Source of the DNA: Trichodelitschia bisporula
Lineage: Eukaryota > Ascomycota > Dothideomycetes > Phaeotrichales > Phaeotrichaceae
Assembly (NCBI GenBank): GCA_010356995.1
Contig: ML996687.1
Location: 1,335,148-1,399,147, forward strand
Direction of reading: 5' to 3'
DNA length: 64,000 nt
Part shown: positions 1-64,000 of the stretch, in pieces
Position numbering within the stretch: the stretch's first letter is position 1
Layout of the letters: the number at the start of each line of letters is the position of its first letter
Notes under the pieces: generated by a model
The model's input: the letters and a program-made list of their open reading frames with translations, nothing else
Database searches by the model: none
Told to the model about the DNA's origin: nothing
Made by a program: the position numbers and the translations under genes

Positions 1-1289
1 AAACTCTCCCACCAGATCCGAAGGCGTATAGGAACATTTCCCACTTGTTATAGAACATAAACCTTACACGAGGCTGACGACGGAGCGGGAGTGACGAATC
101 TGTCCGCCTCTCCCGGCACCTCATACAAGTTCCTTCCCATTGCTATAAGGCTGCGTTTTCTGGCACTCGTCTCGGCTACTATCACCACCAGCAAGACCTC
201 TTTTTTGGGTCTCTAGTATCTCAGGACTGTTAAGAGAGGTATGAAGCAATTAATAGGATTCTGGTCCCGGTGATGTCTGACTGTGGAAGTCAAGAACATA
301 CCGCGCTGGCCGGCTATTGCAATCGATTGTCTTCCAAAAAGCCGGCCACTGGCTTAACAGAAATCGCCTCGAGAACAAAGACACAGACAGCTATCACGCT
401 TACTCCTGCGGCAATCCGCCGCTTTGCTCAAGTATACCGGATCTCTGGCCGACGCATCGGATTGGAAACCGAGTCTCCAGTCACATTGCCGCTAATATCG
501 GGAATGCGGACCCGTCTAAGCGGTCTATGGCTCAGGATAGGATATATACCATTGCAGCTCGAGCTTGTGCCGTCAGTTTTGAATCTTCCCCGCACTTTTG
601 ACTTCAATATCGTCCAGGGTAGTCAATATCCCGGGCCTCGCTGCATCCTTCCTCAATATCTGTGTCCAGGCCGCCCGCTCCACTTAGACAGTGCCATCCA
701 ACGTACGAAAGAAACAATCAGCACTTATTGGTCTAGAAGCCTTTCTACTGGATGCTTTCAGTCAACGTAGAGTTCGCCGGGTGCGATGTGACGGCACATG
801 GCCAGACTCGCCCTGCATACTCCGTTTAAGCTCTCGTGAGCAGGGCTTAGCCTCGCAGATCTTTCTTATAGGACACCAGACCCCGAGGCTATTATGTCCA
901 TCTTTCGCATGATTCGCCTTCCCCAGATAGTTCGCATCTATCATCCCACTAGGGCTACCCAAAACAGACGATTAGCTTTCTGCAAATAAGCACCCGGCCT
1001 CAAGCTAACCCATAGGCTTCAGGCATTTTTCGTACAGTGGAGACCACGCATTATATCCCCGTGTTATATGCTTCCCGCCATTTTGCTCGTCGACAGCCAC
1101 ATGTGCCTCGTATAAACAGCGCTACCCCCCCTCCTGGCTTCTCTTCAACCTGAGATGCAAAAGACGCCCATTTCAGGTCCCAGTCGCATCGTGGCATAAA
1201 ACCTAGCGTACACCACTGTCAAAGCTCACGACACCAGCTTTACTCACCGCACCACACTCCTTACCTAACATCACTCATTAACAAGCAAA
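1..1289. other. Left-end region without a supported gene
   Basis: I see no recognisable domain or convincing exon chain here. Open frames exist but have no family signature and unremarkable composition. The last ~200 bases are probably the promoter and 5' leader of the small secreted protein that starts at 1290. Confidence 0.5.
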
Positions 1290-1689
1290 ATGCAACTCAC
1301 TACCCTCCTCACCCTCCTCACCCTCAGGTACCTCTTTCTCCCTTCACTTAACCAAGCTAATCCCCAGCGCCCTAACAACCGCGAACCCCCAGGCCCCCCA
1401 GCTCCCCAAAGCCGGCAGCGGACTGTCAAAAGGCGGCCTCGGCGGCCTGGCCAAAGGTGAGCTGGGCCAGGGCACCGGCGGGCTGGGAGGACTGGCCCAG
1501 GGCGGTACCGGCGGACTACCCAAGGCTGATGCACTCGGACAGACCCCGGGAGGACTGACCAAGGGCGGTGCCGGCGGACTACCTAAGGCTAATGTGCCGA
1601 AGGCTGGTGGTGGGTTCCCTGGCGGCGGGTTTCCGGCGAAGACTAGTGGTGGTGCCAGTGGAGGTGCGGCTGGCGCGGGTACGTCGTAA
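1290..1689 (+). CDS. Small secreted Gly/Leu-rich protein
   Basis: Two exons, 1290-1327 and 1368-1689, with a 40-nt intron (GTACCT donor, GCTAAT-like branch, CCCCAG acceptor), give 119 residues. Residues 1-18 (MQLTTLLTLLTLSALTTA) form a clear signal peptide with a likely cut before NPQ. The mature part is low in complexity: repeated GGL, GGLPKA and TKGG units and no cysteines, so it does not look like a disulfide-rich effector. No catalytic motif is visible. Similar Gly/Lys/Pro runs occur inside the cutinase-like protein at 32913-34037, but I do not infer common descent. It is most likely an extracellular or cell-wall protein of unknown role. The unspliced frame loses the signal peptide, which supports the intron. 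Confidence 0.7.
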
Positions 1690-2079
1690 CGCTTACGCCT
1701 GCTTGCTGAGCGGCGCGGGGTTGGGTTTTGCTGACTGTAATAGGTGGGATGGTTGGTGCGGCGGGTATGGCCAGTCATGGGCATAGTTAAAGGGAAGAGG
1801 TGGAGGGGTAAAAACGATGGAGTTTTGATCCTGTGATGGCTTAGTGCTGGCTCGAAAGAGATTGAGAGTGAAAATCTCTTTCATCTCTGGTTGCATACCT
1901 TCGAATGGACATACCTTCCGCCTAAGATCTTCGCATTTCTGTCGCCATTCGAGAATCGATGCATAAGCTTTCATTAGTTCACTCTCGCCACACAGTGTGC
2001 CTACAGTCAGGCCAAATCAGGTTATGATAAGATCTTGCCCTCGTACGCCGTGCAATGAACCAGAGCTACCATACACCCC
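1690..2079. other. Intergenic, convergent 3' ends
   Basis: This lies between the 3' ends of the secreted-protein gene and the minus-strand proteasome gene. I see no gene; it presumably carries both 3' UTRs. Confidence 0.5.
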
Positions 2080-2907
2080 CTAATCCTGCTTCAGCGGGAT
2101 AAGCACCTCCTGAATCCCATCCACCGTTATCGTCATCATCTGCAGTCCATCACCAACCTCAATATGCCTCTCAACCGCGCTTGAGAACGCATCCCGCACC
2201 AGCGTCTCCACATGCTGCTGCGGCAGCGGAACCGCCTGACGAGCCTGCAGATCCAACCCGCTGCCACTCCCAGGCACATACTGATTCTTGTAGTTGACCT
2301 GATTGTCCAGGAATGGCGTGATAAGACTCGCCGCCGCGCCTGCCGCCTTGCACTGCTCACGCTCGTAGCTCCCAACCGGATCATACGAGTACAACGCCCC
2401 CGCACCCTTCTCATCAATCCCGCCCAGCAGCGCCTGGACATAATATGGGAAGAACCGCTTCCCGTAAAGGATATGGCTGAGGCGCTGTGCGCACGCCGCG
2501 ACGCTCATGTCCTTCCCATGCTGGTACTTGTACATCTTGACAATGGTGTCGAGGCGCTCGGCGAGGGCGTGGCCATCGGCCGCAAAGCCAACGACGGAGA
2601 GTACGATGCGCGCGCTTTTGTGCTCTGTCCCTGTGCCGCCGATGAGGAAGAGCTTGGGCGCGTACCGCGTGTTGATACTGTAGCCGGAGGTGCTGCGTGT
2701 GTCGCCGGCCATGATGGTGAAGGTGGCGCCGGCGATGCCGAGGGTTGAACCGCCGTTGTCGGTGTACCTGGGGGAGTTAGAGGGGAGGGGAGAAGGGTTG
2801 GGGACGTACGGGTAGAAGCTGTGCTCGCGGTTGGCTGAGGCGGCGGTGGGGGCGGCGGAGAAGGAGTAGCCGGGGTCTTCACGACCCATGTGGATTATGG
2901 AGGCCAT
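2080..2907 (-). CDS. PRE7: 20S proteasome subunit beta-6 (PRE7/PSMB1 type)
   Basis: Structural beta subunit of the 20S proteasome core, a cytosolic and nuclear protease. Exons on the minus strand are 2907-2810 and 2767-2080, giving 261 residues. The 42-nt intron (GTACGT donor, CTCTAAC branch, CCCCCAG acceptor) is a multiple of three and open, so the unspliced frame reads through with 14 extra residues. Splicing restores the family's FYPYTDNGGSTLGIAG junction, which is why I prefer it. Further family hallmarks are AGDTR, GYSINTR, GFAADG, KRFFPYYV, LGGID and DPVGSYERE. There is no processed N-terminal Thr, as expected for a non-catalytic beta-6. The start at 2907 gives the usual short N-terminal tail before the beta sandwich. 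It is divergent from the HCNGP-like gene, sharing about 250 bp. Confidence 0.93.
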   Translation of the reverse strand: MASIIHMGREDPGYSFSAAPTAASANREHSFYPYVPNPSPLPSNSPRYTDNGGSTLGIAGATFTIMAGDTRSTSGYSINTRYAPKLFLIGGTGTEHKSARIVLSVVGFAADGHALAERLDTIVKMYKYQHGKDMSVAACAQRLSHILYGKRFFPYYVQALLGGIDEKGAGALYSYDPVGSYEREQCKAAGAAASLITPFLDNQVNYKNQYVPGSGSGLDLQARQAVPLPQQHVETLVRDAFSSAVERHIEVGDGLQMMTITVDGIQEVLIPLKQD

Positions 2908-3153
2908 CTTGAACTGTGAAGATTTGGAGGGTGGAGCGGGTGTTGATGTGATGGCGTGGGTTGTGGAGTGTGGAGTGAGGAGCTGGGGTGAGCTGTTGGA
3001 TGTCGACGTCGTATGCAGTCAGGACGCGAAGCTGGAGCTGCCTGATGATGTGCCAAGCGATAAGATCATCGCAAGGATGCGGCGCTTCCACCGCCGCGAC
3101 GAGATTCACTTCCAAACTGGCTACACCATAACATTCCTTTCGCACATCACACG

Positions 3154-4145
3154 ATGCTTGGTCTTGTCGATTACAACAGTGAGGAGGAAGAGGAGGCTTC
3201 TAAATCCGATGTCGAGGTTCGCAGCTGAAATCCGCGCTCCCTTCAGATCGAGATCTCTACTAATGTACAAGGCTTTAGGCGCACCCATTGAAAGCCTCTC
3301 ATGATGCCCCTCAGGCTGCTATTGGGAGTACGGACCCCTCGGCGAAAGATAACGAAGCGCGCAATCTAAAATATGCCATAGAGACCTTTGAAGCGCCGTC
3401 CGTTGAAGCGCCGTCTGTCGAAGCTTCAGCAGCATCCGAATCAACCACCGCAACCACACTCCCTCTTCAACCTGCGGCAGGCCCCTATCCTCCAGCTGGA
3501 CCAGAACTAGGCCCATCGCTGCCACAGGCAGAAGAGGACGGGGACGAAGACCCCGACACCGTGCCTCTCTCTCCATACTCCGCCTCGCGCCTCGCAACGC
3601 GCAACCTCACCATGCCCCCAGTCCCCAACTTCGACATCCCCCCCTCACCACCCGGGTCCCCACCTCCAACATCAACAAAGAAGTTCGCACGCTTCCTGCA
3701 GCTCAAAAAGCAAGGCGTGCATTTCAACGAGAAGCTCGCGAACTCCACAGCGCTGCGCAACCCGGCGCTTTTGCAGAAGCTGATGGAGTTTGCGGAGATT
3801 GATGAGAAAGATCAGTATGCTACTGCGCTGCCTGAGGACCTGGCAGTTCCGACTACATTTCCGCCGTGGGCGTATGCGGACCAGTTGGCGGAGACGCAGA
3901 AGAAGATTCAGAAGCGGAGGGATGAGGCGAAGAAGAAGGGCGAGCCGGTCGGGTTTGTATCAGCGACGGCATCGAATGCATCTGGCCGGAGCGGAATGTA
4001 CATGGGCCAAAAGGGTGCAAGTGCTACGGAGGGAGGCATGGCGGGCTCAAGCAAAGAGAAGCCAGTTTTAACAGAGTCGGGCAAAAGGGAGGAACCTCGA
4101 CGAAACCGCTTTCGAAGCCGATCTAAATCTCCTCGTCGGCGATAG
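3154..4145 (+). CDS. HCNGP-like (SAP30BP family) nuclear protein
   Basis: Exon 1 (3154-3216) encodes MLGLVDYNSEEEEEASKSDVE, the Gly-Leu-Val-x-Tyr plus acidic start typical of HCNGP/SAP30-binding proteins. It is followed by an intron with a TACTAAT branch near 3260 and an acceptor at either 3278 or 3314, both phase 0. The rest runs to 4145. The HCNGP domain is clear: HFNEKLANSTALRNPALLQKLMEF, then FPPWAYADQLAETQKKIQKRRDE; it is preceded by a Pro/Ser-rich stretch. The tail RSRSKSPRRR is a short RS-like basic motif. Human relatives are transcription corepressor or splicing-associated factors; function in fungi is little known. Length is ~295-305 residues depending on the acceptor. It sits between two proteasome beta genes, which may be coincidence. 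Confidence 0.82.
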
Positions 4146-4433
4146 TATGTAGCATCTGTTGCGGGCTAGAAAATAATGTGAAATGTGCATCGCATCCCAT
4201 CTTTTGCAAGACCGAATATAGTAACCAGCATAGCGCGGCTAACCGCTTCGCTAATCGCGCGCTTGGCGCTCGAACCCCGGAGCTTGCGTCGCGTCAAGCT
4301 GCAACCTAGATCCAGCGACACAGCTTCCCAGCACCCGACGTCAACACCCCCGAACCTCCCGCATCACATCAATCTTCCCCTTTCCACTACCGTCCAACCT
4401 CACACCCCATCGTCAATCCTCCCACCCGCAACC

Positions 4434-5325
4434 ATGAACCACTTCCCCGAAGCCTGGGGCCGTGTAAGCCCGCCCTCCCCCGGCCCTACCTCAGCCTAAG
4501 CTAACACCCCACAGCCCAGAGACGACGTCTACGGGGCCTACAACGGCGCGCACCTTGCATCCGGAATGCCGAACCAGCACACGCAGTCGCCCATCGTGAC
4601 GGGGACTTCGGTTGTAGGCATCAAGTTCAAAGACGGCGTCGTCATCGCCGCCGACAACCTAGGTAAGCCCTCCTCTCCTCCCAAGACCCTCATACCCTAA
4701 CCCCCCTTCCCCCACAGCCTCCTACGGCTCCCTCGCGCGCTTCACGGACGTCAAGCGCCTGCACCGCTTCAACTCCAAATCCGTCCTCGGCTTCGGCGGC
4801 GACGTGTCCGACATGCAGTACCTCGACCGCCTCCTGACCTCGCTCGACATCCGCGAGAACTACCACAGCGCGGACGACGCGGCGCTCTCCGCGAAGAACC
4901 TGCACACCTACCTCAGCAAAGTGATGTACAAGCGGCGGTCTGACTTCAACCCCTTGTGGAACCACATTCTCGTGGCCGGGCTGGACACAGAAGAGAAGCC
5001 ATTCCTCGCCAGCGTGGATCTGCTGGGCACGACGTTCTCGTCGCCGAGTTTGGCGACTGGTTACGGCGCCCATCTCGCGCAGCCGATCATGCGCAAGCTC
5101 GTGCCGGATGAGGAGGCGGCGGCCCGGCTGGGGAAGGAGGAGGCGATTCAGGCGATCAAGGATTGCATGAAGGTGCTGTTCTATCGGGATGCGCGGAGTA
5201 TGGATCGGTACAGCATTGCGGTTATCACGAAGGAGGGTGTGGATCTGAACGAGGATGTGAAGCTGGAGAATCAGAGCTGGGCGTTTGCGGATCGGATCCG
5301 GGGGTATGGGACGCAGGTTAATTGA
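4434..5325 (+). CDS. PRE4: 20S proteasome subunit beta-7 (PRE4/PSMB4 type)
   Basis: Non-catalytic beta-7 subunit of the 20S core. Three exons, 4434-4463, 4515-4662 and 4718-5325, encode 261 residues. Both introns have GTAAGC donors and ACAG acceptors. After a short pro-segment ([19 protein letters not shown]) comes the core: [40 protein letters not shown], the [14 protein letters not shown] helix, [19 protein letters not shown] and [21 protein letters not shown], all characteristic of PSMB4/Pre4. The acidic [20 protein letters not shown] near the end also fits. It lies on the same strand as the HCNGP-like gene with a 288-bp gap. Gene identity is secure; the start is supported because the first intron restores the conserved pro-region frame. 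Confidence 0.94.
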
Positions 5326-6583
5326 GGACGGGGTGGGCCTTAGGTGAGCGGTAAAGCATGTTCATAGTGGTTCGAATGAATGTGTTGGTTTGAGTTATTG
5401 CAGATAGTGCTCATTGTGCTAATCATCGTGAATTCGTGCATTGAGGCAAGTAGCTCCCTTACCGCCGTGCAGCTCGCTGATAGTGAACGCAGATGTGGCG
5501 GCTTTCACCTCTCGTCTGATATCGGTTGAGACACGACCGTGCCATCTCAACGGACCGAATGCCTCAGGCCAAACGCCGTCGACAAAGGTCGCTCGTTCGA
5601 ATCCCGCCACCAGGCCTACCTTTACGGCGTCTAAAAAGCGAAAAAGAGGATCCATCTAAAAGCTCCCGATGCCAGGATTCCAACGGCACCAAAATCATGA
5701 AAATGGACAAAAAAATGGGTAGCTTCTCTTTGATTGAGCGTGTCATCCTTAGTGCAGGGGCCATGCTAATCTTCTCTGTATCGTTTCAAATTGACCAAAT
5801 GCCCGAAGGCATCAGCTCTTTGCGGAGACTAAAATATGTACCACAACAAACCAACCATAGGTCTTAGGCAACCACCCACCTACACCTTTTTGATCCCACG
5901 GTCGCCGCAGTGAATCGGGCGATGATATTTGAGTAGATTCCCTTTTTTCCGTACATTCGAGAAAATTGCTTTTCGTCTCGACTTGCTGCTCCAGCTCCAT
6001 CAGCGCACACACTCGCCCCAGTGACCAACGCTTTCACAGCACGTCTTCACACCGCTTCGCTTCCAGCTACAGCCTCGCGCTTGATCAAATCCAACTGCAA
6101 ATCTACGATACCCATTAACTCCCACTCTCTTCGCGCCCAACTGTACATCCACTGCATCACCATCTCACTTCGTGGAAACGTACGATTACCAATTGGACTG
6201 ATGCTTTCAGACTCCGACCACAAGAGCCCTTGGCAGCCTCGCAAGCCCTGTCGTAAGAGAGCACACGACATCAGCTCGCGGATCACGTCCATCGCCAACT
6301 GAAGCTGCTCATCAATCCCTACGCCCACAATCTCCTCCACCTTCGGCTATGTATACCACTAAACAAGCCTCACACAGACACAGAACCCATCAGATAGAAT
6401 ACGCGCAGGACAGACTTCATTAAACACGTAGAATCATCTCGTCTACCCATCCACCACACCTTATGTCCGGAGAACAGACATCATTACACGTGTAGAATCC
6501 TCATTTACCCCCCGACCCCTCAAACACCAAAACACCAACGCAAAGCCCACGTTACAAGGGGTATAAACGCATCCATCAGTCCA
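5326..6583. other. Intergenic with a tRNA-like B-box trace
   Basis: I see no protein gene. Around 5588-5610 a GTTCGAATCCC string resembles a tRNA T-arm, and GTGGCGG at 5495-5501 can pair with CCGCCAC at 5604-5610. The T-stem itself pairs poorly and no clean cloverleaf or anticodon arm could be drawn, so this is at best a decayed tRNA or tRNA-derived sequence. Confidence 0.3.
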
Positions 6584-9423
6584 TCACCCACCAAACCCAA
6601 CCTGCACCCCCCAGCCCCAAATCTCAACCGCAACATTCGCCAGCGTACTCACACTCCACAACCCTATAAGTCCCCACGCAACAACCCGATCCATCTTCCA
6701 CCGTCTCAACGGCACAACCACAAGCAAACCAACCAACGTAACAAGCAACGTAGCCCCACTAACCATCAAACTCCTCTCCACCTCCACCTCAAAAGGCCTC
6801 GTCCCCCTCCTGCCATCCCCCAACGTAGCCCACAACCCACTCAACCCAATCCCCAAAAGAATATTCAACATCGGCCCCCCAAAACACGCACTAAGCGCCA
6901 TAACCGGGTACCCGAGCTTCGCAACCGTAACATCAGCCACCAAATCGCCCAAACTATTCCCGACCGCAAAAATCGTCAGTCCAAGAATCGCATCACTTAT
7001 CCCGAGCACCACGCCAATCGCCTTCAACACCCCCACGACCTCATTCGCAATACTCGATATCCACGCAATGCCGACCAGGAACCCCACAAAGGATAGGAAA
7101 ACGCGCCACTTGGGGGCGCGGTCCCGCGCGCTGAAGGCGAAGACCAGGAACACGAGCAGCACGGACAAGCCGATTGCGGCTAGCACCGGAACGGTGAAGT
7201 TATCGTCCGCGCCCATAGCCGCCCAAGCAGCTAAAACCACGAATAGCGGCGCGGTGAATGCCTGCAGGGCGACGAGCCAGCGGGCCCAGTCGCCGCCTCC
7301 GCGGACCGGCATCTGCTCTGGCGAATCGCACATCACCTGCGCGTCGGGTTCGAGGATGGTAGGCGTCTCGTGGGCGATGGCAATGGCTGCATCGGCGGGT
7401 ACTACGAGGTGGGAGTGTTTCCGCACGGTGCTGGGCCGCACCGGCGTATCCGTGTAACTTGCGGGGAGGCTCATGGGGGGCACATCGTCGTCGTGCGCGC
7501 CCGGTCGGTCGGTTTCGACGACGGGAAGCGTGATGGTGAGGAGGAAGACGGAGGGCGCGGCGATGGTGCCGAGGAAGCGCTCCCAGTGGGACATGGTGGG
7601 CCAGTTGTACAGGGTAGGGAAGAGGGTTGCTAGAAGTGTTTCTTTGGGCGGGAGCCAGCTGGGCGTGGGGAGAGTGGTGTGCCATGTTGGAGTACGGGAA
7701 GGGGTCGGTGTGGCGGCTCGCTCGGGGAGGTTGGCAACACTGGTTAGCGGGGAGGGGTCGTCGGTGTAGGCGGGGAAGGGGGAGAGATCACGCGAGCCGC
7801 TGGAGCCGACGGTGCTTGTGCGGCGGGGGCGGGGAGGACGGGCGAATGGGTCGGGGGGAGCGAGGAGGGAGGGCGAAGGAGGGGCGCGGTCGGGCGCGGG
7901 GCTTGGAGCGCGCGAGCCTTGCGCTGATGCAGGGGGAGAGAGAGAGATGCTTGGGGAGACGGGGCGTAAGCCGCCTGTGGTGGGAGGGGGAGATGGACTT
8001 GCAGAAGCATTGTCCTCTGGCAGCGGGGCGAGGAGATCGATCTTCGGAACGCCGTCGCGCATGTTATGCTCTTGGGCAAGTGCGTCGACGGCACTGGCGG
8101 ATATCGCACGACTACGGCTTTGCGGAGACGGGGTCGGTTGATCTTGGTGGAGAACATCGTAGGCACGTGAGTGTGGCTCCGATAGGATCGACATGCGGTC
8201 CTGATCACGGAGCTCCTCGGAGTAGCGGCGAAGGTGCAACGGAATGGACTGCAGGTTCTGCGACTTGTTCAGACCCATCAAGACGGAGCGAAACTCTAGA
8301 GCGCCCACGAGACTGGGCCGGATTGGCGTTTGGGTAAGGCGTCGCTCTCCTAGGCGTGGTCGGCTAAGCCGCATGTTGCTGCTGATTTCACCAACGAGGC
8401 GTCGGCCACGATCCTCTGCATCCTCTTCGTCGTCATCACCACCCTCAGAGCTTAGCAGTGCGAGTTCCTCGTCGATGTTGAACGACCGCTGGCCCCGTGG
8501 CTCATCTTCATCGTGGTACTCCTCGACGGATTCCGTGTCTGCATCATTGGGCAAGACAAACTGCTGTCGCGCGGCAGCCAGTGTCTGTCGCCGCGTCCTG
8601 CGCCTTGTAAAGAACCAGTGCCACACAACGACGAAGGCGACGTAAAAGACATAAAGTCCGACCATGGCAGCTGCTTCCCACCAGTATAGCTTGCCGTCAT
8701 AGAGGAAGTAGAGCGACAGAGTCGCCGCGACGATGAAGAAGGCGACGTCTCGCACGAAGCTCCTGCGCGAGACCTTGAAGGGCCGTACAAAGGCCATACT
8801 GCCGGCAACAACGGCCGTGATGAAGCTCGCCGCACCAATCAACTCGCCGACAGCCAGGCTGCCGCTATTGGAGCCCATGGCGGCAAAGGTAGAAAAGACG
8901 TCCGGACTGCCATTGCCAAACGCCAGGAACGTAACGCCAGCCAGATTATCGCTCAGCCCGAGAAGTGTAGCAATGGTGCTTAGGTTGACGCAAAAGAAGT
9001 CGCTCGCCGCAATTCCAATTGTGCTGAACAGGAGACTAAGCCATAGGATGATGATGGTGAAGGCAATGGGTTGCGCCTTCGGCATGGTGCAGTAATAGAG
9101 TCGTAGGTATGAAAAGATGCCGGCATCCTCGTCGATGCAGTGGCGCTTGACAAAGGCGCATTTATCGCGTGCGCTGTGCACCAGGCGGCACTGATTTTGG
9201 GTGTCAGTAGGTGGCCCTGGTGGGTTTGGGACAAGAAGGGCAAGCGTACCTCGGCGCGTTCGGTGACGACATCCGAACGGCGCGCCAGTGGGGAGTGGTC
9301 CGGGGAGTAACTGGCATCGCGCACGAAGCTGAAGGCGGTGATGGCGCAGAGGACCAGAAAAGCTACTATGAAGCGACGCGCCGCATATGGCTTGCGTCGA
9401 GGGTTCATGATGATGAGGGGCAT
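6584..9423 (-). CDS. Sodium/calcium exchanger family antiporter (NCLX/CCX type)
   Basis: Membrane cation antiporter with two Na_Ca_ex domains. Minus-strand exons are 9408 (or 9423)-9250 and 9190-6584, with a 59-nt intron (GTACGC donor, AAAATCAG acceptor). From the 9408 start the protein is 921 residues. An N-terminal hydrophobic stretch (FIVAFLVLCAITAFSF) is followed by a Cys-bearing loop (CAFVKRHC, YYC) and the first repeat, with the signature GNGSPDVFSTFAAM. About 350 residues of Ser/Pro/acid-rich cytosolic loop come next. The second repeat carries GISDAILGLTIFAVGNSLGDLVADVTVA. This layout and the GNGSPD/GNSLGDLVAD pair match NCKX6/NCLX-like exchangers, whose fungal members move Ca2+ or other cations in vacuolar or endomembranes. 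Substrate and location here are inference. Confidence 0.88.
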
Positions 9424-9944
9424 TGGGTGGGGGAAGGCGCGTGCCGAACCGTAAGCATGTTTCGGGAGGTTAGGTTGCGGTGGAGGGTTAGGGGCAATTG
9501 GGCGGTATCGTGAATCTTTTAGCGATAGGAAAAAGTTGGAGATGATGTGACTGCGAGGTGGGAGTAAAGTTGGTTCAGGCCAAGTCACCGTCGGACAGCT
9601 GGTTGGGTGATCGGGAGAGCGAGGACGGGAGACAGGGAAGTGCCACACGAGACGTCAGCGATTTGACTGCGCCACACTTCACATGCCCGTCTCGCCACTA
9701 CTGCTGCCTTAGGCCAAATGACAAAAGTGGCTTGAAGCCTAAGGGGAATATCCCGATTGGGACGGGAGAGAAAGTACAGCTGAGAGGCGTACAGTCTAGT
9801 CTGTCCTCATCATCGGCCTGTACAACCTCACGCCTAAATCTCACCCCCCTACTCTGTCCTTTTTGCACTCACTCTCTTTTCCTGTACTTCCTCTTCTGCT
9901 CGTTCTCCTCTTCATGCACCTCTCTTTCCCTCACCCCTCAAATC
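9424..9944. other. Divergent promoter region
   Basis: The gap between the minus-strand exchanger and the plus-strand EXS gene. It contains pyrimidine-rich tracts just upstream of 9945 (CTCTCTTTCC-like), common before fungal start codons. No gene is seen. Confidence 0.5.
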
Positions 9945-11283
9945 ATGGATGGCGATCCTGCGGTTGAGCCGGAGCTCGACTCCTTCACCCTCTTTCTCCC
10001 CCTGCCGTATCGCGTCGCGCTCATCATCGTGCTAGGTAAGCAGTCGCGTGCCTCATTCTTCGGGATCTTAGCTAACGAACTTAGGCGTGTGGGCCTGGGG
10101 CGCGAACCTCCACTACCTCCACCTCATTAAGATCGTACGTCTACCCTACTGCCATCACCCCCCCTAACAACAACAGGACGTCCCAGCCCTCATCCGCTAC
10201 CCACCACGCTCATCCACCACCCAACCAACGCACTACCTCTCCTGCTACCGCCTCGCAACCATCCTCTCCATCCCCCTCGGATGCTCCCTCCTCCTCTTCT
10301 GGGCCATAACCCAAGGCCACGCACAGTCCGTCCTCGAATGGGAACTCCTCCCCAACATCTACCTCCTCTTCCTCGTCCTCGCCTTCGCCCTCCCCTTCTC
10401 CGTCGCCTCCTCCTCGGGCCGCACCCGCTTCCTCACAACCCTGAAACGCATCAGCGTCGGCGGCCTCGCCGAAACACAAGATGGCAAATTCGGCGACATC
10501 CTCATGGCTGACGCGCTGACGTCCTACGCGAAGGTCTTGGGCGATCTGTACGTCGCGATATGCATGTTCTTCTCGCACGGCGTCTCTTCGACGGGAAAGC
10601 CTGACCGCACGTGCGGCGCTGCCTTCGCCGTGCCCGTCATACTCGCGATCCCGAGCGCGATCCGCCTGCGCCAGTGTTTGATTGAGTACGGGCGCGTGCG
10701 GCGGGCAGGCGGTCGCGCGGGAGTGCATCTTGCCAACGCTCTGAAATACAGCAGCGCATTTCCGGTTATAATCCTCAGTGCGCTGCAGCGCGGATACGAC
10801 GGGCACAAGATGGGCATGAGCGAGGCGGGGCTATTTCGACTATGGCTCTTCTTCGTCTTCCTCAACTCCGCCTACTCGTTCTACTGGGACGTGGCCAAGG
10901 ACTGGGATCTCTCGCTCTTCTCGGCGCAGCGGTCCAACCTTGAGCACCCGTGGGGCCTGCGGCGGCAGCGCTACTTCCACAGCAAGCAGATCTACTACGC
11001 CGTTGTAGTGATGGATTTTTTCCTGCGGTGCACATGGAGCATCAAGCTCTCGCCGCACCTGGACCACTTCAACGATCTAGAAGGGGGCATCTTCCTCATG
11101 GAAGCGCTGGAAGTGTTCCGGCGGTGGGTGTGGGTATTTTTGCGCGTGGAGACGGAATGGGGTAAGTCCCAAGTCCCTTCCACTCTTCTCTTAGACGGTT
11201 ACTTATTTACAGTGCGCAACACGCGCGGCCCAATGCCGGACGATATTCTACTCGGCGAATTTCCCAAGTTCGATGAAGATTGA
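9945..11283 (+). CDS. EXS-domain membrane protein (Erd1-like)
   Basis: Polytopic membrane protein of the EXS family; the yeast relative Erd1 works in the Golgi in retention of lumenal proteins and phosphate recycling. Four exons, 9945-10035, 10085-10134, 10177-11161 and 11213-11283, encode 398 residues. The three introns have donors GTAAGC, GTACGT and GTAAGT; the last is 51 nt, open and a multiple of three. Visible features are several hydrophobic helices and the EXS core: LIRYPPRS, ALKYSSAFPVII, LFFVFLNSAYSFYWDVAKDW, the YYAVVVMDFFLRCTWSIKLS helix, and LEVFRRWVWVFLRVETEW joined by splicing to VRNTRG. There is no N-terminal SPX domain, which favours Erd1 over Xpr1/Syg1. It is convergent with the GAR transformylase gene, the two stop codons being about 13 bp apart. 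Confidence 0.87.
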
Positions 11284-11296
11284 ACAACCCTGCCTT

Positions 11297-12083
11297 TCAT
11301 GAGGAGGGTGCTGTGTTTTGACCTTCCCGCGCCGCCCACAGCGCTTCAATCGCCAGCCGCGTCCCCTCGACGATAGCCTCGTGCTCGACGTCGTGGATCC
11401 GATCTTCCAGCACTGCGATGTTATCGTCGTCGGGATGTGAGAGCGGGATAGCGACTTGGAGGATGGGCTCGCCCATGTCGACCTCAGAAATGACCTTCTG
11501 ACCGTCAGCAGACCGAAACCACGAATCTACATGTAAAATATAGCATAGACGGCGCCGGATCTGGGTTTGATAGATGGATAGACAGGAAGGGGAGGCGTAC
11601 GTAATGTATCATAACGCCTGTTCGTTGTATTTCTCCAGCCATGAACGCCGCATGTGCGCGCTCGATCGCATGCGCACCATTGAATTCCCCCCTCAGCGCG
11701 GGGTGTAAGTTTATAATCCGCACGCCGGCCTCTTCCAGCGGGCGGAGGAAGGCGGGGGACAGGATGTGCATGAACCCCGCGCAGACGACTAGATCTGGCG
11801 AGTCGGCTAGGACTAGGCTGGCTAGGTCCGCGTCGTAGGCTTCGCGTGCTGCGCTCTCTGGGGTGAGGCGTTTTTTATAGCTTGCGAGGTTGTGATAGGC
11901 GGATGGGATTCCGGCGTCGGAGGCCCGGGTCAGCCCGTAGGCGGCTTTGCGGTTGGAGATTACGCGGACGATGGAGGTGGGGTGCGTGGAGGACAATGTG
12001 GGTTGGGCGGTGATGAGGGCGGCGAGGTTGGTTCCGCTTCCTGAGATTAGGACTGTGAGGCGGGCCGGGGTGGTAGGGGACAT
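11297..12083 (-). CDS. ADE8: Phosphoribosylglycinamide formyltransferase (GAR transformylase)
   Basis: Third step of purine synthesis: transfers formyl from 10-formyl-tetrahydrofolate to GAR, in the cytosol. Minus-strand exons are 12083-11601 and 11494-11297 with a 106-nt intron, giving 226 residues. The nucleotide-binding start VLISGSGTNLAALI and the NLHPALRGEFNGAHAI segment with catalytic Asn and His are in exon 1. Splicing joins GVMIHYV to ISEVDMGEPIL, which contains the catalytic Asp; the unspliced frame lacks this Asp. Length matches monofunctional fungal Ade8, unlike the trifunctional animal enzyme. It shares a ~640-bp divergent region with ECM29. Confidence 0.92.
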
Positions 12084-12727
12084 GGCGGAGGCGGAGGATG
12101 GTTTGGGAGGGTGCTGAGATGAAAAGTGTGAGTTCGGTGGAGGAATTGTGTTTCTCGTGGTGGAACTCGATATTAGTCCCCCGCAGTCGGCGCGAGATTT
12201 TGGTGTCGACGTGATAGGGCTACGTTAACTTGTTCGTGGCTGAAGTGGCTGAGGCCGGGGGGGGGGAGGGTGGCATTGGTGGGGCAAGAGCAACCTAAGG
12301 AAATGATGACTTGTACCGTGATAGTCACTGCCTCTTACTCAGCAAAGGCCCTGGTTGGAGACGGTAACAACTTCCTGGAAGGATGCCATCACTTTATTTG
12401 GATAGGCCCTCGAGGGACGCGTTGACGTTGCTTGATAATGGAGAGCTTGGAGGTAAAGCAAGCGAGCTCACAACCTGACCACACGACACTGCTAGATTGG
12501 AGAACTGAAGATAGAAAAGGACTACACGCGGCAAGGCTTCAGCTGTGTACGCAACTCGTCATCACCGCCCGCCACCGTGACGATCGCCGCCGCGTAACGC
12601 ATCTGCCTGCCGTCTCAACATCGCGCTTACCGTACCCGTCACTGGTAGCAGAAGATACACAAAGCCATGTCCGCGGACCTCAAGCTCTCTCTCTCTTAAA
12701 CAGCACAAGCACTGCCAACTCGCCACC
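12084..12727. other. Divergent promoter region between ADE8 and ECM29
   Basis: No gene is seen. It contains a G-run near 12258-12266. Confidence 0.5.
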
Positions 12728-15700
12728 ATGGCTTCCGAACCGAAAGAGGAAGCCGAACTCAACCTCATCGGCAATGTCGAATACAAGATCGCCGTCGCCA
12801 ACACCGATACCAAGCTCACTGCCCTCCTAGACAAATTCCTCGCTCCTCTGCTCCTCAAACTCAACTCTCCGCACTTTGCCGTCCGCAGCAAGGTCCTGGC
12901 CGTCTGCCAGCACATCACCGTCCGCGCCCAGAGCCCGGACGTCAAGCTCCCTGTCGCCAAGCTATGGGTTCAGTTCAAAGCTCACCCACAGGCCGCCCTC
13001 CTGCGTACCGTGGACTTCGGCTACGTGGTCAAAGGGTTCTCACGTCTCGGCCCCGGAGAGAGGGGCGCGTTGCTCGGTGAGCTACTCCGCGGCATCGGCG
13101 CAGTCGAGGACAAGTACCGCGCGCAGGTGTTCAACCTCGCCCTGCACGCCTTGCACGACTTTAAGTTCCCGCGAGCGGGCACTCCGGAATGGGAGGAAGT
13201 CAAAACGGACTTGGCTCTTGAAGAGTCGGATTTGGACTGGCTGTGTGCCGCTTTTCGGAGGCTGTTGCAGCTTCCCGCCGTGCAACGTGGCGGACCCGTG
13301 TCAGTTAATGGGCTGACGGTTGAGGAGATCAAGGGCCTCACTCTTGGGAAGCCTGAGACGTGGGATCCGTCAGCCGGTGGGCTGCCACTTGTGCGGACGA
13401 AGGTGGTCGTATGCGTTTTCTTGGGCTCTGCCCTCTTTGCGGGCTTTCAGGGCCGGTTCTTCCCTGCGCTGGTGGCGGCGACGGATGGAAATGCAGAAGT
13501 GGCGGAGAAGGGGAGCGAGATCTTGAAGAAAGGAGTTGATGTCACCGGACTTGAGGCAGAAGCGGTGGTTAAGGGGATGCTGGACATGTACATTGGCAGG
13601 TATGTGCTTAGTCCCTTTGGCTACTGAGACAGGCGCTGACTTCCAGTCCTCCCGATCGACCACCAGTCAACATCAACATTCGCATCAAGATCCTCTCTTA
13701 TCTTACTCGCCTTGAAACCAGTACCCGCTTCCCGAATGAATTTACGCACATCATCTCCGAAGCCCTTACCCCAATTCAGACGCCTACGCCGCGCACCAAG
13801 GCCCTCCAAACCGCCATATTCCTCTTTGCTTCCTTCTTCCTGACCCGAGCACCCCCTTCCACCGTCAAGGACATTGCCCCACCTCTCCTCAACCGCGCCT
13901 CCGAGACCCTCAGCGCACAAGGCTGGCCCAAACCCGCACCGGGTACGGATCCAATCCTGCGCCGCAACGCCTACCAGCTCATCGGCATTACCGTCAAAGC
14001 CGGTCAAGAAGCCGACCTCGACCTGCTCGAGTACCTCTTCCACTCGTTGCGCGAAGATGCCAGCGATGCGGAGACGAGCGCCACGATCCAGGACGCCTTG
14101 TCAAACATGCTCGGTACGTTTGTAAACAAGGCAACCCACGAGGAGGGGGGTATGCCCGGCCTCGCAGAGATGCTTCTACAGAAGATGGCCTTCCCGGATC
14201 AGATACCGGAAATGAATTTCAATACCGTGGAGACTGCACGCAACCAGCCCGGCCGCCGCAGCACACGCTACCTCGCCGTCCGCTACGCGAACCGCTGCCT
14301 GCCCTACGCCGACCCCATCGCACGGCTGATCAACCTCTACGCCGTGGGCGGCCGATCAGACGAAGGGCAGGAAGTCGCCGAGGAAGGCCGTAATGGGCTC
14401 GATGCCTATTGGTTCCGGCTCCAGAACTCGGAAAGCCCTGTGCTGTGGCGCGGCGAGGATCGGAAAGTGGTATGGCCATCATTCGAGTCCGTCTTTCAGT
14501 GCGTATTCCCCCTAGTGACGGGAGAGAAGCCCGACAAGGAGGCCGTGCTCGCATCGCTTGAGCGGTTTGCTAAACGGGCCCCGAAAGCACTCGAACCGGC
14601 CTTGCGGTATCTGCGACTCATTTTTGTGCAGGCGGCGCTTGAGTCGGCAGGAATCAAGTTTGAACTTGGCCCTGAGTGGAGTCGAAAGGTGGATGCTGCG
14701 ATGACGACCGATGTCGACGCCCGTGATGCCGTCCGTGCATATATTCGCTCCTTGCCGGATATCGTTTCTCGCACGTTTGCCAAGTTCCTTGCTGTGACCT
14801 TCGAGTACACGCCCGTGCTGGACGTGTTCCTTGAGTTGGCGAGCTTATGTCCACACAATTTGCAGCATTCGTATGGAGATCGCGGGTCGTACCGATTCTT
14901 AGTCGCCAACCTAGGTGCAATGAAGGAAGAGACGAGGAGAACTGCGGCGAGGGCATTTGGGATTCTCATGCCATACGCGGAGTCTCTGGAGAGCGAGCAT
15001 ATCGCTGTATTGAGGCGCTTAATAAAGGAGGTTGAAGGGTGGAAGGAGGCGCGCGGACAAGGCGTTCACAGGGTTGAGGGCGCCATGTTGGCGGTTGCTT
15101 CAGCGTGCGCCAGACTAGCAGCCGCGAACTGCTTGCCGCAAAATGAGCTCATGAGGCTGCATACCGTGATATCCCAGATTCTAGCGGAGTCAACGGACTC
15201 CACACTCAGACAGGGCGTGTATGCTTCTGTGGAGCAGCTGGGCGCGTGGAAGGTTTACGATGGCCTGTCGGGTCCGCCTGTCGTAAGTCTGCTTTTCCCA
15301 CAACAGATCAAGCTAACAGCCTAGGACGTTCCGAAGATTCGCTTCCTCGTCACCGAGCTCGCCACTTCGGCCGCAGCGGGTAACGAGAAGGCCATCACCG
15401 CCCTCGGCCGTCTGGCCGTCTCGCTCCGGGAAACTCCGGGCGAAGAACTCATCCTCATCGACGAAAAGCTCTACGACTTCCACAACATCCGGCAGACAGA
15501 GACGCATTTCGCTGTCGGTGAGGCCCTCTGCTGCCTTGTTGCCGGCTGGGAATGTGCGCCGGTGCGTGTGCAATTCGATATCGATACTGTCATGCCGACA
15601 TCCTCCGACCAGCCAGAGCTCCTGGAGCGCGTGTTGAAGCGCACGGTGAAAGATTGCGCCGCATCCAAGCCCACTCTGCGCAAAGCCTCCGTCATCTGGC

Positions 15701-18201
15701 TACTCTGCCTCGTGCAGTTCTGTGGCCACATGCCGCTTGTGCAGGCCGCGCTGCCCTTGTGTCATCGCGCTTTCAAGCGTTGCCTTACCGACCGTGATGA
15801 GCTTGTTCAAGAGGCGGCATCGCGTGGCCTTGGGTTGGTGTATGAGCACGGTGGGGCAGACACGAAGGACGAGCTTGTGCGCGATCTGGTCGCGTCGTTT
15901 GCGGATAATAAACCTTCGATGGCCGGGACCGTGACCGAGGACACGGAACTGTTCGATGCGGGCGCGTTGCCTACCGGTGAGGGGTCTGTCACCACGTACA
16001 AGGATGTGCTCAGCCTGGCGAGCGAGGTCGGTGACTCCAGCCTCGTGTACCGCTTCATGGCACTGGCGGCGAATAACGCTATCTGGACGAGCCGTGCCGC
16101 TTTCGGGCGCTTCGGCCTGAGTAGCGTGTTTTCCGACTCTGGGTACCTGGAGCAAAATCCGAAGTTGTACCCGAAGCTGTACCGCTACCGCTTCGACCCG
16201 AATCCGAATGTGCGCCGCTCGATGAACGATATCTGGAATGCGCTGGTCAAGGATAAGGATGCGGTTGACAAGCATTTTGATACCATCATCCTGGATCTGC
16301 TGGATAACATTCTTGCTCGCGAGTGGCGCGTCCGCGAGGCCTGCTGCGCTGCGCTCGCTGACCTTATTCAGGGGCAGCGGTTCGAGAAGTACGAGAAGTA
16401 TATCGAGCGGGTGTGGGCGGCAGACTTCAAGGTGCTTGACGACGTCAAGGGGACGGTCCGGACGGCCGCAGAAGGGCTCGCCCGCGTACTAACGGGCGTG
16501 CTAACCCGCGCCCTGGAAGCCGGGCAATCGAACGCCAAAAGCTCAAAGGCAATGCTGGAGCTTGTCCTCCCCTTCCTGCTCAGCAGTAGCGGAATTGAAA
16601 ACGCCGCTAAAGAAGTTCAAGCCCTCTCCCTCCGCACCCTCCTCAAAATCATCAAAACCGCGCACCCCGCCCTCCTCTCCCCACACGCTGCCTTCCTCCT
16701 CGGCCGCCTCCTAACACTCCAATCCCTCTTCGAACCCGAAGTCGCAAACTACATCCGCCTCAACGCCGCACGCTACAAAGTCAGCACCACAGACATCGAC
16801 GCCGCGCGCTCAACCGCCGTGACGCAAAACCCGCTCTCCGAAGCCCTCGAACGCATCCTCGACGTCCTCGACGAGGACTCCTTCCCGCCCGCTCTGGCCG
16901 CTATAGAAAGCACACTCAAATCCGCCCTCGACCTTCCCCCCAAAATTGCTACAGCCCGCGTTCTCGTGTCCCTCGCTACCCGCCGGCCCCTCGTCTTCAA
17001 GCCTCATGCTGATCGCGCACTCCGCGCTCTGCAGCGCTATCTTCTTGATAGGAATGATACTGTTGCCGCGGCGTATGCGAATGCGGCGGGGTATGTTGCG
17101 CGCGGCGCGAGCGACGCGGCGGTGTTGAGACTCGTGGCTTATGCAAAGGATGTGTATCTCACGAAGGAGGAGGCACGCGAGCGCGCGGCGGCTGCGGATG
17201 TGATTCGTGGTTTGACGAAGCACGCTCCCGAGCGTACGACTGCGCTCGCGGCTTCTATTCTGCCGCTTGCGTTTGTGGGCGCGCGCGACGGGGACCAGGA
17301 TGTCGCAGGATTATTTGAGGAGGCGTGGGAGGGGAGTGTAGGCGGTAAGGGCGCGGTCGCACTGTATTTGGATGAGATTCTCGGCGTCGTGGATCCCATG
17401 CTGGGGAATCGGAGATGGGATATTGCCCGCACGGCGGCAAAAGCTGTGGCGGGCGTCGTCGAGAGTCTTGGTGCCGGTGTCACGGGGATTGGAGAAAGGG
17501 AGGGGGAGAAGGTTTGGCCACTGCTTGTCCGTGCGGTGGAGGGGCGCGTGTGGGAGGGGAAGGAGGTAGTGTTTGAGGCTGTGGCGGTGTGGGTTGAGAA
17601 GGGGAAGTCGGCGGAGAGGCATGCGGATGAGGTGTGGAAAATTGTGTGCCGCGAGGCGGGGCGGACTAAGCGCCCGTATCTTGCGAGGGCGGTGCCGGTG
17701 CTTGGGCGTGTGGCGGTTAAGTTGCCGGGCCCTGGGGTGGGGGCGAGGGTGGTTGGTGTTGTTAACCCGCTTGTTGAAGGCTTGCTGGAAGACGATGGGG
17801 AGCGGATGGAGATTGATGGTGAAGAGGGGGGAAGGAAGGGCGAGGAGCTGAGGGAGAGGATATTGGCTGCGGCGATGGTGGCTCTGGGCCGGGCAGTGCA
17901 TTTTGAAGCCGATGGGGTGGAGACTGTGGGTGTGTTGCTGGATCTGGCGGAGGGGGTTATGAAGGATCCGACGCCTGTTGTTGCGGTGGGGGTTTGGTCT
18001 GCGCTTAAGGAGGTAGGGGGGAAGGTTAAAGCGCATGAGGGCGCGGTGGAGAAGTTGGGTGGGAAGGAGGGCTTAGGAGGTAGGTTGAGGGGCTTGCTGG
18101 TGAGGGAGGTGTTTGGGACGTGGGCTGAGGGGGTGAGGAGTGCCAGGGAGGGCGCGGCGGGGGTTTGGAGGGGGGTTGGGGGGTTGGAGGGGGTGCTTTA
18201 G
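12728..18201 (+). CDS. ECM29: Proteasome adaptor/scaffold ECM29
   Basis: Large HEAT-repeat protein that binds the 26S proteasome, linking core and regulatory particle and checking assembly. Exons 12728-13599, 13647-15282 and 15325-18201 give 1794 residues, close to the family's ~1850. The introns are 47 and 42 nt (GTATGT and GTAAGT donors; TTCCAG and CCTAG acceptors). The N-terminal Ecm29 domain is clear: ELNLIGNVEYKIAVANTDTKL, LAPLLLKLNSPHFAVRSKVL and VSVNGLTVEEIKGLT. The first splice yields MYIGSPPDRPPVNINIRIKILSYL. Later hallmarks include SRGLGLVYEHG and NNAIWTSRAAFGRFG. The C-terminal third is dense in helical Ala/Val/Leu repeats, consistent with HEAT repeats. It is the third proteasome gene in this end of the window. 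Confidence 0.94.
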
Positions 18202-19205
18202 AGAGGGGAAGATGCTGTATCGTGGGTTGTGGATTGGTCTGGTGATACTTGAGGTTCAGTTAATGTACGTTCTGATTCTGGATGGCCGTCGTGATGGCTT
18301 GATGTTGAGTATACTCACTGGTCACGATTTCTAGTCTGAGGAGAGGCTTCGGTGTCCCGTCTGCCATGAATAGGGGTTGGTATTCCATGACAGACGGAAG
18401 ATATTTGGCTGATATACCCAGATGACACTCTACTGAAGCACAGTGAGGAAGAAAAGCTTGTCTATCCTTGCTAGCTGTGGATGAGGGCAGAGGAGTATAC
18501 CGTACTCTGCTGCTGCCCAAACTCTAGGGAGTCAAAAACAAAGCCACACGGAGGCTCGCAGACGCCCAAAGAGGGTCAAACAGCTTGCTGATGCCCTCTG
18601 AAGCCGTCTGATACCCTCCGACACCAACGAAGGACGCGGCTTGCCAAGCAAACCTAGGCAAAGCACATGCCAAACAGGGATTTGCCTCAACACTCTCTGC
18701 ACCCCGGATGGGGTGGTCGTCCCTGCACGTCCCCTCATCTCACCACTCAGAACCGAACCATCGCCAAGCATCCCGATTCTCAGCCTCGCGCACGTGCCAC
18801 ATTTCCCAAAATCGAAGGCGCGACCCTCGACCTCCCCCCACCGGTGCCCCAGCATCACGTACCTGCCGCCAGAGTTCCGGAAAAACTCCCTTCGCTGAAT
18901 TCATGAAAACGGCGCACGTTCACCAACGATCACGTGCCCTGGTGCTTAAATACAGGGCCCGCGAGCTGTTCTTCGATTCCTCTCCACTACATCCACCACC
19001 ACTGCCTCGACCACTTCTTCCTCTTCTTCTTCTTTCCCACAACCTCTATCAACGACTTCTTCGAGAACTTCTTTGACGTGGCCTGTGTCGGCCGGCCTAT
19101 GCTTGCTGTTTTTGCTCATATCAGCCTGTTCAATCTCCCTGAGCAGACACTTCGGTCCCAATAGCAATTGGGATGGCGCCATCATGATGCCTCTCCAAGG
19201 CATAA
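18202..19205. other. Intergenic, start of accessory region
   Basis: Downstream of ECM29 I see no recognised gene. A CTTAAATACAG string near 18946-18956 could be a TATA-like element for the fragment that follows. A hydrophobic run (LCLLFLLISACSISL) is encoded around 19095-19140 but has no ATG in frame. Confidence 0.35.
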
Positions 19206-19570
19206 TTTCCAGCAACTCTCCAGGCAGGGCTCAAAGCCTCCCCCCCCTCTCCAACAGCGACTCACACCAATCCTCTCGACTTGCCGCGGGCAACGGCCCA
19301 AGGGCCCAACTTCATCTTCGGCTCTCCTTTCGAGAAGATGCCGGACGACATCAAGGCATGGCAACTCCGACTGCACATGATGCTGGCCAGGAGACGCCGC
19401 TCCGGTAAGCCGCCCCTATTTTTACAATCACCCGTCTAATCCGCCCAGACTCCGAGCACGACTCTCGTTGGCTCGGCGATTATGGTCGCCCTCGTCGTCC
19501 CTCGCCGGCGTCGCTTATGAGAGCCTCCATACGCGGAGGCCATCGAGCGCCTGCCACACCCAAAGTTTGA
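19206..19570 (+). CDS. Fragment of an unrecognised spliced gene
   Basis: An open frame from 19206 joins across a good intron at 19405-19448 (GTAAGC donor, GTCTAAT branch, CGCCCAG acceptor) to a stop at 19568-19570. Conceptual product pieces include DLPRATAQGPNFIFGSPF, EKMPDDIKAWQLRLHMMLA and, after the splice, DSEHDSRWLGDYGRPRRP. There is no ATG upstream in frame, so an earlier exon is probably missing from my model; a TTCCAG acceptor ends at 19212. I do not recognise the family. The quality of the intron is the main evidence that this was once transcribed; it may now be decayed. Confidence 0.35.
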
Positions 19571-20212
19571 GAGTGCCATCAGTGCCACTATCTCCGGAAG
19601 ACGAACCCAGAGCTTCTCTTCAAGAAGACGGAACCCGAGCGTGTTGAGGAGCCCTCGTTCGCGACACGGCCAGGCGGTGGCAAGATGGTGGAGAAGGCTG
19701 GAGCTAAGGCGTCTTTGTATGCGGGCCACATTTTCGAGGGCCCCTGTGGGAGGCCGCGGCACCGCCGCTACCAATCTCTAAGCCAATGCCGCAACCAGCC
19801 ACGGGGCTCGTTTCGCTACCAACCGCGAGCTCACATCTCGACCACGGCCAACGGATGCCAAACAACTGGTTCGACCACCCATTATGGGGACTCACCTCCT
19901 CCGTCCAATGCCGCAAAGCTGCCTAAAATCACCGCGGCGCCAAACCCGTTTGATCTCTACGGGCTGCCTAACGAAATCATACGCCTCGTCGCGCTCCACG
20001 CTCTTACTGCGCAGCTATACACATTCATTGGCTGTCACGCGGGGCGCCATTGAGCCTGGTGGATAAATATATGCCTCTTCCTCCACTTCCTCAAGTTCTC
20101 CACTCCTCATCCTCAGGATACCGCTACCGCAGCTATCTCATCTCTCAAACTATATACCGCCTTCGGGCTCCGGCTTCATCTCCACGGAGGATATATAAGT
20201 TTTGCCGTCAGC

Positions 20213-20909
20213 ATGACTGAGTTTGATCTTGCCATGGAGCATTTCGACAGCGACTGCGACCGAGAACATGGACAACGACGCTACCGGCCACCGGCCACGA
20301 AACATAGGTATGTGACTCGTTCGGAATTGGCTGAGCCTTTGCTAACTGCTGCCACCAGTCTCCGCCCAGTCCCAAGTCGCTTATACCGTGCTGCGCCTAC
20401 GGGTGCGACATCCCTTGCTCCGGTCGTACAGCCTGCTACTCCAGCCACCGCGCAGATTGCTGCCACCAATCCGCCGAATGCTCCCGCCAAGATACAGAGC
20501 CCGCCGGCTCTCGGAGGCCCTGATGTTTATACATTCTCACCTCTCAACAGCATCATATATCAGCATACCCTCGGAAGAGGACTCCTGTCATCCCGAACTG
20601 GGAGACAATGACGACGCCAGAGATCTACGAGGCGTACTGTGAGCACAGCGGCGCACTTTTGGCATTCCGGTGTAGGTCCGACCGAGCAATGAAATCTACG
20701 ACAGACCGCGCTCATTCCACGAGCGCATGGAGGAAGTCGGGTATGCCGGGTACTCGTACTACCGCGAGAAGGGGAACGTCATGGACTTCGAGCCATTGCC
20801 ACCCCCAGAAGCCATTGAGCGCCACGACACTGAGGACCACGATGAGCCCGAGTCAACGCCACCCCCAGACGTCCTCGATGTATACGGCAGGTCATCGCGT
20901 GTCGAATAA
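20213..20909 (+). CDS. Candidate lineage-specific gene, model incomplete
   Basis: A GGATATATAAG TATA-like element at about 20188-20198 precedes ATG 20213. Exon 1 (20213-20307, MTEFDLAMEHFDSDCDRE...) splices through a near-ideal 51-nt intron 20308-20358 (GTATGT, GCTAAC, CACCAG) into an Ala/Pro/Thr-rich stretch. A further exon ending at 20909 encodes RSFHERMEEVGYAGYSYYRE and a repeated PPP motif (EPLPPPEA, ESTPPPDV); a 42-nt gap at 20634-20675 could be its intron. The frames of these exons do not join without one more intron that I could not place. No known domain is seen. It could be an orphan gene or a decaying one. Confidence 0.35.
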
Positions 20910-21719
20910 CAGCCTCAGATTATCGCGAACACCAATCAGAAAACGCTCGCCATGCAGCTCAACGGGCATGCACTCAGAGCTATATACGTGGCGCAAACTT
21001 CGTTCTATATATCGTTCGGTCCAGCGTCGACGGCATCCGTACGTTTCTGCCAAAGACATGGCACAAAATGTTTCGCTTGTCCGCACCAATTCACTTGTTT
21101 TCAACTGCCATCACAATGTCGTTGTTTTTGAGCCTCCTCTACCTCCTCCTGGAGATGGGTGAACATCTTCCCTGGGTCGTTCCAGGACTATTCCTCTCCG
21201 CCCTTGGGTTTGAACCGCTTGTTGCGGATCTGCGTAGGTCTTCCCACCCAGTATTATCGTTCGACCGCTAACTTTGACAGCGGCGAGTGCTCCAAAGTGC
21301 CTTGACATCCGCGGTGTCATGGTTCTAGCCATACACGGTGTGATGCCTCAGGCCATGATGTGGTCTGGGTGGCAGCACAGTACCGAGGCGACGTATGGGG
21401 ACTAGCGCGATCATGTGACTGGGGCCAAGCCCTCACTGCGGTTATGCTTTTGCACACCCATCCCTGTAGATTACTTCTCCAACTCTTTATCGTCGTCTCG
21501 AAGCAATCTATGGTTTTTGCACCCCTCTTCGCTGGCACCGTGACACGCGGCGCGCGTTTCCGGGAACTACGGTATACTGCCATATCTCCATCAAATGCCG
21601 CCAATGTAGTACTAGGCATGCCTAAGAGCTCATCCGTCTTTGACGAAAGCCAGCTGCCAGCCTATAAGCGTGCCTGCCCGCGTGATATCAAAAAGCCGCG
21701 GGAGCGCAAGTTTTGCAGA

Positions 21720-22503
21720 TCTATACTGGTCATACCATTCAAGAAGAGTGTGACTATAAAGGGTATAAAGCCATTTACCTTCGAGATCGTACACGATCTT
21801 GCCTTTATCCTCACTCGGGAAAGACGACTACTCAGTGCATGAAGATGCTCATTAAGCGATACAAACGCCTCAAAGCGGAGGCTTCGGCGGCTGATATAGA
21901 GACTGGTCTGCAGCATCCCGGTCGACTTACTATCGAATACTTCTCAGCTGTCAAGTCGGACGACCTAGATTCGAATTAGCCCGCGGCGCTCCGTCTACCT
22001 CCAATCCAACTCCCGCGTCGACATCCCCTTCGGCCTCCTCATCCACGGTCAGTTCGGCTTCGGCGTCCACGTCTAGCTCGGCCCCTGTGACAACCGTATC
22101 TGCGCCTATCCCTGGTCTTGCCGCTACCGTCTCCGTCACCACCACCGGTCACGCCATCCATCCGGCTTCCAAGCCCGCTGCGACTTCGTCGTTCGTCTCG
22201 GCTTCGTCCGTTTTGGCCTTGTCGTCTGCTCCGGCGTCGTCGTCCGCCTCAGTCATCCAAGGCACACAAGCCGGAACTTCTTTCTCGGGCAACACCCAGC
22301 CGACCGTCTCGCCCGCCGCTTCTCCGGCGGTAACAAGTCACTTTGCAGTCGGTATACTTTTTGTGGCGCCAGCGCGCCTACCGGGCGCCAGATATATATG
22401 CGGCGCTGTGATGAGGGAGGAACGCGAGAAACTTGCTGTGGCTGTAGAGGAGGAAGAGGAAGGGTATGTGTTATCGCCCTTGGGGTTTGAGACAGAGCGC
22501 TAA
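21720..22503 (+). CDS. Unrecognised exon(s), Ser/Thr/Ala-rich 3' part
   Basis: After a good GTTTTGCAG acceptor at 21719 an exon-like frame (IYTGHTIQEECDYKGYKAIY, ...KMLIKRYKRLKAEASAADIE) runs to a stop at 21979. In another frame, 21979-22503 encodes a Ser/Thr/Ala-rich run (STSNPTPASTSPSASSS and similar), then a moderately hydrophobic segment (HFAVGILFVAPARLPGARYI) and an acidic tail. Such Ser/Thr-rich linkers are common in fungal surface proteins. I cannot connect the pieces and see no signal peptide. Two separate remnants are as likely as one gene. Confidence 0.25.
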
Positions 22504-23651
22504 TCCTATCCGGACAGGTTTGTGCGAGGCTTATAATATTCATCCATATACGTATACCCCCGAGGCGCCTCCCGCCTCTAAGATGGGAGCTACGCGCCTC
22601 ACACGCTCAACCAAGAAAAACGAGGTGCGGCGCGCCATATATATATATCGCACGTCGCGCGAGTTTGATTAGGACATTATGTAGCCTCAGTCTTAACAGT
22701 TTGACCTTAATCTTGAGATGTTTAATGTGCTTGATGTCATTGCTTTGACAAGCAGGCTCTGTTCTGTCAAAATGTCGACCGCTCCAGATGATCCTCGACC
22801 ATTCGATGCCCGGCCAAGGGCCGTCACTTAGTTGGCAACCCTATGGTTAATGAGGACCCGCCATGCCTGGAGGACGCGGTGGAGAGTTCTGATGGTTCGT
22901 CCTGCAAGTCAACCTACCATAGCGCGGCTGGTGGGGACGAGAGCGAGCTGAGGCTTTATTCAGAATGGTAGATCAAGGGATTGATCACAAGTTTCTGATG
23001 AAGCGCAATATGTAATCAATTGAGCTTGATGATTTGACCGCAAGTGGGATGGCTGTGCTTCACATCCCTGAGAACAAATCATCGCTGAGTCCATAATGAT
23101 TCATTCGTATGACTGAATCGTGGGTGCCTGGCTAGTTCCAGTTTTTTCCATTTCAGGTAGTTCGCGATCCTCCGCATGGTGTTCAACTACAGTAGCGCGG
23201 CCTCTAGTTCTAATTGGCCAGCCTTACCCCGGATTTCCTAGCTTCCCCGGATTCCCGGATTCACTGAGATGTGTGCCTGCAGCTTCGCGTTTACAGTTTC
23301 GTTTGGCGTTGTCTTGCCTTTTGCCATCTCAGGCACTTATATCTTTTCTCAACAATCTGTTAGGCGCTCGGAGGTGATAAAATAGCATACACAGCAACGA
23401 GTCTACGATTTGGCAAACATTCTAGTTCTAACAGTTTTGGTTTGCTCAGTGCAGCGCTCTTGACCCAACGCAGTATAGATAGCCTGCGCATCTCCTTCAA
23501 AATTGACTTCAGACGTGGTCCTCTCCATGGTTGGCCATGCAGGCTTATAAGATTTGGTCTTAACCCACCACTTCACTCACCGTGGGATATAATTCAGGGC
23601 AGATATTCATTAAACACCTAGATACCTATCACCCTGTCTATGAACATGAGA
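22504..23651. other. Gene-poor stretch
   Basis: No supported gene. A (TA)n run lies near 22637-22647. The rest shows no long frame or repeat that I could identify. Confidence 0.4.
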
Positions 23652-24452
23652 CTACAAAGGGCCGTCATACGGACCGCCAAATCCCGGACGACCAAAGCCC
23701 GGAGGACCGTAACCGGGACCACCGAACCCCCGAGGGTCAAAGCCAAGCGGCCCGCCAAATCCCGGAGGTCCGCCAAATCGACCGGCCCAGGGATAGCCCA
23801 TCAAGTCATCGTACTCATCTTCATCCTCAAAATCGTCATAATCATCGTAATCGTCGAACACAAGCGGGTAGCCATACCCCAGAGGCCCAGCGAAACGAGG
23901 ATCACCCCCATAGGGACCACCGGGCATGAGCCCGCCGGGTCCATATCTACCTGGACGCGCACCGGTGGGGCCGCCAAAACCGGGAAGACCGTCGAAGCCG
24001 GGTGTGCCGCGGCAACCGAGGCCGGGAGGACCGCGAGCGTTGAAGCCAGGAAGGCCGCCGAAGCCGGGAGGGCCACGGTCATTGAAGCCAGGCTGGCCAT
24101 GGCCACCGAGGTTAAGTGGACCACGGCCACCAAAGCCGGGTGGACCACGGCCACCAAAGCCGGGTGGACCACGGCCACCGAGGCCTAGAGGGCAATCAAA
24201 GCCAGGAGGGCCACCGAAACTTGGACGACCACCGAGGCCGGGAGGGCCGCCAAAACCGGGACGACCTCCGAGGCCGGGAGGGCCGCCGAAGCCCGGGCGA
24301 CCACCGAAGCCGGGAGGTCCACCAAAGCCGGGGCGCCCACCAAAACCGGGTGGGCCGAAGTCATCGAAATTGTCTTCAAAGAGCGGGCCAAACTCATCCT
24401 CGTCGTCATCCTCGTAGGGACTGAAGCCGGGAGGGTATCTATTGCGATACAT
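23652..24452 (-). CDS. Gly/Pro/Phe-repeat protein (PPGFGG repeats)
   Basis: A single-exon frame of 266 residues. It opens with an Asp/Glu-rich segment (MYRNRYPPGFSPYEDDDEDE...). Then come about 15 imperfect copies of GRPGFGGPPGFG-like units, a second acidic patch (FDDYDDYDDFEDEDEYDD), and a last set of PPGFGG units. There is no signal peptide or membrane segment. A TTTAAAAGG TATA-like element lies at 24566-24574 on the minus strand, about 115 nt upstream of the ATG. Composition suggests an intrinsically disordered protein; function is unknown. The reverse strand is also open over the repeats, a known artefact of such GC-rich repeats. A second gene of the same style lies at 26581-27030. Confidence 0.6.
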   Translation of the reverse strand: MYRNRYPPGFSPYEDDDEDEFGPLFEDNFDDFGPPGFGGRPGFGGPPGFGGRPGFGGPPGLGGRPGFGGPPGLGGRPSFGGPPGFDCPLGLGGRGPPGFGGRGPPGFGGRGPLNLGGHGQPGFNDRGPPGFGGLPGFNARGPPGLGCRGTPGFDGLPGFGGPTGARPGRYGPGGLMPGGPYGGDPRFAGPLGYGYPLVFDDYDDYDDFEDEDEYDDLMGYPWAGRFGGPPGFGGPLGFDPRGFGGPGYGPPGFGRPGFGGPYDGPL

Positions 24453-25009
24453 GGTTGGATTGGGAGAGAGATCTGTGGTAGTGTTTGTGGGATAGATGGT
24501 TGAGGAGAAGATGGAAGGCAGAGTAAGAGTGTGGATTGGTGGGAGGAAGGGGAGCCTGGATTCTGCCTTTTAAACTGCCGTTTGAGGGAATGAGGTGCGG
24601 TGTGACTCCAATCATAAGTTTGAATGACTCTCCGCGCAGTCACGAGCTATAAAACGAGTCTATAGAGCTCAAGCGTTTGAAAGCTGAGTGCATGTGATTC
24701 GATATCCGTGAATGACCATATCGGATCAGTAGGATTTACCGATGTCTCCAAAAACCTCTGAATGACCAAAACCATGGGGAGGCAGGATACCCATTGCCGG
24801 GATCTTCTACTCGGGGAATGAGGTCTGGACCGTCAGTACGGCAGCATGCTGTTTGAGGAGAGAATGCATTCAAATGAGAATTGTCACATCCAAAGCATCT
24901 CTGACTAGCTGCTTCAATCCCATTTATTGGGAGTGGCCCTGTACAGGTGCAATGGCATCAGTGTTAACAGAATGTTTGAAATCGATAACGAGAAGATAGA
25001 GAGTCAGAG
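24453..25009. other. Intergenic between Gly/Pro gene and inverted-repeat arm
   Basis: Holds the promoter of the minus-strand Gly/Pro-repeat gene. No other gene is seen. Confidence 0.4.
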
Positions 25010-25955
25010 ACTCTCGCAAAATGGTTAAGCGCCCAGCAGACTGCCAGCAGTCAATCGAAGGAGAATCACAGTCACCAGTTCAACTGGGAAGTTGATAAGG
25101 ATGGCGGTTGAAGCTTCATCCTGGCTGGTATCTTGAAGCATATGCAGTCTAACTATAAGGCCCGTCTAGACTAGTTTCCATTTGCCTGGCAGCACTTCCA
25201 CCGTGCTCACTCGCCGCTCCGTTGGTCATCGCTTCGCAGCTTGGATCGCATCCATCGCCCTAGTTTTGTTAGCTAACTGGCGTTGCTCTTAGGGCCTAGC
25301 TATGCTTACCGGTCACTCTTCTCCTCTTTATTCTTCTCCTGCTGGCGCTGGCTCCACCACTTGCACTCAGTACACGGCAGCGGCACCTCCCCGGGCCTGT
25401 GCCCGTTTCAACAGCCGAGCTTGCTGCCGGGCTGGTTGCAAATGTGGTCGAGGCCGTAAAAGCGGTGTTCGCAGGAGAATACGTAGGCAACGTATTTGCA
25501 AATTGTTCTTGCGAGGGCGTGTTGGTGCAAGGTGTGGATGAGCTGGGTTGTTGTAGATGTTGTTGAGGTTGGAGAGTAAGTTTTGTTGAAGCTTTGCGGA
25601 CGTGTTGTTGTTTTCGTAAGTAATGGTGAGCTCCTGCGGCTGGCCTTGGAGTATACTGTGTAGATATATCTTGACGAGGAGGACGTGTTGGCGGCAGCCT
25701 TGGGGCTCCGCCGTGGACGTGCATCGTATTATAGGCCTGACTAATGGTACAAAGCCCCTTGAAGGTATACACCACTCGCACGGACTATGCTCCGCAGTTC
25801 TTATGGTTAAACGATTAGTATGGTTGGTTGGGCCAGGCCGGCAAAAGATAGGTATTTGCTCCGAATGCCTGAGATATACCTCCCTTTTATTGCCGCCTAC
25901 TACAAGACTTTGTCAAGTTTGCCGTCTTCTGTTTGGAAGCAAGCAAGGGGAGGTA
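25010..25955 (+). repeat. Left arm of a ~1-kb inverted duplication (degenerate gene copy)
   Basis: This segment matches the reverse complement of 27640-28635 along its length. Matching landmarks: CACAGTCA..AGTTCA near 25070, GATGGCGGTT at 25102-25111, GTTAGCTA..TGGC at 25267-25281, ATGCTTAC.GGT at 25302, GAGTATACTGTGTAGATATATCTTG near 25650, and CTCCGAATGCCTGAGATATACC near 25860. Encoded frames also match: LLLLALAPPLALSTRQRHLP and GELLRLALEYTV here correspond to LLLLAAPPPFALRARYRHRL and GELLRLTLGYTV there. This copy has stop codons inside the shared frame, one being TAG where the partner has CAG (C-to-T, as repeat-induced point mutation would give). A good branch site/acceptor (GCTAAC...CTCTTAG) at about 25270-25293 is shared in position. 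Confidence 0.75.
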
Positions 25956-26179
25956 TCTCAAACACATACGCGATGCCCAATGTCCTCCTTGGCTCTCTCC
26001 TCTTGTCATATGTCATGCCTCTAGGGTGTGCCTTCCTGTGCTGGCAATGCACCTTCCTGACATATCAATATGGTCATATATGCCTTGGTGTCTCATTGCC
26101 TTATGTGCCCATATCACCATAGTGCGATGTCGCTCCTGGTGTGATATTAAGGAGTGGTATGTCGACCTTAAGACTAACA

Positions 26180-26335
26180 TCAGATATAGTTACCCGGCTC
26201 TTCAGTATGATTACCCGATCTTTGGAGTGGGACTACCCGGTCCTTGGATTGGGACTGCCCGGTGGTTGTGTAGAACTACCTGGTTCTAGGAATGTGATTA
26301 CACTGTTGTCGGAGTTTTATTACCCGGATCCAGAG
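26180..26335. repeat. Degenerate short tandem repeat
   Basis: Five to six imperfect units of roughly 22-24 nt, built around ACCCGGTCTTTGGATTGGGA (for example GATTACCCGATCTTTGGAGT, GACTACCCGGTCCTTGGATT, GACTGCCCGGTGG). No coding role is apparent. Confidence 0.5.
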
Positions 26336-26580
26336 GTATCACCATAGATTTCCGTCTGCGAGACGCCTCCTCCGGCTACAAAAGAGTATGGAACCCCAAT
26401 ATCATACAGGCAACCTCAGAACTTCAGAAAAGGGGGAAGCGAGCCCTGAGCCGTAGCACATTTGCACATAACATCAAAATGGGTGAACCTTTTTATCATT
26501 ACGAGCTGCCTATCTACCTCGACAACTGTAATCTCAGTAGATCAAACATCCCCGTTGATCAGAGCGAGATCATGAGCTCG

Positions 26581-27030
26581 CTAGATCCAGAAATACCCTG
26601 GTGGAGGTGGGGGGATGAACATGCCGGGCGGTATCCCCGGAGGAGGATGGAGAGGGAGCAACATACCTGGGGGCATCCCGGGAGGAGGAGGGAAGAACAT
26701 ACCTGGCGGCGGTCCACCCATCCCCGGCGGCCCGCCCATACCCGGAGGACCACCCATTCCTGGCGGCCCGCCCATACCCGGCGATCCGCCCATACCCGGA
26801 GGACCACCCATACCCGGCGGCCCGCCCATGCCCGGAGTGCCACCCATGCCCGGCGGCCCGCCCATGCCGGGTGGGCCACCCATACCAGGCGGCCCGCCCA
26901 TGTCCGGCGGACCACCCATGCCTAGCCAATCCACCATACCTAGAGGGGGAGGGGCGGGAACTAAAATAGGACCTTCAGGGCTAAACACCCAAACGAGACC
27001 CCCTGGAAACGGAGGAGGCTGACCTGCCAT
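26581..27030 (-). CDS. Gly/Pro/Met-repeat protein (PPGMGG repeats)
   Basis: A single-exon frame of 149 residues starting at ATG 27030 (MAGQPPPFPGGLVWVFSPEG...). It has about ten copies of PPGMGG followed by Pro/Met-rich PPGMPPGM and PPPPG runs. A CATATAAAAGG TATA element at 27151-27161 on the minus strand sits about 120 nt upstream. That spacing is nearly the same as in the PPGFGG gene at 23652-24452. No signal peptide or known domain is present. It sits inside the spacer between the two arms of the inverted duplication. Probably disordered; function unknown. Orientation is chosen because of the TATA element, the start codon and the similarity in style to the other gene. Confidence 0.6.
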   Translation of the reverse strand: MAGQPPPFPGGLVWVFSPEGPILVPAPPPLGMVDWLGMGGPPDMGGPPGMGGPPGMGGPPGMGGTPGMGGPPGMGGPPGMGGSPGMGGPPGMGGPPGMGGPPGMGGPPPGMFFPPPPGMPPGMLLPLHPPPGIPPGMFIPPPPPGYFWI

Positions 27031-27639
27031 GTTAGAGCGTACTTGGTTTTGATTTTGAGGGAGAGTTTGACAAAGGTGAGATGTGGATGGAGTTCGGACG
27101 ATTTCGCAGTGTTGATGGCTGTGGAAATGAGAAGGAAGGCAGAGATGATTCCTTTTATATGCCTGATTTAGTGAAAGATTAGTGGTGAGGCTGTGAACAG
27201 ATGGGACAGTGAACATCCCGTGATGATTGGGCTTGGTGAAGCTACTCGTATCACGGCCCTATGTATTCACCTCAGCCAATTCACCAACATAGAATATGTC
27301 AGGGCGGCAAGCGGGAACAGCAGGATTCTCAAAGCAAAGAAACTTACCGATGAAGTACACTAGGTACGTCTACGTTCTTCCACGAGCCCTCCCCTTTCCG
27401 CAGTTTCATATCGCGAGCTGAGCATGGGGCAAAACGACAAGCCTAACACTTCGACGAAGCCCACGACTTATAGCCATGAGCTTATGCCGAAAGACGGATG
27501 GCGTACAGTCACCCGCGCTCGAGTGCTATCACCCTGAGAGAATCTAATCATCGTCGGTATACTTTGTGGGGGAACAGTCATTTTCATTGTGGTCAGGTGG
27601 ACCAGCCGGGCAAACTTACACAACCACAACCACCAAGAT

Positions 27640-28635
27640 GTGTCACATATACGCCTCCAAACAAAAGACAGCAATCTTGGGGGAAGTCTTGTGATGAGCG
27701 GCAATAAAGGAGGGGTATATCTCAGGCATTCGGAGTGGGTACCTCTCTTTTATCCGGTCCGGTCCAACTGACCCTCCTGGTCACTCTACTATAAGAATAA
27801 ACTGCGGCGCAGAGTCCATGAGGCGGGTGTACACCCTAGGGGGCTCGGTAGCATCCATCTCACCTACAACAAGATGAGTGTCCTCGGAGGCCGCGTGCCC
27901 CGGAGCCTCCAGACAATCACCGCCTCGGCAACCTTGCCAAGATATATCTGCACAGTATACCCCAAGGTTAGCCGTAGCAGTTCACCCTGATTTGCTATCA
28001 CGATAACAACATCCACGGGCTCCAGCCAAACTTCCTCTTCCATATCCACATAATTCACAACATCCTCGTGCAACCATCGCGTCCACATCTTACAACCACA
28101 ATCGCCTCGAACAAAAAGATGTGCAGATACGTAATTTACATAGTCCCTTGCCACCACCGGTTCTACATTCTCGATGAGATCTGCAATCGGGTCGGGTCCA
28201 AAATCTGGTGCTGGAACGGCCACAGGGCCGAGACGGTGCCGATATCTTGCACGGAGCGCAAATGGTGGAGGCGCCGCCAGCAGCAGGAGGCGACGGAGGC
28301 GTAACCAGTAAGCATGACCGGGGCCTTAATAGAAATGCCAGCTAGCTAACACAGCCCAGGGCCATAGATGCGGATTCGAGCTGCGCGGCGATGGCAACGG
28401 TGGCGGACGATAACAACGGCGGCGGACGAGTACGAAATGTGGAAAATGTTGTGAGGCAAGTGGAGACTCCATAGGACCGGGAGTTAGAGTAGATGCTGCT
28501 TTCCAGTATTAGCAGAATCAATTCCTAACCGCCATCCTCATCAACTCCCGCATGTGAACTGTTGACTGTGTTTCGCCTTGAAATGATAGTTTGGTGGTCG
28601 CTGAGCGTTAAACCATATCTCCGTCTTGCGCAAGT
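27640..28635 (-). repeat. Right arm of the ~1-kb inverted duplication
   Basis: Reverse-complement partner of 25010-25955 (see that entry). The arms are about 1 kb and clearly diverged, with small indels; the spacer is about 1.7 kb and holds the PPGMGG-repeat gene. I did not find matching target-site duplications or a transposase frame. Confidence 0.75.
27864..28316 (-). CDS. Unknown protein encoded in right arm
   Basis: The minus-strand frame is open from about 28316 to a stop at 27864. It encodes RRLLLLAAPPPFALRARYRH, then GPVAVPAPDFGPDPIADLIE, PVDVVIVIANQGELLRLTLG and YTVQIYLGKVAEAVIVWRLR. The Leu-rich start could be a leader, but no ATG lies in this frame; an intron acceptor just upstream (shared with the other arm) suggests the start is in an earlier exon. 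I recognise no family. Codon-level agreement with the left arm, despite much DNA change, argues that this frame was once under selection. Confidence 0.4.
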   Translation of the reverse strand, partial: HAYWLRLRRLLLLAAPPPFALRARYRHRLGPVAVPAPDFGPDPIADLIENVEPVVARDYVNYVSAHLFVRGDCGCKMWTRWLHEDVVNYVDMEEEVWLEPVDVVIVIANQGELLRLTLGYTVQIYLGKVAEAVIVWRLRGTRPPRTLILL

Positions 28636-28981
28636 ACATCTGCACATCGATCGCTCTGGGATTAAGGTGGCCAAAAGTTCGATGTCGATTCCGTCGCATA
28701 AGACTAGCGGCGCGAAAGGGGCGACAAAATGGAGCGCTCACCAGCGCACCAGCGCGTCATGGCTTAGTTCTAGCTCTAGTGGTCGTGGTGGTCCAGTCAA
28801 GCTTTTGGGTCGTAAAGTAGAGTACGGTACTGCGTAGAGCCAATCCCAGCACATTCCGACGGCCATGGCTCGGACCACCACCTCAAGAAAAAGCAACAGC
28901 CGGCTCAACAGATGATGAAAAGGCAAGGTCCCGTCTCCAAACTCAATCCCGCTAAGGGACTTTGTCTGAAGTCAAAAAAAA
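28636..28981. other. Intergenic next to tRNA-Asp
   Basis: No gene is seen. A run of eight A at 28974-28981 is the likely pol III terminator of the minus-strand tRNA-Asp. Confidence 0.5.
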
Positions 28982-29053
28982 CTCTCCCGCCGGGAATCGA
29001 ACCCGGGCCGTCCGCGTGACAAGCGGAAATCATGACCACTAGACTACGGAAGA
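28982..29053 (-). tRNA. tRNA-Asp (GTC)
   Basis: The minus strand reads TCTTCCG for the 5' acceptor strand, pairing with CGGGAGA at the 3' end (one T-G wobble), plus discriminator G. The A box is GTCTAGTGGTC, the anticodon arm TCCGC-TTGTCAC-GCGGA with anticodon GTC, and the T-arm CCGGG-TTCGATT-CCCGG. It is 72 nt with no intron. An eight-T pol III terminator follows immediately. Confidence 0.95.
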
Positions 29054-29296
29054 TGGGCGAGCTGTGCTCGTCGTAGCGTGGTGAAAGGCGGCGGCAAAAA
29101 TGGGTTTATATACAGAGAACTTATGTGGTCGCTGACACTTCGAGAGAAGGCTGGCAGGTCACAATGGCCAAAATCCTACGTGAGATTACACTACGTTCCT
29201 TATGACACTAATTTGAATACAAAGCAGATGCATATATGCTAGCAGACTAAAGGACAGGGTATGCCGCGCATTCATTCAGTCGTCCACCCGCTCCCA

Positions 29297-31575
29297 TCAA
29301 ACAATCGTGATCTCGCGCCGCAGCATTCCAGCATCAGTATGATACGCTTCCTGCTCAGGCAGCGGATCATACATAATAGGATGCCGATGCGCTTTCCCAT
29401 CCGCCAACCCGTGTGGCCGAATCCGTCCCCGGAGCGTCATCCGCTTCCCCAGTTGCTCCCACGACGGCTTCCTTAGCTCAAGATCCTCGGCGCAGTCGTA
29501 CCCGAACCACGCACAGTCGTAGATCTCCGCATACCCAACCCGCCGGAATTCGTCATCTTTTTCTGTAGGGAGCACTGCGAGTGCATGGACAATCTGCCGG
29601 TACACGCCGCGGCGGTTGAGTTTCGGCGTTGTGGCTATCGCGACGAACGTCACTGGTGTCTGGGGCGAGATCATCTCGTCCGGCATCCATTGTCCGGGTA
29701 CGGCACAGACTGAGGAGCGGAATCGCGGCGCCTTGCTGGTAAGGAGGAGCATTGTGTCCAGGTCCATCAGGCGGACGGGTACCTTCCGGTCAGGCGCATT
29801 GTAGCGCAGGCCTTTGCCCTCGAAGAGTCGAACCGCCTCGGCGACTATACCGGGGTCTTGATTGTGGACATGCATGATACGGGTATCTGCGCGGAGGGTG
29901 ATGGAGCCTGACGGATCATGGGGATTGTTTGCAGTCGAAAGGTTGACGAGCTCGCACGCCGGATGGACTTTGCTAAATGGGTAAAAGGTGATGCGGTTGG
30001 CGAAAGAGGCCCAAGACCAAGACGGAGCTGTAGTGGGAGAAGCCCGTTTGGGGAGGTCCGCTTGCTCATGAATGTGGACCGAGGTGTGCATGGCAGGATT
30101 AGGCAAGATGGTGGACTGCAGGTACCAGAGCAACTCGCGATGATAGTGCTCTTTCCACAGCCCGGTGGTGTAGAGGGACTGAATCCTGCCTCCAACCGCC
30201 TCGGCAACACCAGCGATTGCCACGAGGCGATCACTGTACTGTGTCAACTCTCTTGCCATGTATTCCTGCACAACACTATGCCACAAGGAACACAGCGTGT
30301 CCGAGTCGAAGGTAAAGCAGGCGTTTGAAGTGGAATTGGCACCATGTTCCTCGAAGATGGCAATCTGTATATCTCGTATGTCGCTGCTGTGTCGCATGAT
30401 TCCTTTTTCAGGATTCCGTTCAGAGCCGTATGTTGTAAGGCACTCCCACCGGAGACAATCGGGGTCAAAAATCAACGTCCGCGGCGACAGAACCAGCTCT
30501 TGCAGCGTCCAACCTCGAGAGTAGAGCGGGAGGTCTTGCACATCCCAGGGAACCTCCGGGATCCCCATCGGTATGAACAAGGCGCGCTTTTCTCCGCTTA
30601 TATACGCAAATGCAACCTCAAACGGCATGATCCGCAAACCGTTTCGCTGTCGGAACAGCCCGCCCATAGAATCCGGAGAATGAGCAGACGCTATTGTGAA
30701 TGCAGCTTTTTTGTATATATTGCACATTTGAACAGACTCTGCTTGCCAGTCCTCCTTCGAGTCTTGGATGATGCACAAAGAATCTATCCAGAGGTAACGC
30801 TCCCTCATGCGGCGGGTGACAAGCACAGCATCGCGAAAGACCTTTGGGATTTCATTTAGGGGAATTCCGTTCATTCGGTCTGCAAGAGTATCGCTTTTTG
30901 TGGTGAGGGTTGGCGTTAAGCCCCAACGGTGGCTCAGGGCAACATACGATTTCTGGTATGGCTTGAAATCCGGAGTTCTGGTGTCGACAAGGCGTGGGTC
31001 TTCCGTTTCAGAGCCAACATCGATGACCCGTGAAGGAATAAACCCGTCCTTAAACGGCTTGGGACAGTTTTTGTGGCCGGTACAACACTCTTGCATCCAA
31101 AAGTCGGCCATACGGAAGCTTGCTTCTGATCCCGTGTTCTCGTTTGGAAGTTGGGCGCATTCTTGAAGTACTTCAGGAAGCCCTTTCTGCACTTACACCT
31201 CCATGAGCTTTTATAACTCCTGGAGGTACAAAACATACCGGAATCCGCCCAGCCATAGAACATTCCCGTCGTCCGCGGCTGAAAGAGGGGTTGCCCGCTG
31301 ATATCGGCGAAGGACGCCCGCAAATTTGGCATATTTTGGTCGGGCTTCAGTTCCAGAGTAACCGTTGATTCATCCGTCAGCTTCTCTACCTCGTGCGGCC
31401 AGAGGCTGTGCCAGATGTTCAAGCATATCAAACATCGTGCCTCAGCACATCGCTTGAGCTCATCAGCATGATGGAGGGAGAACGAAAAATTTGGCCAAAC
31501 GAAGGGCTCCCCGGGTTTCTGATCAGAGGAAGACAGAGCTTGCGCCGCAAATTCTTGACATTTGCGGCAGAGCAT
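29297..31575 (-). CDS. HET-domain (heterokaryon incompatibility) protein
   Basis: Minus-strand exons 31575-31239 and 31191-29297 encode 743 residues; the 47-nt intron has a GTATGT donor and GTGTAAG acceptor. The N-terminus (MLCRKCQEF...) has the Cys-rich start and CLICLNIWHSL segment usual before HET domains. The HET domain begins at SYVALSHRWG and contains FRDAVLVTRRMRERYLWIDSLCIIQDSKEDW, MCNIYKKAAFTIASAHS and LYSRGWTLQELVLSPRTLIF. A long C-terminal region has no other domain that I recognise. HET proteins trigger cell death after fusion of genetically different hyphae; this one carries no NACHT, WD40 or ankyrin part within its frame. The gene lies in the accessory part of the window beside retroelement relics, where such genes often sit. 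Confidence 0.9.
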
Positions 31576-32912
31576 GATGTCATGGTGAGTCCATAAGTTT
31601 CAAGAGGAGGAAGGGGGGAAATGGAGTCGCTAAAGAGGGGGGGGCTTGATGCGGCCGGCTTCACGTTGAACCGTCCGGACTGTGGCGCAGCAGGAAGGCT
31701 GTGAGCCGACAAGGCGATATCACGTGCATCACCCGGCTGAATGTCGTGAACTCTTCATTTCGAGCACTTTGCTGAGAAACAACGTTATGACTAGTGCAAC
31801 TGAAGCAAAATACTGAGTTGAGAATGAATAGATGGCACAGACAGTCTTCAATCAGGTCGCAAGTGCGGAGCATGCCTTCCGTCGCAGCGCTGTTCAAATC
31901 TCCTTCCAAGTTCCTGGGCGACACTCGAGCTTCCTGGACTCTACAACGTCAACGCGTCAGCGCTTGCTCAGGTTTGAGGCGATCCGAGTTTTCCCGGGCG
32001 ACTGGAATTCTGTGGGGATCTTGATATGCTCTCGATCCCTCAAATGGCGCACGGCTTAAACTCTATGGTTCGTGTGGAGCATATGGCAGGAGAACAAAGG
32101 CGAAGGACGTCGAAAGTTCGGTTGACGCAAGAGGGCGCAATTGCCTAGACTTTTAATATGGCTTGTCAGCCTTCTTCATCCTTCCCGGTCTTTGACCACT
32201 CAAGTTCTACCAGGGTCTCCCGGGTCGGTTCGCCCCGTCCCTGGTCTTAAAACTCCCGAGTAAACGGCAGCTAACCTCATTTGGAAATCACTGCCAATAA
32301 GGCTGGTTCGGCACAGGGCGACGGAGTGCGTACGCTCACCTGCTGCTGGACTAATCGTCCCTTATTTCGTTTCCTGGATAAGTGCATATGGGGCATCTTT
32401 TACGTCCAGCTATCAAAGAACGTGGAAAACTTGGTTGGTTATATAGCAGCTTCATCTACGACGAGGAGCCAACTTAACGTGTTATCAGCCTCAATCAGGT
32501 CCGCCTGTTCCCGATCGGGAAAAGGTCAACGGCAAACCAAGCGGCACCATCTACGAACTATTACTTAGCCAATGTCCCCACATTATGTGTGGACGGTAAA
32601 CGAAGAGCGATACTGGGTAGGTCATTTAGGGTGCCTCAATGTTCGGCGATCGTGCAGCATCAAAGATCGGCGCAATATGGGATAGATTAAGGCACATAAC
32701 GCCCAAGAACGATGCACATATTGCACTTCTACCTACAGATCGGGTCACCTTTTCCGCTCTTTAGAGCGAATGCGTAATCGAATCAATACCATATGACAAT
32801 CGCAGCGGCATCCAAACCGGAAAGCCCCTCCCGTCTATATCAACCTCCGACGACGCCCCCCCATCTGAAACCCATCCTTTGCCGATCTCTATCCGCACAA
32901 TCGCTCGCAATC
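31576..32912. other. Intergenic, divergent promoters of HET and cutinase-like genes
   Basis: About 1.3 kb with no supported gene or repeat. Confidence 0.45.
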
Positions 32913-34037
32913 ATGCGTTCCACTCTTTTCTTCCTCGCCGCCGCGGGCTCCACCCTCGCTCAAGCCCCCGCCTGCGCCCCGCTCCACGTCGTCTACGGTC
33001 CGTCCCGCCGCCCCACTCCCTACCCCGCTAACCCCGCACAGCACGCGCCACAACCGAGCCCCCACAAGCCATCGGCAACGGCAGCGCCGCGGCCTTCGAG
33101 GCCGCTGCGGCCGCAGTCTGGTCGCGCGGCTACGGCGCCGCTGGCTTCTCTTTCCTCGGCAACCTGACGTCCCTGGTGCCCGGCACAACGGGCTACCCAG
33201 TTCACTACCCCGCCAACTTCCAGCTGAATGCCAGCGCACCGCGCGGCGTGGCGGATATGATCGCCCATCTGGAGGCGCAGGCGAAGGCGTGTCCGAAGCA
33301 GCTCTTTGCCCTGGGCGGGCATAGCCAGGGCGCGGGCGTCACGGTGGCGGCGGTGCCGAAGATTCCGGCGAATATTTTGAGCCGCGTGGTTGCGGTTGCC
33401 ATGTTTGGCGGGCCGGCGTGTCCCGCCTCCGTGGCATCGAAATGCAAGTCGTACTGCAATACTGGTGATACGGTGAGTAAGCTTCAGGCGGGAAGGATAT
33501 AGCTAATCGGAACAGATCTGCGATCGCAGCTCCAATTCCACCACCCTCAATCTGGGCGCTCTGGCCAAGGGCATGGGTGGTGCAAAGGGCGCCGGCGGGC
33601 TTGCCGACGGGCTCGGCGGCTTCAAGGGCTTCGGTGGCTTCAAGGGCACCCCGAGGTTTCCGAAGGGTGTGAACGGCACCGCCATTGGCAGCATCGTCCT
33701 GCCGAAGGGCAAGGGCTTCAATGCCACTATGATTTTCCCCAAGGGTTTCAATGTCTCCTCGATCTTCCCCAAGGGTCTGCCGAAGGGCCTGAATATCACT
33801 CGCCCGGCGCCGAAGGTGGTGCCCGCGCGTCCGGCCGGGAAGGGCGCCTTTGTGGACCTCGTGGGCATTGAGGAGGCGGATGAGTGCCCCGCGGTGGACA
33901 TTGCGGAGAAGGGCCACACTCCCAAGTCATACCCGCCTGAATCGGCGCACACGGTTTATAACAAGGACGGCTATTACATCAAGGCGGCGGCGTGCTTCGT
34001 TGCCAAGCAGTATAAAGCAGCTGCGGGGACCAAGTGA
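32913..34037 (+). CDS. Secreted cutinase-family esterase with long insertion
   Basis: Exons 32913-32997, 33042-33472 and 33516-34037 encode 345 residues. Residues 1-18 are a signal peptide (MRSTLFFLAAAGSTLAQA). The cutinase alpha/beta-hydrolase core is clear: HVVYARATTEPPQ, then ALGGHSQGAGV with nucleophile Ser123, then CNTGDTIC with Asp171 and paired cysteines. In ordinary cutinases the catalytic His follows the Asp after about 13 residues. Here a Gly/Lys/Pro-rich insert (GALAKGMGGAKGAG, FPKGFNV, FPKGLPKG) separates Asp171 from a cutinase-like end, AHTVYNKDGYYIKAAACFV, with candidate His317. The introns have branch GCTAAC and standard acceptors; splicing restores ARATTEP. Likely substrates are cutin, acetylated xylan or lipid esters; the insert leaves activity uncertain. 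Confidence 0.85.
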
Positions 34038-34134
34038 TGGGCAGACTAGGTCGATATAGTGCGGAAGTTAATATCGTCATGACTTAGGGCTCTTGGCCTC
34101 GCTCGGCCTTAGTTCAATGTAGTATTGGTTTTGA

Positions 34135-34810
34135 GTGCGACTATCCTCTGCTGTGAAGGTACATCAAGCCAATGGCCCCTTCTTCCAGTTCCTTCCCATG
34201 CTTTCAATCCCACAGATCAAGGGCCCAGAGGCCTGTCTGACCACTCGCCTTGTAGTGGCGGTTCCCCATTTGGATAAAACAAGTATCTGCATCGGGGTAA
34301 AAAACTTTGGCACCGCTTCTCATGAGCATCTGCTGCGAGATGAGATTTTTACCGGCCCCTGGCGCGTATAAAACATCCGTCAAGATCATCTCGACTTTCC
34401 GGTCACCAAACTTGCAATTCAGGACGACTGTCCCAAAGGCTGCCGGCCTGACGCACCCCTTGCCGATCCCCACCATGGTCGGGAGGTTGTTGTCCGGATA
34501 CATGTTAATAAAAACCGAGGAGTCCATGAGCAGATGGAGGTTTGCTCCTGAGTCAATGATAAAGCTCTTGGGCCTGAGCTCGTTTGAGGCAGAGAGGATG
34601 AGGCTTCCATGGGTGGGTGAGCAGTCGGCCAAGCTCGAATACTCAGACTGCGCCATATCGGACACTGCATGAAGTCAGTCAAGTCTGTTATGAGAAGTTG
34701 GAACGCAAGATGGAAAGGCTTACTGAGAGTCAAGTGCTTGTACTGCTCCGGAGAAGTCATTGTCGAGGCGGTCCTGGGTTGGTAAATAGAAATAGATGTG
34801 ATGCTCAAGG
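34135..34810 (-). mobile_element. Relic of a Ty1/copia-type LTR retrotransposon
   Basis: A minus-strand fragment with the aspartic-protease-type segment (IIDSGANLHLLMD) followed by the region usually found between protease and integrase (LTDVLYAPGAGKNLIS). Only this piece of the polyprotein is visible; no LTRs, integrase or reverse transcriptase were seen. It is a broken fossil of moderate age. Confidence 0.65.
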
Positions 34811-35055
34811 TTGTCAGTGTATAAATAGATACCTTATTGAATAACTTGTGAGAACTCTGTCTAAATCCTCACAGCGAGAATGGTAAGTGTTTGAAATCTG
34901 GAGATCAATTTTCTAATGCATTTTGCTAAGACTGTGGCTGACACAGACGTTCGAGACACAATTTCTGGCACTTCAGTCTCGTGTCACACATTCACAAGCT
35001 GTGAACACGGTTCGGCAGGACAATGATGCTTTCACCGTGCATTTCTCTTCCATTC

Positions 35056-35782
35056 TCACAGACCACTCAATCTTCCGTTCAGGCGGCCTCTGGAATGGTC
35101 CACTCGCAGGAAACCAACCACCTGAAAAGGCCATGACGAAGGAGAAATGAATCCGAGACTTGGGTTATAAGGCGCTGTAAGGGTTTCGGGGTGGAGTTGG
35201 CAGCCGCGGCCTAGTCGTGCACTTTGGCGATTTGGGACTTCAGAGCTTGGTTCTCCGAGTTGATGAGCTTGAAATTCGCGTCGGCGGCGACCAGCATTTC
35301 TTCGGCCTGCTGGATGTGTAGTGCACAGTGCGGCTGGACGAAGAGTTGAAGGTGGCATTTTCAAGCGATGGCAGTTGAGACGCCAACAGTTGGTCCCGTT
35401 CGCGTTCTCGGTCTGTCCGTCGGTTTGAGGGTGGTATGCTGAAGAGGGCTTCGGCTCGCACTGTAGTTTGAGCCCGAGTTGGACGACGGGCGCTGCGGAC
35501 GACGGCGCATCCGACATGTCGATGTCCCTGTTCTCGGCGTACTTGACGGCCGGCCGCGCAAGAAGCACCCAGTGGCCTTGAACGGTGGCCGATGCCACGG
35601 AGCCGAGGTCCGCGTTGCCATACAGTACTGTCGCCAGGTTGCCGAGAAACCCCCCCCGAGGGCTCTGTGCTTCCTTGCAGGTCCAGTGAATGGCCTGTGG
35701 GGGTAGGAGCGTCATGTCCAGCGGAAACAAGCAGCCTGGAGGCAGATTCTGGGTAGGGTGAGGTCTGATCCTCTCGACCCAC
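35056..35782 (-). mobile_element. Relic of a Ty3/gypsy-type LTR retrotransposon
   Basis: A minus-strand fragment whose coding trace includes the integrase-core hallmark SSAYHPQTDGQTEN. Only this small part is visible, with no LTRs recognised; it is broken in several places. It lies beside the copia-type relic, so this short interval has received at least two insertions. Confidence 0.65.
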
Positions 35783-36926
35783 GAGCCGATGCCGAAGTGC
35801 CGAAATGCTGAAACAGGGCCTCCCTAAATGGCTTCATCAGCATCGAGAATAAGAATCTGGAACTTCGGGTACTCACCCATTTGAAACCGAGGGTATGTTG
35901 CTTCTATGCAGGCCCGGCCTCTGTTCATATATATTGCTGCTGTTGTGATGATTCATCGTTTGCGAGTAGCGATTCTTCGACGCGAAATGTGAATAAACTG
36001 GACGAAGCTGCCTCGCGGACGCCGGCGTTCAACGGGAGAAAAAGAGAGAGGAGCCATCGCAGGCAATGCAGGCAATGCAGACCATGAAAATGACAGGGAT
36101 GAGGGAGGTAATTATAGTAACGGAAGCAGTGATGGCGGAGAAGATGATGTTAACCGGTTGTGCTGAATGAGAGTTTTGAATGGTGGTGTTAACTGAAGTT
36201 GTTCAAGGTGCCCGTTCGTCAACTCAAAAACTTCGTTACGTGCCTTTGGGTTGAGTGAGAAGGCTCGCTGCGGGGTGGAGCAGAAGCGGTCAACGACTTC
36301 ATCGAACTTGGCCCTGTTATAGAACAAGGCTGCCTTCGGAGCACGTGGGTCGTCCTTAATCAACTGGGAGACACGATTCCAGGGCGCAAGGGTTGCTGGA
36401 GTATGATGCTGACTGATGTTGAGGGATGAAGCAAGAGGAAGAAGTTGGAGCAAACGGTGGGATTTGAAGGAGGGGGATGACACAAATGACCCCATTTCTT
36501 GGCAACGATTGCTGCTTTGGGTTTGGCAGCTCAACAAAATGGCCGTTTGGTGAGCGGGGTAGTGAGGGGCGATCTTCGGGGTCCAGGGGAAGGGAGGAGG
36601 GAAGGTCGCAAGTTCTGGGAGCTTGACGTCAGACTTGTAGGTGAATGCTCTTAGAGCATGCTGTAAAGCCCAGGGCGGGTTCGAAGATCCAGCATTAGCA
36701 GTCTTTCGTAGTTCCTTTTTAGTGTGCAATGGTAATGCATGTAACTGGCGGCATACGGAGATGGACAGGACGAAGAAGAGGGCAAAGCCAGGACGCCGGA
36801 GATTTCAAAGAGTATCTGCCCACTACATTACAAGCACCATTCTTGATCGTCTCACAAAACTGTGTTTGGTCTTCGTCTCTCCAAGAGAGTAGATCGTTCC
36901 AAAAAGCTTCCATTCCTTGCGACCGC
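35783..36926 (-). other. Gene-poor stretch with an unrecognised minus-strand frame
   Basis: A minus-strand frame ending at 36112 encodes, from about 36500, MGSFVSSPSF..., then NRVSQLIKDDPRAPKAALFY, NRAKFDEVVDRFCSTPQRAF and EVFELTNGHLEQLQ. This looks like real protein rather than a chance frame, and the FELTNGH string is like pieces of large fungal NTPase-type or orphan families, but I cannot assign it. It may be a decayed fragment. The rest of the interval is featureless. Confidence 0.3.
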
Positions 36927-39900
36927 TTACTTGTCATGCTTCGGCAGCGGCGGCAAGTCGCCAGTAAATGTGATCTGCATAGCTGCAAACCGTCAGTAAA
37001 CCGTCCCACCCACAATTCACAAGAGCACTCACACAGCGGAAACGGGAAATAACTCCCATGATCCTCCTTCATATACACATAAAACCCCCCAGGGCGCGGA
37101 ATCTTCTTCAACTCCCCCCTCGGCCCCGGCGCCCTCTTCAACCCCTCCAACCCCCCAACAACCTTCAACATCGCGGCGAGCGCCACACGACTCGCATCCC
37201 GGCCCAGACACGTATGCGGACCCACGCCATAGTGGATATACGCGTCGAGCGGACGCGTCGGATCCACCTTCTCCGGGTGAGGGAAAATCTTCTCGTCCTT
37301 CGCGGCGCCGACGAAGGATACGAAGACTTTGTCGCCGGGCTTGACGTGTACGGACCGCCCGCCGTCGTCGATTGTCTCTGTGACGCACGACTCGCGGTAC
37401 GAGCCGAAGGTGCCGTTCAGCCGGATCCCTTCCATGGCATAGTGCAGCAGCGCATCATCCGCCTCAGGGGTGTCCAGCTTCGCAAGGCGGTGGATCTCAG
37501 GCAAGTGCTCGCAGCCGGGGTGCGAGAGGTAGAAATCCAACAACTGGGTAAACACCTGCGCCTGGTTCGGCACCATGGCCGTCGCGGTGGGGAACACCTG
37601 GCTCCACGCCGTGTCCTCAGGCGACAGGCCCGCCTCGAGCAGGCGGCGGATCATGTGCACGCCATACTCAGACAGATAGTGCTTGTTCTCGCGGAAGGAG
37701 TCGGTGAGACCTGAGATGAGCCCAGTTATTGCGACTGATTTGACGTTGGCTTCGATGAGCTTGCCGAGGGGCGCGGCGATGGCTTTGGCGGCCATGTGCA
37801 GGGGGAAGGATTTGGCGGGGTCGAGGTCGAAGAAGACGCAGGTGAAGATTACGGCGAGGGCCATGTACATTTCGTGTTCGGAGAAGATGCCGCGCGGGTT
37901 GTCGGTGGATTTGAGCGGGAGGTTGAACATGCGGGAGGCGAAGTGGACGTGGGCGAGGTTGCCAACGTCGCGGGTCACGTCGACGAAGTGCTTCCCGCCG
38001 ATCTTGTACGATTTCTCGTGCAGGAGCTTCAGTGTGATGTACTCGTAAAACTTCTTGACGTCGCGATGCCAGTTGTCGCGGTAGAGCGACTTGGACATGA
38101 TCTCCCGCTGCTTCGAGTGCGCAGGAGTGTCGCCGGACAGCATGAACATGCCTCCACGCTTGCCCATCAGCTCCTCCAATGTCTTGCCCCACGTCACCTT
38201 GAAGTCCTGCTGGCGATCTAGCACCGTCTTTGCCCCCAGATACGTCGTGAGATTGACACGGGGCGGGATAAATGCAGGGCGGTCATACGAGTAGTGCGAC
38301 TCACGACCAAGACTGCGCATGATCTTGCGGTTTTCCGACGGAATGGTCATGGGATAGTGGGCGTAGATGCTGTTGGGCGTAAAGTGATTGGGGAAGGCCT
38401 TAAGGAACAGCTTGTAGAAGACACAGCCTTGTTCGATGTTGAGGTCATACTGGACTTCGTTGAAGCCCCAGCTGGGGTATGTTAGCAGGTACAGTGTGCA
38501 ATGAGAAGAAGACGTACTTGGTGAGATTCTTCGCATGGTAATCAATGGTGTAAAACCGATCGCCACGGACCAAGCATACTGCATCTGACAGAATGGCGCG
38601 CGAGATGGTGAACGTCGGTGCAATACCCACGCCCGGTACCATCGGAGTCTTGCATTCCTCGGCCACGATGCCGGGGTACATCTCGACAAAATCCGGATGT
38701 TCGTACAACCGCCGCAGGTTCTCCGAAATTTCGGGATCCGAGTTGATGCTCTCAAATGTCTCGTGAGGCGTAAGCCCAAAGAACTTGCGGAACTCATTCA
38801 GAGTCCCCAGGCCCCATTTGCGGGCTTGAATCATGCCGAGGATTTCGACAGCGCGGAGAGCCTTCGGTACGTTTTTAGCGCCGAAAGAGCCTGGCTGGTT
38901 AGCAGAATGCGGCTAAAACTAGGGAGTAACGAACCAGAGCAATCATCGATGCTGTCCGCCAGAATATTGACCAGATCGTCATCATTATACTTGCCATCCG
39001 CGCCCCGCTGCATCTTCGCAAACGGCCGCTTAGACGGATCCGGATCCAGGCTCTTCGCCCACTCTGACAGGCCGGCCAGGAGATCCGGCATAGGCACCTC
39101 ACTCGCTGGCTTGCCAAACATCTCCTTGTACATTTCCTCCGTCCAGGCTTCGTCACGCTTGGACGTACAGGAATGCCACCGGTACACCAGGTTGAATTCG
39201 GCAGACACTTGATTTCCGACACCGCGGGGCGTTCCGTCCTTGCCGAACATCTTTTCCATGTGCACGCGCGGATCCAGCGACCAGGTTGTGTTGCTGCGAT
39301 TCAGGTTGACAATGGTGCGAAGGTAGTCACCCAGCGTGATGTTCATGTACAGACCGCATGTAATCAGCCGACCCGTCTGGAACAGATCATTGTCATATTT
39401 CGCCCAGGCCTTCTTTACACGATCCGGATGCAAGTCCGCGCATGGCTTCGTGAAGCGACCGTTCTCGTTGATCATCGCCAGCTGTTCGACAACATAGTTA
39501 TGGAACCGGTTGAACATAATCAAGAGCACGCCGCAGCCGGGTGGAAAACCCAGCATGCGCTCCTCAGAGAAGCAGTCTGGCTTGAGCTTCCCGTCCTTGA
39601 AGGTGCGGATCTGGTCCTGGTCGGCCTGGACATCACCATAGAGCGGCGAAAGGTCGAGGTATGACGAGGTGTTGCTCATGCTAAAGTCATGATGATCGGT
39701 CTGGAAGAGGTCGTGAATGATGAGTGACGCCCAGTAAAACAGAACACTGGAGACGTTGTTCGGATGCTTCTTGAACTCCGCGCGTGCGAAGATGCTGTCA
39801 AAGACCAGGCCGGGGTCAGGGAGAGCGCCAGGTTGGACAGTGAGGGGCTGAACGCTGCGCGCATACGGGGTTTTTGCCGCGCCCAAGTGGGGGAACATGA

Positions 39901-40591
39901 TATTCTGGTAAAGTTAGAACAGCAAGCAACAAACCAAACTACCTACGTTGTACGACCCATCAGCCTGGCGATAGATGAACTTGTCTCCAAGATATCTGCA
40001 ACAGTTAGAGACGCTCCGAAGACGAACTGGACAATAAACTCACGAAATCGGTGGGTGCTGCAGCGAGTTCCATAGATCATCCACAAAGGCATTCGTGAGG
40101 TCCTTGCGAGCCTTCGAGTTGGCCGGAAGTCCGCTGACCAGCTAAACTACTCAGCATCCTAAACGAACGAACTTTCGGCTTTGACCTACCTGAATCACCC
40201 GCTCCATGAGGTACGTCTTGTCATTCACCAGCTCCCCACTCGCTTTGGACTCCAGCACATCCATAAGGGTCTGGACATCCTTAAAGCCCATATTACGCAA
40301 GTCGGCGAACAAGCTTGATGGTACTTCCTTCTCGATATAGGTTCCATCGCCGGTCTGGTTCGGCAGCGGCCGCTGAGAGAGGTGCAGCACCTGAGCGTAG
40401 GACTTGAACGTGTCGGCGATGTCCTCCCGCTCGGTGCCAGAGGGCTCCTCCTGGACGGTGTTGCCATTCAGATATGAGCTCTTGCGACGCTCAGCCTTAG
40501 GAGACGGGGTTACCCCATTGGTCGGCGCAGTGCCATTGGCATCGTCTTTCTTCTTGTCCCTACGGAAATTGGTGGAGAGTCGGCGAAGCAT
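36927..40591 (-). CDS. ppo: Psi-factor-producing oxygenase / linoleate diol synthase (dioxygenase-P450 fusion)
   Basis: Fatty-acid dioxygenase fused to a P450; makes hydroperoxy- and dihydroxy-oleate/linoleate (psi factors) that steer sporulation. Seven minus-strand exons: 40591-40190, 40141-40044, 39995-39947, 39904-38935, 38890-38518, 38471-37033 and 36982-36927, 1128 residues in total. The peroxidase domain has distal His247 (LIIHDLFQTDH), SSYLDLSPLYG, and Tyr424/His427 in YRWHS, matching the catalytic Tyr and proximal heme His of PpoA with the same spacing. The P450 domain has an (A)NQxQ-like motif (MVPNQAQ, ~931-937) and a heme-thiolate Cys near 1052 in YGVGPHTCLG. The thiolate Cys argues for a PpoA-like diol synthase rather than PpoC, which lacks it. 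The C-terminal FPLSMQITFTGDLPPLP fits. Exact diol position is inference. Confidence 0.93.
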
Positions 40592-42261
40592 GATGAGGAT
40601 GATTCGTAAAACGAGCAATGCAGAGAAGGAAGCTACCCAGGCGGGGATATGAATACCTGGGACCTCAGCTGCCCCTCATATGCCGCGCTTCGTGCATCAG
40701 AGCTCCGAGCTCCCAGCCTTCCAAAAGCAATATTCGACCCGCTCCCAACCCCGCCGCTAGGCGCAGAGCGGGGGTCATCTCTGTTCAACCGTTGTACCGT
40801 GCGACGGTGCTCGCATATCGCCCAGCAGGAAATGGCGCACAGCGTGTGACGCCCCGCAGGAGAGTTGCACGACCGGTACCGTACTAGAAGAGGCTAAGCA
40901 ATCGTCTGCATATCGAGCTGAGGCAATTCAGGTGGCCTGCATTGTGTGGAGACGGTGCGGCTCACAAAGGCATGGAGCGGGTTGGCAGCAAGGATGCGCA
41001 GGACAACACCTGCAGCTGAACGGACCTGATGGAGCGGAGATTTGGAGGCTGCACACCGATCAGCTGGAAGGGCGGTTGCTATGGTCGTCACTTGTACGAG
41101 TGTCGTTGAATGAACGGCCTGTACTACCGATGTGTTGTTGTCCACCTTTAAGCTATCTCAGCAATCGGTTTTGTGTTCAATATCCACGTCAACTGGAGTT
41201 CACCGCACTTCGTGAGCTGGCCAGCCAGTTCGCAAGGAGCCATTATCCAGCTGCACGGCTTGCCTTCTCGGCCAACGAAGTCGATAAACTAGGGGAGCAG
41301 CATGCTTCAAAGGAGCGGGGCTCGGCTGCACGAGTCCCGACAAAACTCTCAATATGGACAGGACGTGCACGACTTGCTGCATCGCGCTGCAGGTCGGTGA
41401 GTTTGGTGCCAATCGGAAGACCAAGCTTGCGAGGAACGGGCGGACATCAGCTGAAACTCAAGCTGAAAAGGTAAAAGCGAGAAGGATGGCAGGCATCGTA
41501 TGAATAGCGCTTAAGGTCTGTCGGTTCCATGGAGTTGCATACGGATGTACGGATGTACTGAAGGAAGAGTTTGCGCTGAACGACTTGACGTTGACGAAGT
41601 TCTGGAACTCGTGGGCGGATTCCTTCCCGAGATAGTGGCTGGCTGGAGCCAGGGTTTGACGGCGCATGCCGTTGCGGGGGTCTCCCGATACGGTAGTGAT
41701 CAGCGGCATCTCGACCGGGTATCGAAGCCACCCGTGCCCGGATGAAGTCGTTAATCCTGGGGGAACCGCCCTGAGTTAGCGGGCGATTACCACGGGGATG
41801 CGCTAAAGTCAACTTCAATGGCTCCTATCAACCAAACAAAGAGAATTTGATCCGCAAAGATGCATGTCCAAAATCCCGATTCGGCACTCCCGCTTTCGGC
41901 TCGGCAGAAGCTTAACCTCACTTCACCAGTCCTCACATCGGGCTGCGATACCGTGGGACATGGGCATGAACCAATGCCACTTCAGCTCCCCACCATTCGC
42001 CTGTCCCTGCTCTGCTCCAATAATTCCGCTATATGTCACACAACCTCCCGAACGAATCTGCGGTCACCCGCCGCCAGTGGCGCGTACTCCATGCTGCTCT
42101 GCCGTCCGACATCCATGAGTTGTCGACCCCCCCGCTCGTTGCCCTGCATCATTCAGCTCCATGGGAGGAGATATGTATACGGACCGGCGACCAGCTGAGT
42201 TGCAGCTCCCCGCACTCGTTGGTTGTCTTAATTCTCCGCTCTTGATTTATCGCCCAACGTG
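40592..42261. other. Long divergent promoter between ppo and DUF2235 genes
   Basis: About 1.7 kb with no supported gene. The length and divergent layout would allow complex regulation, but I recognise no specific operator. Confidence 0.45.
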
Positions 42262-44241
42262 ATGGAAGCGTTCCATGTAAGCGATGCTCAGACGAGCAAT
42301 GTCGAAGACTTCGCATCTGAAAACCGACCGCGGAAGTCATTCGTGCTCTGTTTCGACGGCACGGGGAACGAGTTCTCTGGCACAGATTCAGACTCCAACA
42401 TCCTTAAGATATTCCGCATGCTGGACCGCAGCGAGGAATCTCAATTCCACTACTATCAGCCCGGCATTGGGACATACGTTGAGTGCAGCTCGCTTTCGCA
42501 TACCGGGAAGATCGAGCAACTGAAGTTATGGTACAAGAAAGCCAAGGACTCGGCCATCGGAACATCCTTCGACCACCATGTTATGGGAGGATACAAGTTC
42601 CTCATGCGCTACTACAATGTCGGCGACGACATCTACCTCTTCGGCTTCTCGCGGGGCGCCTATACCGCGCGCTTCCTAGCCGAAATGCTCGACCACGTCG
42701 GGCTGCTCTCAGCTGGCAACGAAGAGATGGCACGCTTCGCCTGGAAAGCCTTCCAGAAATGGCAATGCCGAACGGAGCGCACCGAAAAGGAAAGGGCGCA
42801 GAAGAAGTACCTGCTCAACTTCATGTTTGCCTTCCGCGAGACTTTCTCTCGTCCTGTGCGGAGGATCCGCTTCCTTGGCCTCTTCGACACGGTCAATAGC
42901 GTCCCAAAGTTCGAAAACGCCTGGATGCAGCGCTCAAAGTTTCCCTATACGGCTCGCAGCTCAGCGAAGGTTATCCGCCACGCCGTCTCCATTGACGAGC
43001 GCCGCGCCAAGTTCCGCCAGGATCTCATTTCGGAGGTGAAGCGGCACGATCCGACAAAGGAGGGGCATCACCATGAAAATAGCGGCCTCGCATCGGAAAA
43101 GAAGACCGAAAAGGAGTCCCAGCCACCACGCGGCCGCAAACTCGCCGTCCCCTCAGCCTTCCGCGACGCAGCTGAGACGGTCGGCATACGCTCCCTGTCG
43201 CCCAATCTTTCGCTCTGTGACGAAGACTGTGCCTCATCCATTGCCTCACATGACTCGATGGCGGCGGTGCAGCGCGCCAAGCGGTCTAACACACATATCT
43301 ACGGCGACGATCCTCCGAGCGAAGAGCAGGATATTTTGGAAGTGTGGTTTGCGGGATGTCATGCGGTAAGTTTGCTCTGAGTACCCAGCAGCAGCCCAGC
43401 ATGGTAAACGTTTGGGCAATGCTGACCATTTTCTCAGGACATCGGCGGAGGCTGGACTCTCGATGTCGCTCGCGGCGAGCGCATTGCCCTCTCACACGTC
43501 CCGCTCGTCTGGATGGTACGCGAGGCCATGCATGCGGGCCTGAAATTCGATCCCGTCAAACTGCGTGCTCTAAACTGCGCACCCGAGGACCAAGACCCGA
43601 ACATCTTTTCAGCCGACGTCGCAGACGCCGTGGCATTCCGTGAACAGGCACGCGTCCCCACCATCAACATAGACCCCGGCTCGCCGGAACCGGAGAAGGG
43701 CGCCAGGGGGCTCGACGGCACGGTTGAGCCCCAGACGCCTCAGCCACAGGGTCAGACAATGCGCTCGCGCTTCCACGATGCCTTACACACCGCTGCTATG
43801 ACTGGGCGGATCCACGATATGTTGAAGTTCCGGAATGGATCGCCGGTGCCCTCGGTTATAGCGTGGAATATCATGGAGTATCTGCCGTTCCGGCGGATGG
43901 ATCTGCAGGAAGATGGGTCGTGGGAGAGTATCACGTGGCCGCTGCCTAAGGGGGAGGTGCGTGATGTGCCGCTGAATGTGTTGGTGCATGGGAGCGTGAT
44001 CCGGCGAATGCAGGCGGATGAGAAATACAGGCCTGGGAATTTGATTGTTGGTGGTGGAGGACGGGGCGTGCGGAAGGCGCCGCCTCATCTTGGGACAGGG
44101 AAGTGGAAGATAGTGAGGGAGGAAGGTGATCCGGTTGGCGAGCTTTGGGTCAGAGACTGTGAGGGCGACGAGAAAGCGGCAAATGGGGCTAATGGGACGT
44201 CGAAAGCGAAGAAGAAGAAGGACAAGAAACATAAGATGTAG
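42262..44241 (+). CDS. DUF2235 alpha/beta-hydrolase protein
   Basis: Exons 42262-43365 and 43438-44241 (intron GTAAGT...TTCTCAG) encode 635 residues. The DUF2235 start RKSFVLCFDGTGNEFSGTDSDSNILKIFRML is followed by YYQPGIGTY, the HVMGGYKFLMRYY segment and the nucleophile motif YLFGFSRGAYTARF (Ser130, GFSRG). Further family marks are FLGLFDTVNSVP, RHAVSIDERRAKFRQDL and, across the splice, EVWFAGCHADIGGGW, with the likely catalytic Asp/His region. A ~100-residue Ser/charged insert interrupts the domain before EVWFAGCHA. The C-terminus is Lys-rich (KAKKKKDKKHKM). DUF2235 is related to bacterial Tle1 phospholipase effectors; fungal members are presumed lipases of unknown substrate. It is divergent from the ppo oxygenase. 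Confidence 0.9.
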
Positions 44242-44846
44242 CTTGTGATGGGAGCAGAGCTCTAACACAGGAAACGACAACTGTGTAAACTGAAGATTGA
44301 AGTGGGAGACTAAGAGAGGAAGAGAGAAAGAGAATCTCGGGTCTTGAATACACCATGCCAAGTATCATCCTTTGCTCCTTCCTCCTATCATGCGCTCATT
44401 ACATCATGACCCTTAGTATGCGCCTTCCTAACATATCAATGCTCCTTCCCTGTCCACATCAGGTTGTTTGCTCGGTAGCACTTGAACCGCTCCCACCTAT
44501 TCCCCAGACTCGCACATACTCATCCTGAGGGAGCAGTAATCGGTCACTTGTATATCGATGGATTTTAAAATGTCATGCACCGCATAGCAACTGTTGGCGT
44601 AACGATCAAATTGGTAATCTAATTGACGATAAAATCTCTACACCAAATTCAAAGGACTAACAGTCTGTAGATGCCCTGAACAAGTATCGAGCCACCGCCC
44701 TCAAGATTCACCATATAGATCGCTGTCACTGTCAATGTGCCTCTGGCGCTGGGCCTGGGCCTGTCGCCGTGTCCGTGTATGCGTCGCTTTGCTACACTGT
44801 CAGCATATAAACGTAAATCTCAAATTGCGTCAGGCTCCCTTACCGC
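44242..44846. other. Intergenic, convergent 3' ends
   Basis: No gene is seen; it separates the 3' ends of the DUF2235 and RPB11-like genes. Confidence 0.5.
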
Positions 44847-45789
44847 TTAAACGGCCCGGCCCTTACCCTTACCCGTGTACGTCGGAGGCTCCACATCCAT
44901 GTCCGGAGTCTCCGGGTCCGTATCGGTGTCCCCGGTCGGAGTTACAGGACCCTTCGGAATGAACAAGCTGTCGGGTTCCTCCTCCATCAGGAAATCCATC
45001 GCCGCCTGCCCGGTAAGCTTCCCATTCGCATCTTGAGTGCTGTTGCCGGCCTGCCCATGATGGCGGCTCCCAGCTTGCCCCTGAAGGCAGCTCTCAACCT
45101 GCCCCTGACTGACGCCCTGAGCTTTCCACTGGCCGGTCGCCTTGTCCTTCTCCACGATCTTGGGAGCCGGCTTGGGACGCATCTTGAAGAGCTCCCACTC
45201 GCGCGTGAAATTGATATTGAGCATGGTACAGTCGCGAATGAGGCGCTGGCAGACGAGAGCAAACACCGCCTTCGGCGTGATGGTTCCGTCAGTATGGATG
45301 CGGATACGCAGGGCCTCCTTCTGCGGATTCGGCATGGTGTACGCAGCGAAGGTGACAGCCGGGTGCTTGTTGAGGTGGCAAGTGATCAGGTTGCCGAGCG
45401 TGTGGTCCTCGCCGCCGAGATCGATGAAAGCCCCATTTTTCATCCCTGGGGGGAGAGTTAGCGGCAGACCAGAGAGACGGAGAGGGGGAGGTACCTGGAA
45501 TACGCTCGTAGGAGACTTTGGCGACCGGAGTCAGGACCCGGACATTGTCGTCGACGGGATCATCGGGGAGGATGTCGTTGGGATTGAACTCCGGGACTTT
45601 CGCATTCGCGGGAGACATCTTCTTCTTCATGCCTTCGGTCTCCTTGTCTACGTTCTCCACGTCAGGTGTCTCCGTGACTCGAGGGTACCACCGCGTGAAT
45701 GGAAGCACTGGCGATAGGCCTGGGGTCATGCAGGAATCTTCGTAAAGTGCCTCATCCGTGGTGAGATCCACCAAAGAGCGCTCATTCAT
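44847..45789 (-). CDS. RPB11-like RNA polymerase II subunit with N- and C-terminal extensions
   Basis: Minus-strand exons 45789-45495 and 45445-44847 (49-nt intron, CGCTAAC branch) encode 297 residues. The core matches RPB11 of the RPB3/RPB11 alpha-like dimer: KVSYERIPG joins across the splice to MKNGAFIDLGGEDHTLGNLI, then HPAVTFAAYTMPNPQKEALR, RIHTDGTITPKAVFALVCQR and TREWELFKM. RPB11 is usually about 120 residues. Here about 90 residues precede the core and about 110 follow it, Gln/Gly-rich then acidic, with EEEPDSLFIPKGPVTPTGD. An upstream ATG (MPSSTVSGTPTF at about 45911, followed by GTAAGT) suggests a 5' leader intron or an extra first exon that I cannot join with confidence. AC19 is less likely given FAAYTMPNP and EWELF. 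Confidence 0.75.
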
Positions 45790-45911
45790 GGCGAAAGGGC
45801 CCAACAAACAAATGAGTTGAAGATACAGGGCGTAAAAGAAACTGTGGGATGTACGAAATGTAGTAGAACTTACGAAATGTGGGGGTGCCGGAAACTGTGG
45901 AAGAAGGCATG

Positions 45912-46721
45912 TTGTTGAAAAATGAAGTGTACAGAAACAGAAAAATGTACGTCTTTCTGGAAGAAGAAGCGAAGCGGGCCAGAAAGTCGTTGTTATGGAA
46001 GACTCCAAAAGTGTACCGTTATGGAAGGTACCCCTGAGCTACGGCAATGCATTGTTGGTGAAGCGGCAGGGTCGCACCTTCCACTTTGGAAATGTCCGTT
46101 TGCCCACAGAGTATCTCCTTGGCCAAATGTACGGTTCACGTCTGATCAGAGCTTCGTGCTTGTCTCCTCATGTTTGATGTGTTCAGTTGCCTTCGGTATC
46201 AAGGTTCCAGTCGGGCATCTCAGTGCACACAAGCTCTGGCTGTGAAGGTGATTCACCTGGCTCGGGGGATACATCTTCAAGACATAGTTCTCTGAGTTGC
46301 AAAGCCTCCTGATTTGAGCACTCGGCGCTCACTACTCAGCATGAGGATTGGAGGAAGCGTCTAATGTGGTGTTCGTGAAATAGCTGGCCCAAATTGAAGG
46401 GCCAAAAAAGTCCACAGGTTGCACCTAGGAAGAGAAAAGAACTGCATTTGATATGCCCTGCCCGTGGTCAGCTCAAGGTAAGACAGCATAAAAATGAGCA
46501 AAAGAGACGCTGAGGATTGCTTGCTTAACAACTTCACTGGATACGGCTTCATCCCCTTGGATATATTCTCTCAGTCTCTCTTTCACCGTTGTGACCCCAT
46601 CTCGTGCCAGCAAAAAAATAGAATCGCCGGAAGCGTGAGCACCGCGGTGAATGCCATGCAGTCTAGAACTAGTACCATGCTCCGTCCGCAGGAAGAGCAA
46701 AAAGAACGTCACCGTCAGCAT
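45912..46721. other. Intergenic between RPB11-like gene and tRNA-Glu
   Basis: No supported gene. A run of five A at 46699-46703 could serve as the pol III terminator of the minus-strand tRNA-Glu. Confidence 0.45.
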
Positions 46722-46813
46722 TTCCGATACCGGGAATCGAACCCGGGCCTACCCGGCGCCGAAGCTAACTCCACTATGAGAGCGGGTGATCCTAACCACT
46801 AGACCATATCGGA
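46722..46813 (-). tRNA. tRNA-Glu (CTC) with a 20-nt intron
   Basis: The minus strand starts TCCGATA, pairing perfectly with TATCGGA at the 3' end, discriminator A. The A box is TGGTCTAGTGG, the anticodon stem ACCCG/CGGGT, and the anticodon CTC lies in loop CTCTCA...C. A 20-nt insertion (TAGTGGAGTTAGCTTCGGCG) sits one base 3' of the anticodon, the canonical place for tRNA introns. The T-arm is CCGGG-TTCGATT-CCCGG. Mature length is 72 nt. Confidence 0.94.
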
Positions 46814-47899
46814 TTCTTGACGATGTAGAATTTTGGTGGTGGTCAAGTAGTTATGTGGGAGCTCCGAGGCCTAATGAGATGCCTGGTGTGCCTAGGGGCC
46901 TGTTTGCAACTGGACGTCACTGCCGCTTTCCTCCCTACCCACCCTCCACATGACATCCTAGCAAGATTTAATTCATTGCAATATTGTCTTTCATCTGTCA
47001 TCCCTCGTCTTTTAGTTCTAATGGAGATGATGTTGATCCTCACGGGAAAAGATGGTGCTAAGTCCCATCGCGCAATAGCTGCTCCGCACAGCTCAAGTCG
47101 ATCCGCATGCCAGTCAGCCTTAGAGCACTCCAATCCATCATTCAGTTTGTATACACGAGCCGACCCGACTCGCTCGATCTCGGCTTTTCAGAACCCAAGA
47201 TGGAGCCCTTCCAACTGCCGCAGCAGGTTCCTAGCCATCCACATCTTGAGATGGTTTCCCGCAATTAAAGCTCAACCGGCGTGCCTCGGGCTGTGAGGAG
47301 ATTCTATCTTCTCAGTCACAGTTCCTTCCAAGGAGGCAAGGCTGAAGCTCAGACGGAACCAGGGCTGATAAAAAAGGTTATAGCACCCCCCAAAAAAGGC
47401 TGCAGCCGGCTTTTGCTAAGACTTTTGCCGAGTAAGAGGTAAAGACTTTCAAGGGGCTTGCTATCACTTTTTGCCTCAGCCCTTGGGAGGTATCTACGGA
47501 CACAACCTTCTGCCCGATCGCACCTTCCATTCCAGACATTCTTTCCATCGTCGTCCACCAAAATCGATGACTGTAACAAACGAAACGCCTTGGCATTCAC
47601 AATAGGCACATTGAGTCACCGACCTTCTCCGCTCCCCCTCCTCCTCCTCTTCCTCACAGCACCCACACCATCCACCATCATTATCATCCACTCCTTCTCT
47701 GCTTCTTCTCCCCAGTTCTTGAGAAGCTGCTATGAGTAACCATACTAGCACTGCTCTCAGCGTCGTATCAAGCAGCACAAGCGCGTGAGCAGCAGCGTCA
47801 GGGACATCGTCAAGACTCTGGCCACCATCATCACGTTTCGAGCACCTACCAGCCTGGTGGCTCCGGCAGCAACAAATGCACTTAGCAGCCAAACCCCGG
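46814..47899. other. Gene-poor stretch
   Basis: No recognised gene. A short MSNHTSTALSVVSSSTS frame starting at about 47731 ends at a possible GTGAGC donor and could be a first exon of the gene that follows. Confidence 0.35.
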
Positions 47900-49203
47900 C
47901 GCCTCGATTCAGACTTCCACTCAGACTAAGCCGCCGTGGTGCTGTCCTCCTATATACCGAGTATACGACAACTTCGCCGCCCTCTCCGCCGCTACGCCGA
48001 ACGCTGCAATGAAGCCCTTCAAGACACCAGGACGCAACCCGCATCACAATGCCTCAGCCGCGCTGTGCGATCAGGACTCCGACGAGTTTCTGGGCCTCAA
48101 CGCCTTGGAGGAAATGGATGACGGCGCCGAGAACGCCTCGGCCACCTCCACGCCTATCACCCCAACTGCCATTACCAACCCGCCACGGAGAGAATATACA
48201 TCCGATCTATTCTATACCCCGGCACAGGCAAAGGAGACTCTCAAGTGCACCTCGCGGGCCCCTCGGAGCCCGTCGCCTATGTCCGGCAAGGACAAAGGCC
48301 ACCGAATATCTAATATACTAAAGAGCGATGTCCGCTTCTACCTCTGCCTCCGTCCGGATCGTCCAGGACATACAGGCCGAAAACTCTCTTCTTCAGACCC
48401 AGATCAAAGAACTCAACCAAGCCATCTCAGGGCGGGCCTTGATCTCATCATGGCGTACTTCTTCTTCTCCTCTTTCAACTCAGCCGAGCTCGCGCTCGCT
48501 ATATACTCGTACGAGTAAGTACCCCCACACCGCCGAAGCAGGGACTAACGTGCTAGATCCAGTCCCATCGCGCATGGCATGAATACCACGGGCGCTACGC
48601 CGTGAGTTCGAAGAGCAAAAGGACCTTCCTGCATATATACACGGCAAGCACTACCCTAAGCGGATGTACCTTGTCAAAGCGTGGACTTCTCGCATTCGGC
48701 ACCTCGGTAACTCGACGACGTCACCCCTTGAAGAGGTCACGTCTGTGCTGCTGGGGCGGCGAGCGGCCGCGCTATATAGCTGGGATGTGTGTGCCGCCTG
48801 GTGCGGGGTGATATCTTCGGTCCGTTATAGACTTGGGCCGCAGGGGATATATAGGAGAGGAATAGCCGTCGCACTTGGGAGTCCAGCACGCGCGATGGCG
48901 AGCAAGGAGACCGGGCGGGACTATCAGTACCGACGGGGCGACGCCTCCTCTTCGACTCCTATGCAACACCACATCGACGACATGGATGTCGCCGGTGTGT
49001 CGCGGAACTGCATTATCGATTATAGCCGTTTGCGGTACACGAATTCAATCAATATTGCGGACGACGAGGCCGCGGCGGAGGACGAAAGGGTGCGATATAG
49101 GACTAATGGGGGTGCCTCGCTCGGTCAACCGTCCCATCTTCAGCGTGAGGATGATGTATGGAGGCGATGGAAGGATGAGATCTCTCTCACTCTTATACTC
49201 TAG
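47900..49203 (+). pseudogene. Unrecognised gene with coiled-coil segment, probably decayed
   Basis: One frame from about 47894 encodes KPPWCCPPIYRVYDNFAALS, the Met at 48009 (MKPFKTPGRNPHHNASAALC), then DSDEFLGLNALEEMDD and YTSDLFYTPAQAKETLK. A second frame from 48328 encodes a likely coiled coil (VRIVQDIQAENSLLQTQIKE). A canonical intron, 48515-48556 (GTAAGT, GACTAAC, GCTAG), leads to EFEEQKDLPAYIHGKHYPKR and MYLVKAWTSRIRHLGN. An in-frame TGA lies just after that splice, and frame changes separate the first two parts. Together these look like one gene that has lost function, or one with introns that I failed to place. No domain is recognised. Confidence 0.4.
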
Positions 49204-50703
49204 AATCGAATTCACATTCTCTTGATGCGTGTTCACCGTGATACGGTTGTCTCGCTCGAGCATCCACATTTCTTAGTCTGTTCGACTGGAGCTTCACTTC
49301 TCTGCTTGCTTAGTATTCTCGACAGAGCTACTCCGCTCTGATCTCTTAATCTGCTCGGCTTGAGCTTCAACTCTCTACTAGGGATGGAATGCTTGATGGC
49401 CGAGGGATGGGAGTATATAACAGCCAGCACGTCCGGGGCTCAGAAGCGCAAGGCGACCGCCGTAGAAAAGGAAGCGCACGGGGGAGAAAAAGAAGTATAT
49501 AAGAATTTAATCCTGTGAGAACGCTGGTGTGAGACTTCTTGCACCGCCAGAATATCGATTGTACTGTTGTTGATGTAGACTGAAGAGCAAATCGTATCAT
49601 CACCTCCAAGATCAGTCTCGCGTGTGGGTATACATCCAATCCGTCGGTGCAGCTTGTGAAGGCGGAGGATAAGTCGAATGACCGGACCGCATGGAAGCGC
49701 CGGTAGAGGGACGTTCCATAAGCGGGATGCAGTGGAACAGGTTCGCGAAGGACGAGGGCGATTCGCCGTAAACCAAGGACAGAACAAGCTCGTCAGGAGA
49801 AACCAGAAAGCCGTAATTCATTCCCACACCACACAACCCACGCACCCGTGATTCCCATCCTACATAGAGTACAACCAGCGATACACCACACAAATCGAAT
49901 TACCAAAGAAAAAGCCCAATCCCTTCCGTCCCCTTCCCACGAAGCAAGGTCCATGAAAGCAAGGAAACATCACGCCCCCGAGCTATCATACAAGGCCATC
50001 GCCGAACATAAGGCCATCGCCAAACGCAAGCAAGGCAGCCGCCGAACGTAGCAGAAACCGTCCCGCGGCGAAAACCGCGGCGGAAGGAAGGGGAAACGGT
50101 ACTCATACATCGGCCGTGAAATCAGCGTCGTAATAGATAGTGCCAAAAAAAAGGAGCATAAATGGGAACAGAAAAGTGAAAAATCCGCTGGAGCGGGCCC
50201 CATCTGCGCGGCGCGAGCGGCAGAGTGTAGGGGCGAATTGTGTATATATGCGACGGAGAAGGCCGAAGCCGAAGCCGGGTAGTCCGATTGCTGAATGCTG
50301 CGAGAAGAAGCTATGGAGGTAGGGTACTGAGGAGGCGTGTGCGCGACAATCAAGCTTAGGAGCTATCGAGGACCGGCCGGGGAGTATAGACGCCAATGTA
50401 GGTAATCGAAGACATGCCAGACAGCGATCGGAACATCTCAGACAGCTACTTAAAGCCATCGGAGAGTAACGAAAGCCGTCCCAGACAATTAACAATCGCC
50501 AGCCAGCATCGAATCCCCGGCCCACCCCGACGGCCACCGATCAGCACCAATCGCCATGCCGACGCCAAAAGCCAGCAACGAGCATGATCGCAACAGAAAG
50601 CCCGAGCCGTGCAGAGCTACCAAAAGCCAGCACAGCCCAGCAATCCAGTCGCCATCAACACCCATAGCAAGCCCACTCGTCCCACCACTTATCCCCACGC
50701 ACC
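49204..50703. other. Gene-poor stretch
   Basis: No supported gene. Open frames here lack domains, start context or splice logic. Confidence 0.4.
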
Positions 50704-52269
50704 CTAAACAAACAACACCACCTCTCCCGTCTCATTCCTCCGCACTCGCAACGCCCTCCACAACTCCTTCTCCTCCTCCCCCGCCTTCCGTCCACTGCCC
50801 GTCCGATCCCGTCTCCACCGCTTAAGCGCCTTATTCACACTCAACCCGCGCTCCGAGTCCGGGCCCTTGGTGATGTAGGCAAGGAACATTTCCGCCGCCG
50901 CCTTCTCAGGCTGCGACGCGCTGCTCTCGCCGCTCGAAAGGGCCATAGTCGCAGCGCGCGGCCGGACGATCATGGCACCTGATTCAGTGGGCGATGGCGT
51001 GTCGGGGTGGTACTCGATAGCCTTGAGACGGGGAGCCTCGCGGCCCTTGTCGGACGTGCCGCTGATGGTGCGGCGGCGTTCCCAGCGGCCAGGCACACTA
51101 TGGCGGGAGTCGCTCTCGCGGCGGGAGCGCTTCTCGACTTCCAGCTTCTTGTCCTTGGTCTTCTCCTTGGTCTTCTCCTTCTCTTTCTCCTTCTTGTCCT
51201 CCTTCTTATCCTTGGATTTGCTCGACTTGTCCTTCTTCTTGTCCTTGGGCTTGCTCTTATCCTTCTCCTTCTCGCCGCGCTTGCTCCGGCTCTTCTCCCG
51301 CCCGCGCCGCTCCTCCTCGCCATGGTGCTGCTTCGGCTTCTTGATCGGACTCAGCAGATCCATATCGCGGTCTGCGCCATCCCCGCCTGAGTAGTCCGGG
51401 CTCGGCGGCAACTCTTGCCGCGACAGGAGACGATTCATTCCGCCAGTGAGCCCTGAGTGCGGCAAGCTGGGCACATCCGTCATGACGACATCACCGCCAT
51501 ACGCACGGGCACCCGCAACGTCCAGATCCGCAACCTCGCCGCGCTTGCGCTTCTTCTTCGCCGTGCTATCCTGGCTAATCGTACGCATATGGCCCAGATG
51601 CGGCCGCGGCGCAGGCGTCTGGTATGCCTTGCCATCGCCACCGTTGGTGTCAGCGGGGGAATCGGGCAGCCGATACGCGTCGATGTTCGGATACGCGGGG
51701 TAATAGCCGGGCGTGTCGTCGTCGCGGTCCATTTCGTCCACCTCGGGCGCGGGGAGCATGCGATCGTCCACCGCGCTCGCATCGTCGACCATGAACTGGA
51801 ACACGTTGACCATTGGGGGCGGGCTGGGCGCCGGCGGCGGAGCATCAACGATTGCGACGCGGTCCTCGGGCTTCTTGTCCTGCGCAGCATCGCGAGGGAC
51901 GAGCGCGGTCGACGTATTCACGGGCGGGGGCCGCTTCTTGTTCTTCGGGTCCTTGTACAGCGCGCCCTGGTACTTTTGCGCTTCGGAGACACAGCTCTGT
52001 GGGTTGGGTCAGGGGTGCGCTTCGCGTAAGGGGTTACGGGCCGTACGGTGTGCGCGCGGTACTCGACGCCGCGGAAGTGCACCATGCAGTCCAGGCAGGT
52101 GAATTCGGCGCCATAGCAGTGATTCTTGTGGGAGTCGAGTTTCTTCTTGGTGAGAACGTCACCGCAGCCCTGTGGGTTGGGGGAGAAGTGGTTAGCGAGT
52201 CGATCGGCGTAAAAGTAAACAACACAGATTTGGCTGGGAAAAGCTCACCTCGCACGAGAAGGAGACCAT
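50704..52269 (-). CDS. LYAR-type C2HC zinc-finger nucleolar protein
   Basis: Minus-strand exons 52269-52249, 52169-52047 and 51996-50704 encode 478 residues. The tiny first exon (MVSFSCE) is joined to GCGDVLTKKKLDSHKNHCYG, AEFTCLDCMVHFRGVEYRAH and TSCVSEAQKYQGALYK, the two tandem zf-LYAR fingers with their Cys/His ligands. The introns use GTGAGC and GTACGG donors and CCCACAG acceptors. The middle is disordered, with a striking Lys/Glu/Asp block (KEKDKSKPKDKKKDKSSKSK and onwards, ~90 residues) suiting a nucleolar signal. The C-terminus LAYITKGPDSERGLSVNKAL, then KRWRRDRTGSGRKAGEEEKE, is a conserved tail. LYAR proteins act in ribosome biogenesis and growth control. Confidence 0.88.
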
Positions 52270-53952
52270 GATTGCAGGTCTCTCGTCGCGCTCGACGAGC
52301 GGATATTGGGCGAGAGAGTTAGTAGCGCGCACAAACAATAGGAATGCGAGAAAGAGTTCGCGCCAGAGTCTGGGTGGGGGTGAGGTTGTTAAGGAGGTGG
52401 TTTGGTGGGCTTGCGTTTGAAATTGACAAGACACACGGGCCCCCTTGGCCCCTTGTTCGCTGGGCGAGTCATGCACCACCAGACGCTTGTGTGTTAGCGC
52501 CCGCGAACCAACACCTAAGAATATCGCCTGAGGCGCCTATAAGAGGGCGAAGAGGGGGAAGAAGAGGGGAAGGATGCGGGCTGATGATAGTTCCATCTCC
52601 TCCATGGCGCCAGCTAGAAAGAGGCGCGCTGTAAGGCGCAAGGCACACGATGGCAATAAGGTTAACAAGGCCCCCCCCCCAGCTTGGATCAGATTTGGTT
52701 CGTCTTATCAGCTCTCACTCACTGCCCGATATGGACATCATCATGCGTCTCGTGCCTTGAGTCCCTTGCCCATCAATAGAACATTAACGGGTCAGCATCC
52801 AACCAACGGCCCCCTCTTTACGCTGCTGGTGGCGCTTTCACCACTCTCATCCCGCTGATAATCCGTAACCGCTGCGGCGAGTGTTTGGGACACAGTGGGA
52901 CGGCACGGGCGAGATAGTGAATGAAGGCACGCCATCACACATATCACACACGGGCGCGCTCAATTAGCCTTTGCATGTCCGCAGCAACCGAGTACAGCGG
53001 AGGCGTGTTGGAATCCTGGGGGAGCCAATTGGGCCCGCGATATGACGCCAGAAGTGCCTTGAAACGTTTAACGTGAGACGGGGGGCGTCGTGAACGCGCG
53101 TGGGGCCAGCGTAGGGCGGAGGGTTTCTCATATATCTCGCGTGTTCCTTTCACCTTCTAGTCAGGTTACTGTCATTAGCTTTATAGTCTGCTATACGATG
53201 GGTGTTGAATATCAGGTGGCGATGTCCGTTTTTCTTTGCTTCTTTCTGTGAGAAGGGACGACGAGTCGAGTGTTGTTGCACTGCCGTTTCACCAGCACCC
53301 TCTTCTCTCTCCATGGCGAAACCTGTAAGAGAGAAGCGAGCCACATGTTGGATGTCTGTAATTCGCCGACGGCAGGTTTATTTTCCTTCTGCCTCCGTTT
53401 CATCCTTGTTCGTCTATCATGCCAGAGACATCTACTCTGCTTGCAACCCCAACCGAGTCCAACACCAACACCAGCTGATCTCGGGTCGACCGCTTTCAGG
53501 TCGAGGGGCTGTGCTTACTCCGAGTATCCCGGTCGGTTTGCTTGATGTTGGTCTTCTGGATCATCGATAACCAAGTGGACGTCATCGGTGCCGGCCAGGT
53601 TAACCCGGTTTGGCAATCGTCGTGCAAGTCGATCTCCGTGCCCAACAGCAGATCTGGTCCCTATCCAGTTCGTCTATGCTGGGCGCACTCATTGCCGGGG
53701 CCGAAGGACGATTACTCCGCACTCGACCTCAATGCACACAGATGTCCAGTCGAAGTACAGTGAGAATGAAGTTGTTACCAGGACCCGCTTCCTTTAATAG
53801 AAGTGTAATACTGTAAACATTAGACACTCGGTCTATTCGCACCAAATAGCCCCAGCAGCGACAACAAGCTCCCGCAACAAGTCGCCTACGTAGCATGCAT
53901 TCTACCCAAATCGTAATGCCACGCCAACGAACCGAACGCCATGCTAACAATC
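52270..53952. other. Intergenic
   Basis: About 1.7 kb without a supported gene; open frames around 53200-53570 show no domain. A run of C occurs at about 52670-52680. Confidence 0.4.
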
Positions 53953-55039
53953 CTACGCCGATACCGAGGCCTTCCGCCGCTCGTCCTGCCAAATCTTCTC
54001 CTCGTGCGCAAGCGACCTCTTAACCCACGGAAACGTTATCAACGTCCATACTGCTCCCCAAGCAAAGGGTAACGTCCAGCCAATCTGACTCGTTAGCCTC
54101 GTCCACCAACAACAATCCAACAGGAACACTTACCACATAGGCCGTATTCCGTTCAGTCGTAAAGATGATGGCCGTCGTCGCACTCGCCGCCGCCAGCGCC
54201 CCAAAGGCCCAGAACAGCGTCAGGCGATGCAGCATCTGGCGGAAGTAGTGGCTGGCTTGGTATCGCAGGTTAAGGCGCTGACGGAACTCGGTTCCGCCAC
54301 TTCCGTCCACGGCCACCACATCCTCGATGATACTGTAAATGCCGGGGCGCAGTGGGGATCCGCGCGGCAGGGAGGAAATCCGGACGGGTGCGCGAACGCC
54401 CGCGAAACGCAGGATGTCGATTATAAGCATTTGCACGCCGAAGGCGAAGAGCATGCTAGGTGCGGGCATGGCTAGGAGGCGGATTGGCGGCTCGTGGGGG
54501 ACGGTGCCGACGATGAGCTCGACCATGACGGCGATCCAGGCGATGGAGAGGTTCCAGTGGAAGAAGTCGAGCTACGAGATCAGCTTTGTCTTTTGAAGAT
54601 GAAGTGAACTGCCTACATAGTATCGCCGCGCGCCAATTACACGACACGAAGAATTGCGCCGCCAAAGTCGGCGGAAGCGGATGAAGTATTCGAAGATGGA
54701 GACGCTGCCGAGCGCGCCCGTGCTGATGCTGAAGACGGCATTGTGTGAGAGGCTTGTCCCGTACCACAGCGCGAAATAGAGGGCGATGGGGACGAAGATG
54801 CAGTCGATGACGATCAGGGACCAGAAGATGGCGATGCTCTTTTTACGCGTTCGCAGGCTGTAGTTGAGCGGCGGAGGATGCTCGAAGCTGGGGTCTGCAT
54901 AGAGCACTTGGGTCGCGGGAAAGCGTGCGGCAGGATGGGTTTCCTCGAGCTGGCGTTGCTGCTCTGCAGTGGCTTCTTTTTGGGCTTTCTCCTCCTTCTT
55001 GCGCTCAACCTGGCTTTTGGATTTGAAAAGGGAAACCAT
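53953..55039 (-). CDS. Conserved fungal multi-pass membrane protein, unknown function
   Basis: Minus-strand exons 55039-54617, 54571-54134 and 54084-53953 encode 330 residues. The charged cytosolic start (MVSLFKSKSQVERKKEEKAQ) is followed by LNYSLRTRKKSIAIFWSLIV, then IDCIFVPIALYFALWYGTSL, SHNAVFSISTGALGSVSIFE, and RRNSSCRVIGARRYYLDFFH (spliced). Later segments are WNLSIAWIAVMVELIVGTVP, a Pro-rich MPAPSMLF helix, RISSLPRGSPLRPGIYSIIE, DVVAVDGSGGTEFRQRLNLR and a last helix, IGWTLPFAWGAVWTLITF. I count about six or seven membrane segments. The pattern matches an uncharacterised family found across Pezizomycotina, often in several paralogues. Splices restore YYLDFFHWNLS and TAYVIGWTLPF. No enzymatic motif is seen. 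Confidence 0.78.
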
Positions 55040-55683
55040 TTGAGCGTGTGGGATCGGTTTGTCGGGGTGGTGAGACGGGGTGTATCACTGTGTGGCGAAT
55101 GGGGGTGGTGCAAACAGATTACCTTCAATCTATGTTGGTTGACCCGGAAGGGGAGGGATGATGGTGTTGTGGCTCTCTCTCTGGAGGTGCATTCCCCGTT
55201 TAGACGGGACGAGATGAAAGATGTGGAGTTTGAGTGGAAGGCTCGCAGAGGGCAATAAGCGGTGTTTAGGTGAAAGAAAGAGGAGAACAGGAGGATACGA
55301 GACCAGGAGAGGAAACGGACTGAGACGCACTTGGTGACGGTCCCTAGCAACCCTTCTGGCCCATCATGATCATCCCCAGCTCCACCCGTCCCCCCCCCAA
55401 GAAAAAGATGACGTATGTCGCCCAGAAGCAGCAATGAGACCGGCGCGGCCCGTGACAAAGCATCACCTCAGACGCTTGGAGAGACTCTTGGCCTTCTGGG
55501 CGCATCACTCCACCACTAGACTGAGCTGGATCGTTGATTGTTTGCATGACCAAGAACACTCTGCCTGCACTGTTCTTTCATCTCACCACACTCTCACCAC
55601 TCATCATCGTCACCTCTTATCGACATCTACCTCGGCTACCGTACCTCCTGCAGCACGTCGCTGAGATGTGAATCGGACGACTC
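55040..55683. other. Divergent promoter region
   Basis: The gap between the minus-strand membrane protein and the plus-strand lipase. A C-run near 55390-55398 and no gene. Confidence 0.5.
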
Positions 55684-56741
55684 ATGAGACTCTTGTCGAT
55701 AACTCCCTTCATCTCCCTGGTCCAGGCCGTCGCTCTGTCTCCTCCCGCCCCGCAGATCCCTATTCTCCGCCATGGCAACAACGACAGTGTGTCGTTGCAA
55801 CTCTTCGACGAGCTTGAGGAGCTTGCGCGCATCGTGGACATCACCTACTGCGTTGGAATGACAGGCCTAGGCATCCGCAAGCCGTTCGAATGTGCCAGCC
55901 GGTGTAAAGACTTTCCGGACTTCGAGCTGGTCTCTGTAGGTCTCGCGACTTATCAACGGTGGAGTCAGAGAGGCTAATTTGTCATTAGATGTGGAATACC
56001 GGCCCTTTGCTGTCAGACTCCTGCGGCTACATTGCCCTCTCACACAACTCTTCGCGCGTCATCGTAGCCTTTCGCGGAACATACTCCATCACCAACACCA
56101 TCGCAGACCTCTCCGCCATGCCGCAGGAATTTGCGCCATACCCAGGAGGCAAGGGCGAAGACACGCCCAAGTGCGAGAACTGCACCGTCCACACTGGCTT
56201 CTATGCATCGTGGAAGAACACGCGCGACGAGATCCTGCCGTTCATTGAGGCGGCGCTGATGGAGCATCCGTCGTATGCTCTGACGCTTGTCGGACACTCG
56301 CTGGGAGGAGCGGTGGCAGCCTTTGCAGGCATCGAATTACTGTCCCGGGGATTCAAGCCATCCGTGACGACGTTTGGCGAACCGCGCATCGGGAATGAAG
56401 CGTTTGCGCGCTACGTCGATGCGCGATTCAACGGTCGTGACTACCGCCGGGTGACGCATGTTGGCGACCCCGTGCCACTCCTACCGCTGGAGGAATGGGG
56501 ATACGTACCGCACGGGAATGAGATATTCATCTCCAAGTCGGAACTACCACCTGGCCCTGAAGATGTTCATCACTGCAACAGCACCGCAGAGGCGCGCTGC
56601 ATCGATGCACCTACCGAAGGCTGGTTCCCCTCTCGCTTCAAGCTTTGGGAGTTGTTCTTTTCGCATCGCGATTATTTCTGGCGTCTGGGCCTTTGTATTC
56701 CTGTAGGAGAGCCGTTCTGGGGACGGCCCGGCGATGAGTAG
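55684..56741 (+). CDS. Secreted class-3 triacylglycerol lipase
   Basis: Exons 55684-55935 and 55989-56741 (GTAGGT donor, CATTAG acceptor) encode 334 residues. The N-terminus MRLLSITPFISLVQAVA is a short signal peptide. The lipase_3 fold is plain: YIALSHNSSRVIVAFRGT (oxyanion strand), VHTGFYASWKNTRDEILPFI and TLVGHSLGGAVAAFAGIELL with nucleophile Ser188. Then come TFGEPRIGNEAFARYV, THVGDPVPLLP with Asp244, and FFSHRDYF with probable catalytic His310. Cysteines at CENC, HHC and RC suit disulfides in a secreted enzyme. Relatives hydrolyse triacylglycerols or feruloyl esters; GEPRIGN and GDPVP favour a lipase. The window also has a cutinase-like esterase and a DUF2235 hydrolase, but these are not clustered. 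Confidence 0.92.
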
Positions 56742-57375
56742 TATGACCTGACGACGGTTGATGGATTGCCTTGATTTCACTACTGCATGGATACCCCGTG
56801 GTCTTTTACTTCCGAGCGGCATATGGGAGCAAGTCACGTCTTTTGTGTTTTCGTCGCATCGGAGTACTGCTGGCAATTGTGGGACACTTTGGGCTCTTCG
56901 CCCGAGTCTGGACTTTTTGTTCGTTGGTGGGTTCGCTGGCAGACATGACGAATAGCATGATGGGAGCCACGACGAGGTGTGGCAATGGCAGTTTGGCACG
57001 TCTTTTGGCCAGTCCTTCCCGTGTCACAGACTGTTTGACAACCGATCTTCACTATTTCGGGCCGCGCAGTTGTCAATTGACATTCACACTCCCGCTGTCC
57101 CAATTGACGCCTTACTCTCTGTATCACTTCTCTCCCGCTCACCCCACTCCATTCACGCACTCGCCCATTCCCAGCGCCAACATCAAGGCGATCCACCCAT
57201 CGACCACCCCGCCCCACCCCACCACCCAAGCGTCATGCACTCCCCACCGCTCTGCCCTCCCACTCGGCGCCCGCAACGTGCCTCCACACCAGCACCACGC
57301 ACCTAAACACCAAAAAACCATGACCCCACCTTACCATACATAACCAGCCCCCACTGAGACAAAAACCAGCAATAT
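56742..57375. other. Intergenic, lipase 3' region and next promoter
   Basis: No supported gene. C/A-rich sequence precedes the ATG at 57376. Confidence 0.45.
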
Positions 57376-59016
57376 ATGCCGCACCTCACGCTCCCCCCGC
57401 CCCGGCGCATCCTCCTCCTCCCTCTCTCCATCGCCAAAGCAGCAATGGCCCTCTTCCTCCTCAACCTCGCCTACCTCACCGCCCTCCTCCTGTGCACGTC
57501 GCGGCTAGCACTGCGCATTGCCTCCCGCGCGCGCCGCACCCGGTCCGTGCCGAGGAAGCGCTCGACGGTGCTGCTTACCGGGTCTGATCCCGCGGTCCTG
57601 GCTACTGCGCGCGCGCTCAAGAGCGAGGGGCACATCGTGCTCATCGCGGACACAGAGCGTCTGCCGTACCTCAATGCGCTCCGCTACTCCCTCGCCGTAT
57701 CGCGTTTCATCCGCCTCCCCGCCCCCGTGCCTCCAGCGAAAGGACGCAAAGGCCTCTTCGCGCGCCTGCCCTTCCGCGACCCGAAGCCGAGCCCGCCGCT
57801 CTCCGCCCTCCTGCCGAAGCTCATAACCGCCCACAACATATCCCTTTGGATTCCCTTCTCGCTCCCAGGCCCCCGCACCTCCCACGAAGCCACCTCCTCC
57901 GCCGTCCGCACCTCCACATTCTGCTCCATCATCTCCCCCTCCCCCGCAATCAGCACCCTGTCCAAACCCCGCCCCTTCGCCGCCTTCGTCTCGAGCCTAG
58001 AAACCGGCATCCGGGTTCCCAAGCCCGAAACCGTAAACAGCCGGGCCGAGATCCATTCGCGTCTCTGGGCGGCGAAGCACGCACCTTTCGTGCTCACGCG
58101 GCAACCGCGGAGAAGGGATAGCGGGATGGCGAGTCCGCTGCGGGCCGCGCTACCTGCGCTCACTACCTCGAACCCCGGCCCGGCCGGGGCCGAGCGCGAG
58201 GCCGAGACCAAGACCCTGACCCTCCCGCCCGCTGGGTCGGCGGCGCCGGTGGATGCGTGCTACGCCGCCGTAGCGGTCTTGCCGATTTCCCCCGCCCAGC
58301 CTTGGGCTATGGCGCGCGTGCTCAGCGGTGTGCCGGCTGTGGCTTCGGCGCTGATTTCCCGCGGCCGCGTGGCTGTGTTCTCGGCGTCCACTTCCGCTAC
58401 TCCCCTGACCTACATCCCGGGCCAGGCGGAGCCCGCGCCCGTGCTCGCCGACATGACACCTGTCGCGGCAGACAGCAAAGTCAGCGCTGCGCTGCTTAGC
58501 TTCGTGCGTGCATGGGCAGCGGGCCTGAATCGGTTGGAGGGTGGGGAAGGGGCGTTCCATGCGAGCTTTAAGTTCCTCGTGGAAGAGGGGGAGGGGGAGA
58601 GGGTTTGGCCGCTGGGCGTGAGCTTCGACCCCGCGCCCGCGCTTGCGCTGCAGGCTGCTGCGGACCCGAAGGCTGCGCGGGTGCTGGGCGCGGCGTATGC
58701 AGCTGCGGCTGCGGGCGCGTTGGATGGGGAGACGCTCCTCCTCCCTCGTGCCGGGAAGGCGAGACGGGCATACAGCCTCCCGCCTTCGGTGCTGAATCTC
58801 GTGGTGAGGCCGTGGGTGCGGATGTGGCTGCTCCAGGAGAGTCCAATGGGGGTGCTGAGGGGGTGGAAGCGGATGGCGGAGCGGGTGCTGGGCGGCGAGT
58901 GGAGGGAGGAGATGTGGAGTGCTCGGGATCCCGGGCCGTGGGTTTGGCGGTGGGGGGTGCAGACGCCGGTTGAGTGGAGTTTGGGGGGGGTGGGGTGGGC
59001 TTTTGGGAGACGGTAG
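57376..59016 (+). CDS. Membrane-anchored protein of unknown function
   Basis: A single-exon frame of 546 residues. The N-terminus has a signal-anchor-like helix (ILLLPLSIAKAAMALFLLNL and onwards through LTALLLC). It is followed by RSVPRKRSTVLLTGSDPAVL and ATARALKSEGHIVLIADTER, which reads like the N-terminal nucleotide-fold domain of an ATP-grasp-type enzyme. LPYLNALRYSLAVSRFIRLP and PKLITAHNISLWIPFSL continue that resemblance. I cannot see a full ATP-grasp catalytic set later, where the sequence becomes Ala/Pro-rich with ALLSFVRAWAAGLNRLEGGE and FHASFKFLVEEGEGERVWPL. So the ATP-grasp link is an inference of low to moderate strength. An in-frame ATG at 57445 would remove the first 23 residues. 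Confidence 0.65.
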   Translation: MPHLTLPPPRRILLLPLSIAKAAMALFLLNLAYLTALLLCTSRLALRIASRARRTRSVPRKRSTVLLTGSDPAVLATARALKSEGHIVLIADTERLPYLNALRYSLAVSRFIRLPAPVPPAKGRKGLFARLPFRDPKPSPPLSALLPKLITAHNISLWIPFSLPGPRTSHEATSSAVRTSTFCSIISPSPAISTLSKPRPFAAFVSSLETGIRVPKPETVNSRAEIHSRLWAAKHAPFVLTRQPRRRDSGMASPLRAALPALTTSNPGPAGAEREAETKTLTLPPAGSAAPVDACYAAVAVLPISPAQPWAMARVLSGVPAVASALISRGRVAVFSASTSATPLTYIPGQAEPAPVLADMTPVAADSKVSAALLSFVRAWAAGLNRLEGGEGAFHASFKFLVEEGEGERVWPLGVSFDPAPALALQAAADPKAARVLGAAYAAAAAGALDGETLLLPRAGKARRAYSLPPSVLNLVVRPWVRMWLLQESPMGVLRGWKRMAERVLGGEWREEMWSARDPGPWVWRWGVQTPVEWSLGGVGWAFGRR

Positions 59017-59333
59017 GGATGTAGATGTGATGATTGACGGCTGGGTTGGGTTTTGCATAGCATTGCGGGGAAATGGTTGGCTAGGTATATGATGACGATT
59101 TTTCATGCTTTATGTCTTGATGCTTGGGTATGCCCTGCTCGCCATGAGCCTGTTCTGTGCCATGCGGATATCGACTATCACCGTATCCCCTGTTCTCCAC
59201 TCCAGTCGCCGACGCTCAGCGCTCTGCATATCGCTCACGTATTCGAGTCGTTGTCGAGCCGTCGTGTCAAGGCAGCATATCAATACCGTCGCGTCGAGCC
59301 CTCATATCGTACCGTATTGAGCCGTCGAGCCGT

Positions 59334-59733
59334 CTAGTCTGCAGAAATGTACATCACTGCCCCTATTAGCTTTGTAGGGAGGAAGAGGGGTGGGCAAGAA
59401 AGACATACCATTATTCCCCCGAATAAACGCATCGCCATACGTTCTCAGCACGCGTCCGTTGACATACTCGCGCGTCTGCTCGAGCGCGATATTCATGTAC
59501 CCATCGACACTTTGCAACTCCCCTAGCACACGTTAACATCACCCCATGAAAGACGCAAGAAACACAAAAAAAAACGAAGACATAGTCCGTAGTACGCGAC
59601 GTGCGGGGGACGCGAGAGGTGGTAGCTCACCCTTGTACACAACCCCACTATTCAACTTCACCGTAACTGGCGCGCCAATAATGGCACTCAGAAAGCCGGA
59701 GGGATCGCGCGCTTCGTTGTCGCCGTTCTCCAT
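59334..59733 (-). CDS. LSM6: U6 snRNA-associated Sm-like protein LSm6
   Basis: Minus-strand exons 59733-59631, 59522-59409 and 59356-59334 encode 79 residues, the usual LSm6 size. Sm1 motif: SGFLSAIIGAPVTVKLNSGV and VYKGELQSVDGYMNIALEQT. Sm2 motif: VLRTYGDAFIRGNN spliced to VMYISAD. The last coding exon is only 23 nt. Introns: GTGAGC...GTGCTAG and GTATGT...GGGGCAG with a GCTAAT branch. LSm6 is part of the cytoplasmic LSm1-7 ring (mRNA decapping) and the nuclear LSm2-8 ring (U6 snRNA). An upstream ATG is possible but the Met used fits family length. Confidence 0.93.
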
Positions 59734-60645
59734 ACTGCACTGTTTGGGGGGGTCGACGCGAGATGGTATGAGGTTGTACGCGGGGTAGACTAAGGACCCG
59801 AGAGGTTTGGACTTGGACTGCCCGTGACTGCTTGTACCGCTCGAACTGCTTGGCCCGCTTGGCCATGATCATTTGGGGGTTATGTAAGCGCCGAGATGCT
59901 GGGGTGGAAGGCTTGGCGCGGCTGAAGTTTGGGGGATGGGGGAGTGGTGGAGTGGTGGAGAGGATGGGAGGGAGAGTGGGGGTTTTAGGGGTTTCGGATG
60001 GGAGGATAGGACGGTGTTGATGGGTTGTTTCCGGCTGAGTTGACGATGCTGTCCGCATACAGTAGCGGACATCGACGCAACCCGGCCAGGGACGGCTCTG
60101 GATATATCACCACCCACGAGGCTAATCTTGTAGGAGAAGTTACAATATGCTCTTCAGTCTACAACAGCAGCTGTACAATCGAATTCTAGCGGTGTGAAAA
60201 GTGTTACACCACCTTTCTCACAGGATGGAACTCTGCTCCACTTCCAACGGACTCGCTTTCTTGCCCTGAACTTCTTTCTGTCAAGGATCGAGTCTCCAGC
60301 AAGGGGGGGGTACAGTATCTCCATAGACAAAATCACCGCTACGGTAGATAGTATCCATGAGTCTGATCGCATCCCTCCTGGAAAACGTCTCTGTCAAGCG
60401 TGATCGCCTCCAACCACTTCATGAGCCGCTGCTTGCTCTATCGCAGGAAGAAGAGTGCCGCTGGGAAGTGATTCCACAAGTGCCAGCTGAGCCTCTCGAA
60501 GATGTCCTCGATCAGAAACTCCAGCATCATGCGGATCGCAAAGTCTGCCTGTTGCAACTAATATGGCCCCAAACGCCGGTATGATGTCCGCCCAACGCCA
60601 TCCCAATGCCCAACCATCCGTTCTCGTATCACACCATGCATACCC
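59734..60645. other. Intergenic between LSM6 and ERV2-like genes
   Basis: No supported gene. It contains a G-run near 60305-60312 and the LSM6 5' region. Confidence 0.4.
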
Positions 60646-61253
60646 TCACGTACCCTTCTTCTTCTCTTTCTCATCATCCGCACACCCACAATCATAAAAG
60701 TCCCCAATCTTCGAACAATCAAACTGCGGCTTTTTCAACCTCTTATTCACCACATTATGCACATGACACCCCCAGCCAGCAGCAACATTACGCCCATCGA
60801 CCTGCGGCGGAAACTGCTTGAGGACCTCGCCAAAGTGCTCCGCGCATTCGCCACTGCCTTCATCAGCAAAGAGTCCTTGAGGCATCCGGCCTAAACATAC
60901 CACGGATACAACCGCTGAAAAAGGTGAATATACGACCTTAGCGCCTCACTTTCATCCTTTGTCGGCTTCTCCGGAAACCGCGCCAGCGTCGTGTGCAGCA
61001 CCTTCCACGCCGCGCGCCCGAGCTCGGCCTTTATAGTCTCGTTCCCGAGCCGCGGCGCTATAGCGTGTCCGCTTAGATCTGGCTGTGAGTATAATGCGCT
61101 GGCTACGCCAGCTGCGTTTCCTGCGCGCTGCCCGGCGGGTGGTGTGTGTTGGTAGGAGTGGAGAAGGAGGAAGGTGAAGAGGACGGCGGCGACGAGGGCG
61201 AGGAGGCCGGTGCGGCGGGTGGGGCGGGAGAGGGATCGCGAATACATGTCCAT
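60646..61253 (-). CDS. ERV2: FAD-linked sulfhydryl oxidase, ERV2 type
   Basis: Disulfide-generating oxidase of the secretory pathway. Minus-strand exons 61253-60901 and 60853-60646 encode 186 residues. Basic residues then a signal-anchor (GLLALVAAVLFTFLLLHSY) indicate ER membrane targeting, which separates it from mitochondrial Erv1. The Erv fold begins at AELGRAAWKVLHTTLARFPE. The 47-nt intron splits the first Cys codon of the redox centre; splicing yields YPCGECAEHF (Cys118, Cys121). Next are WGCHVHNVVNKRLKKPQFDC (FAD-binding helix) and DFYDCGCADD, whose CGC resembles the shuttle Cys pair of Erv2. It is divergent from the aminotransferase gene, with starts about 500 bp apart. Confidence 0.9.
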
Positions 61254-61750
61254 GGCGAAGTGAGGGGAAGTCGAGTGAGCGTAGCGGACGTAGCAGGTGT
61301 AGCGGGGTAGTGATGGTGGTGATGCGGCGCTCGTTGCCAGTGAAGCAGGCGATGTGGCCCGTCGCAGTCGGTGCGGCGACGTCAAACGCGGCGTCCAGGT
61401 GGCAGATCCCCAATCCGACCTCAGTCAGCGGCGCGCCGGTCCGCGCTAGCCCGAAGCGGAATCCGCAACACAGCCTTGCGCGGCTTTGTGATGGGGGTGG
61501 ACTCGAAGCCCGGCTGTTGGTTCGTTGCAAATGGTTCCAGTCACTTATTTCAGCGTTGCAGTTACAGCCCCGGCCCGCCTCGCGTGTGAGTTGCGGTTCG
61601 GCGCAACGCGGGCGGTGCTTCCCGGCGGGAGCGGGTGTCGCCGATGTCGGACTGGGCGTGTGTGCGCCCCGTGGGGAAAATTCCCCCCAGATTTCACACC
61701 GGAGCCTCAACGACATCATTTTACCCCCGCAGCACCCTACTACAGACACA
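61254..61750. other. Divergent promoter region, ERV2-like and aminotransferase
   Basis: About 500 bp separating two divergent start codons. No gene; no specific site recognised. Confidence 0.5.
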
Positions 61751-62949
61751 ATGGCTTCCTTCCCGCCCCCGCCCGTGAATACGATCGGTGCGTTGCGCGC
61801 AACTGGCCTTTCCGTCGCTAACATAGCCGCGCAGACTGGACGGACATCGGCTTCCGCATGCGCGAAGTAAACGGGCACATCGAATCGCACTACTCCGTCT
61901 CCTCGGGCAAATGGACCGAGCCCGAATTCGTCGAGTCGCCCTACCTGCGTCTGCACGGCATGGCGCCCGCGCTGAACTACGGCCAGCAGTGCTACGAGGG
62001 GCTCAAGGCCTTTCGCGGCCCGGGCGACAAGGCCATTTCCATTTTCCGACCTGACCTGAATGCCGCGCGCCTGCAGCACTCGGCTTCTTTTATCTCTATA
62101 CCTGAAGTCCCGATCGAGCACTTCCTGCGCTGCGTGCGCCTGGCTGTTGGCCTGAACGCCGCGTACGTACCGCCGCATGACACGGGCGCGGCGCTGTATA
62201 TCCGCCCGCTGCTGTTCGGGAGCAGCGCGCAGCTCGGCCTCGCGCCGCCGCAGGAATACACCTTTTGCGTGTTCGTCCTCCCGACCGGCGTGTACCACGG
62301 CACGGCGCCGGTGGACGCGCTGATCCTCGAGGCCTTTGACCGCGCCGCGCCGCATGGGACAGGCTCAGCCAAGGTCGGCGGGAACTACGCGCCGGTGCTG
62401 CGGTGGAGCGAGAGCGCGCACAAGGAGGGGTACGGGATTACGCTGCACCTCGATAGCGCGACGCGGAGTGTGGTGGATGAATTCAGCACGAGTGGGTTCG
62501 TGGGGGCGAAGGTCGGCCCGGGCGGGGTGGGGGGGGGTGATGTCACGCTCGTGGTGCCGGATAGCGAGAATGTGATTGAGAGCGTGACGAGTGCGAGTGT
62601 GTGTGCTATTGCGGAGGCCTGGGGGTGGAAGGTTGAGAAGCGGCCGATTCCGTATGAGGAGCTGCCCGAGTTTACGGAGGTTATGGCGGCGGGGACGGCG
62701 GCGGCGTTGGTGCCGATCAAGAGTATTGCGATGAAGAGTAAGGGGGATAAGTTTCTGTATCGGGAGGGGAGTGATGAGGCGGGGCCGGTGATTACGAGGT
62801 TGCTGAGCCAGCTCAAGGGGTTGCAGCTTGGGAAGGTTGAAGACAAGTTCAGCTGGCTGGACCGCGTGGAGAAGCCGGTTGAGGGGAGCTTTCTGAGGAG
62901 GGACGCGGTGGAGAATGGGAATGTGAAGGAAGTGGGCGATTTGCCGTAA
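61751..62949 (+). CDS. Branched-chain amino-acid aminotransferase (PLP fold type IV)
   Basis: Exons 61751-61787 and 61835-62949 encode 383 residues; the 47-nt intron has a CGCTAAC branch and GCGCAG acceptor. The splice gives VNTIDWTDIGFRMREVNGHI, the usual BCAT start. Core motifs: ALNYGQQCYEGLKAFRG, FRPDLNAARLQHSA, ALYIRPLLFGSSAQLGLAP, and GSAKVGGNYAPVLRWS with PLP-lysine Lys192. EFSTSGFVGA takes the place of the usual EVGTMN-like stretch, and EVMAAGTAAALVPIKSI closes the active site. There is no obvious mitochondrial presequence, so a cytosolic form is likely. Fungi carry several BCAT paralogues, some in secondary-metabolite clusters (such as TOXF-like); no cluster genes are next to it here. 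Reaction: Leu/Ile/Val with 2-oxoglutarate. Confidence 0.9.
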
Positions 62950-64000
62950 GCTAGGAGACCCAAGTAAGTTATACTCGGCTTCTGTGGTTTCTGTCACTGA
63001 TGCCCAGGCCGACGTGTACTTAAAAAGCCCTTCATCTGCTTTCGAGGCCGATGAATACCGTATCTTCCCCCACCACATCTTGCATTGTCTCGGCTTATTG
63101 CTTCCATGTACTCACCTTCCATCGGGGGCTGCCCGCGTCACTCGGTTGACATCCAGACGGAATCGGTATCCCGTACCTTTATCAGCATACGAACACTTGC
63201 CGATCGGCTCCTGGGCTTCGAGAACCGAGTTCAAATATCTGTTCACCGGTGCTTGTACATCCAACATACTCTCTTCTTTTGCCTCGATAGCCTTGTGCAG
63301 TGGTCAACCAGCTTGTAACTTCGGGAAGCCCCTGATACTCGGTTGCCTGTGCCCGTCTGCAACCTCATCTTCGTGGACAACACATCATGATCGAGTACTC
63401 TTCAACCTCTTTTTTTGCATTGCGTGATATCGACATGACCTTGGGCGATGTAGAGGCGAGGAAGGAGCAATGCTAGACGGGAAGGAACAGGAAGCACTTT
63501 ATGTGCGGATAGATTGTGAGCTTCCCATATGTGCTCAGTTGCTCTAGCCATCAGCCGGGTATTCACCTCTGATAACATAACTGGAGAGCTGTTAATGGTG
63601 CGTTTTTGGGTCAGAATCTGCAGTCTCTTGCCCCGTGCTTCGTTTCAGCATCTACGGTCCAGTTGCTCCTTCCACTTGAAACATCCCTTCCTTGTTCTCA
63701 CACTCCATTGACGTCTTCAGCAGTCAGTGTGAATTTCCCGCCAATACCCCGCACGCTTTCCCGACAGTTGTCTAATGTCAATATATCACCTGGCTGATAT
63801 CACTTGGGAGACATGCGGAGAGAAGATCAATCATCATCATGCACCCTTCGCCAAGCCCAATCTATATGAGTTCCAAAGTGCAACGACCCTCTCGTGACGG
63901 CTTACGCTAGGGAGACTGCACAAATCATATGCATTATCGCCTTCGGAATGCAGAGTGGCATCAGGGACCGGATAATTGTGCCCTGCCAATGCTTGTTCCA
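62950..64000. other. Right-end region without a supported gene
   Basis: Begins with the 3' region of the aminotransferase gene. Remaining frames have no domain or clear splice sites. Confidence 0.45.

Follow-up and report, generated by a model that had tools for sequence, protein, structure and literature searches.

The two arms of a mirror-image duplication in the 64,000-nucleotide stretch of DNA analysed here (the window) were found by alignment to be homologous copies of one ~0.94 kb segment lying in inverted orientation. As judged from the sequences on either side, it is the left arm alone, and not the whole 3.6-kb unit, that forms a discrete ~939-bp insertion into an older element (Table 1). 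With moderate confidence, we explain this arrangement as a local, inverted, duplicative insertion, presumably made by break repair at or near a palindrome with the right-arm segment as its donor. Overall, the locus has the look of routine genome wear and not of a working element. No account of this locus was found in the parts of the literature covered by our search.

Table 1. Coordinates of the two arms, the interrupted element and neighbouring features (window positions)
Feature	Position	Strand	Basis or remark
Element 5' half, ending in palindrome GAGAGTCAGAGACTCTC (24999-25015)	24925-25015	+	Profile; start by joined-flank alignment
Possible 5-bp target duplication CTCTC	25011-25015	+	Pairs with ATCTC at 25955-25959, 4/5; weak
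Left arm, inserted copy	25016-25954	+	Right-arm homology; bounded by the halves of the interrupted element
Element 3' half	25955-26067	+	Profile; end by joined-flank alignment
22-bp tandem repeat, spacer	26212-26263		
PPGMGG-repeat ORF, spacer	26581-27030	-	ORF list
Right arm, second copy, inverted, possible source	27638-28640 (outer end approximate)	-	Homology 28616-27653
149-aa open frame in right arm, no ATG start	27864-28313	-	No Pfam match, no protein relative
tRNA-Asp	28982-29053	-	
HET-domain protein	29297-31192	-	

A lenient alignment of the left arm with the reverse complement of the right arm yielded 722 identical columns out of 962 (75%) and a score of 660, with an outward extension to 24960 whose outer portion is at background level. 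The same comparison with 200 shuffled right arms gave a mean score of 38.5 and a maximum of 61, while other chunks of the window reached at most 72; the ~1-kb inverted duplication proposed in the initial annotation is thus borne out. Within the insert, the homology joins 25021-25940 to 28616-27653, where 668 of 889 aligned bases are identical (75.1%) across 38 gap events, and BLASTN of the arms returned 68% identity over 981 columns (gap columns counted) at an E value of about 1e-71. Measured per 50 columns, identity climbs at ~25018 and drops to background beyond ~25966, so the arm coordinates first assigned hold to within some 10-20 bp, and the peptide matches that had been quoted between the arms are likewise present. 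The K2P distance of 0.307 between the left and right arms supports the original description of an old inverted segmental duplication.

The insertion itself was recognized from what surrounds the left arm. A profile of a dispersed repeat family, built without the interrupted copy in the window, matched on both sides of this arm, at 24920-25016 (E 2.7e-8) and at 25965-26069 (E 9.2e-8), on one strand and in collinear order; when the profile was trimmed, element positions 13-94 corresponded to 24935-25016 and positions 89-205 to 25955-26058. Joining the two flanks gave an element copy identical to the consensus at 153 of 199 positions (77%) with a score of 136, compared with scores of no more than 1 for 20 control chunks. 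Because collinear halves of the element lie on both sides and their joining restores an element copy, the left arm is an insertion between them. The interruption falls at the 3' edge of the 17-bp palindrome of the element, and the limits of arm homology, which were located independently, lie within ~15 bp of both element junctions. All 18 of the other loci with an exact palindrome continue beyond it and so serve as empty sites, and the profile found no match at the right arm. The relative age of the insertion can be estimated as well, since the host copy lies farther from its consensus (JC distance 0.276) than each arm does from their common ancestor (0.153 per lineage), suggesting that, if rates are equal, the insertion is later than its host element; the average for 44 other element copies is 0.128, a value that leans low because many of them were fetched as best matches.

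The interrupted element belongs to a family that is recognizable throughout the genome. With its middle base left free, the palindrome has 19 exact occurrences and a reversed control has 0; allowing up to 2 mismatches raises these counts to 120 and 3, although a few of the 120 places may have been counted once per strand. A search with 301 bp taken from one palindrome locus yielded 40 scored matches among 189 candidates. We examined 61 element loci, among which some places were fetched twice, and 44 copies align as a dispersed 216-bp element with TG...CA ends and the consensus TGATGGG...CCACATCA. An exact 5-bp duplication flanks 13 of the 44 copies and one matching at 4 or more of 5 bases flanks 23 of them, while random re-pairing of the flanks gave on average 0.38 and 1.81 such copies and never more than 4 and 6, respectively. 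As these duplications are far above random re-pairing, the 216-bp element is a genuine inserting element. Solo LTRs are recognized by TG...CA ends together with a 4-6-bp target duplication, and both are seen here; judged by its ends, the element is probably a solo LTR. Since no pair of copies with a common interior was found among the examined loci, a miniature DNA transposon with the 5-bp ends TGATG/CATCA is a possible alternative. Neighbouring direct copies do exist at four loci (L024, L032, L072 and L074), with interiors that are not common between loci. At L032, three copies stand in direct order within 792-2394, and the intervening sequences are partly similar (70% over 176 columns); because its two interiors match each other, this locus looks like a tandem array. 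Elsewhere in the window, the profile detected a full-length, uninterrupted copy at 44 kb (44246-44462, plus strand; 219 bits in L046), which is flanked by GCTTG and GGTTG (a 4/5 match), as well as a weak hit for the element's 3' part at ~63.4 kb (63394-63489, minus strand; E 0.017), either a fragment or chance, and a chance-level match at 14.4 kb (E 4.7). The family should be useful for repeat annotation in this little-studied fungus.

Given the position of the insertion, we also considered whether the palindrome GAGAGTCAGAGACTCTC might be a recurrent point of breakage and insertion, with neighbouring DNA pasted at its 3' edge and local inverted duplications seeded in this way genome-wide. If true, insertion at palindrome edges would link short palindromes to local inverted duplication, although we regard the idea as quite improbable. 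Among the 12 loci with one mismatch in the palindrome (L063-L074), the element copies of L070 and L072 end at profile positions 93 and 99, that is, at or within 6 bp of the edge of a palindrome located at about 1501-1517, and a second element half was not found in the ~1.4 kb examined beyond either one. The same pattern can arise when loci are fetched by their palindrome and local alignments stop at conserved blocks, and it is therefore only a hint. The copies at L065 and L071 end elsewhere (positions 185 and 155), and the copy at L053 (1355-1674) is split by 105 bp that follow position 175, at a distance from the palindrome. The 18 exact-palindrome loci all continue, and there is thus evidence against a hot spot as well.

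We then considered the copy number of the arms and spacer in the genome (25.65 Mb on 30 contigs). Judged by one match, this is very probably the genome of the dung fungus Trichodelitschia bisporula (Dothideomycetes, Phaeotrichales), to which a protein 100% identical to the HET-domain protein at 29297-31192 is assigned. Genome-wide, no third copy of the arm was found at E ≤ 10, with the best candidates scored and very common words skipped, and a search with the right arm plus flanking sequence matched the left arm alone at E ≤ 0.001. Besides the right arm, the search with the left arm returned a 64-bp match on another contig (C2), which covers the outer edge only and terminates in GAGAGTCAGAGACTCTC. 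The spacer occurred once in the genome search, and the DNA of 25000-28640 had no match among plasmids. These results bear directly upon the foldback-type DNA element suggested in the initial annotation, which would span 25010-28635. Long inverted arms do flank a spacer, but the two parts of the interrupted element enclose the left arm only, no further genomic copies of the arms were found, and the 4-bp repeats at the outer edges have an equal in 856 of 1000 randomly drawn site pairs. The foldback reading was rejected because the inserted unit is the left arm alone and not arm, spacer and arm together, and we consider it almost certainly wrong.

The main rival, which we view as rather unlikely, is that the arm is a low-copy, non-autonomous transposable element and that both arms are separate insertions. 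The left arm is indeed a discrete insertion with clean edges, and its junctions can be read as the 5-bp duplication CTCTC/ATCTC, taken from the overlap of profile positions 89-94 across both sides; this possible duplication also counts against a templated insertion, as it would fit a transposon too. However, junction direct repeats of the same quality turn up at 834 and 838 of 1000 randomly chosen pairs of sites, no third copy of the arm was found at the threshold given above, and none of the frames tested had a transposase-like or other family match. Inverted matches between the ends of an arm were short, at best 4 bp for the left one and 6 bp for the right one, the latter without a chance control.

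It had further been proposed that the duplicated segment was an unknown gene. In support of a protein gene that was duplicated, with both copies or the left one alone now pseudogenes, the right arm contains a 149-aa frame whose left-arm counterpart is broken by 2 in-frame stops within the corresponding stretch, and dN/dS is 0.61 in the 3' part of this frame. Against it, dN/dS is 1.11 in the 5' part, the frame has no ATG, and the stop-free run to which it belongs (153 codons, 27867-28325) is reached in length by 79 of 1000 shuffles. None of 200 scored candidates from the protein collection matched the frame at E ≤ 10, neither Pfam nor viral contigs yielded a relative, the best PDB match had an E value of 0.28, and a structure model was uninformative (mean pLDDT 37.5). 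A single 26-residue Bradyrhizobium match among genome contigs (E 4e-6 relative to candidates) was judged to be a low-complexity chance match. Nei-Gojobori dN/dS across six frames and five stretches did not point consistently to constraint; its minimum, 0.37, lies on the minus strand at 25300-25510, where 2 codon pairs contain stops. The left arm also has an antisense stop-free run of 181 codons (25370-25912, minus strand), a length that only 8 of 1000 shuffles attain, but each of three stretches has 3 stops among the codon pairs of that frame, so the right arm does not keep it open. The 149-aa frame is probably not a gene, and a decayed gene duplicate strikes us as clearly unlikely, a reading that in any case conflicts only with our account of what was copied and not with the insertion itself.

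On the sequence evidence, we read both arms as decayed, and the duplication is old and probably non-functional. RIP mutation of the duplicate was considered and rejected, as the rates of C-to-T change at CpA were 0.099 and 0.115, the lowest and second lowest of four contexts. At Rfam gathering thresholds, nothing was found at the arms. In the most conserved block, one of four foldings, that of the right arm plus strand, had a z-score of -2.71 (2 of 200 shuffles as good), the other three giving -1.38, -0.95 and -0.02, and a two-sequence RNA consensus contained 2 double-sided changes in 20 pairs. The right-arm fold is a 15-bp imperfect hairpin at 27645-27760 (plus strand) that beats 198 of 200 shuffles, with a left-arm z-score of -1.38. 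We also weighed an inverted-repeat locus in which a read-through transcript would form long double-stranded RNA and feed RNA silencing. Between 81 and 83% of aligned arm positions could pair when G-U is included, with a longest run of 33; yet the divergence fits neutral decay, since the longest identical run of 22 was reached in 666 of 2000 simulations, and the genome searches turned up no further target for the arm sequence. Accordingly, we hold such a function to be very improbable.

The features around the arms look like bystanders. The spacer does hold the PPGMGG-repeat ORF and the tandem repeat, as had been described, while the tRNA-Asp, which was said to lie immediately beyond the right arm, is actually ~340 bp outside it. 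The PPGMGG ORF had two protein matches (E 3.3e-7 and 1.1e-4), with only Gly/Pro/Met repeats in common. It is one of two Gly/Pro-rich ORFs with 18-bp-periodic repeats near the left arm, the other being a GPPGFGG-repeat ORF at 23652-24452 (minus strand) and its own repeat reading GPPGMGG, and neither has a Pfam match. Farther away, the window contains a U6 spliceosomal RNA gene at 5711-5810 (minus strand; 91.8 bits), adjoining haem peroxidase and cytochrome P450 domains that share an orientation at 36719-39898 (minus strand), a pair that we take to resemble a Ppo-type fatty-acid dioxygenase, and a protein with a Tle1-like phospholipase catalytic domain (PF09994, 294.6 bits) at 42259-43380 (plus strand).

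Returning to the templated insertion that we favour, we infer both the break-repair mechanism and the right-to-left direction of copying. A break would have occurred at or beside the 17-bp palindrome of the element and would have been repaired by copying ~0.94 kb from the right-arm locus, joined in inverted, after which both copies would have decayed. The inner ends of the inverted arms are ~1.7 kb apart. The locus is a clean worked example of how a relic interrupted by a mirror-image duplication can provide both the boundaries of an insertion and its relative date, and a duplication that resembles a mobile element was resolved in this way.

Compared with known systems, the locus shares with foldback (FB-type) elements its long inverted arms around a spacer, but differs in that one arm is the inserted unit, other copies were not found, and the outer duplication is at chance level. 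The interrupted host resembles a solo LTR in its length of 216 bp, its TG...CA ends, its 5-bp target duplications and its dispersal, and differs in that neither a full-length parent nor paired copies with a common interior appeared among the examined loci. The arm itself is most like a templated, duplicative insertion made during the repair of a double-strand break. At ~0.94 kb, the arm is rather long for filler DNA, but clear transposon hallmarks were not found in it, and it has the form of a nearby segment pasted at one point with its donor apparently retained.
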